The notes under the pieces: generated by a model | The model's input: only the letters and a program-made list of their open reading frames with translations | Told to the model about the DNA's origin: nothing | Databases searched by the model: none | DNA from: Flavobacteriales bacterium | GTDB taxonomy: Bacteria > Bacteroidota > Bacteroidia > Flavobacteriales_D > UBA2798 | Direction of reading: 5' to 3' | Assembly: GCA_019694795.1 (NCBI GenBank) | Contig: JAIBBF010000001.1 | Coordinates: 66,370-130,369 of the forward strand | Length of the DNA: 64,000 bases | Position numbers and translations under genes: made by a program | Part shown: positions 1 through 64,000 of the stretch, in pieces | Layout of the letters: each line of letters begins with the position of its first letter | Numbering within the stretch: the stretch's first letter is position 1

Positions 1-1
1 C

Positions 2-913
2 GATCCGCAAAACAACATTTACATAGGGGATTTCGGGAATAACGGGAACAAACGAACGAATCTTTGCATTTATAAATTTCAATTGGGAACAGAGCGTATT
101 TACGCCGACAAAATTGATTTTAAATATTCCGATCAAAAATCTTTCCCGCCTGCTGAGAGCAATAAAAATTTCGATTGCGAAGCTTTCTTCTGGCACAACG
201 GAAAATTGTTTTTGTTTTCGAAAAACAATGAATCACCATTTTCCGGTTACACCAAATTATACGAACTCAGCGATAAACCCGGGGTAAAAGAAGCGAAACT
301 ACTCGACAGTCTGTATTTAGGCAAAGGCGGATTTTTTGAGCACGCCGTCACCGCAGCAAGTATCGACCGAAGAACCGGAATGGTCGCCTTATTAACCTAC
401 CAGCATTTGTATCTGCTTTACGATTATGAAGGAGATGATTTTTTCAGTGGTAAAATGCTTCATTTCCCCATGGGAATTCTTCGTCAACGTGAAGCGATCC
501 TATTTGATGACAAAGGAGATTTATGGGGCACCGAAGAAAAACGTATGGCCATCGGTGGAAATCTTTATCACTATCCACTTGTAAAATGGTTAAACGGAGA
601 AAAAGAGTATAACGACAAAAGCATTTCCGATCCCATGTTTAAATCGGACGGAGAAAAAGGAGGTGTTGTCATCAGTTTAAGTTTTAGAACAGATCTTCCG
701 GGAAATTACAGTGCGGAAATAAGAGGTGGACAAGAGGGTACGTTTCAGATGTATCAGAAAATTGGGATTAAGGATAAAAAAAATGAAGGCAAAGAAATTT
801 TGTTTGGAAAAATAAATGTCCCGCCGGACGCTGTCCCTTCCAATTCGGTCATCTGTATTTACAGAAACAATCAGGTTATTTTTATGCGGTCACTTAAAAA
901 AATCATCAAGTGA
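2..913 (+). CDS. Hypothetical beta-propeller-like protein (5' truncated by window edge)
   Basis: The reading frame is open from base 2, so the gene starts outside the window; the TTG at 83 is only the first in-frame alternative codon. The residues before that point read DPQNNIYIGDFGNNGNKRTN, a YIGDFGNN-type motif I associate with predicted beta-propeller or NHL-like proteins of Bacteroidota. The rest is rich in short aromatic strands (HNGKLFLFSKN, MVALLTYQHLYLLY), which fits a repeated beta-sheet fold. I see no T9SS sorting domain at the C-terminus. The stop overlaps the GTG start of the next gene by 4 bases, so the two are probably translated from one message. The function is unknown. Confidence 0.75.
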   Translation, partial: DPQNNIYIGDFGNNGNKRTNLCIYKFQLGTERIYADKIDFKYSDQKSFPPAESNKNFDCEAFFWHNGKLFLFSKNNESPFSGYTKLYELSDKPGVKEAKLLDSLYLGKGGFFEHAVTAASIDRRTGMVALLTYQHLYLLYDYEGDDFFSGKMLHFPMGILRQREAILFDDKGDLWGTEEKRMAIGGNLYHYPLVKWLNGEKEYNDKSISDPMFKSDGEKGGVVISLSFRTDLPGNYSAEIRGGQEGTFQMYQKIGIKDKKNEGKEILFGKINVPPDAVPSNSVICIYRNNQVIFMRSLKKIIK

Positions 914-1569
914 TAAAGGCCGTGATTTTCGATATGGACGGATTGCTGATCGACAGTGAACCCATCTGGCGTGAAGCAGAGAAAGAATTATTTTCTACGG
1001 TAGGAATTTCGCTTAGCGACGAAATGTGTTTTGAAACGGTGGGATTACGTATTGAAGAAGTGGTTGAACACTGGTACCGTTTATTCCCATGGAACAACAA
1101 ACCCAAAGAAATATTACAGGAAGAAATTATTCAACGTGTTATCGATTTGATTTTAAAAAAAGGGAACGCTCTTCCCGGGGTGTTTGACTGCATTTCTTTT
1201 TTCGAGAAAAAAAATATTCCAATGGCTATTGCATCGGGGAGTCATTACCGAATTATACAAGCCGTAACCGGTAAGTTAAACATACAAGATAAGATGAAGG
1301 TCATTTATTCTGCAGAAGAAGAAGCCTTCGGTAAACCACATCCGGGAATTTTCCTGACTACTGCAAAAAAACTAAATACGGAACACTATCACTGTTTAGT
1401 TTTTGAAGATTCATTTAACGGTGTTATTGCCGCTAAAGCTGCACGCATGAAAGTAATAGCTGTACCCGAAGATATCCATTACGGCGAAGCGCGATTTGCG
1501 GCAGCTGATTTGATATTAAAACATCTCACTGAATTCAACGAAGAAACATGGCAAAAATTCACTATTTGA
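910..1569 (+). CDS. HAD-family sugar phosphatase, HxpB-like
   Basis: This is a haloacid dehalogenase superfamily hydrolase of the beta-phosphoglucomutase/hexitol phosphatase branch and probably removes phosphate from a sugar or sugar alcohol in the cytoplasm. Visible motifs are D8-x-D10 (FDMDGLLIDSEP, nucleophile and acid/base), S109 in ASGS, K142 in GKPHP, and E166-D167 in FEDSFNG. The stretch GLRIEEVVEHWYRLFPWN in the cap region closely recalls E. coli HxpB (YniC), and the 219 aa length fits. The start is a GTG overlapping the previous stop (GTGA). The substrate cannot be settled from sequence; phosphoglycolate or 2-deoxyglucose 6-phosphate phosphatase activity are alternatives. Confidence 0.88.
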   Translation: MIKAVIFDMDGLLIDSEPIWREAEKELFSTVGISLSDEMCFETVGLRIEEVVEHWYRLFPWNNKPKEILQEEIIQRVIDLILKKGNALPGVFDCISFFEKKNIPMAIASGSHYRIIQAVTGKLNIQDKMKVIYSAEEEAFGKPHPGIFLTTAKKLNTEHYHCLVFEDSFNGVIAAKAARMKVIAVPEDIHYGEARFAAADLILKHLTEFNEETWQKFTI

Positions 1570-2525
1570 TTTTGTTGTTTTTCGGCTTGCATTTCCTGGC
1601 TGAAGCTCAAAATAAGGAGGAGTATATCGCAGCATGTGGAATTCCTGCCAAAGGGAAATTTTTACCTGTATTACAGGATTCGGTTTATTATAAAAGAGAA
1701 CGATTCACCGATTATGATTTTAAGCGTATTTGTTTAATACCTGAGGACATCTGCAACAACGGCAATCCAATTTTACTTGTACAATGGTTAAAAGAAAATC
1801 CATTTACCAAAGTTGAATTAAGATGGCATACGGACATAAGAGGAAATGAGGCCTACAACAAAAGATTATCCGAAATGTACGTAAAAACACTTCAATCTTA
1901 CTTAGTCAATGAGGGCATTGAGCCTTCACGATTGGTATCGCGTGGAATGGGTGAGGAATTTTTCCGTATTTCTGAAGCTGAAATTCTAAAATTAAAAACC
2001 AAACAGGAACAAGATTCGGCTCACCGGTTAAACAGACGACTTGAAGTAAAAATTCTTGAAATCAATTACAAAAGTGTTTTTGCAGTTTCGGATCAATATT
2101 TTTTTGTTGACCAAACCCTGGAAAAAAATCTTGCTGATCCGCTCAGCAGAAATTTCAGAAGTTTATTTGTAAAATCTAATCCAACACAACAAGATATCAG
2201 CGCCAAAGATTCAGCTCTAAGAATCATCAATATTCTTGCTGTATTTCTGCAAACTCATCCGCAAATTGTAATTGAAATCGGAGTCCATTGCGAAACCGCC
2301 ATAGATGCAAACACAGCCTCTGCAAGCACCTTATCCGAAGCAAAAGCCATTGCCGATAACCTTATTTCAAAAGGCGTAAAGGCGAGTCAGGTCAGTTACA
2401 CCGGATTCGGCAATTCGAAACCAATTCACTCTTCCTGGGAGATCAACAAACAAAGTGATCCGCTGCTGAAAAATAAAATGGATGCAGAGAATGTTAGACT
2501 GGTGGTGCGGATAAAAAAATGCTAA
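1548..2525 (+). CDS. Secreted protein with two OmpA-like domains
   Basis: The N-terminus is a signal peptide (charged start, LILLFFGLHFLAEAQ, cleavage about residue 21). Two OmpA C-terminal-like, peptidoglycan-binding-type domains follow. The first is around residues 70-165 (VELRWHTDIRGNEAYNKRLSE, then NRRLEVKI). The second is around residues 225-323, with an ISKGVKASQVSYTGFGNSKP segment and a final VRLVVRIKK strand. No eight-strand OmpA barrel is visible, so it is probably periplasmic or membrane-peripheral. The start lies 22 bases inside the HAD gene, indicating coupling. It converges on the GSCFA gene 22 bases downstream. The paired OmpA-like domains are unusual and one may have lost peptidoglycan binding. 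Confidence 0.82.
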   Translation: MAKIHYLILLFFGLHFLAEAQNKEEYIAACGIPAKGKFLPVLQDSVYYKRERFTDYDFKRICLIPEDICNNGNPILLVQWLKENPFTKVELRWHTDIRGNEAYNKRLSEMYVKTLQSYLVNEGIEPSRLVSRGMGEEFFRISEAEILKLKTKQEQDSAHRLNRRLEVKILEINYKSVFAVSDQYFFVDQTLEKNLADPLSRNFRSLFVKSNPTQQDISAKDSALRIINILAVFLQTHPQIVIEIGVHCETAIDANTASASTLSEAKAIADNLISKGVKASQVSYTGFGNSKPIHSSWEINKQSDPLLKNKMDAENVRLVVRIKKC

Positions 2526-2547
2526 GCCTTTTTCCTGAGAGTGGAAT

Positions 2548-3489
2548 TCACAACCAGGGTAATTGTTTTTGCAAACGCTGGTAATCCTTTTCCATGGAGG
2601 CCACAAACTTTTTGTGTTCCGTTGTTCCGGGATGCATCACGCGGTGCAAAAAACTACGGTGATATTTCTCTGCCTCTTCCGATAATTTTATGGTTGCAGC
2701 AGAAAAATAAGATTGCTTAAAGGCCGACCAGGTATATTGAATAGCCTCTTTGTTCGGATGAATCATATCAGCTTCATAAAACCGGTAATCGCGTAAATCA
2801 TCCATCAGCAGCTCATACGATGGAAAATATTCTGCGTTATCGAAACGACGAATCAATTCATGCACGGCAATGTTTAAGGTACTCTTGCTCCACTGATTCT
2901 CCACAAATCCATCGGCCAGATGTCGAACCGGACTAATCGTAAAAATCACCTTAATATTCGGATTTACATTTTGTATATGATTCAATACCCAACTCATTTC
3001 GCTGATGATATCGTTTACACCCATTTTCACTTTTGTGAATTTTGAGTTGGGCACTTTGTGACAATTGGCTACGCGTTTTCCTGTTTCATTGTATTCATAA
3101 ACCCATGCTGTACCGAAAGTAAGAATCAATACATCTGTCTCCAGCAGAAAATCATAGGCTTCATCGATGATTGAATTGGCCGTAAAGATGGCTTCTTCTA
3201 AATCGGGATTAGATAAATCGCCATGTAATTGAAAGGAATGATATAAACCATTGTGCTGAAAAAAATCTTTCGACCTGAACTTTTTCCGTGTACCGATGGT
3301 CCGCAAACAATTGCGAATTGCATCCGGATTAAACATCACGCCGAAGGGATTATTCATCACACGGAATCCCGAAGACTTTAAATGATCTCCAATGTGCTCA
3401 CTAAAGCAGGAACCAATCAACATGATTTTTTGACGGTGATCGATTTTAAACGATGCGTTTTTAGGCTGAAATACGGTACGAAATTCCAT
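2548..3489 (-). CDS. GSCFA domain protein
   Basis: The family-defining motif G26-S27-C28-F29-S30 lies near the N-terminus (KIMLIGSCFSEHIG), followed by NPFGVMFNP, and a C-terminal DMIHPN block that resembles the catalytic DxxH block of SGNH-type esterases. GSCFA proteins are common in Bacteroidota and Proteobacteria; a hydrolase or acyl-esterase role is suggested by fold but unproven. There is no signal peptide, so it is presumably cytoplasmic. It is the last gene of the minus-strand operon that begins with the agmatinase-like gene, 5 bases after the epimerase gene. The 313 aa length is normal for the family. Confidence 0.85.
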   Translation of the reverse strand: MEFRTVFQPKNASFKIDHRQKIMLIGSCFSEHIGDHLKSSGFRVMNNPFGVMFNPDAIRNCLRTIGTRKKFRSKDFFQHNGLYHSFQLHGDLSNPDLEEAIFTANSIIDEAYDFLLETDVLILTFGTAWVYEYNETGKRVANCHKVPNSKFTKVKMGVNDIISEMSWVLNHIQNVNPNIKVIFTISPVRHLADGFVENQWSKSTLNIAVHELIRRFDNAEYFPSYELLMDDLRDYRFYEADMIHPNKEAIQYTWSAFKQSYFSAATIKLSEEAEKYHRSFLHRVMHPGTTEHKKFVASMEKDYQRLQKQLPWL

Positions 3490-3494
3490 AATGA

Positions 3495-4289
3495 TTAAAA
3501 CGATTGGATGAGTTCCGGATGAGGATATTTAAATTCAAAATTTAATCGCTGCCTGAGTTTTCGATTACTGATTTTCCGGTCAGGAAGTTCTTCATCCGAA
3601 AATTGAGGCGGCTCTAAATGTAAACGCAAAGCTGCATTTGTATAGAAAATTTCACGCGAAGGAAAAGGTTCACTTACCACATTCAATACCTCTCCAAAAT
3701 AATCCTGTTCAATCACCTGCTTGATAACTTCTACCACATCATCGCGGTGAACCAGATTAACCGATGCATTTTTTCCGGCTACATTTTTTTTACCCGCTAA
3801 AAATCGACCCGGATCTCTACCTTCACCGATTAGTCCACCACAACGTAAAACCGTGACCTTTCCGGGAAAAAATTCCATCAACCATTTTTCAGATTGCAGC
3901 AATGGACTATCTTCTTCAGGTAAAAAAGAATAAGACTCTGTAAATTCTTCTTCTTTGGAGGGATAAACAGACGTTGAACTGATGTATATTATTTTACCCT
4001 GAAATGAAATTTCATTCAAGAAACGACAGAATTGTTGTATGACCGAAGGAAATAAATCGGCATTCACTGAACGAAATGGAGGAAAAGCAATAACTAAAAC
4101 ATCCACCTTAAAAAATTCCGGATCACTGCATTCAAATCCCTCTTCACTGAGATTTACATAAAAGGAATGATGGTGATCACATACTTTGTTTCGGGTAGAA
4201 TAGTGAATGGATCCCCCTTCACTTTTCCAGCGCTCATAAAAAGCAGATCCTAACCAACCTTTACCCAATATAGCTAATCTCTTCTTCAT
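3495..4289 (-). CDS. NAD(P)-binding Rossmann epimerase-like protein (YeeZ type)
   Basis: The N-terminal nucleotide-binding loop G9-K-G11-W-L-G14 and the strand IIYISSTSVYP mark an extended short-chain dehydrogenase/epimerase-like protein of the YeeZ type. The classic YxxxK pair is not obvious, so catalysis is uncertain. At 264 aa it is shorter than sugar epimerases. Its start overlaps the ATPase stop by 4 bases and it sits 5 bases before the GSCFA gene. It may simply be carried along with the transporter; no substrate can be named from the sequence. Confidence 0.78.
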   Translation of the reverse strand: MKKRLAILGKGWLGSAFYERWKSEGGSIHYSTRNKVCDHHHSFYVNLSEEGFECSDPEFFKVDVLVIAFPPFRSVNADLFPSVIQQFCRFLNEISFQGKIIYISSTSVYPSKEEEFTESYSFLPEEDSPLLQSEKWLMEFFPGKVTVLRCGGLIGEGRDPGRFLAGKKNVAGKNASVNLVHRDDVVEVIKQVIEQDYFGEVLNVVSEPFPSREIFYTNAALRLHLEPPQFSDEELPDRKISNRKLRQRLNFEFKYPHPELIQSF

Positions 4290-5008
4290 GCGAATTCCCG
4301 TTGAAGTACATGGCGTGCATCGTCGGCACCTACACAGGAATAAAAATTCTTCTCATTTCCGATAATCCAAAAACGATCGGCAGTTTGAAGAGCAAGTTCA
4401 GTTTCGTGGGTAGAAAAAATAAATAATCTTCCACTTTCCTTCGCACTCTTCTTAATCAGATTAGCTACCGTTCGGCGTGCAGAGAGATCTAAAAAAGCAG
4501 TGGGTTCATCCAACAACACAATCGGTGTATCTTGTGCCAGTGCACGTGCAATCATCACCCGCTGTTTTTCTCCATCACTTAACTGATCCACCTTACGAAA
4601 TGCAAGCTGACTTAATCCCGTTTCTTCCAGTACTTTTTCGATCTGCAATAAATCTGATTCAGCTAATTTTCCCCGCCATCCGGTATACGGAAAACGACCT
4701 AATGAAATTAATCCGTACACATCCATTTCTCCCATTTCAGGCACCGAAGTAAGCACCACACTTACCTGTTGCGACCAATCTGCAGGATTAAATTGTTTTG
4801 TATTTTTTTCATTGATAAAAACATCACCCGACAAGGGTGAATGTATCCCACTGATAATTTTTAGTAAACTTGATTTACCGGAACCATTTGCACCCATTAA
4901 TGCCACAACGTTCCCCTGCTCTACCGAAAAATTTAAATCATTCAGTAGGACATGATCCTCCTTACTATTCCGGTATCCCACTTGCAAATGTTCTCCCTTC
5001 AGCATCAT
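4286..5008 (-). CDS. ABC importer ATPase, FecE/BtuD/HmuV type
   Basis: All ABC ATPase motifs are present: Walker A GANGSGKSS (39-47), signature LSDGEKQ (143-149), Walker B IVLLDE (163-168) and switch His201 (STHE). The length of 240 aa and the pairing with a FecCD permease place it among the type II importers for iron-siderophore, heme or cobalamin. It energises uptake through the permease encoded immediately upstream, with which it overlaps by 4 bases. The particular ligand cannot be deduced, as no TonB-dependent receptor or riboswitch is seen nearby. Confidence 0.9.
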   Translation of the reverse strand: MMLKGEHLQVGYRNSKEDHVLLNDLNFSVEQGNVVALMGANGSGKSSLLKIISGIHSPLSGDVFINEKNTKQFNPADWSQQVSVVLTSVPEMGEMDVYGLISLGRFPYTGWRGKLAESDLLQIEKVLEETGLSQLAFRKVDQLSDGEKQRVMIARALAQDTPIVLLDEPTAFLDLSARRTVANLIKKSAKESGRLFIFSTHETELALQTADRFWIIGNEKNFYSCVGADDARHVLQREFA

Positions 5009-6066
5009 TCCACACCTCCCTTGTATTTAAATTTTCCAAGAATGACTAAAATAACAACAGGTGCTCCAATGATGGAAGTAACCGCATTAAGCGGAAGTGC
5101 CTGCTCGAAAATAGGTAATCGGCTAAGCATGGAACAAATCAAACTTAACAATGCACCTCCTGCAATAACTGCGGGAATTAAAATGCGATGATCGCCACTG
5201 CTTATTAATCGCTTTACCAAATGGGGAACCGCAATTCCAATGAATGCGATGGGTCCGCAAAATGCCGTTACAATGGCCGTGAGTAAACCGGTTGTAAAAA
5301 TGGTACTTCTGCGAATTCCCGATGGAGAAACACCCATACTTCGCGCATAGGTTTCACCCAGAGTCCACACATTCATTTTTCCTGCAATTAAAAAAACAGG
5401 AACGAGCGTGAGAATAATTCCACCGGCGAATAAAAAGGACTGCTTGAGATCGGTACCCGAAAAAGAGCCCATTCCCCAAAACACAAATTGTTGTAATCCT
5501 TCTTTTGCTGCCATGTGTTGAATTAAATTCACCAATGCACCAATTAAATAAGCCAGCATCATTCCTGCAATGATTACCGTAACAGGATTACGGGCGGTTT
5601 TTGCAAACAAAGAAATGATAAGCATAACAAGAAGTGCACCGATAAAGGAAGATGAAATCAGCAATGCATTTCCGGATAAAAATGAAAATTCAATATTCAT
5701 CCAATCGGCACCCATCAATACAATAGCAACTCCTAAAATGGAGCCGGAAGAAATACCAAGCACATCGGGTCCCGCCAATGGATTTCTAAAATAAGTTTGA
5801 AGTAAAAGTCCGCCAACCGCGAGTCCCGCTCCTGCAAAAACCGCTGTGATACTCTGTGGCAAACGCGTTTCCAGAATAATAAAATCCCATGCCCTGCGTG
5901 AAGATTCTCCTCCCGTTAACACCGAAAAAACTTCGGAAAGAGGAATGGTAACGGATCCGATTAAAAGATCCGCCAGGAAAAACAGGGGGACCAATACATA
6001 AAGGATAAGTATAATTCGCTTATACTTTTTCTGTTGTTGCAGGTATGTGGACTTAATTCCACTCAT
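5005..6066 (-). CDS. ABC importer permease, FecCD/BtuC family
   Basis: This 353 aa inner-membrane protein has about ten hydrophobic segments. It carries the BtuC/FecCD hallmarks RLPQSITAVFAGAGLAVGG and QTYFRNPLAGPDVLGISSG near the N-terminus, and GPIAFIGIAVPHLVKRL near the C-terminus, which forms the coupling region with the ATPase. It is expected to work as a homodimer carrying an iron chelate, heme or corrinoid from the periplasmic binding protein into the cytoplasm. Four-base overlaps with both neighbouring transporter genes indicate coordinated synthesis. Confidence 0.92.
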   Translation of the reverse strand: MSGIKSTYLQQQKKYKRIILILYVLVPLFFLADLLIGSVTIPLSEVFSVLTGGESSRRAWDFIILETRLPQSITAVFAGAGLAVGGLLLQTYFRNPLAGPDVLGISSGSILGVAIVLMGADWMNIEFSFLSGNALLISSSFIGALLVMLIISLFAKTARNPVTVIIAGMMLAYLIGALVNLIQHMAAKEGLQQFVFWGMGSFSGTDLKQSFLFAGGIILTLVPVFLIAGKMNVWTLGETYARSMGVSPSGIRRSTIFTTGLLTAIVTAFCGPIAFIGIAVPHLVKRLISSGDHRILIPAVIAGGALLSLICSMLSRLPIFEQALPLNAVTSIIGAPVVILVILGKFKYKGGVE

Positions 6067-7217
6067 TGCAAACGATAAAAATATTTTGGCTTATAATTTT
6101 TCACCAACTCAGGATGGAGAAAATAAACCAGGTCTTTTAATACAATTTGCGGCTCGGCAACTGCTTCTCCGAAATAATCACTTTCAAAAGTATTGCAGAA
6201 CAACACTTGTTTATTCTTAAACGCATCAAATTCGGCATAGCGACTATCTTCTGCCTGCAATTTATCAAGTGTATATTTTCCATTATTGGCACCTACAATA
6301 ATCCACCACTCCGCATGCAAAGCTTTTTCCACCACATGTTCCATTTCTAACTGGAGGACATTATTATGCGCATCATCACCCCACAAATAAACTGCTCCGG
6401 CATCCTGCATCATTGCAGCTGCAAAACTTTTTCCACCCGGAACATGCCATTCGCCATTAAATGCCTTACCGGAAAAAATTGCCGGTTTTCGCTGGGCTGA
6501 TTTTGCCTTGTTCAATAATGAATTGTATTCTTCCTCTACAAATGAAAAATAATGATTCGCTTCTTCTTCCTTATTAAAAAATAAAGCGAAAAATTTAATC
6601 CACTCCGCTTTACCGAGGGGACTCATCTCTAAATAATCGCTATTGTAAACAATAGGAATTCCTGCTTTTTTAAGCGAAGAAAAATCCATGCCTTCGTAAG
6701 GATAGACCATTAACATCTCGGGGTATAAGTCAACAATGCTTTCTTTATTTAAATCTGTTTCCGTTCCAATCTCTTTCACTTTTCCTTCTTTAATGCGCTT
6801 TAAAATTTTTTCATCTTTCACATAACGCATTCCGGAAAACCCCACGAGTTTATCTTCGAGATCGAGGTGACTTAAAAACGGCAAATGCGTGGTGGAAACA
6901 CAGGCCAGATTTAATACGGGTATTTCAATGACCACTTCATCACTGGCAGCTTCATAGGGACGTCCCCGCTCCACGAGAAGGTATTTTCCAAATGGTTTTC
7001 CCGGATTTTGCGGATCCAGCACCTGCACTTTTTTGTAAGTGGGGAAATATTCAACTTTAAATCCGGAGGCGTATTTTATGTCGACCTTATTCTGAAATAG
7101 ATTGATCGTATCCGCCGGATTTGCATAAGGAGTTTCCTTCGCTGTTTTTTCATTGCGAATGCAGGAAGTAAAACTCCCGATCAACAACAGTAAAAAAATC
7201 CGAAACTGAATACGCAC
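6063..7217 (-). CDS. ABC importer substrate-binding lipoprotein
   Basis: A short signal sequence ends in a lipobox with Cys19 (IGSFTSC), so the protein is probably a lipid-anchored periplasmic component. The body has the two-lobe organisation of class III (FecB/BtuF) binding proteins: VLNLACVSTTHLPFLSHLDL and FSGMRYVKDEK in lobe one, the segment NKESIVDLYPEMLMVYPYEG leading to the linker helix, and GGKSFAAAMMQDAGA in lobe two. It captures the ligand for the adjacent FecCD permease and ATPase. A second lipoprotein-like residue pattern is absent. Ligand is unresolved among iron-siderophore, heme and cobalamin. Confidence 0.88.
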   Translation of the reverse strand: MRIQFRIFLLLLIGSFTSCIRNEKTAKETPYANPADTINLFQNKVDIKYASGFKVEYFPTYKKVQVLDPQNPGKPFGKYLLVERGRPYEAASDEVVIEIPVLNLACVSTTHLPFLSHLDLEDKLVGFSGMRYVKDEKILKRIKEGKVKEIGTETDLNKESIVDLYPEMLMVYPYEGMDFSSLKKAGIPIVYNSDYLEMSPLGKAEWIKFFALFFNKEEEANHYFSFVEEEYNSLLNKAKSAQRKPAIFSGKAFNGEWHVPGGKSFAAAMMQDAGAVYLWGDDAHNNVLQLEMEHVVEKALHAEWWIIVGANNGKYTLDKLQAEDSRYAEFDAFKNKQVLFCNTFESDYFGEAVAEPQIVLKDLVYFLHPELVKNYKPKYFYRLQ

Positions 7218-7219
7218 TT

Positions 7220-8749
7220 TTATTTAATCTTATTAAAATCCAATTCTGTAAAATCAAAATCCGGATTTGGAATATCAATCATTAAACTGATTACTTTTTT
7301 CTTTTCCTTATCCACATTAAAATGTACTTCTCCACGCGGAAGACTTGGATGCTCCGGCAATACAATGGTATAAACATCCTCCTCCCAATGTTCGAGATAA
7401 CCGTACATGGTTGGAGTGTGTTGTAATTTCAAAAAGAGTTTTCCATCCTTTATATCAACTCTGCAATTTCCATATACATTACCGGAATAGAGTCCAACAT
7501 AATCCTTCAATTCCAAACTTGCCGTAAGGTGTTTTTTACGTGCCTTTTCTTTTTCTTTGGTTTTATCTTCCACATATTTTTCATAGCCCTTTGCAAACTC
7601 AAGATAAGTAGCGCTCCAATCATTTGCTTCCGGATCGCCAATTACAAAATCGAGAATCTGATACATCAGTGCATAAGGAAGTGTAGTAGCAGAATTGGAT
7701 AAAATCACCACTCCGAAATTTAATTCCGGAATTAAAAAAGTGTGTGAAATCATTCCATCCAGTCCACCACTGTGATTCACGATTTTATAACCGTAATAAT
7801 CGAACAGATCCCAGCCTAATCCATAGGCACTAAAATGCTTGCTGGGATGAAGTCGCTCCGAGAATGCGCTTACATTATCGATGGTTTGTGGCAACCACAT
7901 TTCGCGCGAAACACGTTCCGACCAATACGTTTTTTCATTCCACTTACCGTGATTCAATTGCAAACGCAACCAGTTCACTAAATCATTGGTACAGGAATTT
8001 ATTCCGCCTGCAGGAGCCATGTTATCCCAGTTCACATAAGGAATCGGAACCCATTTTCCATTTACTTTGGCATGTGGCAAGGCTACATTTTCATCTTTCT
8101 TTTGCGAACGGATACTTGAATTGGTCCGCTTCATTCCCAAGGGCTCAAATATTTCCGTTTTTAAAAACTGATCAAACGATTTCCCATAAACCTCCGCCAA
8201 TAATTCACCGGCGGTGAGGTACATGATGTTGCTGTAACCATAACTGGCACGAAATCCAAATGCAGGTTTTAAAAAGCGTGCACGTTCAATTATTTCTTTG
8301 CGTGAATGTTCACTCCCGTACCAGATTAAATCGCCGGAAAATGTTTTTAGTCCACTGCGGTGACATAACAAATCACGCACGGTCATTTCCTGTGTAACAT
8401 AATCGTTATACATCCGGAAATAAGGAAGGACATCAATCACCTTCGAATCCCATTCCAATTTTTTCTGATCCACCATCATAGCAATTCCCGCAGCAGTAAA
8501 TGCTTTGGTATTGGAGGCGATTCCAAAAAGCGTATTACCGTCGACCGCTTGTTCACTTTCTGAACTGATGGTTCCATATCCTTTTGATAAAATAACGGAA
8601 TCGTTAAACACAATACCCACGGCCACACCCGGACAATCCCATTCTTTTCTCGCTTTGTCGATATAAGCATCAATCCGGGAAATATTTACCTGTTGCCCGA
8701 TGGATAATAAGGGGAACAGTACTGCTAGAATATTCAATATACGTTTCAT
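7220..8749 (-). CDS. Secreted serine hydrolase, beta-lactamase class C-like, with C-terminal DUF3471-like domain
   Basis: A signal peptide (MKRILNILAVLFPLLSIGQ) precedes a penicillin-binding-protein/class C beta-lactamase fold. The catalytic tetrad is visible: S79-N-T-K82 (GIASNTKAF), the YSN motif near residue 171 (SYGYSNIMYL), and a HSGG block near residue 328 in place of KTG. The last roughly 100 residues (LKDYVGLYSGNVYGNCRV...) look like the DUF3471 beta-barrel often appended to this family. Substrates of such proteins are commonly D-amino-acid peptides or esters, not antibiotics. It is 2 bases upstream of the binding-protein gene and 4 bases downstream of the agmatinase-like gene. Confidence 0.9.
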   Translation of the reverse strand: MKRILNILAVLFPLLSIGQQVNISRIDAYIDKARKEWDCPGVAVGIVFNDSVILSKGYGTISSESEQAVDGNTLFGIASNTKAFTAAGIAMMVDQKKLEWDSKVIDVLPYFRMYNDYVTQEMTVRDLLCHRSGLKTFSGDLIWYGSEHSRKEIIERARFLKPAFGFRASYGYSNIMYLTAGELLAEVYGKSFDQFLKTEIFEPLGMKRTNSSIRSQKKDENVALPHAKVNGKWVPIPYVNWDNMAPAGGINSCTNDLVNWLRLQLNHGKWNEKTYWSERVSREMWLPQTIDNVSAFSERLHPSKHFSAYGLGWDLFDYYGYKIVNHSGGLDGMISHTFLIPELNFGVVILSNSATTLPYALMYQILDFVIGDPEANDWSATYLEFAKGYEKYVEDKTKEKEKARKKHLTASLELKDYVGLYSGNVYGNCRVDIKDGKLFLKLQHTPTMYGYLEHWEEDVYTIVLPEHPSLPRGEVHFNVDKEKKKVISLMIDIPNPDFDFTELDFNKIK

Positions 8750-8753
8750 CTTC

Positions 8754-9815
8754 TTAAGGCTTTAAATGATTGGATTTCGCCATAAACACACATAGCTTCC
8801 ACAACATTCGTGCCCCAACGTTGGCATTCCATTCGGTATCTCCGGGAGCAACTTCATTTAAATCGAATCCTATAATGGTTTTTCCTTCGCGTACTAAAGA
8901 GCGGAATAGATAAACCGCCTGCTCGAATTCGAGTCCGCCCGGCACTGGTGTTCCGGTACCCGGACATAATTTCGGATCTAATCCATCGATATCGAAACTG
9001 ATGTACACTTTTTCGGGTAGTGTTGAAACAATGTCATCCACCACAGCCCTCCAGCTTTTGCCTTCGTACTGTGCCGTTTTCATATCGCTATCGTAAAAGA
9101 CTTTTACCCGTCCGTTACTTGCAGCGGCAAGATCCGCTTCCTGTTTACAAAAATCGCGAATACCTACTTGCACCAATCGTTGCACTTGCGGGTATTTTAA
9201 TGCGTTAAACATCACCGAAGCGTGCGAGTAGGAAAATCCTTCGTAAGCATCACGCAAATCCATGTGCGCATCAATTTGCAGAATACCGAAGTGTTCATGT
9301 TTTTCTGTCAACGCTTCAATTAAACCAAGCGGGGTACTGTGGTCGCCACCTAAAAGCGCAACCATTTTACCATCCTTCATCATGCTCAGGCATTTTTCCT
9401 TTACACGATTTTTCAGCATTTCGCAGGAAGCATTTATCTCTTCGAGAACAGTTGAAAATTCATCATTCGTTTCCACTTTTCCGCCATTTTCCAGGAAGTC
9501 GATATACGATGTGCTTTTTAATCTCAACTGATCACTGAGATCGCGTATTTCGGTACTGATCGGTGTTAAATGAAATCCGATTTTCCAGGCATCCTGTAAA
9601 TCTGAATCGAAAAAATCCAATTGAGGAGAAGCATCCAAAATGGCAGAAGGACCATCCGCTGTGCCATCGCTGTATGAAACCGTTACATCCCAGGGAACGG
9701 GAAGAATCGTTAGGCGACTGTGCTCGTAATTAAAAGGCAATCCGAATAGATTTCCGTTATTCTGACCAACACCATCCGGATTAAAGGATTGAATAATCTC
9801 TTCTTTGCTCGACAT
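8754..9815 (-). CDS. Agmatinase/arginase (ureohydrolase) family protein
   Basis: The binuclear manganese site of ureohydrolases is intact: H159 in GGDHS, D182-x-H184-x-D186 in QIDAHMDLRD, and D275-x-D277 in SFDIDGLDP. The enzyme should hydrolyse a guanidino or formimino compound (agmatine, arginine, formiminoglutamate or similar) and release urea or formamide. At 353 aa it is longer than typical agmatinase (about 300), with extra residues between 85 and 150. It is the first gene of the minus-strand operon. Exact substrate is uncertain; proclavaminate amidinohydrolase-like or guanidinobutyrase activity are alternatives. Confidence 0.87.
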   Translation of the reverse strand: MSSKEEIIQSFNPDGVGQNNGNLFGLPFNYEHSRLTILPVPWDVTVSYSDGTADGPSAILDASPQLDFFDSDLQDAWKIGFHLTPISTEIRDLSDQLRLKSTSYIDFLENGGKVETNDEFSTVLEEINASCEMLKNRVKEKCLSMMKDGKMVALLGGDHSTPLGLIEALTEKHEHFGILQIDAHMDLRDAYEGFSYSHASVMFNALKYPQVQRLVQVGIRDFCKQEADLAAASNGRVKVFYDSDMKTAQYEGKSWRAVVDDIVSTLPEKVYISFDIDGLDPKLCPGTGTPVPGGLEFEQAVYLFRSLVREGKTIIGFDLNEVAPGDTEWNANVGARMLWKLCVFMAKSNHLKP

Positions 9816-9889
9816 GAATTTTTTTTATCGGGCTAAATTAGGAAACTAAAAGGAAAAAAAGCCAATTCACCAAAGGTGATGATGAACAA

Positions 9890-10321
9890 TTACTCCACTT
9901 CGTGAATGGCATCGATGCGGGAATAAACCCGGTAACTGATTCCCACTATAAATCCACCTGCACCCTGCTCCAGCATTTGCCAGATTAAATCAATCACCGC
10001 GTGATGCAATCCTTTGGCATGATAAGAAAATCCAAGAATAAACACGATGAGGAACATGAGAAAACCAAGGACAGCTCCAATGGAAATAAATCGAAAAAGA
10101 CCTGCGTCTTCATGACGAAAATGGGAAGCAAGAAAATTTAACATGGCTGCAATTCCCAAATAAGCAATCAGCGATAAAGCCAAAAATACCCGGTGATCAT
10201 AAGGGATATTTTTAATATCGTTCAAAATCACCCCGTGCCAAAACAGCGATAAGCCCATCATCAGAAAGGCCGCAAGTAACCAGCTGATCATAAAGCGTTT
10301 GGTATTCAATTCGGGAAACAT
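9890..10321 (-). CDS. Small four-helix membrane protein, unknown function
   Basis: This 143 aa protein shows four hydrophobic segments (about residues 11-30, 45-65, 80-102 and 112-132) separated by short polar loops, including a histidine-containing loop after the third helix (SYHAKGLHH). I do not recognise a named family. It stands alone between the agmatinase operon and the divergent lipoprotein gene. A well-formed Bacteroidota promoter lies immediately upstream, giving an mRNA leader of only a few bases. Confidence 0.72.
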   Translation of the reverse strand: MFPELNTKRFMISWLLAAFLMMGLSLFWHGVILNDIKNIPYDHRVFLALSLIAYLGIAAMLNFLASHFRHEDAGLFRFISIGAVLGFLMFLIVFILGFSYHAKGLHHAVIDLIWQMLEQGAGGFIVGISYRVYSRIDAIHEVE

Positions 10322-10325
10322 GCTG

Positions 10326-10356
10326 CAAAAATAGGATAGATTCGGCCAATTCCAAA
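10326..10356 (-). promoter_or_regulatory. Bacteroidota-type promoter for the small membrane protein
   Basis: On the minus strand the sequence reads TTTG (10356-10353), a 19-base spacer, then TATTTTTG (10333-10326). This matches the Bacteroidota sigma-A consensus TTTG-N19-TAnnTTTG at every fixed position. The ATG of the downstream gene follows after only 4 bases, so the transcript is probably leaderless or almost so. Confidence 0.65.
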
Positions 10357-10480
10357 TCTAAAATCCACGAAAGCAAGGCTTTAAATGATAAAAATCAGGG
10401 TTTTCCTGTTCATCATCCGTCTCAACCTTTACCTCAGCAGGTCCTCGTTGTATAAGGCCTTTTCGTTATATTCGTTCTCT

Positions 10481-12067
10481 ATGAAAATGAAATTTCTTTT
10501 TCTCTCTCTTTTGCTGATTTGCGGATTTTATTCCTGCAAAAGAGAATTGGAACAACCCTCCTGGGAAGTGGGAGTGGTAGGACCCGTCTTCCATTCTTCA
10601 CTTGGCCTTAACGATCTGTTGGCCGATAGTTTAATTCAGGTAAATCCCGATAGCAGCATCACCCTGGTGTATAGCGGAAATATTTACAAACTGGCTTTGG
10701 ATACGCTGCTTAATTTGCCGGACACCACCATTGCCGACACCTTCCAGTTACCGGCTATTGTTCCTTCTGTAAACGTAGCACCCGGAGCGCAGTTGTTTAG
10801 TCAGACCGACGAACAACATTTTAATGCGCAGGGCGTAGAGCTCACACAGATCGACCTCGAGCGTGGATTTTGTTATGTAACTGTATTCAGCACCATTGAT
10901 CAGCCGGTTGATTTTACCTATGAAATTTTATCCGCAACTAAAAACGGAAATCATTTTTCAACCGTCATCACAGTTCCCGCAGGAAGTGTTGCAAATCCGT
11001 CATTCACTACTTCGGTGCTGGACCTTCAAGGTTATAGTTTCGATATGATTGGTCAGTCAGGAACCGATTTCAATGCCTACTCAACCAAAATTGTAATCCG
11101 CATGTCGAACCAGGCACAACCTACGCAGGTTCACAATTACGACAAAGTCATCATTTCTTCCACCTACTCCGATTTATTTCCTTCCTATGCACAAGGCTAT
11201 TTCGGACACCGGACCGAATCCATTCCCGGAGAATCAACGGCCTTTGATCTGTTCGAAAAAATAATTTCCGGAAGCATCGATATCAATCAGGTCGATGTGA
11301 ACCTCGTTATCCGAAATTACGTTGGTGCAGATGCACGGATCACCATTCAGCAATTACAGGCATCACGCGGTGCTACAAGCATTGATCTGAATCATTCCAT
11401 CATTGGCTCCACCATCAACATCAATCGTGCAACTGATCCCAACGGATATCCCGTTCCGTATAACTACAGTGTACACATGGATAACGGGAATTCCAACATC
11501 GATCAAATCATCGAATTGTTGCCTACACAATTTACCACCAGCCTTGAAATGGAAATTAATCCGCTCGGCAATGTGGCGGCACATCATGATTTCATTTACG
11601 GGTCACACACTGTGGAAGCAGATTTAAATGTTGAACTTCCGCTTTCGCTGATTGCAAATGAACTTACCTTGGTCGACACCCTGCATTTAAGTTTGAGCAA
11701 AGGCGAAAATGGATATGTAACCGAAGGAAATTTTACGCTCGACATTGAAAACGGATTTCCATTTGCCGGCGATTTGCAATTGTATTTTATGGACGGCAAT
11801 GGTACCCCTACCGACTCGATTGTTGTTCCCAATAGTTTCAGCGCGGGAATTACAAACGGAAGTAACATCGTTATTGCGAATAGTCATTCACAAATTCAGG
11901 TTCATCTTAACACTTCGCAAATGGATCGTTTATATGCAGGCGATGATGTATTACTGAAAGTAAAATTTTCCACCTCCAGCTTATTGCAGCACGTCGATAT
12001 TTATGATTATTACAAAATCAACATCGATCTGCGCGGCAACTTCAACTACCACATCGGAAAACCATGA
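10481..12067 (+). CDS. Large hypothetical lipoprotein
   Basis: An upstream in-frame ATG exists at 10385, but the ATG at 10481 starts a clear lipoprotein signal (MKMKFLFLSLLLICGFYSCKRE, lipobox GFYSC), so I place the start there, giving 528 aa. The mature part is almost entirely predicted beta-strand and rich in Ser, Thr, Asn and Asp, with repeated hydrophobic-alternating strands, suggesting an extracytoplasmic adhesin- or scaffold-like fold. No known domain is recognised. Its stop overlaps the next gene's start by 4 bases. It is likely sorted to the outer membrane by the Lol system and works with its two downstream partners. Confidence 0.78.
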   Translation: MKMKFLFLSLLLICGFYSCKRELEQPSWEVGVVGPVFHSSLGLNDLLADSLIQVNPDSSITLVYSGNIYKLALDTLLNLPDTTIADTFQLPAIVPSVNVAPGAQLFSQTDEQHFNAQGVELTQIDLERGFCYVTVFSTIDQPVDFTYEILSATKNGNHFSTVITVPAGSVANPSFTTSVLDLQGYSFDMIGQSGTDFNAYSTKIVIRMSNQAQPTQVHNYDKVIISSTYSDLFPSYAQGYFGHRTESIPGESTAFDLFEKIISGSIDINQVDVNLVIRNYVGADARITIQQLQASRGATSIDLNHSIIGSTININRATDPNGYPVPYNYSVHMDNGNSNIDQIIELLPTQFTTSLEMEINPLGNVAAHHDFIYGSHTVEADLNVELPLSLIANELTLVDTLHLSLSKGENGYVTEGNFTLDIENGFPFAGDLQLYFMDGNGTPTDSIVVPNSFSAGITNGSNIVIANSHSQIQVHLNTSQMDRLYAGDDVLLKVKFSTSSLLQHVDIYDYYKINIDLRGNFNYHIGKP

Positions 12068-13314
12068 AAAACTGCTTCCTACTCCTTCTGATTTTTGTTG
12101 GAACAGCTGCGCATGCACAACGCCTTAACGAAAATCTTTTTCTACCTGCCGAAGGCCAAAAGCATTTGGTTCGGATAGATGGATCCGGCTATTTTTTATC
12201 GGGCGATCTGAAAAAAGAATTCACCGATAAATTTATCCATGGCGGATTTATCGATTCCACTTTAAAGTCCGATGTACGCAACGATTTGAAAAAAGAAAAT
12301 CGCGCCGGAGCAGAAATTGAATATGGCATCAGCTATTACAACTACGGAAAACAGATTTTTGGTCGGCCCGACTGGTCCTGGTTCGCCGGTATTTCTTCGC
12401 ATGAATTTTACAATGGAAGTTTCAGTAAAGATTTGTTTTCATTGGTGTTTTTTGGAAACCGTGAGTTTGCAGGCAAAACAGCAGAATTAGCTCCACTCCA
12501 TTTCAATAGCATTTCATTCAGCAAACTGAGTTGGGGTGTGTTTTCGAAAAGCACGCAGTCTTCCATTTCCTTATCGCTCGTTGCGGGACACCAATTCTCC
12601 AGTTTAGAAACTTCCAAAGCCGATTTATACACAGCGGCCGACGGTTCTGCTTTGGCATTAACGTTAAATGAAAATTATTACCGTTCCGACAGTAGTGCAA
12701 CAAGTGGAATAGCATTAAACGGCTGGGGGGCGGCAACCGATATGGTATTTAATTTTAATACCGGAAAAAACAGAAGTGTAAAATTGAATCAGTCATTCAG
12801 ACTTACACTTCGCAATTTCGGATTTATCCGATGGAACAGTTCCAGTTTATATCAGCATAAGGACAGCAGTTATTCTTACACAGGATTTGAAGTGAACAAT
12901 CTGTTAAATGGCGTAAGCGATCCTTTTGCATCGACGAATTTACAGGACACCCTCGGCATCCGGTATGAGCAAAAAATGGTGACTCAATTTTTACCCTTTA
13001 CATTTAGTCTGGAAGCAACCACCATCACCTTCACCGAAAAGAAAATTCAACCATTTTACGGAGTGCGTTTAAGAGCAAATGCCAATTACAAACCGATGAT
13101 ACACCTAGGTATGCAATACAATCCCAAAGAACATATTGCACTTAGTTTATACGGAGCGTTTGGGGGGTATGGCGGATTCCGTGCAGGAATTAATGCCAAT
13201 GCAAAAATCGGACAACACCTGCAATTGGGAATTTACACCGGAAATGTAACGGGATGGTTTTTAAAAAAATCATACGGAATGGATTTAGGAATTAATTTAA
13301 TGGCTGCATTCTGA
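12064..13314 (+). CDS. Predicted outer-membrane beta-barrel protein (possibly DUF5723-like)
   Basis: A signal peptide (MKNCFLLLLIFVGTAAHAQ) is followed by alternating amphipathic strands, many with aromatic ends and glycine turns (GYFLSGDL, WFAGISSHEFYNG, LHLGMQY-type strands), and the chain ends in a strand terminating with phenylalanine (INLMAAF), typical of outer-membrane barrels. Length is 416 aa. The pattern recalls DUF5723 proteins of Bacteroidota, but I cannot confirm that. It overlaps the lipoprotein gene by 4 bases and the T9SS gene by 1 base, so the three products are probably made in fixed ratio. Confidence 0.75.
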   Translation: MKNCFLLLLIFVGTAAHAQRLNENLFLPAEGQKHLVRIDGSGYFLSGDLKKEFTDKFIHGGFIDSTLKSDVRNDLKKENRAGAEIEYGISYYNYGKQIFGRPDWSWFAGISSHEFYNGSFSKDLFSLVFFGNREFAGKTAELAPLHFNSISFSKLSWGVFSKSTQSSISLSLVAGHQFSSLETSKADLYTAADGSALALTLNENYYRSDSSATSGIALNGWGAATDMVFNFNTGKNRSVKLNQSFRLTLRNFGFIRWNSSSLYQHKDSSYSYTGFEVNNLLNGVSDPFASTNLQDTLGIRYEQKMVTQFLPFTFSLEATTITFTEKKIQPFYGVRLRANANYKPMIHLGMQYNPKEHIALSLYGAFGGYGGFRAGINANAKIGQHLQLGIYTGNVTGWFLKKSYGMDLGINLMAAF

Positions 13315-14768
13315 TGAAAAAATTTGTGATTTTGTTTTTGTGTGCAATCACCTTTCAGCTGAAAGCACAATTTGTATTTCAAAAAGTAATTGGAAATGCC
13401 AATTCGAGTTTTGCACGCGATGTGATTCAGTTGCAGGACACCAATTATTTAATCACCGGCGCTTCGAGCGGTTATGGAGATTATACCGCCAATGCATTCC
13501 TTATGAAAATCGACCAGCAGGGAAATCACATGTGGACTAAAAATTTTGGTGGAAGCAATGCCGACTGGGCCATGCAATTGGTAGAAGAAAGTGATAATAG
13601 TATTGTATTTGCAGGTTACACCAATAGTTTTGGTAATGGAGGTTATGATATCTGGGTGGTAAAAACTGATGAAAACGGAAATGTAATCTGGTCGAAAACC
13701 TACGGTGGAAGCGATTGGGATTTTGGATACAGCATTATTAAAACGATCGACAACAATTATCTGATTGCCGGAGAAACCTACAGTTACGGCAGTGGAAATA
13801 ACGATGCATTTTTATTAAAAATAAATCAGAGCGGCGATTCACTCTGGATGAAAACCTATGGAGAAAGTGACCTTGATCTGGCACGTGAAGTAGTTACACT
13901 TCCTGATGGAAAATTTGTTTTTACCGGTACCAAACGATCTCCCGCGCAAAATTACACGGATATCTGGGTGGTAAAAACCGACGATCTTGGCAATATGGAA
14001 TGGGAACAAACCTATGGATCGCCCTTAAATGATGAAGGCCATTCATTGGTGCTGGCACAAAACCTAACGGATTTTATTATTGGAGGAACTGTTGATACCA
14101 TGCCTTCCAAAAAAATTGATCAGTACTATTTTAAAATCGATGCCTACGGAAGCGAAATCTGTTCCTCGATTTATGGTGGTCCCGAAAATGAAACCACGCA
14201 TGATGTGTGCGAACGCTATAATGGAAACGGATACATTGCCGGCATGACGCTTTCCTATGGAACCGGATTCGGAGATATGATTGTTTACTATCCCGGAAGC
14301 AACTGCCTGTGGACGGGTGGTCCTACCCTCGGAACAGTAGACCGCGATGAAGCATGGAGTATTAAAGAAACGCTCGACAGTGGTTATATTGTAGTGGGAG
14401 AAACAGAATATGGTCCCGGCTACACCAACATTTACGCGATTAAGGCGGGTCCAACCTTATACATCGATCCCAACCTGGTCACCTATTTCGATATTTCTGC
14501 AACCGAAGAAATAACTTCCTTTCATTTTACGATTTACCCCAACCCTGCCAGTGATAAAATTCAATTGGATTTCGGAAATACTTCCGGTAAAAAGCTCCTT
14601 GAAATTTATGACCTGAGCGGGAAATTATGTCAAAGCGGAAGCAGTAATCTCAACCGCGTAGAGGTAGAAGTTTCAGGTTTAAATGCAGGAATTTACTTTG
14701 TAAAAACCATGGTGGAAGAAACTGGAATCAGCACCACCCAAAAGCTGGTGATCCGCCATCAGGAATGA
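13314..14768 (+). CDS. T9SS-secreted repeat protein with type A sorting domain
   Basis: After a signal peptide (about residues 1-19) come repeated units of about 52 residues. Each has a turn at F78-G-G-S, Y130-G-G-S, Y182-G-E-S, Y234-G-S-P or Y287-G-G-P and an inner strand such as DIWVVKTDENGN, giving a probable beta-propeller. From about residue 406 to 484 there is a typical T9SS type A sorting domain (FTIYPNPASDKIQLDF ... LLEIYDLSGKL ... GIYFVKTM ... QKLVIRHQ). The protein should cross the outer membrane through the type IX system and be attached at the surface. It is the last gene of the trio and converges on the FkbM gene with a 10-base overlap. Confidence 0.88.
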   Translation: MKKFVILFLCAITFQLKAQFVFQKVIGNANSSFARDVIQLQDTNYLITGASSGYGDYTANAFLMKIDQQGNHMWTKNFGGSNADWAMQLVEESDNSIVFAGYTNSFGNGGYDIWVVKTDENGNVIWSKTYGGSDWDFGYSIIKTIDNNYLIAGETYSYGSGNNDAFLLKINQSGDSLWMKTYGESDLDLAREVVTLPDGKFVFTGTKRSPAQNYTDIWVVKTDDLGNMEWEQTYGSPLNDEGHSLVLAQNLTDFIIGGTVDTMPSKKIDQYYFKIDAYGSEICSSIYGGPENETTHDVCERYNGNGYIAGMTLSYGTGFGDMIVYYPGSNCLWTGGPTLGTVDRDEAWSIKETLDSGYIVVGETEYGPGYTNIYAIKAGPTLYIDPNLVTYFDISATEEITSFHFTIYPNPASDKIQLDFGNTSGKKLLEIYDLSGKLCQSGSSNLNRVEVEVSGLNAGIYFVKTMVEETGISTTQKLVIRHQE

Positions 14769-15478
14769 GCAATGAAATAATAATTTATTTCTTTTTCATA
14801 CTGCTCAATAAAATCTGTTTTAGAAAGTGCTTTCCCTCCTTGAATAAAATTTTCCAGAAGAGAAATTTTCATTCCGGAATGATCGAAAAAGTTAAAGACA
14901 TCTTCCGGTGTAGTTTTGTAAAATTCCGAAGCACCTTTTCCGTGTTCAAAAATTACCACCGGTTTCCATTGTTCAATAATGCGATGTGCACCTTTTAACA
15001 CTCCCAGCTCACCGCCCTCTACATCAATTTTAATGAGATGTACAGGTGTTTTTTCCGGGATGATGTCATCGAGTTTTTCAATTTTCACCTTGATTTCTTC
15101 AATGCGCTCTTCGCCGGTATATTGACGTTTTTTTAATCCCGAATAAGCCGGATTCGATTTCACATATTGAAAAGTGGTCTCCCCTTTCGCGTCGGCCAAT
15201 GCCATTTCAAACACTTTTGCATTGGGGAATTTACTTCGCAGTTTATGGGCAAAAACAGGAATAGGCTCGAAGCAATAGTGTGTTCCATTTGGAGCAAAAC
15301 GAATCATTTCCTTTAAAATATCACCATCGTGACCACCCACATCCACTGCATTGGAATCCTTATGCAAAACCCTCCGCATAACCTCAAGCGTTTGCGCATC
15401 ATAACGCTGATTCCTCGAGAACCGGATAGGCAGCACTTTTAACAGGCCCTTGATTAAATTTTTGAGTTTCCTCTTCAC
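14759..15478 (-). CDS. FkbM-family methyltransferase
   Basis: A SAM-dependent methyltransferase fold is visible. Motif I is VDVGGHDGD (near residue 41), the acidic residue after strand 2 sits in YCFEPIPV, and LIKIDVEGGELGVLKGA is the FkbM hallmark containing the catalytic-region IDVEG. FkbM enzymes usually O-methylate sugars or natural products. The basic N-terminus (MKRKLKNLIKGLLKVLP) is not a cleavable signal. The gene stands alone, away from both glycan clusters, and overlaps the T9SS gene tail-to-tail. Substrate unknown, a surface glycan being a reasonable guess. Confidence 0.88.
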   Translation of the reverse strand: MKRKLKNLIKGLLKVLPIRFSRNQRYDAQTLEVMRRVLHKDSNAVDVGGHDGDILKEMIRFAPNGTHYCFEPIPVFAHKLRSKFPNAKVFEMALADAKGETTFQYVKSNPAYSGLKKRQYTGEERIEEIKVKIEKLDDIIPEKTPVHLIKIDVEGGELGVLKGAHRIIEQWKPVVIFEHGKGASEFYKTTPEDVFNFFDHSGMKISLLENFIQGGKALSKTDFIEQYEKEINYYFIAHS

Positions 15479-15700
15479 GTTTTATTCCTTCCAAACAGAA
15501 GCACGAAGTTATAAAAAGCCTTTTAATCTCATTATCGACTGAAAATCAGTAAAATAGATTATTTTTCGATAAATTATCGATTTAGTTCGACAAAAAGGAT
15601 GAAAATTGAAACAAATATTCATTTTTAGGGTATAAACACTTGACTTGTGTCTATAAACCTATTATTTTTGTCGACAGATATTCGAAATTAATCGATAAGT
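15479..15700. other. AT-rich intergenic region between FkbM gene and small membrane ORF
   Basis: This is one of the longest non-coding stretches here. It contains several ATCGAT-like and TCGA-rich words (TTTTTCGATAAATTATCGATT around 15559-15580), which form short imperfect palindromes, and a promoter-like element at 15639-15670 pointing at the small ORF. I see no tRNA, riboswitch or strong terminator. Confidence 0.5.
15639..15670 (+). promoter_or_regulatory. Putative Bacteroidota-type promoter for the 47-residue ORF
   Basis: CTTG at 15639-15642 is followed by a 20-base spacer and TATTTTTG at 15663-15670, which satisfies TAnnTTTG. The upstream element has one mismatch to TTTG. Transcription would begin a few bases later, leaving about 25 bases before the ATG at 15701. 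Confidence 0.45.
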
Positions 15701-15844
15701 ATGCTTTATTTCATCATTTTATTGTTGATTCTTGGTGTGGTTCTGGGGATGTTTGCTCTTGCAAAAGGAGAGGGAAACAAGTACTCAAGAAATAATATGA
15801 AATCAGATCGTGGCGACGATCATTTCAATTCTTTTACGTTATAA
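15701..15844 (+). CDS. Small single-helix membrane protein, 47 aa
   Basis: The ORF begins with ATG at 15701 and ends at TAA 15842-15844. It encodes an N-terminal hydrophobic helix (LYFIILLLILGVVLGMFALA) and a short polar, charged tail with residues KGEGNKYSRNN and DRGDDHF. It fills a gap between two convergent-facing genes and ends 3 bases before the exonuclease stop. A promoter-like element lies just upstream. The helix-plus-polar-tail shape is typical of real bacterial microproteins, but homology could not be tested. No function is assigned. Confidence 0.5.
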   Translation: MLYFIILLLILGVVLGMFALAKGEGNKYSRNNMKSDRGDDHFNSFTL

Positions 15845-15847
15845 GAA

Positions 15848-16921
15848 TCAGATTATTTTTTCAACGCGTCCCTTAGCCAGGAATGCATCAATGAGCGAGC
15901 GGTATTCGGTACCGATGGCCACGTAACGGATAAACATATCCAGGTCCTCCGTACTACTTATACTCTGTTGCGAAGGAAAATAACCCCAACCAACCTGATC
16001 CTCTGCAACGCGCACAACTATTTTAGTGCTGCGGTCGGGTCCTTTGTCGATTAAATAATGTAAAGGTTTACTCAACATAATTTTGCGGTGAGCGAGCGGA
16101 CGATAACGGCGGTTAAACATCGGTTTTAATCGTCTTATTTCCGACATCTCCATCAACAAGGCCAGCAGTTCACTACCTGTTATTTCGAATGAAACATCTG
16201 CTATGGAATTTCTTAATTCAAAAGCCTGGCGTGAATTTCCTTTGGTTAAATGATGCAGTACTTTTTTCCGGATGTTGGTTCCTCCGCCCACATAAATCAC
16301 ATCCTGATTGCTATCGTGCAAAAAATAAACACCTGTTCGCTCCGGAATATTTTCGAGCATACGATCTGCTTTCGGATCACCGGTAAAACGAGGAGAACCT
16401 TCTTCAATCAGACTTAATAAATCGGGTTTATGCTGACCATATAACAAATGAAACAACTCCATGGTAGCCAAAGCATCACCGCCGGCGCGGTGACGATGTT
16501 CAATTTCAATATTGAGTTCCTTGCACAAATTTCCCAATGAATATGAAGGATAACCCGGAATTAATTTTCGGCTCGATTTTACGGTGCACAACAATTGACG
16601 GTGGAATTCCATTCCCAATTCGCGGTACTCATGGCGGATCATACCGTAATCGAAAGCCACATTATGCGCTACAAAAACGGCGTCCTTGGTAATCAATGCC
16701 AATTGTGAAGAGATATCCTGAAAGCGGGGAGCAGATGCTACCATTTCATCACTGATTCCGGTAAGCTTCGTTATAAAAGAAGGAATGTGTTGCTCGGGGT
16801 TCACCAGTGTGATGAATTGATCCACCACTTTTTTTCCATCGCTTAGGTATACAGCAATCTCCGTAATGCGAGACTGTTGCGGGGAACCTCCGGTGGTTTC
16901 GATGTCGACAATGGCAAACAT
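15848..16921 (-). CDS. DnaQ-type 3'-5' exonuclease fused to a GIY-YIG (UvrC/Cho-like) nuclease domain
   Basis: The longer frame reaches 17023, but the ATG at 16921 opens directly on the exonuclease motif and avoids overlapping the divergent gene at 16975, so it is preferred (357 aa). The exonuclease domain (1-165) has D6-x-E8 (IVDIETTG), HNVAFDYG at 86-93 and H144...D149 (HRAGGDA). The GIY-YIG domain (about 194-275) has TGVYF at 196, VIYVGGG at 208, R218, a glutamate at 251 and N270. The fusion resembles the epsilon/UvrC-N proteins of Bacteroidota and the Cho nuclease, and suggests DNA repair or end processing. The C-terminal 80 residues are unassigned. Confidence 0.88.
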   Translation of the reverse strand: MFAIVDIETTGGSPQQSRITEIAVYLSDGKKVVDQFITLVNPEQHIPSFITKLTGISDEMVASAPRFQDISSQLALITKDAVFVAHNVAFDYGMIRHEYRELGMEFHRQLLCTVKSSRKLIPGYPSYSLGNLCKELNIEIEHRHRAGGDALATMELFHLLYGQHKPDLLSLIEEGSPRFTGDPKADRMLENIPERTGVYFLHDSNQDVIYVGGGTNIRKKVLHHLTKGNSRQAFELRNSIADVSFEITGSELLALLMEMSEIRRLKPMFNRRYRPLAHRKIMLSKPLHYLIDKGPDRSTKIVVRVAEDQVGWGYFPSQQSISSTEDLDMFIRYVAIGTEYRSLIDAFLAKGRVEKII

Positions 16922-16974
16922 GTACTCAAATATAATAATTACGGAACAGTTAGCTGAATTATTAACTTTGAACG

Positions 16975-18378
16975 ATGCTTCAAAAATTGTTCCATCTCCC
17001 AAACAGAATCTCAGCACTGGCACTTTTGGTGGTGATGATTTTTTCTATCGGGTATTTTTCCAAAATCAAAGCCTGGGCAGGAAGAGATGTTTTTATGTGG
17101 GATGTGAGTTCCTATTATTGGTTCTTACCCGCCATCTTTATTCATCATGATCCGGCATTGCATTTTACCGATGGAAAAGAAGGAGAATACAATGCGCATC
17201 ACAAATATTTTGCAGAGCGAACACCGGAAGGAAATAAAGTGAACCGGTACACCATGGGCACGGCCATTATGTATTCACCTTTCTTTTTCGCTACACTGGC
17301 CTACGATAAAATCCGCGGAGCAGAAATCAATGAATTCAGTACCGATTATGAATTCATGATCAGTCTTGCTGCCCTAGTGTATGTGATGCTCGCTCTGTTG
17401 CTATTGCGAAATGTATTACTCCGTTTTTTTAGCGACACCGTAGTGGCTTTAGCCATTATCATTTTACCGATGGCCACCAATTTACTTTTCTACTATACGG
17501 TAGAAGGGGGTATGACCCACGCTTATTCATTTTTTCTTTTTTCGGCTTTGGTTTGGCTGACTGTTCATTGGTACGAATCGAAAAAAACGAAACATGCCAT
17601 TCTACTTGGAATTGTTTTGGGACTCATTTTCCTCGTTCGTCCTACCAACATCATCGCCGGTTTATTTTTTGTTCTTTACGATATCCACTCGATTGCTGAT
17701 TTAACTGCCCGGTTAAAATTATTTTTTGTTGTCCATTGGAAATCGACCCTAATCATTTCTTTATCCCTGCTGCTGGCCGTTTCTCCGCAATTCATTTACT
17801 GGAAATATGTTTCCGGACATTGGTTTTTTTACGGGTATGGACGAGAACGCTTTTTCTTCAATAACCCGCATCCTCTGGAAGGATTTCTTAGTTACCGAAA
17901 AGGATGGCTGGTGTATACACCAATCATGATTTTTTCAATCATTGGTATGCTGATGCTTCGCAAAAAACATGCATTTGCGATTGCTGTGCCCGTGTTTTTC
18001 CTAATCAACAGTTATATTGTTTTCAGTTGGTGGAGCTGGTGGTATGCAGGTGGATTTGGTCAGCGTGCCCTCATTGAAAGTTACCCCTTAATGATTTTAC
18101 CTTTTTGCGTTTTTATGCAATGGCTGTTTGATAAAAAGAATAAAGTAATTATTGCCTCCTATCTGGTAGTGGTAGCCTTTGCCGTGCATGTGAATTTAGT
18201 TCAAACCCGTCAATACCGCGTTTGCTTTATTCATTGGGATAGCATGACGAAGGAAGCTTATTGGGCGGTGTTTTTGAAAAACGGTGTACCGCCGGATTAT
18301 GATAAAATGTTGAAAGCCCCCGATAATGAAAAGGCCTTAAACGGAGAAGACGAATACGAATTCTCTCCTTTTAATTAA
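16975..18378 (+). CDS. Multi-pass membrane protein, GT-C glycosyltransferase-like
   Basis: The 467 aa protein has roughly ten transmembrane segments and a large first extracytoplasmic loop carrying acidic residues (WDVSSYYWFLPAIF, HKYFAERTPEGNK). That is the arrangement of GT-C enzymes (GT39/PMT/DUF2029-like), which use polyprenyl-phosphate sugars. An arginine motif (LVRPTN) follows a cytoplasmic-side helix. The specific family is not certain. A TAACTTTG element (16963-16970) ends 4 bases before the ATG, suggesting a very short leader. It overlaps the following gene tail-to-tail by 4 bases. Confidence 0.75.
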   Translation: MLQKLFHLPNRISALALLVVMIFSIGYFSKIKAWAGRDVFMWDVSSYYWFLPAIFIHHDPALHFTDGKEGEYNAHHKYFAERTPEGNKVNRYTMGTAIMYSPFFFATLAYDKIRGAEINEFSTDYEFMISLAALVYVMLALLLLRNVLLRFFSDTVVALAIIILPMATNLLFYYTVEGGMTHAYSFFLFSALVWLTVHWYESKKTKHAILLGIVLGLIFLVRPTNIIAGLFFVLYDIHSIADLTARLKLFFVVHWKSTLIISLSLLLAVSPQFIYWKYVSGHWFFYGYGRERFFFNNPHPLEGFLSYRKGWLVYTPIMIFSIIGMLMLRKKHAFAIAVPVFFLINSYIVFSWWSWWYAGGFGQRALIESYPLMILPFCVFMQWLFDKKNKVIIASYLVVVAFAVHVNLVQTRQYRVCFIHWDSMTKEAYWAVFLKNGVPPDYDKMLKAPDNEKALNGEDEYEFSPFN

Positions 18379-18752
18379 TTACCCAAACTTCTTAAATCGC
18401 GCGCAAAACGTGCAATCAATTCACCTTCCTGATTCGAAGCCGTTGGGAAAGCATCTGCCACCTCCTGAAGGATATCGAGAAAATTCCATTTCATTCCCGG
18501 TGTGAGGTATTGCTCGCCCGTTTTAAAGGCATCCATCCCCCATTTGTAAGCCGTTTCGAAATCGATTTTATCGTGCTGCATCACCTGGAAAATAATATCG
18601 GCTAGATCGTAATCTGCATCAATTTTGGCAATTCCTTCTTTCATGATGCGATGAAGGGTTTCGCTTTCACTGCGCTGAACTTTTCCGTCGATATCGGCCA
18701 CTGCATATGCAATTAAACCTAATCCGTAAAACAAATGTTGTCTGGAATCCAT
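18375..18752 (-). CDS. TerB-like small helical protein
   Basis: This 125 aa all-helical protein contains YAVADIDGKVQRSESETL, matching the TerB-type metal-binding motif (A-x-x-D-G-x-V/I...E), and a second helical half. TerB-like proteins are often annotated under tellurite resistance, but isolated copies like this one have no established role, and none of the other ter genes are present. There is no signal peptide. It is transcribed alone, divergently from the monooxygenase-like gene. Confidence 0.7.
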   Translation of the reverse strand: MDSRQHLFYGLGLIAYAVADIDGKVQRSESETLHRIMKEGIAKIDADYDLADIIFQVMQHDKIDFETAYKWGMDAFKTGEQYLTPGMKWNFLDILQEVADAFPTASNQEGELIARFARDLRSLGN

Positions 18753-18808
18753 AGTAGCAATATTTCTCTGTAAGGTAGCAATTTTTTACTTTCGTGAAAA
18801 GAAAAAAC

Positions 18809-19105
18809 ATGTTTACACGCATTGTTAAACTCACCATAAAACAAGAACACATCAGCGATTTCGAATCCCTGTTTGAACGGTATAAAAACGATATCCGCAA
18901 TCAGAAGGGATGCAAAGGATTACGTTTACTGCACGACAAAAACGATCCGCGGATATTTTTCACCTACAGTCACTGGCAACTCGATGCCGATTTAGAAAAC
19001 TACCGCAATTCGGAATTATTTGCTGTTGTTTGGGGAACCACCAAACGTTATTTCGATGCTAAAGCAGAAGCCTGGAGTGTTAACGAAATGGTGACTCTAG
19101 ACTAA
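18809..19105 (+). CDS. Antibiotic biosynthesis monooxygenase (ABM) domain protein
   Basis: The 98 aa protein has the dimeric ferredoxin-like ABM pattern: a first strand (TRIVKLTIKQEH), a helix, then GCKGLRLLHDKNDPRIFFTYSHW and a final helix. Members include heme-degrading, quinol-type and uncharacterised enzymes. A GTG at 18794 would extend it, but that codon overlaps a TACTTTCG element that looks like the promoter -7 box, so the ATG at 18809 is preferred. It converges on the aspartate kinase gene with a 4-base overlap. Confidence 0.82.
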   Translation: MFTRIVKLTIKQEHISDFESLFERYKNDIRNQKGCKGLRLLHDKNDPRIFFTYSHWQLDADLENYRNSELFAVVWGTTKRYFDAKAEAWSVNEMVTLD

Positions 19106-20388
19106 TTCTTTTTCTCCCTTAACACCATGCGTGCCGTGTGGCGACTTTTTTGCACCACTAATTCCTCTTTACCTTTCGTCAACATATCCATCGTTGGCTG
19201 ATCATAATGACGAATCGTTACCAGCTCAACATTTTCATTGTACTTTACTTTGTAATTTTCCTGCAGGCGTTTTAGCAAATCAGGGAATTTATCCTCATTA
19301 AAATCTACACAAACCGAAAAACTCAAGGCAGAATTCTGCATCAGGTTTACACGTACACCGAGTGATGCAAATGCATCAAAAATATCACGCAGATTTTCTT
19401 CTACAATGAATGAAAAATCTTTGGGCAAAATGGAAATCAGAATTTGATTCGATTTAAAAATAAAGGAAGGAACCAAATGATCATATTCTTCCGAAGCCTG
19501 AATAACAGTTCCTTTATCACCCGGTGATAAAAATGATTTTACATAAAGTGGAATTCCTTTATTCTGCAGCGGCTTAATGGTTTTCGGGTGAATAACGCTT
19601 GCGCCGTAATAACTCAGCTCGATGGCTTCGCGAAATGAAATTTTATCAAATTTTACGGCTTTATCATACCTGCGCGGATCGGCATTCATAACGCCTGCAA
19701 CATCTTTCCAGATGGTGACATCTTTCGCATCGAGTAAATAAGCTAAAATTGCAGCGGTATAATCCGAACCTTCCCTGCCGAGGGTTGTCGTTAATCCAAT
19801 GGTGGTACTACCAATAAATCCCTGCGTTAAGGCCACTCTTCGTCCGATGGCTCCAATATAAAACGGAATCAGGTTTTGATTAACCAGTTTCTGACTCGCT
19901 TCCCAGTCCACTCTTCCTTCACGAAAGGTGCTATCGGTACGAACCAGTGTGCGCGCATCGAACCAGGTATTTTCTACGCCTTGTTCATTGAGAAAATGAG
20001 ATACGATTACGGACGACAAAACCTCGCCCTGCGAAACAATCTGATCGTATACCAAATCGTAATTGGCAGAAGCAGTTACTTCGAATCGTTTTCGGATATC
20101 GGCAAAAACTTTATCTATGGCAGCATACACCGGTTTTGTACGGTCAGCGGCAAACAAGTCGTCCATTTCCTGATAATGGTAGCTTCGGATTTGTTCCAGA
20201 ATTTCATCCTTATTGCCTTTGGATTTAGCATAGGCACGTGTTAGATCTTCGAGTGCATTGGTCGTTTTTCCCATAGCAGAAACCACCACGGCAATATGTT
20301 CATTGGGAAACAATTTCATGATCTCCGCTACATTGCGGATTCCCTTTGCATCGCGAACACTCGCACCACCGAACTTAAAAACTTTCAT
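19102..20388 (-). CDS. lysC: Aspartate kinase
   Basis: This is a 428 aa monofunctional aspartokinase that phosphorylates aspartate, the first step towards lysine/diaminopimelate, threonine and methionine. The amino-acid kinase domain starts with K5-F-G-G (VFKFGGASVRD) and contains TTLGREGSDYTAAILAYLL and TIWKDVAGVMNADPR. The C-terminal part (about 300-428) holds the ACT regulatory region (ILISILPKDFSFIVEENL ...), so it is probably feedback regulated. The acetyltransferase gene upstream is 5 bases away and likely co-transcribed. It is not the ThrA-type fusion with homoserine dehydrogenase. Confidence 0.93.
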   Translation of the reverse strand: MKVFKFGGASVRDAKGIRNVAEIMKLFPNEHIAVVVSAMGKTTNALEDLTRAYAKSKGNKDEILEQIRSYHYQEMDDLFAADRTKPVYAAIDKVFADIRKRFEVTASANYDLVYDQIVSQGEVLSSVIVSHFLNEQGVENTWFDARTLVRTDSTFREGRVDWEASQKLVNQNLIPFYIGAIGRRVALTQGFIGSTTIGLTTTLGREGSDYTAAILAYLLDAKDVTIWKDVAGVMNADPRRYDKAVKFDKISFREAIELSYYGASVIHPKTIKPLQNKGIPLYVKSFLSPGDKGTVIQASEEYDHLVPSFIFKSNQILISILPKDFSFIVEENLRDIFDAFASLGVRVNLMQNSALSFSVCVDFNEDKFPDLLKRLQENYKVKYNENVELVTIRHYDQPTMDMLTKGKEELVVQKSRHTARMVLREKKN

Positions 20389-20393
20389 AACGA

Positions 20394-20876
20394 TTAAATA
20401 AGCGAATAGGATGTTTGTTGCAATTGATCAAATGTCAGTTTCCCATTTACCCATTCCGGATCGAGAACTGCATTGTATTTTTTATAAAAACGAATCGCCG
20501 GTTCATTCCAGTCGAGCACCTGCCATTCCATTCTGCGCACTTTTTCCTCTCTGGCCAGCGCTACTACAGCTTCAAATAATTTTGCACCGATTCCTTTACC
20601 GCGCATACTTTCCGTCACCACAATATCCTCCAGGAAAATACATTTCCCTTTCCAGGTCGAATATTTATAATACCAAATTGCAATTCCTTCTGTTTTTCCA
20701 TTGACCTCGGCAACGAACAATCCAAATACAGGCGATGCTCCAAATCCATCTTTCAACATTTCCTCTACGGAATTTTCCACTTCAAGCGGAGCCTTTTCAT
20801 ACAATGCCAATTCCTTCACCAGTTCCAATGCTCTGGGGATATCGGCAGCCGTACCTTTTCTCACCTTTATTTCCAT
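20394..20876 (-). CDS. GNAT acetyltransferase, spermidine/thialysine N-acetyltransferase-like
   Basis: The 160 aa protein shows the pattern of the diamine/thialysine acetyltransferase group: ELALYEKAPLEVE near residue 25, YYKYSTWKGKCIFLEDIVV before the core, the acetyl-CoA loop RGKGIGAKLF, and WNEPAIRFYKKYNA near the C-terminus. It likely acetylates a polyamine or lysine-like amine in the cytoplasm. TATATTTG (20888-20881 on this strand), just before the ATG, is a plausible -7 element. It precedes lysC by 5 bases. Confidence 0.85.
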   Translation of the reverse strand: MEIKVRKGTAADIPRALELVKELALYEKAPLEVENSVEEMLKDGFGASPVFGLFVAEVNGKTEGIAIWYYKYSTWKGKCIFLEDIVVTESMRGKGIGAKLFEAVVALAREEKVRRMEWQVLDWNEPAIRFYKKYNAVLDPEWVNGKLTFDQLQQTSYSLI

Positions 20877-20945
20877 GGCGCAAATATATCTTTTTTGTAG
20901 GCTGCTAAAAGGAGGAAAATCAGAAATGCCCTAGCAGAAAACAAA

Positions 20946-20972
20946 AAATCCCGATTCACAGAACCGGGATTT
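20946..20972 (-). terminator. Rho-independent terminator of the LTxxQ-type gene
   Basis: AAATCCCG at 20946-20953 pairs with CGGGATTT at 20965-20972, an 8-bp stem with an 11-base loop. On the minus strand it is followed by a T run, 18 bases after the stop of the 136 aa protein at 20991. Confidence 0.8.
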
Positions 20973-20990
20973 AAGGATGTTAATTTTATA

Positions 20991-21401
20991 TTATTTTTTC
21001 TTTGGCGCTGGTCCCACCACTTTATTATTTCTTTTCTTCTCCTGCCATTTCTGATATTGATCAGCAGTTAAAATGGTTTTCATTTTTGCATCAAAACTTT
21101 CCTGAACAGCACTGTATTCTGCATGGTGTGCACGCTGCGCTTCTTTGTCGGTATACTGCGCATCTAAACCTTCCTTTGCAGTAATTTGGTCAAGTTTAGC
21201 AGCATAAACACGGTTTTTCTGCTCCGGAGTTAGATTGAGCTCCTTCAGCATGCGTCCGGCAAACTGTTCGGCGCGCTCTTCTTTAGAGGCTTGTTGCTGT
21301 TTAGGCTGATGGGTTTGTGCACTGTTCACTTCGGTTTTTACTTGTGCCATAGCAACACTGCTACCGATGAGTGCAACGAAAAGAAGAATAACTTTTTTCA
21401 T
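20991..21401 (-). CDS. Small secreted Spy/DUF4890-like protein
   Basis: A signal peptide (LLFVALIGSSVAMAQ) is followed by a charged helical protein of about 116 residues. It carries two LTxxQ motifs, LTPEQKNRVY and LTADQYQKWQ, separated by about 50 residues, as in Spy/CpxP-like periplasmic chaperone proteins and DUF4890 proteins of Bacteroidota. It ends in a basic, proline-rich tail (APKKK). A stress-protective chaperone role is possible but not shown. It has its own terminator and is divergent from fbp. Confidence 0.8.
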   Translation of the reverse strand: MKKVILLFVALIGSSVAMAQVKTEVNSAQTHQPKQQQASKEERAEQFAGRMLKELNLTPEQKNRVYAAKLDQITAKEGLDAQYTDKEAQRAHHAEYSAVQESFDAKMKTILTADQYQKWQEKKRNNKVVGPAPKKK

Positions 21402-21517
21402 AATCCGATTTTTAATCTCTACAATTTTACAAATAATATGCCCTTTTTTCAGGACGTTTGAAAAAAAGAATGAAAAAAACCGTCAAAAACCGATATTTGC
21501 AACATATATCCGGATTT

Positions 21518-22522
21518 ATGAGCAAAATCAAAACCCTCGGCGAATTCATTATTGAGAAGCAAACCGACTTTCCCTTTGCATCGGGAGATCTCACCAAATT
21601 ACTGAGTTCCATTCGTCTGGCGGCAAAAATCATTAACCGTGAAGTGAACCGGGCCGGTTTATCGGGCGATATTCTCGGTGCTGCCGGAACCGAAAACATT
21701 CAGGGGGAAGCGCAACAAAAACTGGATGTGTATGCCGACAATCAATTCATCTTCGCATTAAGGGCACGTGGTGAAGTATGTGCAATTGCGAGTGAGGAGA
21801 ATGATGATTTTGTGGTTTTTGAGAATGAATTGTCCATGAACGGAAAATACATCGTTTTGTTCGATCCGCTCGATGGTTCTTCCAATATCGACGTCAACGT
21901 ATCCATCGGAACCATATTTTCCATTTACCGTCGTCTTGACGATCATGCTCCTATCACTTTGCAGGATTTTCTTCAACCGGGATCTAAACAAGTGGCGGCT
22001 GGATATGTCATTTACGGTTCATCCACCATGTTGGTATATACCACAGGCAATGGAGTAAACGGATTTACGCTTGATCCTTCCATTGGAACGTTTTGTTTAT
22101 CGCACCCGGATATTAAAATGCCGGTAGATGGAAAAATTTATTCCGTGAACGAAGGAAACATCCGCCAAATGGAAAAAGGAGTTCAGGATTATATTGCATA
22201 TTGTCAGGAAGACGATAAAGCGACTTCTCGTCCCTATAGCGGCAGATATATCGGTTCATTGGTGGCCGATTTCCACCGCAACCTGATGAAGGGCGGAATT
22301 TATATTTATCCGGGCACCAGCAAAGCACCTGAAGGAAAATTACGTTTGCTTTATGAATGTAATCCTTTAGCGATGATTGCTGAGCAGGCCGGCGGAAAAG
22401 CAAGTAACGGAAAACAACGCATCCTCGATATTCAACCCAGTAAACTCCATCAGCGTGTTCCGTTTTTTGTGGGATCCAAAAACATGGTAGAAAAAGCAGA
22501 AGCATTTCTGAACGAAAAATAA
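21518..22522 (+). CDS. fbp: Fructose-1,6-bisphosphatase, class I
   Basis: This gluconeogenic enzyme hydrolyses fructose 1,6-bisphosphate to fructose 6-phosphate. The frame is open from 21458, but the ATG at 21518 gives [12 protein letters not shown], the normal class I start and length (334 aa). Metal and substrate residues are visible: E93-E94 (IASEENDD), D116-P-L-D-G-S-S-N-I-D125, and the phosphate-binding region [17 protein letters not shown] near the end. The next gene, mfd, begins 3 bases after its stop. Confidence 0.95.
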
Positions 22523-22525
22523 TTC

Positions 22526-25500
22526 ATGCATATTTCCGAATTAAGACAAGTTTATACCGGAGATCCGCTGATTCAATCGATCGGAAAGGAATTAACCCGG
22601 GGTACGACTTCTATTTGTCTCGAAGGATTAATCGGCTCTGCTGATGCCTTTATGGCTTACGGTATTTTTGAAAATACCGGCGGAATTCATGTGTTTATTT
22701 TTGCCGACCGGGAAGACGCCGTTTATTTTTTAAACGACATGGAATCCTTAATCGGCAGCAATGAAAATGTACTTTATTTTCCCGGATCCGGAAAAACACC
22801 CTATCGCGCTGAGGACACCGACAATGCCAACGTATTGATGCGGGCAGAAGTGTTGAACAAACTGGGTAAACACAATAAATCGGCTATTGTAGTGACCACT
22901 GCAGAAGGTTTGGCCGAAAAAGTAGTGACACGCAAACACCTCGAAAAAAACACACTCGATTTAGAACAGGGAAAAAATTATTCCGTTGCATTTATCGATG
23001 AGGTTTTACTGGAATATGAATTTGAAAAAGTCGACTTCGTTTACCAACCCGGACAATTCTCAATTCGCGGAGGTATCGTAGATATTTTTTCCTTTTCGAA
23101 TGAAGATCCTTACCGGATAGAATTTTTTGGTGATGAAGTAGAATCCATCCGCAGTTTCGATACGATTACGCAATTATCGAAACAAAAGATGGCGCGCATC
23201 AGTATTGTTCCCAATGTGCAGGAAAAAATTCTAAGAGAAAGCAGAGAAACATTTTTAGACTTCATTCCATCGGGAAGTATTTTGTGGATCAGTGATGCCG
23301 AAGTGGTGGCAAAAAAAATGGACAAGGAATTCGACCGCGCACAAAAAGCTTTCGACCAGTTGCAGTCCTCCCTGCTCCACCTCCAACCCGGTGAACTGTA
23401 TTGCCATGGAGAAGACATGCTTCGTCAACTGATTAAATTTTCATGGATCAGTTTTCGTAAACAGGAATTTTTACAAGCACATCATCATTTCGAATTTAAA
23501 ACATCACCTCAGCCCGTATTCAGTAAAAACTTCGATTTACTAGCGAAAAACCTGAATGAAAATCACAAGCTGGGATATAAAAACATTATTCTCGCAGAAC
23601 AATCGCGTCAAGTAGAACGATTGTATACCATTTTTGAGGACAAACAAAAAGAGGTTGAATTATCGAGTATAAAAATGCCCATCCGTGCAGGATTTGTAGA
23701 TCACCGAAACAAACTTGCCGTTTATACCGATCATCAGATTTTTGAGCGTTATCATCGTTTCAAATTAAAAGAAGGATTTAATAAAACACGGGAAGCATTA
23801 ACGTTAAAAGATCTGCTCAGTTTACAAAAAGGAGATTTTGTTACCCATATCGATCATGGTATCGGACAATATTCCGGATTAGAGAAAATTGAAGTCAACG
23901 GAAAACATCAGGAAGCCATCCGCTTAATTTATAAAGGAGGAGATGTATTGTATGTCTCCATTCACTCGCTGCACCGTATTTCGAAATACACCGGAAAAGA
24001 AGGATCGGAACCGAGTTTAAATAAATTGGGGACCAACAACTGGCAAACGTTAAAGCAAAAAACGAAGAAGAAAGTCAAAGAAATTGCCTTTGATTTAATT
24101 CAACTTTACGCTAAACGAAAATCATCTCACGGTTTTGCCTACCATCCCGATAATTATTTGCAAACCGAACTGGAAGCTTCGTTTATGTACGAAGACACAC
24201 CTGATCAATTAAAAGCAACTATTGCCGTTAAAAAAGACATGGAAGCGCCTTATCCAATGGATCGACTGGTTTGCGGAGATGTAGGATTCGGTAAAACAGA
24301 AATTGCCATGCGTGCTGCATTTAAGGCCGTATGCGATTCGAAACAAGTTGCGGTGTTATGTCCCACCACCCTTTTGGCATTACAGCATTATAAAAATTTT
24401 AAAGAACGCTTTAAAGATTTCCCTTGTAAAGTCGATTACATCAATCGCTTCAAAAGTACCAAATCGAAAAAAGAAACACTGGAGAAATTGCAAAGGGGAG
24501 AAATAGATGTGTTAATCGGAACACATGCCATAGTTGGTAAGGATGTAAAATTTAAAGATCTCGGTTTATTAATCATTGATGAGGAACAAAAATTTGGCGT
24601 AAGTGTAAAAGATAAACTAAAGTTGCTGCGCGAAAATGTTGATACACTCACACTCACTGCTACGCCAATTCCAAGAACATTACAATTCTCATTAATGGGC
24701 GCTCGCGATTTGAGCATCATTGCAACACCACCACCAAACCGGCATCCGGTTCAAACAGAAATCAGCACCTTTCATGAGGAGATTATCCGAGACCGGATCA
24801 TGTACGAGGTTTCGCGCGGGGGACAAGTATTTTTTGTCCATAACAAAGTGCAGAACATCCAGGAGATTGCCGGACTCATACAGCGGATTTGTCCGGAAGT
24901 AAAAATCTGTGTGGGACACGGTCAAATGGAAGGCGACAAACTGGAGGAAGTGATGATGGATTTTATTGAAGGGGAATATGATGTTCTGGTTGCAACCGCC
25001 ATTGTGGAAAGTGGAATTGATATATCAAATGCCAATACCATTCTGATTAATGATGCACACAATTTCGGTTTAAGCGATCTGCACCAATTGCGTGGTCGGG
25101 TTGGAAGAAGTAATAAACGTGCATTTTGTGTCTTGCTTACGCAACCGATGCATACGCTCACGCAGGAAGCAAGAAAACGATTGCAAGCCATTGAACAATT
25201 CTCCGATCTGGGAAGTGGATTTAACATCGCCATGCGCGATTTGGATATTCGCGGCGCAGGAAATTTATTGGGTGGAGAACAAAGCGGATTTATTTCCGAT
25301 ATCGGTTACGAAACCTACCAGAAAATTCTCGATGAAGCCATTCAGGAATTAAAAGAAACTGAATTTAAAGATCTTTATCAGCAAGAAAATGAAGATCAGA
25401 TTGAATATGTACGTGAATGTACCATTGAAACGGATCTTGAATTATTGATTCCGGACGATTACGTAAACAATGTGAACGAGCGTCTCATCCTTTACCGCGA

Positions 25501-25876
25501 ACTGGATGATTTGAAAAATGAACATGAACTGGAAAAATACCGTCTGCATTTAATCGACCGATTTGGCGTATTGCCTCCGCAAACCGAAGAATTATTAAAG
25601 ACAATCCGACTCCGCTGGCTGGCCAAAGAAATCGGCTTCGAGCGCCTCATTCTTAAATTTAATCGTCTTGTTGGTTATTTTATTGCCAAAGAAGACTCCC
25701 CGTATTTTCAGTCGACCCGCTTTTCCAGGGTTTTAAAATTCATTCAATCGCATCATCAGATTGCCAAAATGGAAGAAAAAAATGGAAAATTGCAGATCAG
25801 TTTTCAGCACATCCGATCGGTTAACGATGCCATTGAAGCCATTGAAAAAATGATGTTGACCGAGGACAAAAAATAA
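22526..25876 (+). CDS. mfd: Transcription-repair coupling factor Mfd
   Basis: This 1116 aa protein has the full Mfd layout: an N-terminal UvrB-like module for UvrA contact (residues 1-350), then the RNA-polymerase-interacting CarD-like domain (about 430-490, KGDFVTHIDHGIGQYSG). The RecG-type motor has Walker A GDVGFGKTE, DEEQ (IIDEEQKFGV), TATPIPRTLQ and the translocation motif region VATAIVESGIDIS, and a TRCF C-terminal domain ends the protein. It removes stalled RNA polymerase at lesions and recruits UvrABC. It is slightly shorter than the E. coli protein, which is usual. Confidence 0.97.
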   Translation: MHISELRQVYTGDPLIQSIGKELTRGTTSICLEGLIGSADAFMAYGIFENTGGIHVFIFADREDAVYFLNDMESLIGSNENVLYFPGSGKTPYRAEDTDNANVLMRAEVLNKLGKHNKSAIVVTTAEGLAEKVVTRKHLEKNTLDLEQGKNYSVAFIDEVLLEYEFEKVDFVYQPGQFSIRGGIVDIFSFSNEDPYRIEFFGDEVESIRSFDTITQLSKQKMARISIVPNVQEKILRESRETFLDFIPSGSILWISDAEVVAKKMDKEFDRAQKAFDQLQSSLLHLQPGELYCHGEDMLRQLIKFSWISFRKQEFLQAHHHFEFKTSPQPVFSKNFDLLAKNLNENHKLGYKNIILAEQSRQVERLYTIFEDKQKEVELSSIKMPIRAGFVDHRNKLAVYTDHQIFERYHRFKLKEGFNKTREALTLKDLLSLQKGDFVTHIDHGIGQYSGLEKIEVNGKHQEAIRLIYKGGDVLYVSIHSLHRISKYTGKEGSEPSLNKLGTNNWQTLKQKTKKKVKEIAFDLIQLYAKRKSSHGFAYHPDNYLQTELEASFMYEDTPDQLKATIAVKKDMEAPYPMDRLVCGDVGFGKTEIAMRAAFKAVCDSKQVAVLCPTTLLALQHYKNFKERFKDFPCKVDYINRFKSTKSKKETLEKLQRGEIDVLIGTHAIVGKDVKFKDLGLLIIDEEQKFGVSVKDKLKLLRENVDTLTLTATPIPRTLQFSLMGARDLSIIATPPPNRHPVQTEISTFHEEIIRDRIMYEVSRGGQVFFVHNKVQNIQEIAGLIQRICPEVKICVGHGQMEGDKLEEVMMDFIEGEYDVLVATAIVESGIDISNANTILINDAHNFGLSDLHQLRGRVGRSNKRAFCVLLTQPMHTLTQEARKRLQAIEQFSDLGSGFNIAMRDLDIRGAGNLLGGEQSGFISDIGYETYQKILDEAIQELKETEFKDLYQQENEDQIEYVRECTIETDLELLIPDDYVNNVNERLILYRELDDLKNEHELEKYRLHLIDRFGVLPPQTEELLKTIRLRWLAKEIGFERLILKFNRLVGYFIAKEDSPYFQSTRFSRVLKFIQSHHQIAKMEEKNGKLQISFQHIRSVNDAIEAIEKMMLTEDKK

Positions 25877-26115
25877 TTTTTTTATAAAATTGTCTGTACA
25901 ACACTCGTTTTAATTTCATTTGAAAATCAGTATTTTAAAACTATTTAAATGATTTGCTTTTGTAAAATTGAAACAAAATCCGGTAAAAAATCGAGGCTTT
26001 GTTTTTGAAATTTATCGCTTGATTTTGCGTCTTCGGCAGAATCCGCTTTTATACCTAGAGAAGCAACAATTTTTTAGCTGATATTCGGTTAGAATAAATA
26101 AGCAGCGAAAATATA
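25877..26115. other. Intergenic region between mfd and LuxR-type regulator
   Basis: About 240 AT-rich bases without a coding ORF. It contains a TTTTATACCTAGAG segment near 26047 and T-rich runs, but no clear promoter match, terminator or RNA structure that I can defend. The regulator's promoter presumably lies here. Confidence 0.4.
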
Positions 26116-26898
26116 ATGAGGAAGAACTTTCTGGATTATATCCATTCCACGAAGCAATCACCCGGAATCTCTATTTCCAATCAGCGTTATCCTTACATGG
26201 AGCAACCTGAAATTTTTATTCCATTGATTCGTCAAATGGATGTAGTTCTGATTTTGGCCGACTACAGAACCGGCAGTTTCCCCTATGTTTCTGAAAATTC
26301 CAATACCATTTTGGGAATTAAACCGGAGCAATTAAAGGCAGACGGCCTTATCGGTTATGTTCGCCATCTGGAGGTAGATGATCAATCGGTAGTTGTTCGC
26401 CAAATGTTTCCTGATTTCCTCGATTTATCCCGTGAGTTAAATCCGGATGAACTTTATAAAACCAAATTCTGCTTTTGCTATCGGCTAATGATTCGGGGCA
26501 AAATTCAAATGATTAAGCACAGCTGGACCATCCTTGAACTGAACGATAGAAAAGAGCCCATTGTAACCATGAGTACCTTACAGTTGATGGACGAACCTAT
26601 CAAATCGGGTATATTGTTATTCCGTCAGTACCAACTTTGTCAGGATAAAGGCTGGAAGCAAGTCAATCAAATCAGCTACAAGACTTCCGGTCCGCACGAT
26701 CATCTTAAAAAATTGTCTGCAACCGAATTAAAAGTTCTGGAGTTAATTCATAAGGGAATGACCTCCAAACAAGCGGGAACCCAACTCAATCTTAGTCACG
26801 AAACGGTGAATCGTCACCGTAAAAACATCATTAAGAAATTCAAGGCTTCCAATGCCATGGATGCTGTACGGATAGCCCGTGAAGCTGGAATCATTTAA
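26116..26898 (+). CDS. LuxR/FixJ-type transcriptional regulator with PAS-like sensor
   Basis: The N-terminal 170 residues have the strand and helix order of a PAS domain (PYVSENSNTILGIKPEQLKADG ..., with a later strand pair FCYRLMIRGK and IKHSWTILELN). A C-terminal LuxR helix-turn-helix (about 198-258) follows, with LSATELKVLELIHKGMTSKQ and LNLSHETVNRHRKNII. No receiver domain or membrane helix is present, so it is a one-component cytoplasmic regulator. It is monocistronic, between mfd and rluD. Ligand and targets are unknown; this class is common in Bacteroidota. Confidence 0.85.
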   Translation: MRKNFLDYIHSTKQSPGISISNQRYPYMEQPEIFIPLIRQMDVVLILADYRTGSFPYVSENSNTILGIKPEQLKADGLIGYVRHLEVDDQSVVVRQMFPDFLDLSRELNPDELYKTKFCFCYRLMIRGKIQMIKHSWTILELNDRKEPIVTMSTLQLMDEPIKSGILLFRQYQLCQDKGWKQVNQISYKTSGPHDHLKKLSATELKVLELIHKGMTSKQAGTQLNLSHETVNRHRKNIIKKFKASNAMDAVRIAREAGII

Positions 26899-27050
26899 TT
26901 TTTGGATTCCAATAATTCCGCTTTTCATCGATCAAATTTGCAACCAAGAGTGATGGTATTCTTGGTGTCATTTCATTTGTTGATCCATTCCTCTCTGTGT
27001 AGTTTTGAAACGGCAACATCATCGTTCTTTTCTTTTCAATAGGTTTATGC

Positions 27051-27084
27051 AAAAAATCCCGGAGGTTTTCTTCGGGATTTTTTT
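27051..27084. terminator. Bidirectional rho-independent terminator
   Basis: AAAAAATCCCG (27051-27061) pairs with CGGGATTTTTT (27073-27083) across an 11-base loop. Flanking A and T runs make it functional on both strands, ending the LuxR-type regulator (+) and rluD (-). The rluD stop codon overlaps the arm of the hairpin. Confidence 0.85.
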
Positions 27085-28141
27085 ATGCTTTTTCGCTTGC
27101 CGTATAGGTTCGCCATTTCTCTAACACTGCTTTAAATCCTTCCGGTAATTCGGAATCGAATTGCATCCATTCATTTTTTTCGGGATGCACAAAACCTAAC
27201 GATTTTGCATGCAAAGCCTGACCCGGTATCAATGAAAAACAATTCTCCACAAATTGCTGGTACTTGGCAAAGGTGGTCCCCTTTAAAATTTTATCTCCAC
27301 CATATTCAGTATCGTTAAACAGGGTGTGACCAATATGCTTCATGTGAACGCGTATCTGATGGGTTCTTCCGGTTTCTAGTTTGCACTTCACCAGGGTGAC
27401 ATAACCCAGACGTTCAATTACGGAATAATGGGTAACAGCATGTTTTCCGTTAGAACCATCCTCATACACACGAAAAACTTTTCTATCCTGCAGCGATCGA
27501 CCGATATGTCCGGTAATTGTTCCGCTGTCGTTTTTTACATCGCCCCATACCAATGCATAATAGGTTCGCTCTGTACTTCGATCGAAGAACTGTTTAGCAA
27601 GATGGGTAAGTGCTTCCTCTGCTTTAGCAACCACCATAATTCCGGATGTGTTTTTATCGAGACGGTGTACTAATCCGGGACGAACCTCATCGCCTTGGCT
27701 GCGCGAAGGAATTTTACTGATTTCCTGAAAGTGATAGATTAAAGCATTGACCAATGTACCCGAATAATTTCCATAACCCGGATGCGTTACCAGTCCGGCA
27801 GGTTTATTTACCACTGCAAGAAATTCATCTTCGTACACCACTTCAATTGGAATATCCTGCGGAATTAATTCTATTTCGCGAACCGGATAAGGTAAAACAA
27901 TCGAAATTTCATCGAAGGGTTTTACTTTGTAATTCGGTTTTACGGGATGGGAATTAACAAGTATATTTCCGTTTCGTGCGGCTAACTGAATGCGGTTCCT
28001 ACTGGTACCCGATAAGCGGTCGAACAAAAATTTATCAATGCGAAGAAGTGATTGTCCCTTATCGACTTTTATATTGTGATGCTCGAATAACTCCTCGCCA
28101 CTGTCTTCGATTTTCTCTTCATCCCAATCCTGCTGTTCCAT
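27083..28141 (-). CDS. rluD: 23S rRNA pseudouridine synthase, RluD type
   Basis: The protein has an N-terminal S4 RNA-binding domain (about 31-85, SLLRIDKFLFDRLSG) and a RluA-family catalytic domain with the catalytic Asp162 in HRLDKNTSGIMVVAK. Other family blocks are VVNKPAGLVTHPGYGNYSGT and CKLETGRTHQIRVHM. It converts specific uridines in 23S rRNA to pseudouridine; RluD-like assignment follows the S4 domain and length of 352 aa. An acidic N-terminal extension of about 28 residues precedes S4. It is the last gene of the PASTA/T9SS/rluD group. Confidence 0.92.
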   Translation of the reverse strand: MEQQDWDEEKIEDSGEELFEHHNIKVDKGQSLLRIDKFLFDRLSGTSRNRIQLAARNGNILVNSHPVKPNYKVKPFDEISIVLPYPVREIELIPQDIPIEVVYEDEFLAVVNKPAGLVTHPGYGNYSGTLVNALIYHFQEISKIPSRSQGDEVRPGLVHRLDKNTSGIMVVAKAEEALTHLAKQFFDRSTERTYYALVWGDVKNDSGTITGHIGRSLQDRKVFRVYEDGSNGKHAVTHYSVIERLGYVTLVKCKLETGRTHQIRVHMKHIGHTLFNDTEYGGDKILKGTTFAKYQQFVENCFSLIPGQALHAKSLGFVHPEKNEWMQFDSELPEGFKAVLEKWRTYTASEKA

Positions 28142-28143
28142 CT

Positions 28144-30366
28144 TTAATGCTGCACTACAATTTTTTTGCTTCCGCGAATTCCGTCCTGAGAAACAATTTC
28201 AACGATGTAAAATCCATTGGAGAATTCACTTACATCAAATGATGTTCTTCCATTAAAAACTTCCGTGCGAATAATTCTTCCGGATAAATCATAAATAGAA
28301 AGTTGTGCATTCAACACATTCGCTTCAATATTTACTGCACTTTGTGAAGGGTTGGGCCAAATGGATAAATCAATTTCTTGTTTATTCAATACCGTAACAG
28401 AGGTTACATCTCCAATGCAACGATCGAAAACGGGACGCATCATGAGTGCTCCCTGAAATCCGGTTTGAACCCAACTTCCGGAAACATTGTACATGATTTT
28501 ATTTTGCGCATTGGTGTTGTAGTCGAAACCGATATTTAATTTATCACCATCCAGTTGTCGCCATCCCACAAAAAAAGTTCCGCTTATTGCCACCGGTACA
28601 TCCAATGCATATTCCGTAAATCCATTTAAGGAATCTTCATAGGTGGGGAAATGAAATGTTGTATTTGCACTCAATACATTTCCAGGTGTAGTTCCCGGTC
28701 CCGTTCCATCCCATACCGTGAGGAAGAAGGGGTGTCCGCTAACATTATTCACCGATGGTTCAAAATGGATACGCACCGACCGTAAGGTATCCTGATTGGG
28801 AATACTGAATTTATAAGCGAGTTTTGCATTGGCGGCTTGCGGACCATAAGCGGCTTCGGCAGAACCATCGTCATAAGCATATTCATCGCCAAAATATTGT
28901 TGAAAGTAAAGGGTATCGTTGGGTTGAAAATTACTTCCGGGATTAAAGGATACCGCTACATCAAAAAGAACTTTGCATTCGTCGGCCAATGAAGTATCAA
29001 ACACAAATGCACTGGCGCCGATATCATACAACGAAGAAAAATTGGAGTAGCTGCTTACACTTGGAATATTGGGTGAAGTAATCGTGCCTTGCGGAGTTCC
29101 CTGATAAGAGATTTCCATTTGCTGGGCGACCACAATTTTTGCTACATCATCATTGTTTCGCTGATAAACCGATAAGGTATCTGCCATATATCCTGCAGGA
29201 TTCCATTGGTAATGCGTCCATGGCATTCTGGAATAATCTTTCAGTATGCTAACAACATCATAAACAAAAGCTACATCCGGACGAATGGTATCGTGTATGT
29301 TTCGGGTGCTGTTCAGGTATACATAGTCAATATGCCAATGGTCCAGACTTCCCGACAAATTCCCTTTGTTTTTGAAACGGAACATAAATCCGTCTTCAAA
29401 AAATAAATTATCGGTAATAGGAATTAATACTTGCTTAAAGGTTTCATCGCTTAATGCACCGGGACTCGCCCATTGCTGATACCAGGTTGCTACGCTGGGC
29501 GACCAAAATTCCAGAATAAGCGAATCGCCTGCTTCAGGTTGATTTCCTCTTCCCGTTGGTTGATAAAAGAAGCTGAGATAAACCGAATCTGCTGCCGTAT
29601 AAGGAATATTCCCCGGCTTTAAATCGAGATTGATGGGTTTTGAAGTGAGGTAATCGCAATATCCCGTTAAGGTTGTATTGATAAAATCGTAGGGATATCC
29701 ATTTTCATCGAGTCCGTCGAATGTTGCAACGCCAATGGTGGGTGGTCCAATCGGATAACGGTTATTGCGGTAAACATAACGATCCTGCCAGAGTGAAATA
29801 TCGCCAACGGAGGATACAAAGTTGACATACACCGAATCCTGAACCACATTCGGATTGGGAATCCAGATGGTGTCCGGCGATGAAGGTAACCACAATGTAT
29901 CGATGATATAATAACGCGGATATACCCATTCCAATGTTCCAACAATCGGATAGGCTGTTAAATCATTAATGGTAATTTGTATACTATCGAGCGGTGTATT
30001 GATTTGTACCGTATCACCATTAATGGTGTCGTATTCGATGTAATAGGTAACTGAGTTCATGTATTTCACGGTATCGTTTAAAGCAACGGTACCGGAGGCA
30101 TCGTACAAGTGATAATACAATTGAGTAGTTACATTCGGATCTCCTTGTTGAGCGTTATAGGATTTAAAAAAATCGCGACTGAAATCGTCCATAAACGGAA
30201 GATTAATCGTATCGATTTCATAAATGAAAATGTCGGGATAAGACCTGTATTGTTTTCTCTTTTGCTGCAATTCGAAATTGCCGTTCAAAGGAGAAACTGC
30301 TTCGGCTTGTGCAAATAGTTCAACAGCGAAACACAAAAAGAGGAAGAAAAATAAATACCGTTTCAT
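28144..30366 (-). CDS. T9SS-secreted protein with type A sorting domain
   Basis: A signal peptide (YLFFFLFLCFAVELFAQ) leads into a 640-residue region rich in Asp, Thr, Tyr and beta-strand. No enzyme motif is recognised; LSFFYQPTGRGNQPEAGDSL and FLTVWDGTGPGTTPG suggest jelly-roll-like modules seen in large surface proteins. A T9SS sorting domain ends it (SIWPNPSQSAVNIEANV ... LSIYDLSGRIIRTE ... GFYIVEIVSQDG ... KKIVVQH). It should be exported and surface-attached. It sits 2 bases before rluD and 6 bases after the PASTA gene, an odd place for a surface protein. Confidence 0.88.
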   Translation of the reverse strand: MKRYLFFFLFLCFAVELFAQAEAVSPLNGNFELQQKRKQYRSYPDIFIYEIDTINLPFMDDFSRDFFKSYNAQQGDPNVTTQLYYHLYDASGTVALNDTVKYMNSVTYYIEYDTINGDTVQINTPLDSIQITINDLTAYPIVGTLEWVYPRYYIIDTLWLPSSPDTIWIPNPNVVQDSVYVNFVSSVGDISLWQDRYVYRNNRYPIGPPTIGVATFDGLDENGYPYDFINTTLTGYCDYLTSKPINLDLKPGNIPYTAADSVYLSFFYQPTGRGNQPEAGDSLILEFWSPSVATWYQQWASPGALSDETFKQVLIPITDNLFFEDGFMFRFKNKGNLSGSLDHWHIDYVYLNSTRNIHDTIRPDVAFVYDVVSILKDYSRMPWTHYQWNPAGYMADTLSVYQRNNDDVAKIVVAQQMEISYQGTPQGTITSPNIPSVSSYSNFSSLYDIGASAFVFDTSLADECKVLFDVAVSFNPGSNFQPNDTLYFQQYFGDEYAYDDGSAEAAYGPQAANAKLAYKFSIPNQDTLRSVRIHFEPSVNNVSGHPFFLTVWDGTGPGTTPGNVLSANTTFHFPTYEDSLNGFTEYALDVPVAISGTFFVGWRQLDGDKLNIGFDYNTNAQNKIMYNVSGSWVQTGFQGALMMRPVFDRCIGDVTSVTVLNKQEIDLSIWPNPSQSAVNIEANVLNAQLSIYDLSGRIIRTEVFNGRTSFDVSEFSNGFYIVEIVSQDGIRGSKKIVVQH

Positions 30367-30372
30367 CAGTCA

Positions 30373-31182
30373 TTAAGGCTTTTGAATTTTCTCCGGATCC
30401 ATCGATCGCCATACGGTAACTTCCGAACCGGAGGCTGCTTCCGAACCTGCACCGGGCGACTGGCGGTAAATGCGTGCCTGGAGGGAATCCTTCCGGGTAA
30501 CACAACCTTCGCAGCTGGCCGAATACAAGCTAAGCGCAACAGTATTTAAACTCGAATTTGCTTCATCTATTGTCTTACCCATTAAATCGGGCACCACTTC
30601 GTTTCCTCCCCCTTTACCCTGACCCAAAACCAGCTCAATGGTAGAGCCTTTTTCCACCTTGTCGCCGGCGGTGATGGGGCGATTTTTGAATTTTTGTTCA
30701 ATGACGCAGTCCTTACAATCCGAATAAGGTTTGTAGGTGTATTTCACTTTTAGTCCCACAATCCGCAAAATTCCTTCGGCATGTTTTTTCGATTTGTACA
30801 CAAGATCCGGCATGGAAACCATTAGCGGGGCAAGCGAAACAACAGTGATGTAAATAGTACGGTCGGCCTTAACGAACTGACCTGTAGAATCGGTCGGACC
30901 CGGATCCTGAGCAATGACCGTTCCCTTTGGGAATTTGTCGGTAGCAACGGAGTCCACCGTAAATTTTAATCCAATGGGCGACAATTTTCCTTCCACCTCA
31001 TTCATATTCATTCCCACCAGCGAAGGCACGGAAATATAGTTTTCTTCCCCGAAACGGGTATAGCTTTTCAGGTACCACATGGTGCCGTAAAAAAGCAGGA
31101 CCATGGTAAGCAAGCCAAGGCCCACATGTTTCAGGAACTGAAGCGAAATCAGAAAACGACCAATATTTCCAAGCGTACGCAT
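30373..31182 (-). CDS. Membrane-anchored PASTA-domain protein
   Basis: The frame is open to 31290, but the ATG at 31182 gives MRTLGNIGRF followed by one transmembrane helix (about 16-38), the expected topology, so it is preferred (269 aa). Three PASTA repeats follow: about 48-115 (VPSLVGMNMNEVEGKL), 120-190 (MPDLVYKSKKHAEGILR) and 193-262 (VPDLMGKTIDEANSSL). PASTA domains bind peptidoglycan or beta-lactam-like ligands, but here no Ser/Thr kinase or PBP domain is attached, as is usual in Bacteroidota. Proximity to ddl fits a cell-wall link. Confidence 0.88.
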   Translation of the reverse strand: MRTLGNIGRFLISLQFLKHVGLGLLTMVLLFYGTMWYLKSYTRFGEENYISVPSLVGMNMNEVEGKLSPIGLKFTVDSVATDKFPKGTVIAQDPGPTDSTGQFVKADRTIYITVVSLAPLMVSMPDLVYKSKKHAEGILRIVGLKVKYTYKPYSDCKDCVIEQKFKNRPITAGDKVEKGSTIELVLGQGKGGGNEVVPDLMGKTIDEANSSLNTVALSLYSASCEGCVTRKDSLQARIYRQSPGAGSEAASGSEVTVWRSMDPEKIQKP

Positions 31183-31365
31183 ATTCGGGATGTGAATGAC
31201 AAATATAACCTCAATTCCCACAAAACGGAAGTAAAAAAGAGCAGAGTCAGTAATAATTCCATCACCGGGTGATAAAAAAAGGAAATTCACCTTCGATTGT
31301 GGGTTATTTACCGAAAGCAGTCATTTCGGTCTGGGGAGGTGCCTTATTTTTGAAAAAAAAATCAC

Positions 31366-32340
31366 ATGAAAAAGAACATTGCCGTTTTAATGGGGGGATA
31401 CTCACATGAAGCACAGATTTCGATGAAAAGCGGTGAAACGGTTTTAAAACATATTGATTCGGAAAAATACAATACGGTAAAAATTGTCATTGACGAAAAG
31501 GGATGGAATGCCCATTTCAATGAGCAGGTTATACCGGTTGACAAAAACGATTTCAGTGTCACCCGCCAGGGTGAAAAAATAAAATTCGATCTCGCCTTTG
31601 TTGTTATCCACGGCACCCCGGGTGAAGACGGAAAACTTCAGGCTTATTTCGATATGATCGGAATGAAATACACCACCTCAGGTGTGCTGCCATTGGCGTT
31701 GACCTTTAACAAATATGCCTGCAATACCTATTTACAACAACTGGGAATCCGCTGTGCAAAATCCATCCGAATCACGCGGGAAAGTTCCGTAAATACCAAT
31801 GAAATTGCGAATGAAATCGGACTCCCGATGTTTATTAAACCCAGCGACGGAGGATCGAGTTTTGGAGTTACGAAAGTGAAATCGAAAGAGGAAATTGAAT
31901 CTGCCATTCAAACTGCGCTTGAGCATGGAACTGAAGCCGTCATAGAATCATTCGTTAACGGCACCGAAGTGACATGCGGTATTTATCACCTGGGTGGAAA
32001 AACAACTGTGCTTTACCCTACAGAAATTGTTTCTGAAAACGAATTCTTCGATTTTGATGCGAAATACAAAGGACTTTCTCAGGAAATTACACCTGCACGA
32101 ATCAGTGAAGAATTAACGGAACTCATTCGGAACACCACTAAAAAAGTGTATCATTTTCTTGCATTAAAAGGATTGTCGCGCGTTGATTACATCATCCAAA
32201 ACGGTGAACCCTTTTTGATTGAAGTCAACACCGTACCCGGTTTATCCGATGCCAGTATCATTCCACAACAGGCTCGTCACTCCGGAATTGCACTTCGTGA
32301 TTTATTCGGAGCAATGATTGAGGATGCATTAATGCGTTAA
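31366..32340 (+). CDS. ddl: D-alanine--D-alanine ligase
   Basis: This ATP-grasp enzyme joins two D-alanines for peptidoglycan precursors. The N-terminal motif VLMGGYSHEAQISMKSG, the ATP-grasp loop FIKPSDGGSSFGVTKV, and the magnesium-ligand region FLIEVNTVPGLSDASIIP are all clear, and the length (324 aa) is typical. A TATTTTTG element at 31345-31352 lies 13 bases before the ATG and is probably the promoter -7 box. It overlaps rdgB tail-to-tail by 12 bases. Confidence 0.95.
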   Translation: MKKNIAVLMGGYSHEAQISMKSGETVLKHIDSEKYNTVKIVIDEKGWNAHFNEQVIPVDKNDFSVTRQGEKIKFDLAFVVIHGTPGEDGKLQAYFDMIGMKYTTSGVLPLALTFNKYACNTYLQQLGIRCAKSIRITRESSVNTNEIANEIGLPMFIKPSDGGSSFGVTKVKSKEEIESAIQTALEHGTEAVIESFVNGTEVTCGIYHLGGKTTVLYPTEIVSENEFFDFDAKYKGLSQEITPARISEELTELIRNTTKKVYHFLALKGLSRVDYIIQNGEPFLIEVNTVPGLSDASIIPQQARHSGIALRDLFGAMIEDALMR

Positions 32341-32901
32341 GAAATTCACCAGCTTTTGCATGGCAATTGCACGGTGACTGATTTTATTTTTCACCTCGGA
32401 AGAAAGTTCAGAAAAGGTCAAATCATAACCCTCGGGAATAAAAACCGGATCATAACCAAATCCGCCATTCCCTCTTCGTTCGGGAATGATTTTTCCTTCT
32501 ATTTCGCCTTCAAAAACATATTCACCCTGCTCAGAAATAAAAGCCATGGCACAACGAAAACGGGCTGTTTTATTGGAGTGAACAGCCATTTCGTTCAATA
32601 ATTTATTCATATTTTTTTCCGGATCTTTTTCTTCGCCAGCATAACGAGCCGAATAAATCCCCGGAGCACCATTCAAGGCATCCGCTTCAATTCCCGAATC
32701 GTCGGCAATGGTGGGAATTCCGAATTTGTCAAAGACATAACGCGCCTTCTGCAATGCATTCGCGGCAAAGGTATCACCCGTTTCAGGTAAATCTTCGTTT
32801 ACCGGAAAGTCGTTTAAATCCAGCAATTGGAACCTTTCGTCAAGCAATTCGGCAATTTCCTTTACCTTATTGCGGTTTTGTGTAGCTAATAAGATCTTCA
32901 T
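32329..32901 (-). CDS. rdgB: XTP/dITP diphosphatase (RdgB/HAM1)
   Basis: A 190 aa housekeeping enzyme that removes deaminated purine nucleotides (ITP, dITP, XTP). The substrate loop LATQNRNKVKEI at residues 4-15 and the block IADDSGIEADALNGAPGIYSARYAG are diagnostic. The final FSELSSEVKNKISHRAIA is the conserved C-terminal motif. It is divergent from the polysaccharide operon and converges on ddl. Confidence 0.95.
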   Translation of the reverse strand: MKILLATQNRNKVKEIAELLDERFQLLDLNDFPVNEDLPETGDTFAANALQKARYVFDKFGIPTIADDSGIEADALNGAPGIYSARYAGEEKDPEKNMNKLLNEMAVHSNKTARFRCAMAFISEQGEYVFEGEIEGKIIPERRGNGGFGYDPVFIPEGYDLTFSELSSEVKNKISHRAIAMQKLVNFLTH

Positions 32902-32927
32902 AAAAACTTGTTGGTAAAGTTACACAA

Positions 32928-32962
32928 GTTGGCCAATTAAAGTCGCCAATTCTTTATCTTTG
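32928..32962 (+). promoter_or_regulatory. Putative promoter of the 13-gene polysaccharide operon
   Basis: GTTG at 32928-32931 and TATCTTTG at 32955-32962 fit the Bacteroidota consensus TTTG/TAnnTTTG, with a somewhat long 23-base spacer and one mismatch upstream. The sulfotransferase start follows 36 bases later. No other promoter-like gap exists between here and 44965, so this may drive the whole operon. Confidence 0.45.
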
Positions 32963-32998
32963 ATTCCTCTCATTTTGAGAAACAAACACTGCTGTTGA

Positions 32999-33892
32999 TT
33001 GGGGTCGAACAAAAAAATAAGTTTGATGATTGTGGGTGCGCAAAAAGCAGGCACCACTTCATTGTTGCGTTATTTGGGAGAACATCCTGAATTATTAGCA
33101 CACAATGCCAATGAATTTTCATATTTCTATTCCGATTCCGAATATGAACAACCCTACCCGGATGCCGTTCGCTCTTATTTTGGCACAGCCGTTTATACCG
33201 ATCGCCAGCTGATTGCAAAACATGCCAACTTATATACTTCTGAAACGGGATTGGAACGATTAGCCAAATCGAATTCCGAATGCAAACTCATTTTGCTGCT
33301 GCGTGAACCTGTTAGCCGCGCTTATTCCAGTTACCAGATGGAAAAATTATATCAGCGGGTGAATTTTGAATTTTCAGATTTGGTTCAATACTTAAAAGGT
33401 GAAAAACGAATTGAAGTAGAAGATTGGCAGATGGAAGCAATTGTTGAATATTCGCAATACGATCTTCAGCTTGAAAAAATCCTGCGTTTTTTCCCTAAAG
33501 AACAAATCCGCATTCTCGATTTCCATCTTTTTTCTGCCGACCCTCTCCCCTATTGCCGTTCAATTTTTGAATGGATTGGCGTTGAGAAAGATTTTTATCC
33601 ACGGGTACGAACCATTCACAACGAAACACGGATAGCGCGTTCGCAGACTTATTCAAAAATGATCCGGAATTTACTAGTAGAAGAAAGCATCGTACGTAAA
33701 ATCGGAGAAAAAATATTTCCTACCCGTGTTCGAAGTGCAATTGGTAAAAAAATAAGAGACTCTAACAAATCCGGAAAAACATACGACAAAATCGACGAGG
33801 TCAGTCGGCACGAACTACAGCTTTATTTTCAGGAAAACATAAAACGCCTGGAACAATTAAGCGGACAAACTTTTTCGCAATGGCTGAACTGA
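32999..33892 (+). CDS. PAPS-dependent sulfotransferase
   Basis: The 5'-phosphosulfate loop VGAQKAGTTSLLRYLGEHPE near the N-terminus and the 3'-phosphate site LLLREPVSRAYSSYQM near residue 100 identify a cytoplasmic sulfotransferase using PAPS, of the heparan/chondroitin-like bacterial type. The acceptor is probably a sugar of the polymer made by this operon. The track start is a TTG; an ATG 27 bases later (33026) would begin directly at the loop and is also possible. It is first in the 13-gene operon and overlaps the Wzm gene by 13 bases. Confidence 0.9.
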   Translation: MGSNKKISLMIVGAQKAGTTSLLRYLGEHPELLAHNANEFSYFYSDSEYEQPYPDAVRSYFGTAVYTDRQLIAKHANLYTSETGLERLAKSNSECKLILLLREPVSRAYSSYQMEKLYQRVNFEFSDLVQYLKGEKRIEVEDWQMEAIVEYSQYDLQLEKILRFFPKEQIRILDFHLFSADPLPYCRSIFEWIGVEKDFYPRVRTIHNETRIARSQTYSKMIRNLLVEESIVRKIGEKIFPTRVRSAIGKKIRDSNKSGKTYDKIDEVSRHELQLYFQENIKRLEQLSGQTFSQWLN

Positions 33893-34707
33893 ATAAGGAA
33901 TACGAAATTGTTCCCGTTTCTAAATTCAGTTTTGGAGCGAAGGAACTCTTGCGCAACCGCGAGCTGTTGTATTTTTTCATTTGGAGAGATATTAAAATCC
34001 GCTACAAACAAACACTGTTAGGCATCGCCTGGGTTATTTTACAACCCTTACTCCTGATGATGGTTTTCAGCTATGTTTTAGCTGCCCGGTTTAATCAGGA
34101 TTTAAACGGAATCGATTACGGAACATTTGTGTTGGGCGGACTCCTCATGTGGAATATTTTTTCTTCTGCATTGGCGAATGCGGGACAAGGAATGGTGAGT
34201 AATGCCAACATCATTAAAAAAATTTATTTCCCCCGCCTTATCATTCCCCTAAGCGCGGTAGCTGTTTCACTTTTCGATTTTCTTTTTGCTACGATAATTT
34301 ACATTGTCGTTTTAATCTATTACCAAACACCCATTCATTTTACCGGATTACTTTTTCTGTTGCCTGCACTCATATTAACCGCCACAGCCGCATTGGGTAG
34401 TGGAAGTTTAATTGCAGCGCTGAATGTAAAATACCGCGACTTCAGATACATTCTCCCCTTTCTGATACAAACCATGATGTTTGTTACACCGGTTTTTTAT
34501 CCGATTTGCAGCAGCTGTGGAATCAGTTCTTATCTTTTTGCACTTAATCCCATGTATGCTCCTGTGCAATTATTCCGGATGCATCTGGAAGGCTCAGCGA
34601 TACAGGCGGAATTAATTGGAATAAGCATCGCTTTCAACCTGATTTTACTAATGGCGGGCTTAATCGTATTTCGAAAAATGGAATCTTATTTTGCCGACAT
34701 CGCATGA
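33880..34707 (+). CDS. wzm: Polysaccharide ABC exporter, permease subunit (Wzm-like)
   Basis: This 275 aa ABC-2-type permease has the TagG/Wzm pattern: an amphipathic N-terminus, RELLYFFIWRDIKIRYKQTLLGIAWVILQP at the first helix, six hydrophobic segments, and the LAALNVKYRDFRYILPFLIQ region before the last helices. It forms a channel with the next-encoded ATPase to move a lipid-linked polysaccharide across the inner membrane. It overlaps the sulfotransferase gene by 13 bases and the Wzt gene by 4. Confidence 0.92.
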   Translation: MAELNKEYEIVPVSKFSFGAKELLRNRELLYFFIWRDIKIRYKQTLLGIAWVILQPLLLMMVFSYVLAARFNQDLNGIDYGTFVLGGLLMWNIFSSALANAGQGMVSNANIIKKIYFPRLIIPLSAVAVSLFDFLFATIIYIVVLIYYQTPIHFTGLLFLLPALILTATAALGSGSLIAALNVKYRDFRYILPFLIQTMMFVTPVFYPICSSCGISSYLFALNPMYAPVQLFRMHLEGSAIQAELIGISIAFNLILLMAGLIVFRKMESYFADIA

Positions 34708-35894
34708 AGCCTATTCTCGAAATACAACATATCAGCAAAAAATTTCGGATACGGCATGAGTCCAGGTCTTATTTAAGCCTACGTGATTCTTTTACGGAAT
34801 TATTCCGCAGCAACAAGAGTACGACGGAAGAATTTTTCGCACTCAAGGATATTCATTTTGATGTTTTTCCGGGTGATACGATTGGAATAGTCGGAAAAAA
34901 CGGTGCAGGAAAATCAACATTATTAAAAATTTTATCACGCATTACTCCACCCAGCAGCGGAAAAATTAAATGCCGTGGAAGAATGGCATCCTTACTGGAA
35001 GTGGGAACGGGTTTTCATCCCGAATTAAGCGGAAGAGAAAATATTTATTTCAACGGTTCCATTCTCGGAATGAAAAAACAGGAGATTGACCGGAATTTTG
35101 ATGCTATAGTGGATTTTTCCGGCGTTGAAAAATTTCTTGATACCCCATTAAAGCATTATAGCTCCGGTATGCAATTGCGACTGGCATTTGCTGTAGCCGC
35201 TTTTCTTGAAAACGAAATTCTTGTTATTGATGAAGTCCTTGCCGTTGGCGATGCAGAATTTCAGAAGAAATGTCTGGGAAAAATGGATGAAGTGAGCAAA
35301 AGTGGCAGGACCATATTGTTTGTTAGTCACCATCTAACCTCCGTTGAACAACTTTGTTCCAAATCCATTTACTTACAAAATGGTCAACTAAAAAATTTCG
35401 ATGTTACACCTACCATTCTATCCGAATATTTAAATGAAATATTTCACTCGGGTGATGATAATAATTATCTGTGCACCAAAGCCCGGAATGAATTTTCATT
35501 TCAATCCATTGCATTAGATACAAATCGGTTTGAATGGCATGAGTCGGTAACTGTGCGGATTAAATTCCAGGAAGAAATTGTTCCTTCTGCAATTATTGGT
35601 TATGCATTATTTGCTGCGAACGGAACCCGTTTATTTTCGGAATACAAATCCGTTAAGGAATTAAACATAAAAAATGGATTGGAATTAATCCTCCAGCTTC
35701 CAAAAGGAATATTATTACCCGGAAATTATTATTTCGGATTCGCCATTAGTTTACCGGGGAGTCACAATTTAGATTTGGTGGAAAACACTTGTCATTTTAC
35801 CATTAGCGATGAAAAAGGTGAATTTCCTTTTCATCCAGGAATTGAACGGGGGTATTTAAATATAGAAAGTCACTGGAATTGCACTGAACAATGA
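34704..35894 (+). CDS. wzt: Polysaccharide ABC exporter ATPase with C-terminal glycan-binding extension (Wzt-like)
   Basis: The ABC domain (1-235) has Walker A GKNGAGKST at 64-72, signature YSSGMQLR, Walker B ILVIDE and the polysaccharide-exporter block LLEVGTGFHPELSGREN. About 155 further residues (approximately 240-396) form a beta-sandwich-like extension. In E. coli O8/O9a this extension reads the capped non-reducing end of the O-antigen before export. Its presence argues that this operon's polymer is terminated by a modified residue. The sequence ends HSGIERGYLNIESHWN-like and is not truncated. Confidence 0.92.
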   Translation: MKPILEIQHISKKFRIRHESRSYLSLRDSFTELFRSNKSTTEEFFALKDIHFDVFPGDTIGIVGKNGAGKSTLLKILSRITPPSSGKIKCRGRMASLLEVGTGFHPELSGRENIYFNGSILGMKKQEIDRNFDAIVDFSGVEKFLDTPLKHYSSGMQLRLAFAVAAFLENEILVIDEVLAVGDAEFQKKCLGKMDEVSKSGRTILFVSHHLTSVEQLCSKSIYLQNGQLKNFDVTPTILSEYLNEIFHSGDDNNYLCTKARNEFSFQSIALDTNRFEWHESVTVRIKFQEEIVPSAIIGYALFAANGTRLFSEYKSVKELNIKNGLELILQLPKGILLPGNYYFGFAISLPGSHNLDLVENTCHFTISDEKGEFPFHPGIERGYLNIESHWNCTEQ

Positions 35895-36601
35895 AACAAA
35901 CATTATACTACTTAAAAATGCTGGTCCCACCGGTATTCATTAAAATCGCGAATAAGGCGGGAATTGGTGGACCAAAAAAAATTGTTCGTTATCCTAAAAA
36001 TGAAAACGATCAGCAACAACTCGATATGTATTTCGATCCGGAATACACTAAAATTCTCGAGACCTGGGGAGCAGAAACAACTTGGATCGAGATTCAGTAT
36101 TTGCTGGCCAGCGGAAAAGGGAAAGTCCTCGACATCGCCTGCGGATCGGGTGTAACCATCGAATGGCTGAAAGGCAATACCGATCTTGAAGTACACGGTT
36201 GTGACATTTCCGATTTACTCATTCAGAAAGCAGTGGATCGAGGTATACCGAAAGAACATTTGCTGATTACCGATGCAACTGCCATGTCGTATGCCGACAA
36301 TTCCTTCAACTATTCCTACTCCATCGGATCACTAGAACATTTTACGGCGAACGGAATTGAAAAATTTATAGCAGAAGCATCACGCGTTACATCCATTGCT
36401 TCAATGCACATGATTCCAACTTCGAAATCAGGAAAAAATGAAGGCTGGCTGAATACCTCCACAACCATTCAAACCTTTCATAATAATTCCGACGAATGGT
36501 GGATGGAACGATTTAAAAAACATTTCCGCGAAGTCCAAATGCTTAACTCAAGCTGGCACGATGATATTTCGTATGGACGTTGGTTTATTTGCAAAAAATA
36601 A
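35891..36601 (+). CDS. SAM-dependent methyltransferase
   Basis: A class I methyltransferase fold with motif I VLDIACGSGVTIEWL (near residue 80), acidic loop HGCDISDLLIQKA and post-motif SYSIGSLEHFTANG. Length is 236 aa. Placed right after the Wzt gene with a 4-base overlap, it probably methylates a sugar of the exported polymer, perhaps the terminal cap that Wzt recognises. The acceptor is inferred from context only. Confidence 0.85.
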   Translation: MKQTLYYLKMLVPPVFIKIANKAGIGGPKKIVRYPKNENDQQQLDMYFDPEYTKILETWGAETTWIEIQYLLASGKGKVLDIACGSGVTIEWLKGNTDLEVHGCDISDLLIQKAVDRGIPKEHLLITDATAMSYADNSFNYSYSIGSLEHFTANGIEKFIAEASRVTSIASMHMIPTSKSGKNEGWLNTSTTIQTFHNNSDEWWMERFKKHFREVQMLNSSWHDDISYGRWFICKK

Positions 36602-37492
36602 ATGGGAAACAAATCTTCCATACTCATCTTCGGCAGTTCCGGATTTATTGGCAGCAATGCCATGCATTTGTTATCTCCCTATTATTCCTGTTTCGGAGTC
36701 GATATCCAGGAGAGTGAACAAACGATAAACAGCGATTTCTTTTATAACGAAATAAAAAAGGTTAATCCCGATTTCATCTTGTTCGCAGCAGGATCGGCGA
36801 ATGTGTTGCGATCAAAAACAGAGCCGGAATACGACCGGAAAAAAAATGTTACTGAACTGGAGGAATTATTAAAAGCAATTGTTCAGTCAGGCCAAAAAAT
36901 TAAGCTTATACATATTTCCAGCGCGGCGGTCTACGGAAATCCCGAACGTTTACCTATAGAGGAATCATCTCCAACCCATCCGATTTCGAATTATGGAAAA
37001 CACAAATTAGAAAGTGAAGAATTAGTCCGCCACTACCATTCCGCCTTTCAAATTCCAAGCATTATCCTTCGTCCCTTTTCCGTTTATGGTCCGCCCCAAA
37101 AAAAATTATTGTTCTACGATATTTATTTAAAATCTAAGACACAAAAATCAATTACACTATACGGCACAGGTCACGAGAGCAGGGATTTTATTTTCATTCA
37201 TGATTTCATCACTGCACTGCATCTCATCATGCAAAAAGGAGATTTTTCGTCCTCTATTTACAATATTGCCAGTGGAACAGAAACATCAATTCGGGAAGTC
37301 GCATCGCACTTTGAGTCATTATTCCCCTCCCATCCCGTTATACAGTTTGGTGGTGAAAGCCGCGGGATAGATCCTGAAAACTGGCGGGCGGACATTTCGA
37401 AATTAAGAGCGATCGGATTTGTTCCTTCCTATAATTTAAAAGACGGAATGCAGCTTTATTATGATTGGTTACAAAAAACGGAGGAATCATGA
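36602..37492 (+). CDS. NAD-dependent sugar epimerase/dehydratase
   Basis: An extended short-chain dehydrogenase: GSSGFIGSNAM at the N-terminus, the catalytic serine region IHISSAAVYGNPER, and the Tyr-x-x-x-Lys pair in YGKHKLESE. It acts on a nucleotide sugar (epimerisation, reduction or dehydration), supplying or altering a precursor for the polymer. The start ATG immediately follows the previous stop with no spacer. Exact reaction unknown; it is not a close match to GalE or RmlB/RmlD by the motifs I can see. Confidence 0.87.
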   Translation: MGNKSSILIFGSSGFIGSNAMHLLSPYYSCFGVDIQESEQTINSDFFYNEIKKVNPDFILFAAGSANVLRSKTEPEYDRKKNVTELEELLKAIVQSGQKIKLIHISSAAVYGNPERLPIEESSPTHPISNYGKHKLESEELVRHYHSAFQIPSIILRPFSVYGPPQKKLLFYDIYLKSKTQKSITLYGTGHESRDFIFIHDFITALHLIMQKGDFSSSIYNIASGTETSIREVASHFESLFPSHPVIQFGGESRGIDPENWRADISKLRAIGFVPSYNLKDGMQLYYDWLQKTEES

Positions 37493-38265
37493 TTAAAGCA
37501 TTGAGAAAATTCCGGGTTCGAGTTTTATGGTTCTTTCGCAACTATAAAAAAATTGAGTTTCACTCAACGCTTATCACCGATGAATTGACGGGTCCTGTTC
37601 GCTATATATCGGACGGCGTTATCACCTGCAACAATACTGCTTTTTTAGAACAAGCCCGATTTAAACAAGCCTATGCACTGGCAAAATCCACCCAACCCTG
37701 GCCCGGATTTAAATCGGAATGGAGAGTAATGATCAATTGCTGGATTGCAGAACAAGCCATGCGTATTGAAGGCGATTTTGTAGAATGTGGAGTAAATACC
37801 GGCGCTTATTCAAGAGCTATTATTGATTACACCCATTTAACAAGTTCCACAAAAAGATTTTATCTGTTTGATACATGGGAAGGATTAGTAGATGCGCAAA
37901 TCAGTGCTGAAGAACGAAAAAAAGGAATTCAGAATTACGATTATAAAAACATTTACGAGAAGGTACAAAAAACATTTGAGGGACTTCCCGCTGTTTTAAT
38001 TAAAGGAAGTGTCCCAGAAACACTAGACCAGTTTAAAGGCGAAAAAGTAGCGTATTTGTCGCTCGACATGAATGTGACACTCCCTGAAATTGCCGCTTTG
38101 GAATTTTTCTGGCCAAAATTATCTTCCGGAGCATTTATTGTACTCGACGATTACGGTTTTATGTTGCACGAGGAACAAAAAAAAGCCATGGATCAATTTG
38201 CAGCTAAAATGAAGGTCGAAATACTTCCACTGCCTACAGGACAAGCATTGATGATGAAACCATGA
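37489..38265 (+). CDS. TylF/macrocin O-methyltransferase-like protein
   Basis: The frame is open from 37465, but the ATG at 37489 has a GGAGG ribosome-binding site 4 bases upstream and overlaps the previous stop (ATGA), so it is preferred (258 aa). Motifs GDFVECGVNTGAYSRAI and RFYLFDTWEGL identify the TylF family, which uses magnesium and SAM to methylate sugar hydroxyls of macrolides and bacterial glycans. A second aspartate pair (FIVLDDYGF) forms the metal site. It is one of three methyltransferase-type genes here. Confidence 0.88.
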   Translation: MIKALRKFRVRVLWFFRNYKKIEFHSTLITDELTGPVRYISDGVITCNNTAFLEQARFKQAYALAKSTQPWPGFKSEWRVMINCWIAEQAMRIEGDFVECGVNTGAYSRAIIDYTHLTSSTKRFYLFDTWEGLVDAQISAEERKKGIQNYDYKNIYEKVQKTFEGLPAVLIKGSVPETLDQFKGEKVAYLSLDMNVTLPEIAALEFFWPKLSSGAFIVLDDYGFMLHEEQKKAMDQFAAKMKVEILPLPTGQALMMKP

Positions 38266-39437
38266 GCAGGAAGAAAAAACATATCGCCATAAACTTCGAA
38301 ATGCAGGATAGAGCACAATATGCAGCAATGCTTTATCTTAAAAATTTTATTAAAGGGATTTTTTTATTACCTGAAGATATTCGACCCGAAATCACTATTG
38401 TATATGGAGGACTCATTACTGAAAATGATCTTGCAGATTTAAAAGGCAAGGGATTTCATTTTTTCCATGCACGCGATGTTTACCGAAATCCAGTAAAGCG
38501 ATTTATTAATAAAATATCGAGGACTGTTATCAGAAAAAATTTATTGCCTTTTGTGGACCGCCACTTTCCTGCAAAACATATCGATATCATTTATCCTTGT
38601 CCAAGCAGACCAGAAGTTGAAAATATTCCTGGAAAAATATTCTGGAAGCCCGATTTTCAGGAAAAATATTTCCCCGAGTATTTTTCAGAAGAAACCAGAA
38701 TGAACTTTGATCATAATTTCAGGAAAATTACCGATAACAAAAACCATTTACTCGTATTAAGTTCAGAAGACAGCCTGAACGACCTTCGGAAATTTTTTCC
38801 TGATCATCAATGCTCCACCTTTGTGCTTCCGTTTGTGGTATTCGATGAAAACTATTCAAATCCGCTTGGGAATGAAATGAGAAATCAAGTTTGGGAAAAA
38901 TTTAATATTAAGTCCGATTTCATTCTTGTTCCCAATCAATTCTGGCCCCATAAAAATCATGCATTGGTTATTGAAGCCATGCATCGATTAAACCTGAAAG
39001 GTGAATGTCCATTTATTGTATTTACTGGTCACACCTCATCCGAACGCAACAAAAAAATATTCAGCGAACTTTCGGATAAAATAAAAGAATATAAGTTGGA
39101 ATCGAAATGCTGTTTTACAGGTTTTCTATCCAAGGAAGAACAAATTGTACTTTATAAATCATCTTCTTTTGTTTTGCAACCAAGCTTATTCGAAGGCTGG
39201 AATACTTCCGTAGAAGAATGTAAGGCCATGAACAAGTTTATTCTTTGTTCCGATATCCCCTTGCATATTGAACAGATTCAAACCAATTGTGCTTTTTTCA
39301 AATCGAAAGACGCCGATGATTTAGCAAGTCAACTACGAAAATATTTCGAACAAACACCGGAAATAATAGCAGAGGATTACAGGTTAAACCAGCAACGATT
39401 TTCAGAACGTATTGCCCAATTATTTCAGCTACCATGA
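38262..39437 (+). CDS. Glycosyltransferase, GT4-like
   Basis: A GT-B protein of 391 aa. The C-terminal half is recognisable: FILVPNQFWPHKNHALVIEAMHRL, CCFTGFLSKEEQIVLYKSSSFVLQPSLFEGWNTSVEECKAM, with the acidic EGW-x(3)-E nucleotide-sugar site typical of GT4. The N-terminal half is divergent. It transfers a sugar in assembly of the operon's polymer. It overlaps both neighbouring genes by 4 bases. Confidence 0.88.
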   Translation: MSRKKKHIAINFEMQDRAQYAAMLYLKNFIKGIFLLPEDIRPEITIVYGGLITENDLADLKGKGFHFFHARDVYRNPVKRFINKISRTVIRKNLLPFVDRHFPAKHIDIIYPCPSRPEVENIPGKIFWKPDFQEKYFPEYFSEETRMNFDHNFRKITDNKNHLLVLSSEDSLNDLRKFFPDHQCSTFVLPFVVFDENYSNPLGNEMRNQVWEKFNIKSDFILVPNQFWPHKNHALVIEAMHRLNLKGECPFIVFTGHTSSERNKKIFSELSDKIKEYKLESKCCFTGFLSKEEQIVLYKSSSFVLQPSLFEGWNTSVEECKAMNKFILCSDIPLHIEQIQTNCAFFKSKDADDLASQLRKYFEQTPEIIAEDYRLNQQRFSERIAQLFQLP

Positions 39438-40237
39438 TTGCCAGAAAAATAAAAAACAGATTGAATGCCCTGCATTACAAAACAGACATCGGTCAATGGT
39501 CGAATGGTTTGGAGTCCATTCATACTGCCAATTTGAATTTCCTTAATGCTCAGTCTTCCTTCATCAGGGAAAACGATATGCAGAAGGCTAAGTATAAATA
39601 TGGAATTCCGGATCATTATTTTACATCGGATGGAAATCTGATCGATTTACCCATCAATGATGAAATCACCTATACGGACCTCATCTGCAAATTCTGCCGG
39701 GAAACCAATCAGGTAAATTACCTGGAGATTGGTGTTAGTGTAGGTAAAAACATGGTGCAAATCATGCAACACTTAAAAGGTGCTCAGATCACAGGATTAG
39801 ATATTGAGGAAATACCCTCTGCGGTTCTTGAAAAACTTGATCCTGCCACTGTTCAGCAAAAAAATCAAATCACCAACGCGAGAGTTGGAAATAACGAATT
39901 TTCTTACATATGCGGAAGCGTGTTGGAAGATTCCACCTGGAAATCGCTTGAAGGAAGAAAATATAATATTCTATTATCCGATGCACTTCATACGCCGGAA
40001 GCGATTTGGACCGAGTATTTAATGATGAAGAAATACCAGGTAATTGACCCAAAAGAATTTGTCATTTTTTGGGATGATTTAGGTGGGGAAATGACCGATG
40101 TATTTATTTCCATTTTTAAGGACATGAAAAAAAATGGAATGGCAAAAAAGGGACAATGTGCCATTTTAAGTCTGAACGGATGGATTGGTCAACACGAAAA
40201 AAAACACAACATAGGCATCATATCTAATCGCATTTAA
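39434..40237 (+). CDS. Class I SAM-methyltransferase-like protein
   Basis: The middle of this 267 aa protein has VNYLEIGVSVGKNMVQIMQHL followed by ITGLDIEEIP, the SAM-binding glycine-rich motif and acidic strand end, and later YNILLSDALHTPEAIW. It resembles sugar-methyltransferase-like proteins found next to glycosyltransferases, but the catalytic details are not certain. An unusual 70-residue N-terminal region precedes the fold. The next gene's start shares one base with its stop. Confidence 0.75.
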   Translation: MIARKIKNRLNALHYKTDIGQWSNGLESIHTANLNFLNAQSSFIRENDMQKAKYKYGIPDHYFTSDGNLIDLPINDEITYTDLICKFCRETNQVNYLEIGVSVGKNMVQIMQHLKGAQITGLDIEEIPSAVLEKLDPATVQQKNQITNARVGNNEFSYICGSVLEDSTWKSLEGRKYNILLSDALHTPEAIWTEYLMMKKYQVIDPKEFVIFWDDLGGEMTDVFISIFKDMKKNGMAKKGQCAILSLNGWIGQHEKKHNIGIISNRI

Positions 40238-40950
40238 TGCAACAAGGGGTACTGTATATCGTTAACAACAACAGTGTGATACTGGAAGAGTGTTTGCATT
40301 CTTTAGCCTCACTCCGAAAACATTCCCCTGGAGTTCAGGCATGTCTTATCACAAATACAGAACTTCCTTATTCAGTAAAGAAGCAATTCGATCATTTCAT
40401 ATTAAAAAACGAAAAGATCCATCCGTTAAAAGCAAAAGTAAAATGGATGATGGACTCACCGTTTGACACCACCTTATTTCTTGATGCCGACACTGAAATC
40501 CGTAAGGATATCCGTGAATTATTTTCCGCCAAGGAAACCTTTGCATTTGCATTCGACAATTTGTGCGATTGGAAAAGTCAGCCTCCTGTTTTTATCGCTC
40601 AGGAATCGACCGATATCAACACAGGCTTGGTTTTGTATAAAAAAAATGAGGAAAGTAATTCCATTCTTCAGGCATGGTTCAAGGTGGTTGAACTTGAAGA
40701 TGAATCCAGAATGAAACCGGGACATTTTTGTGATCAGGTACATTTTAATTTATCCATCTTTTCACAGTTAAAAGAAAAAGGGATATCATTTAAAATTCTG
40801 GATAATAAAATCTACAATGTTCGTCCCTGGTGCTGGAATTCCTTAAAATCCACTGGTGAATGGAATGCCATTCGGATTGCTCATGCGCATCATTTGAATC
40901 ATGGATTGTTTCAAAAAATAAAAATGAAATGGAAGGACATATTCAAATGA
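40237..40950 (+). CDS. GT-A nucleotide-sugar transferase (GT8-like)
   Basis: A 237 aa GT-A protein with the DxD motif in FDTTLFLDADTEIRKDI and a DINTGLVLYKKNE block followed by a CDQVHFNL metal/acceptor region, resembling GT8 or the putative nucleotide-diphospho-sugar transferase family. It adds a sugar to the growing chain in the cytoplasm. It starts on the overlap TAATG with the upstream methyltransferase-like gene. Confidence 0.8.
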   Translation: MQQGVLYIVNNNSVILEECLHSLASLRKHSPGVQACLITNTELPYSVKKQFDHFILKNEKIHPLKAKVKWMMDSPFDTTLFLDADTEIRKDIRELFSAKETFAFAFDNLCDWKSQPPVFIAQESTDINTGLVLYKKNEESNSILQAWFKVVELEDESRMKPGHFCDQVHFNLSIFSQLKEKGISFKILDNKIYNVRPWCWNSLKSTGEWNAIRIAHAHHLNHGLFQKIKMKWKDIFK

Positions 40951-41882
40951 ATCGGATTTCTGTTATTATATGTACCTACAATCCATCCATACAGCCATTG
41001 CTGCGGGTTATAAATTCCATTCAAAATCAAAAACTGGAAGGAATAAGTATCGAAAAAATTATCGTTGATAACAATTCATCCAATCAATTTTTGGCAGACA
41101 CGAATTTAAAATCCTCATTAAATACAAACGGCTGGAAAATCGTTCATGAGCCAAGGGCAGGATTGAGTTATGCAAGAATAGCTGGAGTAAATCATACTAC
41201 AAATGATTTCATTTTGTTTGTGGATGATGATAATGTACTGAATGAAAATTATGTTCAACATCTCATCAGACATTATAATGAACATCCTCAAGCCGGAATA
41301 ATAGGTGCAGGAAAGATTGATGTGGAATTTACGGGTGGAGGCGATGAATACATTAAGAAGTACTTTAAAAAAGCGTTTCAATACCGGGAATTTTCAACTT
41401 ATTTATCGGGTAATGCTGTTTGGGAAAATTTTTATCCTCCGGGATCAGGAATTTCCATTCGCAAAAAAGTATTTAATGTTTTTGCAGCAAACTTTATTCA
41501 TGGAAAAATCAGTTTAACCGGAAGAAAAGCGGAGTCACTCAGCAGCGGGGAAGATGCTCAAATGATCTGGACCACCCTTCAGGTAGGCTTTACGGTGGAC
41601 ACGGCTCCGGATTTATCCCTCATTCACCTTATTCCCGAAAAACGCTGTTCACTCAGTTATATTATCCAGCTTAATCAATCCATTGCTTATTCCTTTTATA
41701 AAGGACAAGCAGAATTTTATCCTGATTTAACTGCCGGCAAAAAAGCGGGATTGCTTTACTTTTGGAAAAGGCGAATCCAGTTGTGGATGAAATACCCCTT
41801 TCAATTTAAGCGAATAAGGTATGAATTCGCCTATGAACAAGCCTGGCATAAGGGACATGTCCAATTCGTCGATAAACCATGA
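40947..41882 (+). CDS. Glycosyltransferase family 2
   Basis: The frame extends back to 40860, but the ATG at 40947 opens on the canonical GT2 strand (RISVIICTYNPS) and overlaps the previous stop by 4 bases, so it is chosen (311 aa). Motifs are VDNNSSN, GLSYARIAGVNHTTNDFILFVDDDNVLNENY (DDD metal site) and a SGEDAQMIWT catalytic region. It transfers a sugar in polymer assembly. Confidence 0.9.
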   Translation: MNRISVIICTYNPSIQPLLRVINSIQNQKLEGISIEKIIVDNNSSNQFLADTNLKSSLNTNGWKIVHEPRAGLSYARIAGVNHTTNDFILFVDDDNVLNENYVQHLIRHYNEHPQAGIIGAGKIDVEFTGGGDEYIKKYFKKAFQYREFSTYLSGNAVWENFYPPGSGISIRKKVFNVFAANFIHGKISLTGRKAESLSSGEDAQMIWTTLQVGFTVDTAPDLSLIHLIPEKRCSLSYIIQLNQSIAYSFYKGQAEFYPDLTAGKKAGLLYFWKRRIQLWMKYPFQFKRIRYEFAYEQAWHKGHVQFVDKP

Positions 41883-42871
41883 GAAATCCATTCATAACCA
41901 TCATTACTCCTTCTTATAATCAGGGGAATTACCTGGAGGAGACCATTCTTTCGGTGATACACCAGGAGGGAGTGGATTTTGAGTATATGGTTATTGACGG
42001 AGGCAGTAAGGATCATTCGATTGACATCATAAAAAAATATGAAACTCATTTTTCCTTTTGGTGCAGCGAAAAAGATCGCGGACAATCCCATGCCATCAAT
42101 AAAGGCATTGAAAAAGCAAAAGGAGATATCATTATGTGGATCAACAGCGATGATATACTACTTCCCGGAGCATTAAAAAAAATCGAAGAAGCCTTTAAAC
42201 AACATCCGGATGCTTTACTGGTGCATGGGAAATCATTGTTGTTCGGAGCCAAAAGGAAGGAGCTGGAAATTGGTGAACTTAAATCTGACCACCATTTGCG
42301 TTGTCTCGCTTATATTCCATTTCCACAACCGGGATCGGCATTTAGCAGAAAACTGATCGATCAGTATGGTCCCTTGGATGAATCACTTCACTTCGGGATG
42401 GATTTTGAATTATTGGTTCGTGCTGCAATACAAAGACAGGTTTTAAGTTTACCGGAAATATTGTCGAAATACAGGATTCACGATAACAGCAAAACTAATT
42501 TACACTTAAAATTTGCGAAAGACTGGCAACAGGTTTTCTCTAAAGTTATTCAAAGCATTGCCCCTGATCATGCAATGGTAACGACACTCATTCGTATGGG
42601 TTATTTAGAAAAAGAGAAATTATATTACCGCTTTTCCAGTGAATTTACTTCGGAAGAGATTTCCAAAATCATCTTCTACCATTTAGAGATCCAATTCCAT
42701 TACACTTATCTATATTGCAATCGTAAAGAAAACCAACGCATAGCAGAACTTATTAAAACGCTATTTCCTGATGTCTTTAAAAAGCAATTCATAAAATGGT
42801 ACCGGCGCAAACAATATATTCCCGGAACTTTATTAATCCTGTTCAGAAAAATAAAAAACGTAAATGCCTAA
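41879..42871 (+). CDS. Glycosyltransferase family 2
   Basis: A GT2 protein of 330 aa. Visible are TIITPSYNQGNYLEETILSVIHQ, DGGSKDHS, WCSEKDRGQSHAINKGIEKAKGDIIMWINSDD with the DD metal motif, and the acceptor region PQPGSAFSRKLIDQYGPLDESLHFGMDFELL. The C-terminal 100 residues are basic and mostly helical. It overlaps both neighbours by 4 and 8 bases. Confidence 0.9.
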   Translation: MRNPFITIITPSYNQGNYLEETILSVIHQEGVDFEYMVIDGGSKDHSIDIIKKYETHFSFWCSEKDRGQSHAINKGIEKAKGDIIMWINSDDILLPGALKKIEEAFKQHPDALLVHGKSLLFGAKRKELEIGELKSDHHLRCLAYIPFPQPGSAFSRKLIDQYGPLDESLHFGMDFELLVRAAIQRQVLSLPEILSKYRIHDNSKTNLHLKFAKDWQQVFSKVIQSIAPDHAMVTTLIRMGYLEKEKLYYRFSSEFTSEEISKIIFYHLEIQFHYTYLYCNRKENQRIAELIKTLFPDVFKKQFIKWYRRKQYIPGTLLILFRKIKNVNA

Positions 42872-43769
42872 ATTTTCTGTGGTCATACCAAGTTATAATC
42901 GCTCGACATTTTTAAAAAGTGCCATCGAATCGGTATTGAAACAGGATTTTTCCGACTTCGAACTTTTGGTGATTGATGATGGAAGTACAGATCAAACTCA
43001 AACAATGGTTAATGAACTCTCAGAAAGAGATAAGCGCATCAAATATATTTTTCAAAGCAATGGGGAGAGAGGAAAAGCCAGGAATAACGGCTTCGATCAT
43101 GCGAAAGGTGAGTATGTTGTTTTCCTGGATTCTGATGATGAGTTTTTACCCGGACATTTATCTCATCTTAATGAATTAAGCGAACAGCATCCCGAGGTTT
43201 TATTGCTGGCTACCAATTATGAATTTTTTGAAAACGGAAAAAGTATCAAAGCACCTATCGATAATATTGAGGAGGGATTTCATGATTATTCTGTGTTGTT
43301 AAGAGGAAATCCATTCGCGTCCAACGTTTGTGTAAAAAAATCGAATCCTTCTTATATTCCTTTTCCGGAAGACCGCACCTATTCGGCTATGGAAGATTGG
43401 ATGTTCCTTTTCAGCAACCTATGGACAAAAAATTTATTTCTGAGTAAAAAATCAACGGTAAGAATGAATGAACATCCGAACCGGAGCATGCGGTTTCATA
43501 CGGACATCATACAAAAACGTGAATTGGCAACTGCTTTTCTTATTCAGCACTTTTCATTTTCAAAAAGAGAAAAAAAACAATTAAAAGGAAATACATTTTA
43601 TTTTCTCGCGATTCATTCCTACCTCGATCATAAAAAAGCCCAGGCCATTCGTTATTTTTTCAAGTCCTTTCTCTTACTTGGACCGTCAAAAAAATTATTG
43701 ATTTTATTTCCAAAAATTATTGTTGGTCAAAAAATGATTAGTCAACTTAAAAATAAATTTAGGTCATGA
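42864..43769 (+). CDS. Glycosyltransferase family 2
   Basis: A GT2 protein of 301 aa, with VVIPSYNRSTFLKSAIESVLKQDFSDFELLVIDDGSTDQT at the N-terminus and KGEYVVFLDSDDEFLPGHL as the DxD region. The AMEDWMFLFSNLW segment is the probable catalytic-base block. Three family 2 enzymes in a row imply a repeat unit or a chain of several different sugars. Confidence 0.9.
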   Translation: MPKFSVVIPSYNRSTFLKSAIESVLKQDFSDFELLVIDDGSTDQTQTMVNELSERDKRIKYIFQSNGERGKARNNGFDHAKGEYVVFLDSDDEFLPGHLSHLNELSEQHPEVLLLATNYEFFENGKSIKAPIDNIEEGFHDYSVLLRGNPFASNVCVKKSNPSYIPFPEDRTYSAMEDWMFLFSNLWTKNLFLSKKSTVRMNEHPNRSMRFHTDIIQKRELATAFLIQHFSFSKREKKQLKGNTFYFLAIHSYLDHKKAQAIRYFFKSFLLLGPSKKLLILFPKIIVGQKMISQLKNKFRS

Positions 43770-44965
43770 AATATCAGGGGAACATCATGGTCATTACCTA
43801 TTGGTCATTGAACGATGCGCTCATTCAAACCTATACCCTTCCCTATCTTCGTCAAATCCGAAGCCTGATTGGAGATTCCAGAAAAATCATTTTGGTATGC
43901 CTTGAAAAAAACGGCACTCACCATCCATTAACGCAACTTGAACCAGGTATTGAAATCCTGCAACTACCCTATATTCCTTTTGGAGGAAAGGCAGCCTTAA
44001 AATGGCTCAGCTATCTAACATTGCTAAAAAAAACAATTCGCACTAATGCAGTTGGTGTTATTCACGCCTGGTGTACTCCCGCCGGAATGATTGCTTACTT
44101 ACTTTCAAAAAAAACAGGAAAACCTCTTATCATCGATAGTTTCGAACCTCATGCTGAAGCGATGGTGGAAAATGGCAGCTGGAAACCAAATTCCATGGCC
44201 TTCCGGCTTTTATTCCGCTATGAAAAGCAACAATACAAGCAGGCACAGCACCTCATCTGTTGCACGGAGAGCATGAAGGACTATGCCGAAAAAAAATATG
44301 GCAAAACGCATGCAAATTTTTATGTAAAACCGGCATGTGTTGATCGCAATTTATTTTCTTTTAATCTTCAAAAAAGAGATTCGCTCCGAAGGGAATTACT
44401 GCTAGAAAATAAAACGGTAATGGTTTATGCCGGGAAGTTGGGGGGGATATATCTCGATGAAGAAGTTTTTCGTTTTATTAAACAGTCCATCGAAGTATTT
44501 GGTGAAAATTTCCGTGTATTGTTTTTAAGTGCGCATACCATAGAAGAAATTCATGAACGTTGCATGCATTTTGCCATTCCAACTGAGTTTATTCAATTGA
44601 AATTTGTTCCTCACCGGGAAGTTCCCGATTATATGATGACCGCAGATTTCGCTATTACTCCGGTTAAACCTGTCCCTAGCAAACGCTTTTGCAGTCCCAT
44701 TAAAGATGGTGAATACTGGTCGCTCGGTTTACCGGTTGTAATAACAGAAAACATTTCCGACGATTCGTCCATAATCCATCATGAAAATGCTGGTGTTATA
44801 CTTCGTGAATTCACCGATTCTGCACTTCGAAAAGCGGCACGTGAAATGAAAAAATTGCTGGACGATGAAAACCCGGAAACTTTACGTTCCAGAATTCAGC
44901 AATTAGCCATTCAACACCGAAATTTTGAGAATTCCCTTAATGTTTATCGCGCAATATACGACTAG
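43766..44965 (+). CDS. Glycosyltransferase, GT4-like
   Basis: A GT-B protein of 399 aa. The N-terminal half binds acceptor (VIHAWCTPAGMIAYLLSKKTGKPLIIDSFEPHAEAM). The C-terminal half has VMVYAGKLGGIYLDEEVFRF, HREVPDYMMTADFAITPVKP and DGEYWSLGLPVVITENISDDS, matching the GT4 nucleotide-sugar site loosely. It is the last gene of the operon. Its 3' end overlaps the convergent membrane-protein gene by 29 bases, the largest convergent overlap here. Confidence 0.85.
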   Translation: MKYQGNIMVITYWSLNDALIQTYTLPYLRQIRSLIGDSRKIILVCLEKNGTHHPLTQLEPGIEILQLPYIPFGGKAALKWLSYLTLLKKTIRTNAVGVIHAWCTPAGMIAYLLSKKTGKPLIIDSFEPHAEAMVENGSWKPNSMAFRLLFRYEKQQYKQAQHLICCTESMKDYAEKKYGKTHANFYVKPACVDRNLFSFNLQKRDSLRRELLLENKTVMVYAGKLGGIYLDEEVFRFIKQSIEVFGENFRVLFLSAHTIEEIHERCMHFAIPTEFIQLKFVPHREVPDYMMTADFAITPVKPVPSKRFCSPIKDGEYWSLGLPVVITENISDDSSIIHHENAGVILREFTDSALRKAAREMKKLLDDENPETLRSRIQQLAIQHRNFENSLNVYRAIYD

Positions 44966-46310
44966 CTGATTTTTTACGGGAGGCTTCGAAAAACATGATT
45001 AATAAAGCTGAAGTAAAAAAAGGAAGAAAGGCGATTTTAAAGCGAACCAACGCACCGAAATTGGAGGTTGACAGTCCAACAATCAATGAAAATATCAGTG
45101 TGTAAAACAAACAAAACATCACGATTGGGTGACGAAAAACGAGGGAAAAAAATCCTATAACTCGCACTCTAAACAACACCAGTATTAATAATACCAACAC
45201 AAAAAAGTTTTCCATCCCAGAGAAAATCATCACTACATTTTTTGCTTCCCAGATAAAGGGACGAAACAAACCGGCTACCATGGCAGGAACTGCAACTGTA
45301 GAAGCGCCCTGAAGTGTTGGTTCATACGTTCCTATGTCGAAGGAATTCCCATTGTATTCTTCACGTTTTAAGTCCGCTTGTTTAACTACAGCTTCTTCCA
45401 ATAAACTATCAATGGAAAAACCAATGGCATTAACAAGAATCACATATCCAAGCACCGATGAGAAAACCAAAATAAACGGAATGGCAGAAACTCTTATCAA
45501 CTTGTTTTTAATTTTTAAAATCCGATCGTAAAAATTCCAGATGATACATCCCGGAATTACCGCAATAATAAAATAGGGCTTAATCAGTAATAGCAACAAA
45601 AAGGAAAATACAAGAATTAATATATTGCTGATGCTTCGTTTTTTCCGGATAAAAAAAGATTCAAAGCCAACCACCAGCCAACATACGGATGAAAAAGTGA
45701 GTGTATCCTTCAGCATTCCACTACCCCAGAATACAGCAGAGGGAAATAATAAAATGGTAATGGCTAAATATTTTCTGTAGTCCGGATAATAATTACAAAA
45801 CAACCGGTATAATTTCCAGGTCCCTGTAAAACAAGCCAGACTAAAGAAAATGGAGGACAACAAATAACCGTTCATTCCCAACAATACAAATGGAGTAATA
45901 ACTCTAATCAATAAATTGGTTTTCGGATCCATAAACATATATCCCCAGGGATATCCCGTTGTGGATTTAAACAAATACATATTTTCCTCTACGGCACCAT
46001 GCGTATAAGCCGTCCAGAATGAAGTCGGATCCTCAAACAATAAATTCACATATGCCCTTGCCGATTCATAATAGGCTATAGTATCTCCTCCTTTATAGTA
46101 ATAGGTATATACAGCGCAAAAAGCAGAAGCTCCTAATATTTTAGCTAAAACACCAATGAAAAAATACTTGTAATCGGGTTCCATGGGTGAACGTTGTTTA
46201 CTTTTCCTCCATGCCCAAATCAAAATAAGAATCAAAATGGTTGGGTAAGCCACCAATTCAACGGGGTCCAGTCCTTCGAGATATCCGAGATTTTTAACTT
46301 CTTCTTTCAC
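44937..46310 (-). CDS. Large multi-pass membrane protein, unknown
   Basis: The 457 aa protein has about ten hydrophobic helices and an extracytoplasmic loop with YKGGDTIAYYESARAYVNLLF, similar in plan to GT-C enzymes or polymerases of exported glycans. A small KDTLTFSSV segment follows a helix end (FPSAVFWGSGMLKDTLTF). It may polymerise or modify a surface glycan but I cannot place it in a family. The GTG start overlaps the rlmH stop by 4 bases, and the gene runs into the polysaccharide operon from the other side. Confidence 0.75.
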   Translation of the reverse strand: MKEEVKNLGYLEGLDPVELVAYPTILILILIWAWRKSKQRSPMEPDYKYFFIGVLAKILGASAFCAVYTYYYKGGDTIAYYESARAYVNLLFEDPTSFWTAYTHGAVEENMYLFKSTTGYPWGYMFMDPKTNLLIRVITPFVLLGMNGYLLSSIFFSLACFTGTWKLYRLFCNYYPDYRKYLAITILLFPSAVFWGSGMLKDTLTFSSVCWLVVGFESFFIRKKRSISNILILVFSFLLLLLIKPYFIIAVIPGCIIWNFYDRILKIKNKLIRVSAIPFILVFSSVLGYVILVNAIGFSIDSLLEEAVVKQADLKREEYNGNSFDIGTYEPTLQGASTVAVPAMVAGLFRPFIWEAKNVVMIFSGMENFFVLVLLILVLFRVRVIGFFSLVFRHPIVMFCLFYTLIFSLIVGLSTSNFGALVRFKIAFLPFFTSALLIMFFEASRKKSASRILRDKH

Positions 46311-46780
46311 TCGTGATGGTATTTTTCTCCCTTTAAAATCGTATGCGCCCGGTACAATTGTTCAGTAAAAAATAACCGCACCATTTGATGCGTCAGGGTC
46401 ATTTTCGATAAAGATAGTTTAAACTGTGCCCTTTGATGAAGTTCATCCGAGAAGCCGTATGCTCCTCCAATTAAAAATACCAACTGCTTCGTTCCTCCAT
46501 TCATACGTACCTGCAAAAATTCAGAAAACTCGGTTGAGCCATACATTTTCCCTTTTTCATCGAGCAATACAACCTGGTCACCCTCACTCATTTTCCCCAT
46601 AAAAAGCTGTCCCTCCTTGATTTTCAACTCCTCCTTACTTAAAGCGGCCGCGTTTTTCACGTTGGGTATTTCCAGGCGCTCATAACTGCAGTACCGGCGG
46701 AGTCGCTTTTCGTAATCCGCAAGTCCCTCAGCCAGATAACCATCGTCGGAAAGTCCCATTGTTATTAACTTTATCTTCAT
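46307..46780 (-). CDS. rlmH: 23S rRNA (pseudouridine1915-N3)-methyltransferase RlmH
   Basis: The frame is open to 46873, but the ATG at 46780 gives MKIKLITMG and a 157 aa length, the normal size, so it is chosen. The SPOUT-family knot is visible as QLVFLIGGAYGFSDELHQRA and the C-terminal LSLSKMTLTHQMVRLFFTEQLYRA. It methylates pseudouridine 1915 in helix 69 of 23S rRNA on the 70S ribosome. Its product depends on pseudouridine formed by RluD, also encoded in this window. Confidence 0.95.
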   Translation of the reverse strand: MKIKLITMGLSDDGYLAEGLADYEKRLRRYCSYERLEIPNVKNAAALSKEELKIKEGQLFMGKMSEGDQVVLLDEKGKMYGSTEFSEFLQVRMNGGTKQLVFLIGGAYGFSDELHQRAQFKLSLSKMTLTHQMVRLFFTEQLYRAHTILKGEKYHHE

Positions 46781-46875
46781 CTTTTTCGTAAGAATTCCTA
46801 AAAGTATAAATTTGTTGGTGAAGGGTTGTGCTGACTTTGGCATTGATTTTGCAACCCTATCATCAGGAAACAAAA

Positions 46876-47268
46876 ATGAATACCATGAGAACTCTCTTTG
46901 TATCGTTCCTTATGCTGATAGCTACGGGACTTTTCGCTCAGGCAGACATCACCGATCAGGTGGCCGGTTACATCAAAACCGCCAATGTGAAGGAGCTGGC
47001 TAAGCATTTCGCTGATAACATTGACCTTGCAGTTGAGGAAGTGGACGATATTTACAGTCGTGCACAAGCGGAGCAGATTTTGAAAAAATTCTTCGACAAG
47101 AACCCTCCGAAAAACTTCACCATTGCTCATTCCGGAACCTCTAAATTAGGTATAGAGTACCGAATTGGGGATCTCGAAACAGCCAATGGTAAATTCCGGG
47201 TACACATCAACCTGAAAAAAGTGGGTGATGTTTATCAGATCAACCAGTTCCGTATAGAACCTGCATAA
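46876..47268 (+). CDS. DUF4783-like small secreted protein
   Basis: The ATG at 46876 (with a possible alternative at 46885) begins a signal peptide (TLFVSFLMLIATGLFAQ), giving 130 aa. The mature domain (ADITDQVAGYIKTANVKELAKHF ... VGDVYQINQFRIE) has the NTF2-like alpha-plus-beta-sheet outline of DUF4783 proteins of Bacteroidota. The 46828 start would add residues without a signal sequence and is rejected. It lies between rlmH (divergent) and nadC (same strand), a neighbourhood I associate with Bacteroidota. Function unknown. Confidence 0.82.
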   Translation: MNTMRTLFVSFLMLIATGLFAQADITDQVAGYIKTANVKELAKHFADNIDLAVEEVDDIYSRAQAEQILKKFFDKNPPKNFTIAHSGTSKLGIEYRIGDLETANGKFRVHINLKKVGDVYQINQFRIEPA

Positions 47269-47301
47269 GGTGTTTTAAGGGCAAATGATTAGTTTTGCCC
47301 T

Positions 47302-48135
47302 ATGGAACTTAACAATCTGATTCAACAAGCCCTTATTGAGGACGCAGGAGACGGAGATCACACTTCGCTGGCTTGCATCGTAAAGGGGACCCAAAGCAAA
47401 GCCAAATTACTGGTAAAGGAAGATGGAATCCTTGCCGGAATGCGGGTAGCGCTTGAAGTGTTTAAACAGGTCGATTCACAACTGAAAATAAACGCACTAT
47501 TAAACGATGGCGACATGATCCGTAAAGGAGATGTCGCCTTTTTTGTGGAAGGAAGTGTACACTCCATTCTACTCGCCGAGCGATTGGTGCTTAACATCAT
47601 GCAACGCATGAGTGGCATTGCAACCATTACTCACTCCATTGTAAAAAAACTGGAAGGCACTTCTTGCCAGGTGCTCGACACCAGAAAAACGACTCCTTTA
47701 CTTCGCTCACTGGAAAAAGAAGCTGTGCGCATTGGCGGCGGTGTAAATCATCGCATCGGATTATATGATATGATTCTAATCAAGGATAATCATGTTGACT
47801 ATGCCGGTGGAATTACTGCGGCACTGAATGCAGCGGTGGATTATCTGGCAAAAACAGGTAAAAACCTGAAAATAGAAATTGAAACCCGCAACTTAAAAGA
47901 ACTGGAAGAAGCCATTCAACACGGAGGCATGCACCGGGTGATGTTTGATAATTACGCAATGGAGGATTTAGTGGAGGGAGTGAAAATGGTCAACAAAAAA
48001 TTCGAAACGGAAGCATCCGGAGGAATTACACCCGAAAATGTTCGCAGTTATGCAGAAACCGGTGTAGATTTTATTTCAATGGGATGTTTAACGCACTCCG
48101 TGAAATCGCTTGATCTTAGCCTTAAGGCATGTTAA
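47302..48135 (+). CDS. nadC: Nicotinate-nucleotide pyrophosphorylase (carboxylating)
   Basis: This NAD biosynthesis enzyme converts quinolinate and PRPP to nicotinate mononucleotide. Diagnostic blocks are LNIMQRMSGIATITH, TRKTTPLLRSLEKEAVRIGGGVNHRIGLYD, ILIKDNH and the closing SGGITPENVRSYAETGVDFISMG. Length 277 aa is standard. A TAGTTTTG element ends 4 bases before the ATG (47290-47297), implying a very short leader. It overlaps the YihY-type gene by 7 bases. Confidence 0.95.
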   Translation: MELNNLIQQALIEDAGDGDHTSLACIVKGTQSKAKLLVKEDGILAGMRVALEVFKQVDSQLKINALLNDGDMIRKGDVAFFVEGSVHSILLAERLVLNIMQRMSGIATITHSIVKKLEGTSCQVLDTRKTTPLLRSLEKEAVRIGGGVNHRIGLYDMILIKDNHVDYAGGITAALNAAVDYLAKTGKNLKIEIETRNLKELEEAIQHGGMHRVMFDNYAMEDLVEGVKMVNKKFETEASGGITPENVRSYAETGVDFISMGCLTHSVKSLDLSLKAC

Positions 48136-49052
48136 AGAAATTTCAACATATTAAGGCATATATTAAGGATCTGACCTCACGCATTGTGTTGCCGGGCTTT
48201 GAAGGACAAAATCTTTTTGATGTAGGAAAATTTTTTGTGCAGGGATTAAGCAGTGCCAATGTTGCCACCCGCGCAGCATCGGTAACTTATCGCTTTTTAA
48301 TGGCAGCATTTCCACTGATCATTTGTATTTTTTCCCTCATTCCATTTGTACCGATTGATCATTTTCAGGAAGATATTCTTACCTACATCCGCTCATTTTT
48401 TCCATCGGAAGTATATGCCTTTTTCGATGATGCACTGGTGGATTTGATTACCTACAAACGAACCTTTTTGTTATCCATCGGATTTGCAGTTACCATCTAT
48501 CTGGCCTCCTCCGGAATTAATGCCTTACTCGAAGCATTTTCATCCTCCTATCACCTGGATGTAAAACGAAAATTTCATAAGCAAATATTGTGGTCGCTCT
48601 TATTGCTTTTCGCTTTTATGGTTTTTGCTATTTTGCTGACACTGATTTCCGGATTCGGACAAATGCTGATTGATTACCTGAGCAGAAAACATTTTATGGA
48701 TAGTACCTTTTCGTGGACCGTTATGACTATTCTCAAAAATGTAATTCTCTTTTTTCTGTATTACAGTGTTATCAGCATGCTGTATAACATTGGCCATACC
48801 GAACGCGAGAAATGGAAATATTTTACAGCAGGAACCACTATGGCCACATTGCTGATTATTCTTTTTCAGAAAGGATTCTCAATGTACCTGACGGATATTG
48901 CCAAGTTCGATAAGCTGTATGGTCCACTTGGCGCATTCCTTGGATTCATGTTGTTTTTCTATTACTTATTTTATCTGTTGATCATTGGTTTCGAACTCAA
49001 TCTTTCCATTCACCATGTGAAGAAAATGAAACGAAACACTGAAAAATTGTAA
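48129..49052 (+). CDS. YihY/BrkB-family inner membrane protein
   Basis: A 307 aa protein with six hydrophobic helices and the family blocks ATRAASVTYRFLMAAFPLIICIFSLIPF and LYGPLGAFLGFMLFFYYLFYLLIIGFELN. Members were once wrongly called RNase BN; no ribonuclease function is supported. The role is unresolved. The gene is coupled to nadC by a 7-base overlap. Confidence 0.92.
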   Translation: MLKKFQHIKAYIKDLTSRIVLPGFEGQNLFDVGKFFVQGLSSANVATRAASVTYRFLMAAFPLIICIFSLIPFVPIDHFQEDILTYIRSFFPSEVYAFFDDALVDLITYKRTFLLSIGFAVTIYLASSGINALLEAFSSSYHLDVKRKFHKQILWSLLLLFAFMVFAILLTLISGFGQMLIDYLSRKHFMDSTFSWTVMTILKNVILFFLYYSVISMLYNIGHTEREKWKYFTAGTTMATLLIILFQKGFSMYLTDIAKFDKLYGPLGAFLGFMLFFYYLFYLLIIGFELNLSIHHVKKMKRNTEKL

Positions 49053-49098
49053 CATTGATTCATTAAACCTAAATTGCATATTCTCTTACTTTTTGCTT

Positions 49099-52000
49099 AT
49101 GAAACGAATATTTATTCTCCTGGTACTTTCCATACTGATTATTCCAATCAAAGCACAGGTGTACGATCCATTATTTCCTCCGAATACCTATCGTGCCAAC
49201 GATAATCCACAGTACTGGAAAAACCGTATTCCATTTGAAGGTTACTGGCAACAGGATGTACATTATATTATCAAAGCAAAAATCAATGAGCAAACGGATA
49301 TCATTGATGGTGATCTGACTTTGATTTATACCAACAACTCGCCCGATGATTTGCCTTTTGTTTATTTCCACCTGTACCAGGAAGCATTTCAACCCGGATC
49401 TTATTTCGACAAACTCAATCACGCGAATAATAGCTACCCGAATTATGGTCCTTATGAAAAACTCGGATTAGGAACGGAAGTCAGTGAAGTAATCAGCGCG
49501 GGACACGTCCTGAAAACGGAACAAGACAATACCATTTTAAAAGTATATCTCGAAAAACCGATCAAAAGCGGAACCAGCGTTGAATTTCACATTCGTTTTA
49601 AAACCTATTTCGATAATGAGGGCGGAGTTGGAAGAAGATTCAAACAATTTAAGACGAATGGTTACAATCACTATGATGGTGTTCACTGGTACCCGCGTAT
49701 CAGTGTGTACGACCGGAAATTTGGTTGGGACACCTACCAACACCTCGGCAAAGAATTTTATGGCGATTACGGATGTTTTGATGTGGAACTGGAATTTTCT
49801 TCGAACTACATTGTAGAGGCCACCGGAAATCTCATTAACCGAAATGAAGTTTTACCTGCAGAATTAAGAGCAAAACTCGATATTAAAAATTTTACTAAAC
49901 CCATTCCGGAATCTGCCATTTCAGAAATTATTCCTTACGATTCTACAAAACGTAAAACCTGGAAGTTTCATGCAGAAAATGTCCACGACTTTGCATTTAC
50001 TGCAGATCCAACCTATCGTATTGGAGAAGCCAGCTGGAATGGTATTACCTGTATTTCGGTAGCGCAGGAACACCATGCATGGAAATGGCAAAATGCTGCA
50101 GAATACACCGCAAAGATCATTGAAACCTATTCCACCGATTTCGGAATGTATGTTTATCACAAAATGGTAGTTGCAGATGCACGCGACGGAATGGAATATC
50201 CGATGTTGACATTAGACGGAGGATTTGAACCCGATTATCGCGGACTCCTAGCTCATGAAGTAGGCCACAACTGGTTTTTTGGTCAGGTAGGAAACAATGA
50301 AACTTACCGTGCTGCATTAGATGAAGGATTCACACAATTTCTCACCGCATGGGCACTTGAACATATTGACGGGGATACCATCATTAAAACTCGTCCGAGA
50401 AATTCCTACAGCAATAAATTCAAACATTACGATTTGGTACGCGAAACTTCCGTTTACGGAGGATACCTACGCGATGCTGTAAAAGGAGAAGATGCATTTT
50501 TAAATACCCATTCCGATGATTTCGAAAGCGCATTGGGACATGGCGGAGGTTATCGTCATGTGTATTACAAAACAGCTACCATGTTGTATAATCTTCAATA
50601 TGTATTAGGCGATGAATTGTTTTTAAAAGCGATGAAACATTATTTTGATCAATGGAAAATTGCTCACCCTTACATTGAAGATTTTAGAAATAGCATTATT
50701 CAGTATACAAAAGTCGACCTCAATTGGTTTTTCGATCAGTGGTTCGAAACCAAAAAGTCGATCGATTACTCCGTAAAACATGCACGTTTTGGAGAGGAAA
50801 AAAATCAATATAAAATCACCTTCGAACGCAAAGGTGAAATGCAAATGCCGATTGATTTTGTTGTTATTGGTGAAAATGATTCTACCTATTCCTTTCACAT
50901 CCCGAATACCTGGTTTGTAAAACAAACAGAGGCCACCGTATTACCCAAATGGACCGGTTGGGGCAAACTCAACGAAAGCTATGAAGCGGTAGTCATTTTA
51001 CCTGCAGGAATTAAAGACATCATCATTGATCCCAGCAATCGTCTGGCTGATATTGATCAATTGAACAACCGTTTAAAATTGCCGGTGAAGTATGAGTTCG
51101 ACTCCCGCATTTATAATACACCGGATCCTCACAATTACCAGGTGTTTGCTCGTCCCGATTTATGGTACAACGGTTACGACGGAATTAAAGCCGGGGTTCA
51201 CGTGAATGGAAATTACATGAACTACAAACATATTTTCGATCTCAATCTTTGGATCAATACCGGATTCATGCACAATCTGCCCAATTGGGTTCAGTCGAAC
51301 GATGGCATAAATAATTATTTCGATCCCATTTCGGTTCGTTTGAATTACAAAACCGGATTAAATAAAAAATTGGGAAAAGCGAATTTCCTATTTGGCGGAA
51401 AAATTCTCGACGGATTAAAATCGGTAGAAACAGGAATTGAAAAATGGAGCGAAAGTGAGAAAGTCAGAATGTACGCCAGTGCAAAACTGATGTACAGAAA
51501 AGATACAGCCGACAGAAACTATCTGCTTTATCCTGACCAATGGTTGGCGGATAAATTCAATAACACATTGAATGTTGGTCTGGATAAAAAATACAATTAC
51601 AAAAATGGAAATGGATTTGTGAATTTTAATTTGCGCAGCTCCGCATTAGGAAGCGATTACTCCTATGCGCAATTATCCATGACCTCTATTCACCGCACTA
51701 AAATCTGGAGAACAACCTTAAGTACACGAATTTTTGCGCAATACGGAACAGGAACAGATTTACCACGGGAAAGTGCCCTATACATGGCAGGTGCCAATCC
51801 GGAAAAATTAATGGACAGCAAATACACCCGTTCCATTGGTATTGTTCCGAATGATTGGGCCGGTTCATATGGAGCAAGCACCAATCACTTTCAGGCCGGT
51901 GGCGGATTAAATCTGCGCGGTTATGCAGGGTATTTATGTCCGGAACAAGACAGCATCGGCAATATTTCTTATTACTATGCCGGCAACAGCGGGGCGAGTA

Positions 52001-52320
52001 TTTCAGCCGAACTGGATCTCCGAGATATCGTAAAATGGAAACCCCGCAAATTGAGCCGGTATTTTGGTTTAGATATTTATCTGTTTGGCGATGCAGGTGT
52101 AATGAGTAAAAACATCGACGGAAAAGAAATAAAAGCTACAACACTTCGCGCAGATGCGGGAATCGGAAGTGCATTGCATATTAAGAAATTTGGTCCGCTC
52201 GAAATGGTAGAACCACTGGTTATTCGTTTCGACATGCCCTTATTCCTAAATGCAATTCCGGCTAGCGACAATAATTATTTTCAGTTTCGTTGGGTAATGG
52301 GAATCAGTCGTTCTTTCTGA
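49099..52320 (+). CDS. M1 zinc aminopeptidase with C-terminal outer-membrane barrel-like half
   Basis: After a signal peptide (RIFILLVLSILIIPIKAQ) comes an M1 peptidase: amino-end binding region GMEYPMLTLDGGF near 372, zinc motif H386-EVG-H390, and the third ligand E409 in DEGFTQF, at the correct 18-residue spacing. From about 660 to 1073 the chain changes to alternating strands with aromatic ends, including GGGLNLRGYAGY near 934-945, similar to the RGY motif of Omp85-type barrels, and finishes in a terminal F. The mature protein is therefore probably membrane-embedded at its C-terminus. The start is at 49099 rather than 49093 since the signal begins there. Confidence 0.9.
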   Translation: MKRIFILLVLSILIIPIKAQVYDPLFPPNTYRANDNPQYWKNRIPFEGYWQQDVHYIIKAKINEQTDIIDGDLTLIYTNNSPDDLPFVYFHLYQEAFQPGSYFDKLNHANNSYPNYGPYEKLGLGTEVSEVISAGHVLKTEQDNTILKVYLEKPIKSGTSVEFHIRFKTYFDNEGGVGRRFKQFKTNGYNHYDGVHWYPRISVYDRKFGWDTYQHLGKEFYGDYGCFDVELEFSSNYIVEATGNLINRNEVLPAELRAKLDIKNFTKPIPESAISEIIPYDSTKRKTWKFHAENVHDFAFTADPTYRIGEASWNGITCISVAQEHHAWKWQNAAEYTAKIIETYSTDFGMYVYHKMVVADARDGMEYPMLTLDGGFEPDYRGLLAHEVGHNWFFGQVGNNETYRAALDEGFTQFLTAWALEHIDGDTIIKTRPRNSYSNKFKHYDLVRETSVYGGYLRDAVKGEDAFLNTHSDDFESALGHGGGYRHVYYKTATMLYNLQYVLGDELFLKAMKHYFDQWKIAHPYIEDFRNSIIQYTKVDLNWFFDQWFETKKSIDYSVKHARFGEEKNQYKITFERKGEMQMPIDFVVIGENDSTYSFHIPNTWFVKQTEATVLPKWTGWGKLNESYEAVVILPAGIKDIIIDPSNRLADIDQLNNRLKLPVKYEFDSRIYNTPDPHNYQVFARPDLWYNGYDGIKAGVHVNGNYMNYKHIFDLNLWINTGFMHNLPNWVQSNDGINNYFDPISVRLNYKTGLNKKLGKANFLFGGKILDGLKSVETGIEKWSESEKVRMYASAKLMYRKDTADRNYLLYPDQWLADKFNNTLNVGLDKKYNYKNGNGFVNFNLRSSALGSDYSYAQLSMTSIHRTKIWRTTLSTRIFAQYGTGTDLPRESALYMAGANPEKLMDSKYTRSIGIVPNDWAGSYGASTNHFQAGGGLNLRGYAGYLCPEQDSIGNISYYYAGNSGASISAELDLRDIVKWKPRKLSRYFGLDIYLFGDAGVMSKNIDGKEIKATTLRADAGIGSALHIKKFGPLEMVEPLVIRFDMPLFLNAIPASDNNYFQFRWVMGISRSF

Positions 52321-53836
52321 TTCCAGCTTTACGAGCAAGTTTCGCGCCTAAAAAACGAATCTCCGGAGAAACACCGGAAAACCAGACCAGCAACGCAAAA
52401 ACAAGCGCAATGATGCTGGAACGATAAGCTACATTAAAAAAAACGGCTTTTAATTTTTCGGCCATTGCTGCATCATTGGAATAATGCATTATTTCCGGAA
52501 GATAATATCCAATCCCAAAGGGAACCAGTAAACAAATCAGCATTGCAATATTGCTTTTATGAAAAGGAGCAATGTTGAATTTCCGGTATAAAAATTCAGC
52601 TTTTAAAACATTATAAATTAAAATACAAAAAGCAGTAGCAATCGCAGCACCGGTGATACCCATAACGGGAAGCAATATTAAATTTGTAAGGACTGCAAGG
52701 GAAAGTAAGATTACATTATAATAAAAATTATACCGGTAGTAAGGCGTTGCAGATAATATCACGCCATTTATGGAAGTAAACAAATCAAACAATTTCGAAA
52801 TTCCTAAAAACAAAAAAGGATATTTAGCTACACGAAAAGGTTCCGGCAACAAGGCCAGCATTGTATCGATATTGATCCAGATTAAAATAAAAATGATTCC
52901 GCCCACCAGTGTTTGGTGCAGGGAATTGGAACGATATAACTTCCGGATATTATCCCAATCGTTCCGGTGTACCGATTCATTGACCACTGCCAATGAAACA
53001 TTAACCAGCGACCTTCCCGGCAATGAAATAACAGTGGCCATAAAAAAGGCCAGTTGATAATATAAAATATCCGCAGAACCGATTATGGCACCGATCATTA
53101 TGACATCAATCTTATTGATAAAAATATTGGCTCCGCTATCGAGCACCGAATAGGCACCGAAGGATAGCAATTCATTGCGCTCTTTTTTATCGGCAGGTTT
53201 TTTAATCTTGAATAACCGGAATCCGCCAATTGTAAATAGCATTACAAAAAACTGCAAAGCATAAGCTAAAACCGAATACCAGAACAAAGCAACAAAATCG
53301 ATTTTACCGAGGTAATACAATGCAAAACCAAGAATGAGAATGATGCGGATAAAGACCTCATTAAAAAACGATCCAAGGGTATTTTTAAAATCAGCAATGG
53401 CAATTCCGTTGAGCGAGCGGAAATAGGTCATAAATACAGTGTGCAAAAACAAAATGATCACCAGAAATCCGACATCCATCACAGGTTCTTTCACAATGAT
53501 TCCCATGAACCAATATCCGCCAATACCTAAGAACAGCGCCAGAATAAACATCCCAATAAAAGGAAACAACCAGGTGTAATAATGCAATTCTTCCCGCCGG
53601 TTTTCTGCCCTGAAACGAGGCATAAAGCGAACGGCAATGTTGATGGCGCCAAAATTTAAAAATTGAGAAAAGACCACCGCCCAGGCAACAATCAATTGCA
53701 GCAATCCGAATTTTTCCTTCGAAATTTCATCGGAGAACATAAACGGAACAATCACCAGATTGGTGAAAGCACCAATGCTAAAGCCGATTAAAAGATTAAC
53801 CGCACTAAAAATTCCTTGTCTGGCAACTATACCCAT
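52304..53836 (-). CDS. Oligosaccharide flippase-like membrane protein (Wzx/MATE type)
   Basis: A 510 aa protein with about 14 transmembrane helices and N-terminal GIVARQGIFSAVNLLIGFSIGAFTNL, the pattern of the polysaccharide-biosynthesis flippase family. Such proteins move lipid-linked oligosaccharides across the inner membrane. It could serve the pseudaminic-acid-containing glycan encoded beyond the dioxygenase gene, whereas the 33-45 kb polymer has its own ABC exporter. It overlaps the peptidase gene tail-to-tail by 17 bases. Confidence 0.87.
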   Translation of the reverse strand: MGIVARQGIFSAVNLLIGFSIGAFTNLVIVPFMFSDEISKEKFGLLQLIVAWAVVFSQFLNFGAINIAVRFMPRFRAENRREELHYYTWLFPFIGMFILALFLGIGGYWFMGIIVKEPVMDVGFLVIILFLHTVFMTYFRSLNGIAIADFKNTLGSFFNEVFIRIILILGFALYYLGKIDFVALFWYSVLAYALQFFVMLFTIGGFRLFKIKKPADKKERNELLSFGAYSVLDSGANIFINKIDVIMIGAIIGSADILYYQLAFFMATVISLPGRSLVNVSLAVVNESVHRNDWDNIRKLYRSNSLHQTLVGGIIFILIWINIDTMLALLPEPFRVAKYPFLFLGISKLFDLFTSINGVILSATPYYRYNFYYNVILLSLAVLTNLILLPVMGITGAAIATAFCILIYNVLKAEFLYRKFNIAPFHKSNIAMLICLLVPFGIGYYLPEIMHYSNDAAMAEKLKAVFFNVAYRSSIIALVFALLVWFSGVSPEIRFLGAKLARKAGIRKND

Positions 53837-53950
53837 AAGCTAGATAAGGGTAAAACTAAGTATTATTCTTCAAGAATTTGATCAAGTTCAGGCTCCGAAA
53901 AGCAAAACGGGACTTTCATTTTCGTATTTTGGTCCTTCACAAACTTTAAC

Positions 53951-54763
53951 ATGAGCGACAAATCTCAACTCGAATCGAAAGGCTGGGTCTGGAAAACAGC
54001 AGTATTCTCCAAGGAAGAAATTGCACAAATCCGGAAATGGGCCGAGGAAGCCAAAAAGAAAAATCCAATGGGCGATCTGCTGCAGGACGACAATTTATGG
54101 AAAGTCCTTACCGATGACCGTGTTTTAAACCTCGTGAAAGAATTAGTAGGACCCAACCCCGTATATTTCGGCGATTCAAATATTTCATTCGATGTGTCGG
54201 ATAATGGTTTTCATAAAGACAATGTCGATCGTTTTAATCCTACCGGCGGCGACTGGAAAGGTCAATACACCATTGTGCGAATGGGAATTTATCTTCAGGA
54301 CCATTTTGAACATTCAGGCGGATTAACGCTGCGCGAAAATTCGCACACCAAACCAGGAAATGATCATGGAAAAATCATCAATGTAAGAACCAAAGAAGGA
54401 GATTTACTGGCCTGGTACCTCACAACTACCCATAGCGCCAATGCACATGTGATGAAAATGGCACCCAACTGGCATTTGCATCCACGCATTGCACGGCGAA
54501 TTCCCGGATTTCTTTTGCAACCTAAAATCCGTCCACGCATAGCACTATTCTTTTCCTTCGCTGCTAACGACGAACACCTGAAGCGATTCATCACGTATTT
54601 GGAAACACGCGAATATGCCGTAAACCGCTGGAGAAATTCCTATTACGCTCCGGAAAAAATCGAAGCAGCTAAAGCAAAAGGATTAACCATTTTAGACATG
54701 CACGAAGCTTCGAAATCGATGGATTTATCGAAGGTGAGCAAAGAGCATGTGGAGATGAAGTAA
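53951..54763 (+). CDS. Phytanoyl-CoA dioxygenase-family protein (Fe(II)/2-oxoglutarate)
   Basis: A 270 aa jelly-roll protein. The metal site His-x-Asp is in NGFHKDNVDRF (near residue 89), the distal histidine in TTTHSANAHV, with a possible 2-oxoglutarate arginine following. These enzymes hydroxylate or oxidise small molecules; bacterial members near glycan genes sometimes act on sugars. It is divergent from the flippase and directly abuts pseI end to end, with no spacer. Substrate unknown. Confidence 0.82.
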   Translation: MSDKSQLESKGWVWKTAVFSKEEIAQIRKWAEEAKKKNPMGDLLQDDNLWKVLTDDRVLNLVKELVGPNPVYFGDSNISFDVSDNGFHKDNVDRFNPTGGDWKGQYTIVRMGIYLQDHFEHSGGLTLRENSHTKPGNDHGKIINVRTKEGDLLAWYLTTTHSANAHVMKMAPNWHLHPRIARRIPGFLLQPKIRPRIALFFSFAANDEHLKRFITYLETREYAVNRWRNSYYAPEKIEAAKAKGLTILDMHEASKSMDLSKVSKEHVEMK

Positions 54764-55810
54764 TTAATCGACATCACCCGACTCGAGCGGGTGACCTACT
54801 TGTAAATCGCGGCTGGCTTTTTTACCGAGAATCACATCAAAATATCGCGGGTGCAAACCTTTGGCGGGACGAATCACTTTTATGTTGGCCTCACTAAACA
54901 CTTCACCTTTGGTGATAGGAGAAGAAACGTAAATGGACCGTTTAAATTCGAGACTTTTTTTCTCTTTCTCGGTTAAATCGTAACTCACTTTCCCCAATGA
55001 AAGCCAGGCGCGTTCCGTTTCCACCACCAATGCTTTTAATTCTTCGGGTTCCATCGAAAATGCACTATCTACTCCACCATCTGCACGACGCAAAGTGAAG
55101 TGTTTTTCAATCACCACTGCACCCATGGCCACAGCAGCAATACCCACTCCAATTCCCATTGTGTGATCCGAGAGTCCGGCAAGCACACCAAACCGATGTT
55201 CCAAATCAGGAATCGTGCGAACATTGGTGTTTTCGGGTGAGGCAGGATAGGTGCTGGTGCATTTCAGTAAAATCAATTCTTTACATCCCGCATCCTTCAG
55301 CACTTTTACAGATTCAGTAATATCATCCACCGTAGCAACACCGGTCGACATAATCACCGGCTTTCCTGTTTTAGCTACCTTTTTCAGTAAAGGATGATGC
55401 GTATTTTCGAATGATGCAATTTTATAAAGGGGGACATTCAAACTTTCCAAAAAATCCACAGCCGATTCATCAAAAGGAGAACTGAATGCAATCATACCAT
55501 GTGCTTTGGCGCGGTCGAAAATAGCCTGATGCCATTCCCAGGGCGTATAAGCCTCTTTATACAACTGATGCAATTCTTTCCCCTGCCAGAGCGAACCTTC
55601 GTCCTGAATGGTATAAACACCCTTCATGGTGATGGTATCTGCGGTATAGGTTTGAAGTTTTAAAGCATGAGCACCACTAGCGGCAGCGGCATCCACCAGT
55701 GCAAGTGCACGATCGATGGATTGATTATGATTGCCCGACATTTCGGCAATGATAAAAGGCTTATGATGTTTGCCGATGGTATAGTTTTCTATTTTGATTT
55801 CCTGCGTCAT
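54764..55810 (-). CDS. pseI: Pseudaminic acid synthase PseI
   Basis: A NeuB-type enzyme condensing 2,4-diacetamido-2,4,6-trideoxy-L-altrose with phosphoenolpyruvate to pseudaminic acid. Blocks are HKPFIIAEMSGNHNQSIDRAL, ALKLQTYTADTIT, FSSPFDESAVDFLESL and LSDHTMGIGVGIAAVAMGAVVIEKHFTL. A C-terminal SAF antifreeze-like domain (IYVSSPITKGEVFSEANIKV...) completes the 348 aa. The TPDSLT-like stretch (TADTIT) favours PseI over sialic or legionaminic acid synthases, as do the neighbours. It overlaps the PseG-PseH gene by 4 bases. Confidence 0.92.
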   Translation of the reverse strand: MTQEIKIENYTIGKHHKPFIIAEMSGNHNQSIDRALALVDAAAASGAHALKLQTYTADTITMKGVYTIQDEGSLWQGKELHQLYKEAYTPWEWHQAIFDRAKAHGMIAFSSPFDESAVDFLESLNVPLYKIASFENTHHPLLKKVAKTGKPVIMSTGVATVDDITESVKVLKDAGCKELILLKCTSTYPASPENTNVRTIPDLEHRFGVLAGLSDHTMGIGVGIAAVAMGAVVIEKHFTLRRADGGVDSAFSMEPEELKALVVETERAWLSLGKVSYDLTEKEKKSLEFKRSIYVSSPITKGEVFSEANIKVIRPAKGLHPRYFDVILGKKASRDLQVGHPLESGDVD

Positions 55811-57264
55811 AATTTCAAATTTGAAAAATGAATCATATCCATTTCATACCTAAGGACCTTTATTTCATTTAATTCATCATTAAATTCCTTAAATGCATTT
55901 TTTAAAAAAGCTTTTTGCGAAGCAACATTTTCTAATTTTACCCAGCCCTGAACTTTTTCGATTTCCGGGTGGTGAAAGATGATATATTCGATGGCTTTCT
56001 TCATCAACACGAAGGACAATCCTTTACCTCTGAATTTCTTATCCAAAGAATAATTAACGGTTGCCGTATTTCCTTCTATCGAAAATCTAACTTGTCCAAC
56101 GGATTCATTTTCCCGCTTCAACTTCAACAACAATTGCGACTCATCCCCCATCTTTTCAGCAAACCATTTTTGGTGTTCCTCGAATGGAATGGGATTAGAA
56201 TTAAATGATTGACTTCTCGTATCCGGATCATTGGCCCATTCAAAATAAAGTTCCAAATCGGAGAAGTCGGCCTCCTGGATATAATACTCCGTTTCCTCAG
56301 CAATGGAATGAAACAAATCAGGATAGGAATAATCCACCATTTCTTTTCTCCATGATTCTAAAACGGAACGATTCGTTTCATTTTTTCCTTTTAACCAATC
56401 AGTAAACGGAACGGCAACTTTCGATTCATGGAGGTAATCAAATAAATTTAACTGATTCGCTGCAGTTCGTATGATGACTAATTGATCATTGCAACATAAA
56501 AATTCATAAGCGATGGTGCTCGATGAACAAAATCCAATTTTTGCTCTGCGCATTAAATGAACCATTTCATCTGCCTTCAGACTATGGTGAATTTTCACAT
56601 TGCCCATCATACCATAATCTTCGAAAAACTGTTCATAATGCACAAAGGCAGATCCTAAAACAACATGAATCGGATCTTCCGGGTAATGTTGTAAAACATC
56701 ACGCATCAGAATAGAAATACGGTTTTCAGGATCAGCACCACCGAGACAAACAAATACAGATTTTCCTGAAACCTGATTTCCGGTTTTTGCAGCCTCAACA
56801 AATGGTTTTCGTAATAAAGATTGCTTAAACCCGAATAAAAACCGGGTATAAAAAGGAGATTGATAGGCATTTCTTAATCGTTCTCCATCTGCAATATTAA
56901 TAACCAAATCGGCCATTACCGGATAAGGATGATAATCATCCATAGTCACCAGAAACACACCTGCTTTTTTTAAAATTCGCTGGTACTCGGTATCGAAAGG
57001 ATAGCCATCCAGCACTAAAATATCATTACGTGATAACTTAGATCCAAGTTCCTTCGCTTCAAGATGCAAGGAAGCGGAAGTGAGAAAGTGAATTTCCTGA
57101 AAAAAATCTCCGATTGTTTTTTTTATCAAATCCGGATCGGAACAGGTAAATAAAACGCAATGAAAATCCGATTTCAGTTTTTCAGCCAATGCGGCGAGTC
57201 GAAATAAATGTCCCAATCCGATTTTTGGATCCCCATCCGCTCTGAAACAAATTCTCTTCTTCAC
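55807..57264 (-). CDS. pseG-pseH: Fused PseG UDP-sugar hydrolase and PseH-like N-acetyltransferase
   Basis: Two enzymes of the same pathway on one 485 aa chain. Residues 1 to about 325 form the GT-B-fold PseG, which cleaves UDP from UDP-2,4-diacetamido-trideoxy-altrose: RADGDPKIGLGHLFR with H19 in the position of the catalytic histidine, plus SVFVCLGGADPEN and CSSSTIAYEF. Residues about 332-478 form a GNAT domain (YFEWANDPDTRSQSF, EEHQKWF, acetyl-CoA loop RGKGLSFVLMKKAIEYI) that should perform the PseH N-acetylation. No separate pseH is present, supporting this reading. It overlaps pseF and pseI by 4 bases each. Confidence 0.9.
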   Translation of the reverse strand: MKKRICFRADGDPKIGLGHLFRLAALAEKLKSDFHCVLFTCSDPDLIKKTIGDFFQEIHFLTSASLHLEAKELGSKLSRNDILVLDGYPFDTEYQRILKKAGVFLVTMDDYHPYPVMADLVINIADGERLRNAYQSPFYTRFLFGFKQSLLRKPFVEAAKTGNQVSGKSVFVCLGGADPENRISILMRDVLQHYPEDPIHVVLGSAFVHYEQFFEDYGMMGNVKIHHSLKADEMVHLMRRAKIGFCSSSTIAYEFLCCNDQLVIIRTAANQLNLFDYLHESKVAVPFTDWLKGKNETNRSVLESWRKEMVDYSYPDLFHSIAEETEYYIQEADFSDLELYFEWANDPDTRSQSFNSNPIPFEEHQKWFAEKMGDESQLLLKLKRENESVGQVRFSIEGNTATVNYSLDKKFRGKGLSFVLMKKAIEYIIFHHPEIEKVQGWVKLENVASQKAFLKNAFKEFNDELNEIKVLRYEMDMIHFSNLKL

Positions 57265-57947
57265 CCTTTCAACATTTTAAACTTCAGCTCAGCCATTTTC
57301 CAATCGCTTTCTTCATCGATATCCTGCACCTCCAATTCCGATAATTCTACAATGCCGGTGTTGTTGGTCCAGATTTTTTTTGAGGCTAATAACAAGTCGG
57401 GACGAAACCAATAAAATTGTCCGGCATCGTGATACACCGGTGCTAAATCCTGACTCCTGCTATTGAGGTGTTCGGGAAACATCAATTGCATTTTATCGTT
57501 GTTGAGCACAAAAGAACGTTGAACGGGAAAAGAATATTTAACAGCTGCAAAGACGGAGTCGAAATTTGAATCCTGAAGTTTTTTTAATCCCTCCTGCAAT
57601 CGGTTTACCGATAACAATGGATTTGTAGCATAAACACAGCAGGCAAGATCAAAACGAATTCCTTGTTGCTGATACGCTTCTATCACTTCTACCAAAACAT
57701 CTACTGTTCCAGCTGTATCGGAGCTGTTTTCTGCACTTCGAAAAAAAGGAACACTGGCACCAAGTGAACGCGCAATATCAGCTGTAACTTCATCGTCGGT
57801 GGAAACCATCACCTCATCGAACAATCCCGATTCAATGCAAGATTGAATGGCAAAACTGATCATGGGTCGACCTAAAAAATCGCGCACATTTTTTTTTGGA
57901 ATCCGTTTACTTCCTCCGCGTGCAGGTATAATGGCGATTTTTTTCAT
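57261..57947 (-). CDS. pseF: Pseudaminic acid cytidylyltransferase PseF
   Basis: A 228 aa CMP-sugar synthetase that activates pseudaminic acid with CTP. The signature IIPARGGSKRIPKKNVRDFLGRPMI at the N-terminus, EVMVSTDDEVTADIARSLGA and LACCVYATNPLLS match the PseF group. The product CMP-Pse is the donor for the transferase. Its 3' end overlaps the fused gene and its start follows pseC by 3 bases. Confidence 0.93.
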   Translation of the reverse strand: MKKIAIIPARGGSKRIPKKNVRDFLGRPMISFAIQSCIESGLFDEVMVSTDDEVTADIARSLGASVPFFRSAENSSDTAGTVDVLVEVIEAYQQQGIRFDLACCVYATNPLLSVNRLQEGLKKLQDSNFDSVFAAVKYSFPVQRSFVLNNDKMQLMFPEHLNSRSQDLAPVYHDAGQFYWFRPDLLLASKKIWTNNTGIVELSELEVQDIDEESDWKMAELKFKMLKG

Positions 57948-57950
57948 GCA

Positions 57951-59108
57951 TTATTTTTGAAAAAATTCTTTCATTTTTCCAATCACGTAAGCTTGTTCTT
58001 CATCTGTTAAAGAAGGAAACATAGGCAAGCTCAGGCATTGCTCATAATACGATTCCGCAAACGGAAACTCACCCGGTTTATGTCCGATTTCCCTATAATA
58101 AGGCATCAGATGAACAGGAATGTAATGGACCTGACAAAGAATCTGATTCTCCTTTAGAAAATCATACAACTCTTTTCGCTTTTTAGTCCGAATGATATAT
58201 AAGTGATATGCGTGTCGAAAATGTTTATCGTGTTTCGGTAGTTTAATGGGCAATCCATCCAATTCGCGATCATAACGCGCTGCAATTTCAATACGGCGTT
58301 TCATTCCTTCATCTGCTCGCTTTAATTGCGAAGTACCCAAAGCAGCAAGTATATCAGGCATGCGGTAATTGTAACCCAATTCCTGCATTTCATAATACCA
58401 TCCACCGTGATTTTCCTTCATTAATTCCGGATCACGTGTAATACCGTGCGTTCGGAGCTGCAATAATTTACGATACAATTTTTCGTCGTTGGTGGTAATC
58501 ATTCCTCCTTCACCGGTGGCAATATGTTTCACCGGGTGAAAAGAAAAAACACTCATATCCGCAAAATTTCCGTTACCACATTTCTGTATTTTTTTGGTGG
58601 CATCGGTAAACCATGCACCGGGGGCGTGACAAGCATCTTCGATGATCCATAAACCGTGTTCATCCGCAATCTTGCGAAAATGATCCAGGTTGCAGGGATT
58701 ACCAGCAAGGTCAACCGGTATTATTCCATGAAAATAACCTTTCGGTTTGGAAGCAATCAAACGAATTACTTCAATGGGATCCAGTAAAAAAGTTTCCGGT
58801 TCCACATCCGCAAAAAAAACTTCGCCACCACAGTAACGAATGCAATTGGCAGAAGCAGCGAAGGTGATGGGTGTAGTGATAACACGTGTACCGGAATGTA
58901 CATTTAAAGCTAAAGCAGCAAGATGCAAAGCAGCTGTTCCATTCGTTACAGCTACTGCGTATTTCGCTTCTACATAATCAGCAAATGCTTGTTCAAATTC
59001 CGCTACAGCCGGACCCTGTGTTAAATAATCAGACTGAAGCACTTTGTTCACTGCTTCGATATCTTCGGGAGTAATATGCTGCCGTCCGTAAGGAATCGTT
59101 TTCATCAC
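57951..59108 (-). CDS. pseC: UDP-4-amino sugar aminotransferase PseC
   Basis: A PLP-dependent DegT/DnrJ/EryC1-type aminotransferase of 385 aa, giving the 4-amino group of the altrose intermediate. Blocks are IPYGRQHITPEDIEAVNKVLQSDYLTQGP, VAVTNGTAALHLAALAL, the aspartate of IIEDACHAPGA, and the PLP lysine in SFHPVKHIATGEGGMITT. It overlaps pseB by 4 bases. Confidence 0.93.
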   Translation of the reverse strand: MMKTIPYGRQHITPEDIEAVNKVLQSDYLTQGPAVAEFEQAFADYVEAKYAVAVTNGTAALHLAALALNVHSGTRVITTPITFAASANCIRYCGGEVFFADVEPETFLLDPIEVIRLIASKPKGYFHGIIPVDLAGNPCNLDHFRKIADEHGLWIIEDACHAPGAWFTDATKKIQKCGNGNFADMSVFSFHPVKHIATGEGGMITTNDEKLYRKLLQLRTHGITRDPELMKENHGGWYYEMQELGYNYRMPDILAALGTSQLKRADEGMKRRIEIAARYDRELDGLPIKLPKHDKHFRHAYHLYIIRTKKRKELYDFLKENQILCQVHYIPVHLMPYYREIGHKPGEFPFAESYYEQCLSLPMFPSLTDEEQAYVIGKMKEFFQK

Positions 59109-60145
59109 AAGGTGAAATTAGGATCTACAAATTTCCGAATGAGTTCACGGATTTGTTCTGCGCTTAACCAATCGGTATTCTCTCCGGAATTATATCCGAA
59201 ACCAGCAGGAACACGTTTCGCTTTTCCGCTGTTGATGATTTCTTCAGCCAAAACATTCCATCGGTCATTATTCGGATAAATCACAAAATGCGAATCGTAT
59301 TCGAGCGTATTCAACGCATCGGAAGGAGTAATCATGTCCTCATGAATTTTTTCTCCCGGACGAACACCTACCAATTCCGTTTTCACATTGGGTGCAATTG
59401 CTTTTGCTAATTCCATGATGTTGTAAGAAGGCAATTTCGGCACATACAATTCACCACCTTGTGCAGTGGCAATAGCATACATCACCAAATCGACGCCCTG
59501 CTCCAATGAAATATTAAAACGACTCATTTCACTGTGCGTGATGGGCAGCACACCCGAGTTGCGTCGCTCCATGAAAAAAGGAATAACGGAACCTCTGGAT
59601 CCCATTACATTCCCATAACGTACCACCGAAAAACGGATGTCGCGGTTTCCTTTGATGTTGTTAGCAGCAATAAATAATTTATCGGAACATAATTTGGTAG
59701 CACCGTACAAATTAATCGGAGCAGCAGCTTTATCGGTCGACAACGCAACTACATGTTTAACATGGTTAGCCATGGCTGCTTCAATCACATTCTCTGCGCC
59801 ATTTACATTGGTCTTGATGCACTCCGTTGGATTGTATTCGGCCGCAGGAACCTGCTTTAATGCAGCAGCGTGAATCACCACATCAATTCCTTCCATGGCC
59901 CGAATCATGCGTTCTTTATCGCGGACATCCCCAATAAAAAAACGAATGCCATCATATTTTGCTTTGGGAAAGAGCAGCGACATTTCGTACTGCTTCAATT
60001 CATCGCGCGAAAAAACAACAACACGTTTTACCTTCGGATAATCGCGAAAAATGGTTTCCACAAATTTCTTTCCGAACGAACCCGTTCCACCGGTAATTAA
60101 AACCGATTTCCCATTTAAATCAAGCTGGTGATTGTAAAATTTCAT
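59105..60145 (-). CDS. pseB: UDP-GlcNAc 4,6-dehydratase (inverting) PseB
   Basis: First pathway enzyme, converting UDP-GlcNAc to the 4-keto-altro intermediate. The longer frame begins at 60190, but the ATG at 60145 (MKFYNHQLDLNGKSVLITGG) puts a normal N-terminus before the NAD loop GGTGSFGKKF, so it is chosen (346 aa). Active-site residues lie in LSTDKAAAPINLYGATKL, with the PseB/FlaA1-type T-D-K triad. An 84-base gap separates it from the upstream gene. Confidence 0.94.
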   Translation of the reverse strand: MKFYNHQLDLNGKSVLITGGTGSFGKKFVETIFRDYPKVKRVVVFSRDELKQYEMSLLFPKAKYDGIRFFIGDVRDKERMIRAMEGIDVVIHAAALKQVPAAEYNPTECIKTNVNGAENVIEAAMANHVKHVVALSTDKAAAPINLYGATKLCSDKLFIAANNIKGNRDIRFSVVRYGNVMGSRGSVIPFFMERRNSGVLPITHSEMSRFNISLEQGVDLVMYAIATAQGGELYVPKLPSYNIMELAKAIAPNVKTELVGVRPGEKIHEDMITPSDALNTLEYDSHFVIYPNNDRWNVLAEEIINSGKAKRVPAGFGYNSGENTDWLSAEQIRELIRKFVDPNFTL

Positions 60146-60209
60146 ATACAGTAAATCAAATCCGGTATGGCGGACAATCAAAGGTAACAAAAAGAGGCAT
60201 CAGTACAAG

Positions 60210-60241
60210 GGAAAACAGCCTGTGAAAATCAGTGTTTTCCT
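60210..60241. repeat. Inverted repeat around the end of the candidate transferase gene
   Basis: GGAAAACA pairs with TGTTTTCC about 15 bases further on (positions certain to within one base). The arms flank the stop of the 297 aa gene and lie upstream of pseB. No T run follows on either strand, so it is not a standard terminator. It could fold in the mRNA between the two genes. Confidence 0.4.
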
Positions 60242-61122
60242 GAAAGAAACTGCTTTAATTCCGGGCTACCCATCCGCTCAAAGGCATCAATGAAGGAATC
60301 GGGACTGGCATTGATAATTCTCACGTTGCGATCTTCGGCATAGCGAAGAATAATGAAATACGATTCAAAGGTGTGTGCAAACTTCCAAAGCACCTCATGC
60401 AATTTACGCTGTCCTTTACCCAATTTTTTCATGGTTTCGGGTTTGCTGCTATTCGCATCGTAAAAATGCTTTTGGTTCACCAAAACGTTATTGTGATTAT
60501 CCACACTAATTTGTGGCAGCCAGCTATGATCTGCACCCAAAAGAATGATATCCGAATAGCCTTTTTGCATGGCCATCATAATGGAGGGCACCAGCACATT
60601 GTGCGGACGAGGCATTCCCAATTGCCGGTCGAACATCCACTGGCGGAAAAAAGGAAATCCTTCTGCAGGTAAAATATTATAGTACGTAATTTTTATGTTT
60701 GGATTTTTTGATAAAATGGAAATCCAGAACGGAAATTTTTTGGCTTCCCAGGCAATAAAAACCTCCAATGGCCAGGTGGTTTTTTCAGCGATTGCATTAA
60801 ATATTTTTAATCGGAAATCGATGTAAAAATCATCTACCCCATCGCGCCATAATTCCGGGGCGGAGGTAATAAAATAAGCGGGCTTTAAACGTTCATAGTC
60901 CTCTGTAGCCGGATAAAAATTGACACACATTAAATCCGCATTTGAAATGCTGTCGCCCAAACTTTCCACACTACTGTGAAGACTTGGTCCATTACCCAGA
61001 ACAATTAACCGGCGATTGTTTTGTTTGCGAATGACTTTTCGCCATTTGGAAATCAGCAACAGTCGCAAAAACGTTTCTGCGCTTTGTCGTAATTGCTCAA
61101 AAAATAACCTCAGCTTTTCCAT
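60229..61122 (-). CDS. GNGPSL/GADHSW protein: candidate pseudaminyltransferase (MptE/GT42-like)
   Basis: A 297 aa protein with a Rossmann-type motif G43-N-G-P-S-L48 (RLIVLGNGPSL), ADLMCVNFYPATEDYERLKPAYF, and a second motif G196-ADHSW201 after LVPSIMMAMQKGYSDIILL. The plan, a GNGPSL loop then a His-containing motif near residue 199, resembles GT42 sialyltransferases (Cst-type) and the MptE-like/DUF115 group that includes flagellar Maf glycosyltransferases. Placed just upstream of pseB in the same direction, it may attach pseudaminic acid from CMP-Pse. I state this as inference from motif and position; another function is possible. It touches the GT2 gene without a spacer. Confidence 0.65.
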   Translation of the reverse strand: MEKLRLFFEQLRQSAETFLRLLLISKWRKVIRKQNNRRLIVLGNGPSLHSSVESLGDSISNADLMCVNFYPATEDYERLKPAYFITSAPELWRDGVDDFYIDFRLKIFNAIAEKTTWPLEVFIAWEAKKFPFWISILSKNPNIKITYYNILPAEGFPFFRQWMFDRQLGMPRPHNVLVPSIMMAMQKGYSDIILLGADHSWLPQISVDNHNNVLVNQKHFYDANSSKPETMKKLGKGQRKLHEVLWKFAHTFESYFIILRYAEDRNVRIINASPDSFIDAFERMGSPELKQFLSGKH

Positions 61123-62040
61123 TTATTCCTTAGCGAAAAATAATCCCTGTGATACCCACCAGCGAAAGCGAATTAAAAATACTGCTTTTAGCGGTTGAAG
61201 CGTGAAGAAATAGCCCAAAAACAAAAACAATGTTGCGATCCATTTCAATTTTTCAGCCATTGCTTTAAAGAGAAATGCATGCCATCCCAATGATTTTGTT
61301 CGTACTCGTTCCGAAAATCCGATTCCTCTTGCCTGGCGGCGGATATAATCCACTTTCATGCGCGATTCGGGAATGATATGCTCCACCACCGTAGTTGGCA
61401 AATACCAGGGTTGAAATCCGGCTTCACGAATCCGGTTAAATAGATCTTTTTCTTCTCCCCCTTGAAGATTTTTCCCTTTTCTTCCCAGATTTACATCAAA
61501 GGCTCCTACTTTTTCCAATATGGATTTCCGCACGGCCATATTGGCTCCTATGGGATATTGACGCAATTGAAAAGGTTGGGCTTGTTCTCCTAAATCCATC
61601 GCTGCAACAAGCGGCATTAGAAAGTGCGACATCCACGCCGGTTTTCCTGCTTCAAAAACCGGAATGGTTTTTCCACCGCTGGCCACTATTTGTGGATGTG
61701 AATCATAAAAAGAAAGAATGGAAGAAACGAAATCAGGAGCCGCAAACGCATCATCATCCAGATACACCAGAATATCGCCTTTCGACTCCTTAAATCCTCT
61801 GTTACGGGCATAGGATAATCCCTGAGAAGTTTCAATGATGTATTGAACTTTTAAACCGGGAAATGCGGCGATTTTTTCTTGACAAATGACATCGGTTGAA
61901 TCGGTGGATTGATTATTGACCAAGACCAATTCATAACTGTTTTTATCTGCATTCTGATTTGCAACGTTATCGATGGCGCGACCAATATACTGTTCGCGAT
62001 TATAGGTACAAACGATCAACGAAACACGAATGCTGCTCAT
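61123..62040 (-). CDS. Glycosyltransferase family 2
   Basis: A GT2 protein of 305 aa with RVSLIVCTYNREQYIGRAIDNVANQ, NNQSTDSTD, GLSYARNRGFKESKGDILVYLDDDAFAAPDF (DDD metal site) and the GGEEKDLFNRIREAG catalytic block. A hydrophobic C-terminal stretch (about 270-295) may hold it to the membrane. It overlaps the YfhO gene by 1 base and abuts the candidate transferase. It probably builds the glycan that receives pseudaminic acid. Confidence 0.9.
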   Translation of the reverse strand: MSSIRVSLIVCTYNREQYIGRAIDNVANQNADKNSYELVLVNNQSTDSTDVICQEKIAAFPGLKVQYIIETSQGLSYARNRGFKESKGDILVYLDDDAFAAPDFVSSILSFYDSHPQIVASGGKTIPVFEAGKPAWMSHFLMPLVAAMDLGEQAQPFQLRQYPIGANMAVRKSILEKVGAFDVNLGRKGKNLQGGEEKDLFNRIREAGFQPWYLPTTVVEHIIPESRMKVDYIRRQARGIGFSERVRTKSLGWHAFLFKAMAEKLKWIATLFLFLGYFFTLQPLKAVFLIRFRWWVSQGLFFAKE

Positions 62041-64000
62041 TAAGCTGCTGTTTTACGCGAACGTCGGAATTCCATGTAACCAAATAATGCAACTGCAATC
62101 AATAACATCAGATTACCTGCAAGATTTATTTTCTTCATGGATTTAAAGTTATCCGGCTCAAAGGTGAATTCAATCACGTGATCGCCTTTAGGAACATCCA
62201 TTCCGCGAAGAATATAATTTACACGAACATAATCGGCAGGCTGACCATCAATGGTTGCTTTCCAGCCTTTGTCGTAATAAATCTCGGAGAAGACCACAAA
62301 TCCATCCTGCGAATTTTTGGTTTTATACACCAGGTGATTCGGCAAATACGATTCCAATTGAACCGATGCGTTGGAATCAAGCACCACATTACTGAATTTG
62401 ACTTTATCCTTAAACCGCACATCCGCGATCACCGAATCTTCAATCGCAAAATTGGTGATTTTAAATGCAACCGAATCCACCTGTTTCCCTTCGTGTACAA
62501 CCTGTAATGTTTCTGCCGGCACAACATTGGATACCGCCATCACTTCTTCATTGGCATCATTTACAAAACGCACATTCGAAGCAAACCAGGCTGGTCCTTT
62601 CGCTTTCGGATTGACTGCTGCGGGAATACCCGGATTTAAAACGATGTATTTTGTATTGAGCATATTGAGCAAATGCGTGCGCTCAAAAATTCCGGTGCTT
62701 GGCATAATGGTGGACAATTGCTCAACCGGTACATTGTTCTTCAGCATTTGATTCAGCAATCCATAACACATATTGTGTTCGCGGCGAATACCGAATTCAA
62801 TCAGTTCCTGATAGCGCTTTAATTTTGCACCGTGATAGCCGCCAACCGATTTATGGAAATAAGAAATGGCAGAAGAATTAAACGGATCTCCCACACCCAA
62901 TACACGGTAATTCGAATTGAAATTCAAAGCCGGAAATGCACCTTCAATCATTTGTGCTACCTGCAAATCTTTTCCTTTTTCAGCCTGCACCGATTGCATT
63001 TCAGTCTGAATTTTTTTCATCAGCTCAGGATTGTTGGTCACTTCCTGATTTAAAATAGAAATGTCACCATTGGAAGGCATATAAGGATACTCACCTGCCT
63101 TTTGCCAGGAAATGTATTCCGAACCTTGTTTTTCATCGTTCAGATAACGACGATCAAACGAATATAAATCGGCAGTAATAATTACACCTATACCAATTAA
63201 CATCACCGACTTCGGCAGATTATTGTAGATGTAAAAATAGATCAGGGCAAATCCTAACAAAATAATTCCAAGCGAACGAAATGCATCTCCACGGAATAAT
63301 TCCATACGGTAGGCCACCAGCTCCTCCTGTAAATCGCCTAATTGCATCGCCATAGGTGAGCCGAATAAGCGCATATCATTTTCACTCAGGAAGGAAATAA
63401 ATGAAGATGGAACAGCTACTACCAATAATAAAACACCGAAAACACTTCCGGCAGCAATGAGAAATTTCTTCTTTTCGCGCACAAACCGATCTTTATCTTC
63501 AATCAATTCCTTAATGAATAAAATAGCCATGAAAGGCATGGTCAGTTCAATCATCGTAATGATCATCGAAACCGATCTGAATTTATTGTAACCCGGGAAG
63601 TGGTCGATAAAGAATTCGGTGAAGCCCATAAAGTTTCTACCCCAACCAAGGAATAAGGCCAAAACAGAGGCAGCGAGAATGGCCCATTTTAGTTTATCCT
63701 TAACAAACACAAAACTGAGAACAAAAAGGAAAACCACTAATGCACCCATGTAGGTGGGACCACTGGTAAAGGGCTGATTTCCCCAATAAGAATTAATCGG
63801 AGCGCCTTGTTCGGCCAATGAGCGGATCAATCCTTTATTACCGCTACTGATCGCTTTCGTTTTTGCAAAAGCCTCTTCATTTCCTATGAAACCGGAAGAG
63901 GGACCATTTGCACTTGGGAAAACAAAAGACCAGGATTCGGCAATACCATAACTCCAATCGGTGATATACGCTTTATCCAATCCCTGATCGGCCTGTGAAA
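62040..64000 (-). CDS. YfhO-family membrane protein (5' truncated by window edge)
   Basis: The frame remains open to the edge of the window (the last readable residues before the TTG are SQADQGLDKAYITDWSYGI), so the gene starts outside. The part seen has repeated hydrophobic helices, a large soluble C-terminal region with beta-structure (LPNHLVYKTKNSQDGFVVFSE, YYDKGWKATIDGQPAD), and a final helix with a short RRSRK end. This matches the bacterial membrane protein family YfhO, whose Gram-positive members glycosylate teichoic acids. In Bacteroidota the role is not settled. It is first in the visible minus-strand run leading to the pse genes. Confidence 0.87.
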   Translation of the reverse strand, partial: SQADQGLDKAYITDWSYGIAESWSFVFPSANGPSSGFIGNEEAFAKTKAISSGNKGLIRSLAEQGAPINSYWGNQPFTSGPTYMGALVVFLFVLSFVFVKDKLKWAILAASVLALFLGWGRNFMGFTEFFIDHFPGYNKFRSVSMIITMIELTMPFMAILFIKELIEDKDRFVREKKKFLIAAGSVFGVLLLVVAVPSSFISFLSENDMRLFGSPMAMQLGDLQEELVAYRMELFRGDAFRSLGIILLGFALIYFYIYNNLPKSVMLIGIGVIITADLYSFDRRYLNDEKQGSEYISWQKAGEYPYMPSNGDISILNQEVTNNPELMKKIQTEMQSVQAEKGKDLQVAQMIEGAFPALNFNSNYRVLGVGDPFNSSAISYFHKSVGGYHGAKLKRYQELIEFGIRREHNMCYGLLNQMLKNNVPVEQLSTIMPSTGIFERTHLLNMLNTKYIVLNPGIPAAVNPKAKGPAWFASNVRFVNDANEEVMAVSNVVPAETLQVVHEGKQVDSVAFKITNFAIEDSVIADVRFKDKVKFSNVVLDSNASVQLESYLPNHLVYKTKNSQDGFVVFSEIYYDKGWKATIDGQPADYVRVNYILRGMDVPKGDHVIEFTFEPDNFKSMKKINLAGNLMLLIAVALFGYMEFRRSRKTAA

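Follow-up and report, generated by a model that had tools for sequence, protein, structure and literature searches.

Members of the Omp85 superfamily have known roles in outer-membrane assembly and in secretion. Their barrels are usually accompanied by POTRA domains, which are not universal, as the noNterm subfamily is without them. Loop 6 (L6) carries a motif of the type (V/I)RG(Y/F) and joins barrel strand 11 to strand 12; its arginine pairs with a (F/G)xDxG motif on strand 13. Omp85 barrels with an even number of strands have a periplasmic N-terminus. M1 aminopeptidases usually have a helical C-terminal domain. Heinz and Lithgow (2014, PMC4104836) surveyed the superfamily and listed ten architectures; a search of their paper for the term ‘peptidase’ gave no result. 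Their ‘Metallo’ subfamily resembles the protein described here in having a metal-dependent hydrolase domain ahead of the barrel, but that domain is PF00149, unrelated to M1 (PMC4104836). PlpD, of the PL-Omp85 type, combines a patatin domain and one POTRA with a 16-stranded Omp85 barrel, and its enzyme domain has been shown to lie in the periplasm (PMC11116518).

We analyzed a stretch of 64,000 nucleotides from a Flavobacteriales bacterium (the window), in which an open reading frame without internal stop (49099-52320, + strand) encodes a protein of 1073 residues. As in PlpD, an N-terminal hydrolase is followed by a C-terminal 16-stranded Omp85-type barrel, and the enzyme is likely periplasmic; unlike in PlpD, the enzyme is an M1 zinc peptidase, no POTRA precedes the barrel, and the barrel is matched by neither PF01103 nor PF19143. 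What is new is the combination: the fusion is of the enzyme-Omp85 kind, as is PlpD, but the enzyme differs and POTRA is missing. No description of an M1-Omp85 fusion was found in the open-access literature, and earlier notice elsewhere is possible. The co-occurrence of an M1 part and a barrel in one protein, first noticed in a first-pass annotation of the sequence, is confirmed and far beyond chance. In our preferred, probable reading, the barrel keeps an active M1 zinc aminopeptidase at the inner, periplasmic side of the outer membrane. The features of the gene are as follows.

49099-52320, +: whole gene, fusion of M1 peptidase and Omp85-type barrel (1073-residue frame; full-length orthologues)
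49099-49155, +: predicted signal peptide, residues 1-19 (sequence reading; low-confidence N-terminal segment in the model)
49246-51033, +: M1 peptidase domains I-III, residues 50-645 (PF01433; AlphaFold2 model; Foldseek to IRAP/ERAP1, E 1e-22)
50188-50202, +: GMEYP, residues 364-368, equivalent of the GxMEN motif of M1 exopeptidases (M365, E366 and Y367 invariant, 36/36)
50254-50268, +: zinc site HEVGH, residues 386-390 (H, E and H invariant, 36/36)
50323-50325, +: third zinc ligand, E409 (invariant, 36/36)
50563-50565, +: Y489, counterpart of the tyrosine in VYEKGA of E. coli PepN (phmmer alignment; invariant, 36/36)
51034-51135, +: linker, residues 646-679 (one short strand only in the model)
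51136-52317, +: 16-stranded Omp85-type beta-barrel, residues 680-1073 (AlphaFold2 models, Foldseek, profile comparison, strand amphipathicity)
51751-51987, +: loop L6, residues 885-963, between strands 11 and 12 (AlphaFold2 models)
51913-51924, +: LRGY lid motif, residues 939-942 (R940 in 34/34 relatives)
52084-52098, +: FGDAG lock motif on strand 13, residues 996-1000 (F996 and D998 in 34/34)

The peptidase half

The M1 half matches PF01433 (Peptidase_M1) with E 2e-13 and 50.8 bits against a curated cut-off of 27.7, and this is the only Pfam family found in the protein, with no patatin or POTRA domain. At E<=1 Pfam matched neither a POTRA domain nor the helical domain IV of M1 enzymes, and both are absent from the AlphaFold2 model, in which domain III leads through the linker directly into the barrel. 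The first-pass annotation had assigned HEVGH and E409 to an M1 catalytic site, and rightly so: the two fit the HExxH-18-E spacing (386-390 and 409), which is kept in all 36 aligned relatives, as are the catalytic residues as a whole (HExxH, E409, MEY and Y489). Compared with GxMEN, GMEYP keeps the methionine and glutamate and has tyrosine for asparagine, again in 36/36. In a Foldseek search with the full-length model, M1 chains dominate the matches, IRAP and ERAP1 (E 1e-22) among them. The protein shares with M1 aminopeptidases (PepN, ERAP1/IRAP, LTA4H) the HExxH-18-E and GxME motifs, the catalytic tyrosine and domains I-III, and differs from them in that a barrel replaces the helical C-terminal domain and in having GMEYP instead of GxMEN. 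Judged from the sequence, the M1 zinc-peptidase core is complete, and we infer zinc binding and aminopeptidase activity from these computed domains and residues.

The predicted signal peptide ends between IKA and QV, and no lipobox cysteine is read in the sequence. Upstream lie nadC and a YihY/BrkB gene, and downstream a convergent flippase gene; these neighbors are common only to some near relatives and are found again at only 4-8 of 37 loci, so that operon context allows no functional inference and gives no hint to the substrate. The 3’ end of the gene overlaps that of the convergent flippase-like gene (52304-53836, - strand) by 17 bases (52304-52320).

The barrel half and its orientation

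Residues 661-1073 have neither a Pfam match (PF01103 and PF19143 included) nor a PDB sequence match, and we therefore relied on fold search and profile comparison. For the fold search the barrel was modelled on its own, because M1 chains swamped the full-length Foldseek results. AlphaFold2 with related sequences predicts 16 strands in the full-length protein (mean pLDDT 80, pTM 0.78), and the same 16 strands when the barrel is modelled alone (pLDDT 78, pTM 0.80). In both models the LRGY loop has 11 strands ahead of it and five after it. The strand count and the position of the RGY loop, which the first-pass annotation had proposed to check, thus agree with its suggestion of a barrel-like C-terminal part with an Omp85-type motif, a part that measures about 395 residues in our analysis; the terminal phenylalanine that it had pointed out is F1073, the last residue of the protein. 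The barrel alone retrieves only Omp85 structures (BamA or TamA) among its top 50 PDB matches, at E 1e-11 to 1e-8. Because the superposition is loose (rmsd 7-14 Å; TM up to 0.60 by target and about 0.4-0.5 by query), we take the class of fold as well supported but the detailed shape as less certain. Over 395 genomes, the barrel profile weakly picks up Pfam-confirmed Omp85 proteins (TamL-like, BamA, barrel-only Omp85 and the patatin-Omp85 protein L116), and profile-profile comparison matches the barrel to these Pfam-confirmed barrels with a probability of 97%.

The lid-lock motifs of BamA and TamA, RGY in L6 and FxDxG on strand 13, have been defined before (PMC4490367). In the fusion protein the lid motif lies within GGGLNLRGYAGY (residues 934-945), FGDAG (996-1000) sits on predicted strand 13 (residues 989-1003), and strand 14 holds the invariant glycine G1021, an arrangement also seen in BamA and TamA. 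The lock motif has the BamA/TamA form (FxDxG, not GxDxG). R940, F996 and D998 are identical in all 34 relatives that reach the region. By the logic of the lid lock, R940 and D998 are expected to occur as a pair in an Omp85 barrel; among 39 aligned barrels, both are present in 34, neither in five, and no barrel is mixed. The five form one tree branch and may represent one event. The fusion protein is like BamA, TamA and TamL in barrel fold, RGY-bearing L6 between strands 11 and 12, strand-13 FxDxG and strand-14 glycine (PMC4490367), but it has a peptidase and no POTRA domains.

A soluble beta-rich C-terminal half, with the enzyme periplasmic or secreted, would fit the missing Pfam and PDB sequence matches and the existence of soluble M1 relatives of about 630 residues. 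Against it stand 16 amphipathic strands, with a hydrophobicity alternation exceeding that of all 2000 within-strand shuffles, the Omp85-only fold matches, the Omp85 profile match, and lock motifs on the right strands. Moreover, orthologues with a soluble M1 domain as C-terminal half were not found; the barrel-less relatives end after domain III and are without the C-terminal half altogether. We regard such a soluble half as extremely improbable. Structure prediction, fold search, profile comparison and conserved motifs together support an Omp85-type barrel, which is predicted to be closed and 16-stranded.

In the anchoring mechanism that we favor, the protein would be exported by Sec via its signal peptide, and BAM would insert the C-terminal barrel via the terminal aromatic residue. 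The R940-D998 lid lock would hold L6 within the barrel lumen and shut the outer face, and the M1 domain, taking the place of POTRA, would hang into the periplasm on its short linker. There it may trim N-terminal residues off peptides at the membrane, for example newly imported ones or those freed from envelope proteins. Some observations weigh against this mechanism: POTRA is missing, the Foldseek superposition is loose, GMEYP differs from GxMEN at its last residue, the gene neighborhood varies, and the second class described below has catalytically dead members.

The first-pass annotation had left the peptidase on either the periplasmic or the outside face. Display on the cell surface via the barrel, as in the older type Vd autotransporter model of PlpD, would let the enzyme digest external peptides, and Bacteroidota do expose many enzymes at their surface. 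This is at odds with the periplasmic N-terminus of even-stranded Omp85 barrels, with the intact lid-lock residues, and with the linker of only about 35 residues between domain III and strand 1. For PlpD, experiments have refuted surface display (PMC11116518). We find surface display improbable, and of the two options the periplasmic one is favored, because of the even-stranded Omp85 topology, the intact L6 lid lock and the precedent of PlpD. The barrel fold and the lock motifs are results of computation; the orientation and the substrates are inferred.

We looked at BamP, of the F. johnsoniae BAM complex, as a possible peptidase on account of its suggestive name, and rejected it: the paper defines BamP as ‘periplasmic’ and mentions no peptidase.

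Relatives and loss of the catalytic site

The architecture recurs in related genomes, as the first-pass annotation had asked: a genome-collection scan with full-length alignment found about 30 relatives that align over the full length of the protein (45-62% identity), in MAGs of Flavobacteriales, Chitinophagales and further Bacteroidota as well as in the isolate Taibaiella soli, which also has the second class described below (L159, L267). Ignavibacteria-type genomes hold relatives at 28-34% identity. Within this class dN/dS is 0.03-0.09 in both halves, with dS near saturation in most pairs; both are under purifying selection, and the M1 half has the lower dN. A barrel match at E<=1e-10 within a frame of at least 990 residues occurs in about 39 of the 395 genomes sampled from the phylum (the window’s class and relatives), and the zinc site HExxH-18-E is present in all 11 of the more distant large fused frames that were read in detail. 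The M1-barrel architecture is widespread in Bacteroidota.

Several loci merit separate mention. Ignavibacteria-type loci L065 (6015-12637, + strand) and L178 carry tandem M1-barrel gene pairs whose members come from two different tree branches. The M1-barrel frame at L109 (1756-6561, - strand) has 1602 residues with the Peptidase_M1 match at residues 871-1066, and its long N-terminal extension may or may not be translated. A frame of 1117 residues at L121 (815-4165, + strand) has a weak match to a PD40/WD40-like propeller and a C-terminal half that matches the barrel profile (E 1e-10); it is a candidate for another domain joined to the same type of barrel. A split gene in one genome (G001, L075) was rejected as a real disruption, since an undetermined base (X in the frame) at the break points to an assembly fault.

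The barrel profile as such matches 130 of the 395 genomes. Most strong matches are standalone barrels of 400-470 residues from one Bacteroidota family, with motifs such as SGGANLRGY and without a Pfam match. The barrel resembles noNterm Omp85 proteins in being POTRA-less and in having standalone homologues, but here it is fused to an enzyme, and the standalone homologues also go unrecognized by Pfam. The standalone barrels at L035-L063 lie beside a NUDIX-like gene, together with an acetate-kinase-like or a lipoprotein gene, and L035 has a Peptidase_C14 match.

The window’s genome encodes a second M1-barrel protein of 1037 residues (L002, on G000:C31), whose class is nearly universal in the order, occurs across Bacteroidia and is present in 66 of the 395 genomes, and was absent from one named Flavobacterium genome searched. 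Its barrel is homologous to that of the first class (97% in profile comparison) and has no RGY; the same loop carries GxFK, in which, on our reading of the alignment, the lysine corresponds to the arginine of RGY. Among 30 second-class proteins, K/R and the D of [FY]xDxG are both present in 24, both missing in four and mixed in two; the losses are confined to one family and are hence not independent.

The zinc site is kept in 13 and lost in 27 of 40 second-class loci. At 26 loci of families f16 and f17 (L237, L238, L240, L241 and L243-L264), HExxH, the third glutamate, GMEYP and mostly also the tyrosine are replaced, in f17 with an NPxYGLNQLPSF-like stretch in place of GMEYP. L236 (family f15), where the site is partly broken, is apparently a separate loss. 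All 27 dead proteins keep their length and the K-D pair, close pairs have dN/dS of 0.04-0.12 in both halves, and dead and active forms are homologous over their full length (BLASTP E 8e-58). The M1 half of f16 and f17 is therefore predicted to be catalytically dead yet under purifying selection. Since these members stay full-length and constrained, the fusion outlives catalysis and has a role beyond peptidolysis in those two families; peptidolysis cannot then be the sole function of the architecture.

On these dead members rests the proposal that the barrel is a working Omp85 insertase or translocase, with the M1 fold as a client-handling periplasmic arm in place of POTRA and peptidolysis as an extra step that some lineages dropped; we think this unlikely. 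At the same low probability, the M1 fold would be a new type of periplasmic arm with which a POTRA-less Omp85 barrel binds its clients, be they outer-membrane proteins or peptides; the window’s class would also trim them, and two Bacteroidia families would have a dead, binding-only pseudo-peptidase next to a barrel whose lock residues remain strongly constrained. Such a role would agree with the strict conservation of lid-lock residues in the BamA/TamA form, with the loss of all or most catalytic residues in 27 of 40 proteins that keep length, lock pair and low dN/dS, and with the existence of standalone barrels of the same family. It would also agree with the dN values, the lower usually being that of the barrel in dead members and that of the M1 half in the active class. 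However, POTRA is absent, the window’s genome has two canonical Omp85 proteins, and the catalytic residues are invariant (36/36) in the window’s class. In addition, an Omp85 barrel with no known insertase activity is at work in PlpD (PMC11116518). We therefore prefer a barrel that anchors an active peptidase.

History and meaning of the fusion

When other M1 peptidases serve as the root of the tree, the barrel-less M1 proteins of the order (630 residues) form one clade inside the fused forms (SH-aLRT 99), in a quick LG+G4 search with some long branches and one row (L106) trimmed at the wrong anchor. As the soluble proteins nest inside the fused ones, they have probably lost the barrel. The tree favors one barrel loss over a recent gain by the window’s lineage, which would make the fusion old.

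In PlpD, an Omp85 barrel is reused for holding an enzyme in the periplasm, and the M1-barrel family would do the same with a peptidase and without POTRA. The family is common, yet Pfam and NCBIfam see its M1 domain only. With active and dead members at hand, it becomes directly testable whether the Omp85 barrel is a mere anchor or a working part.
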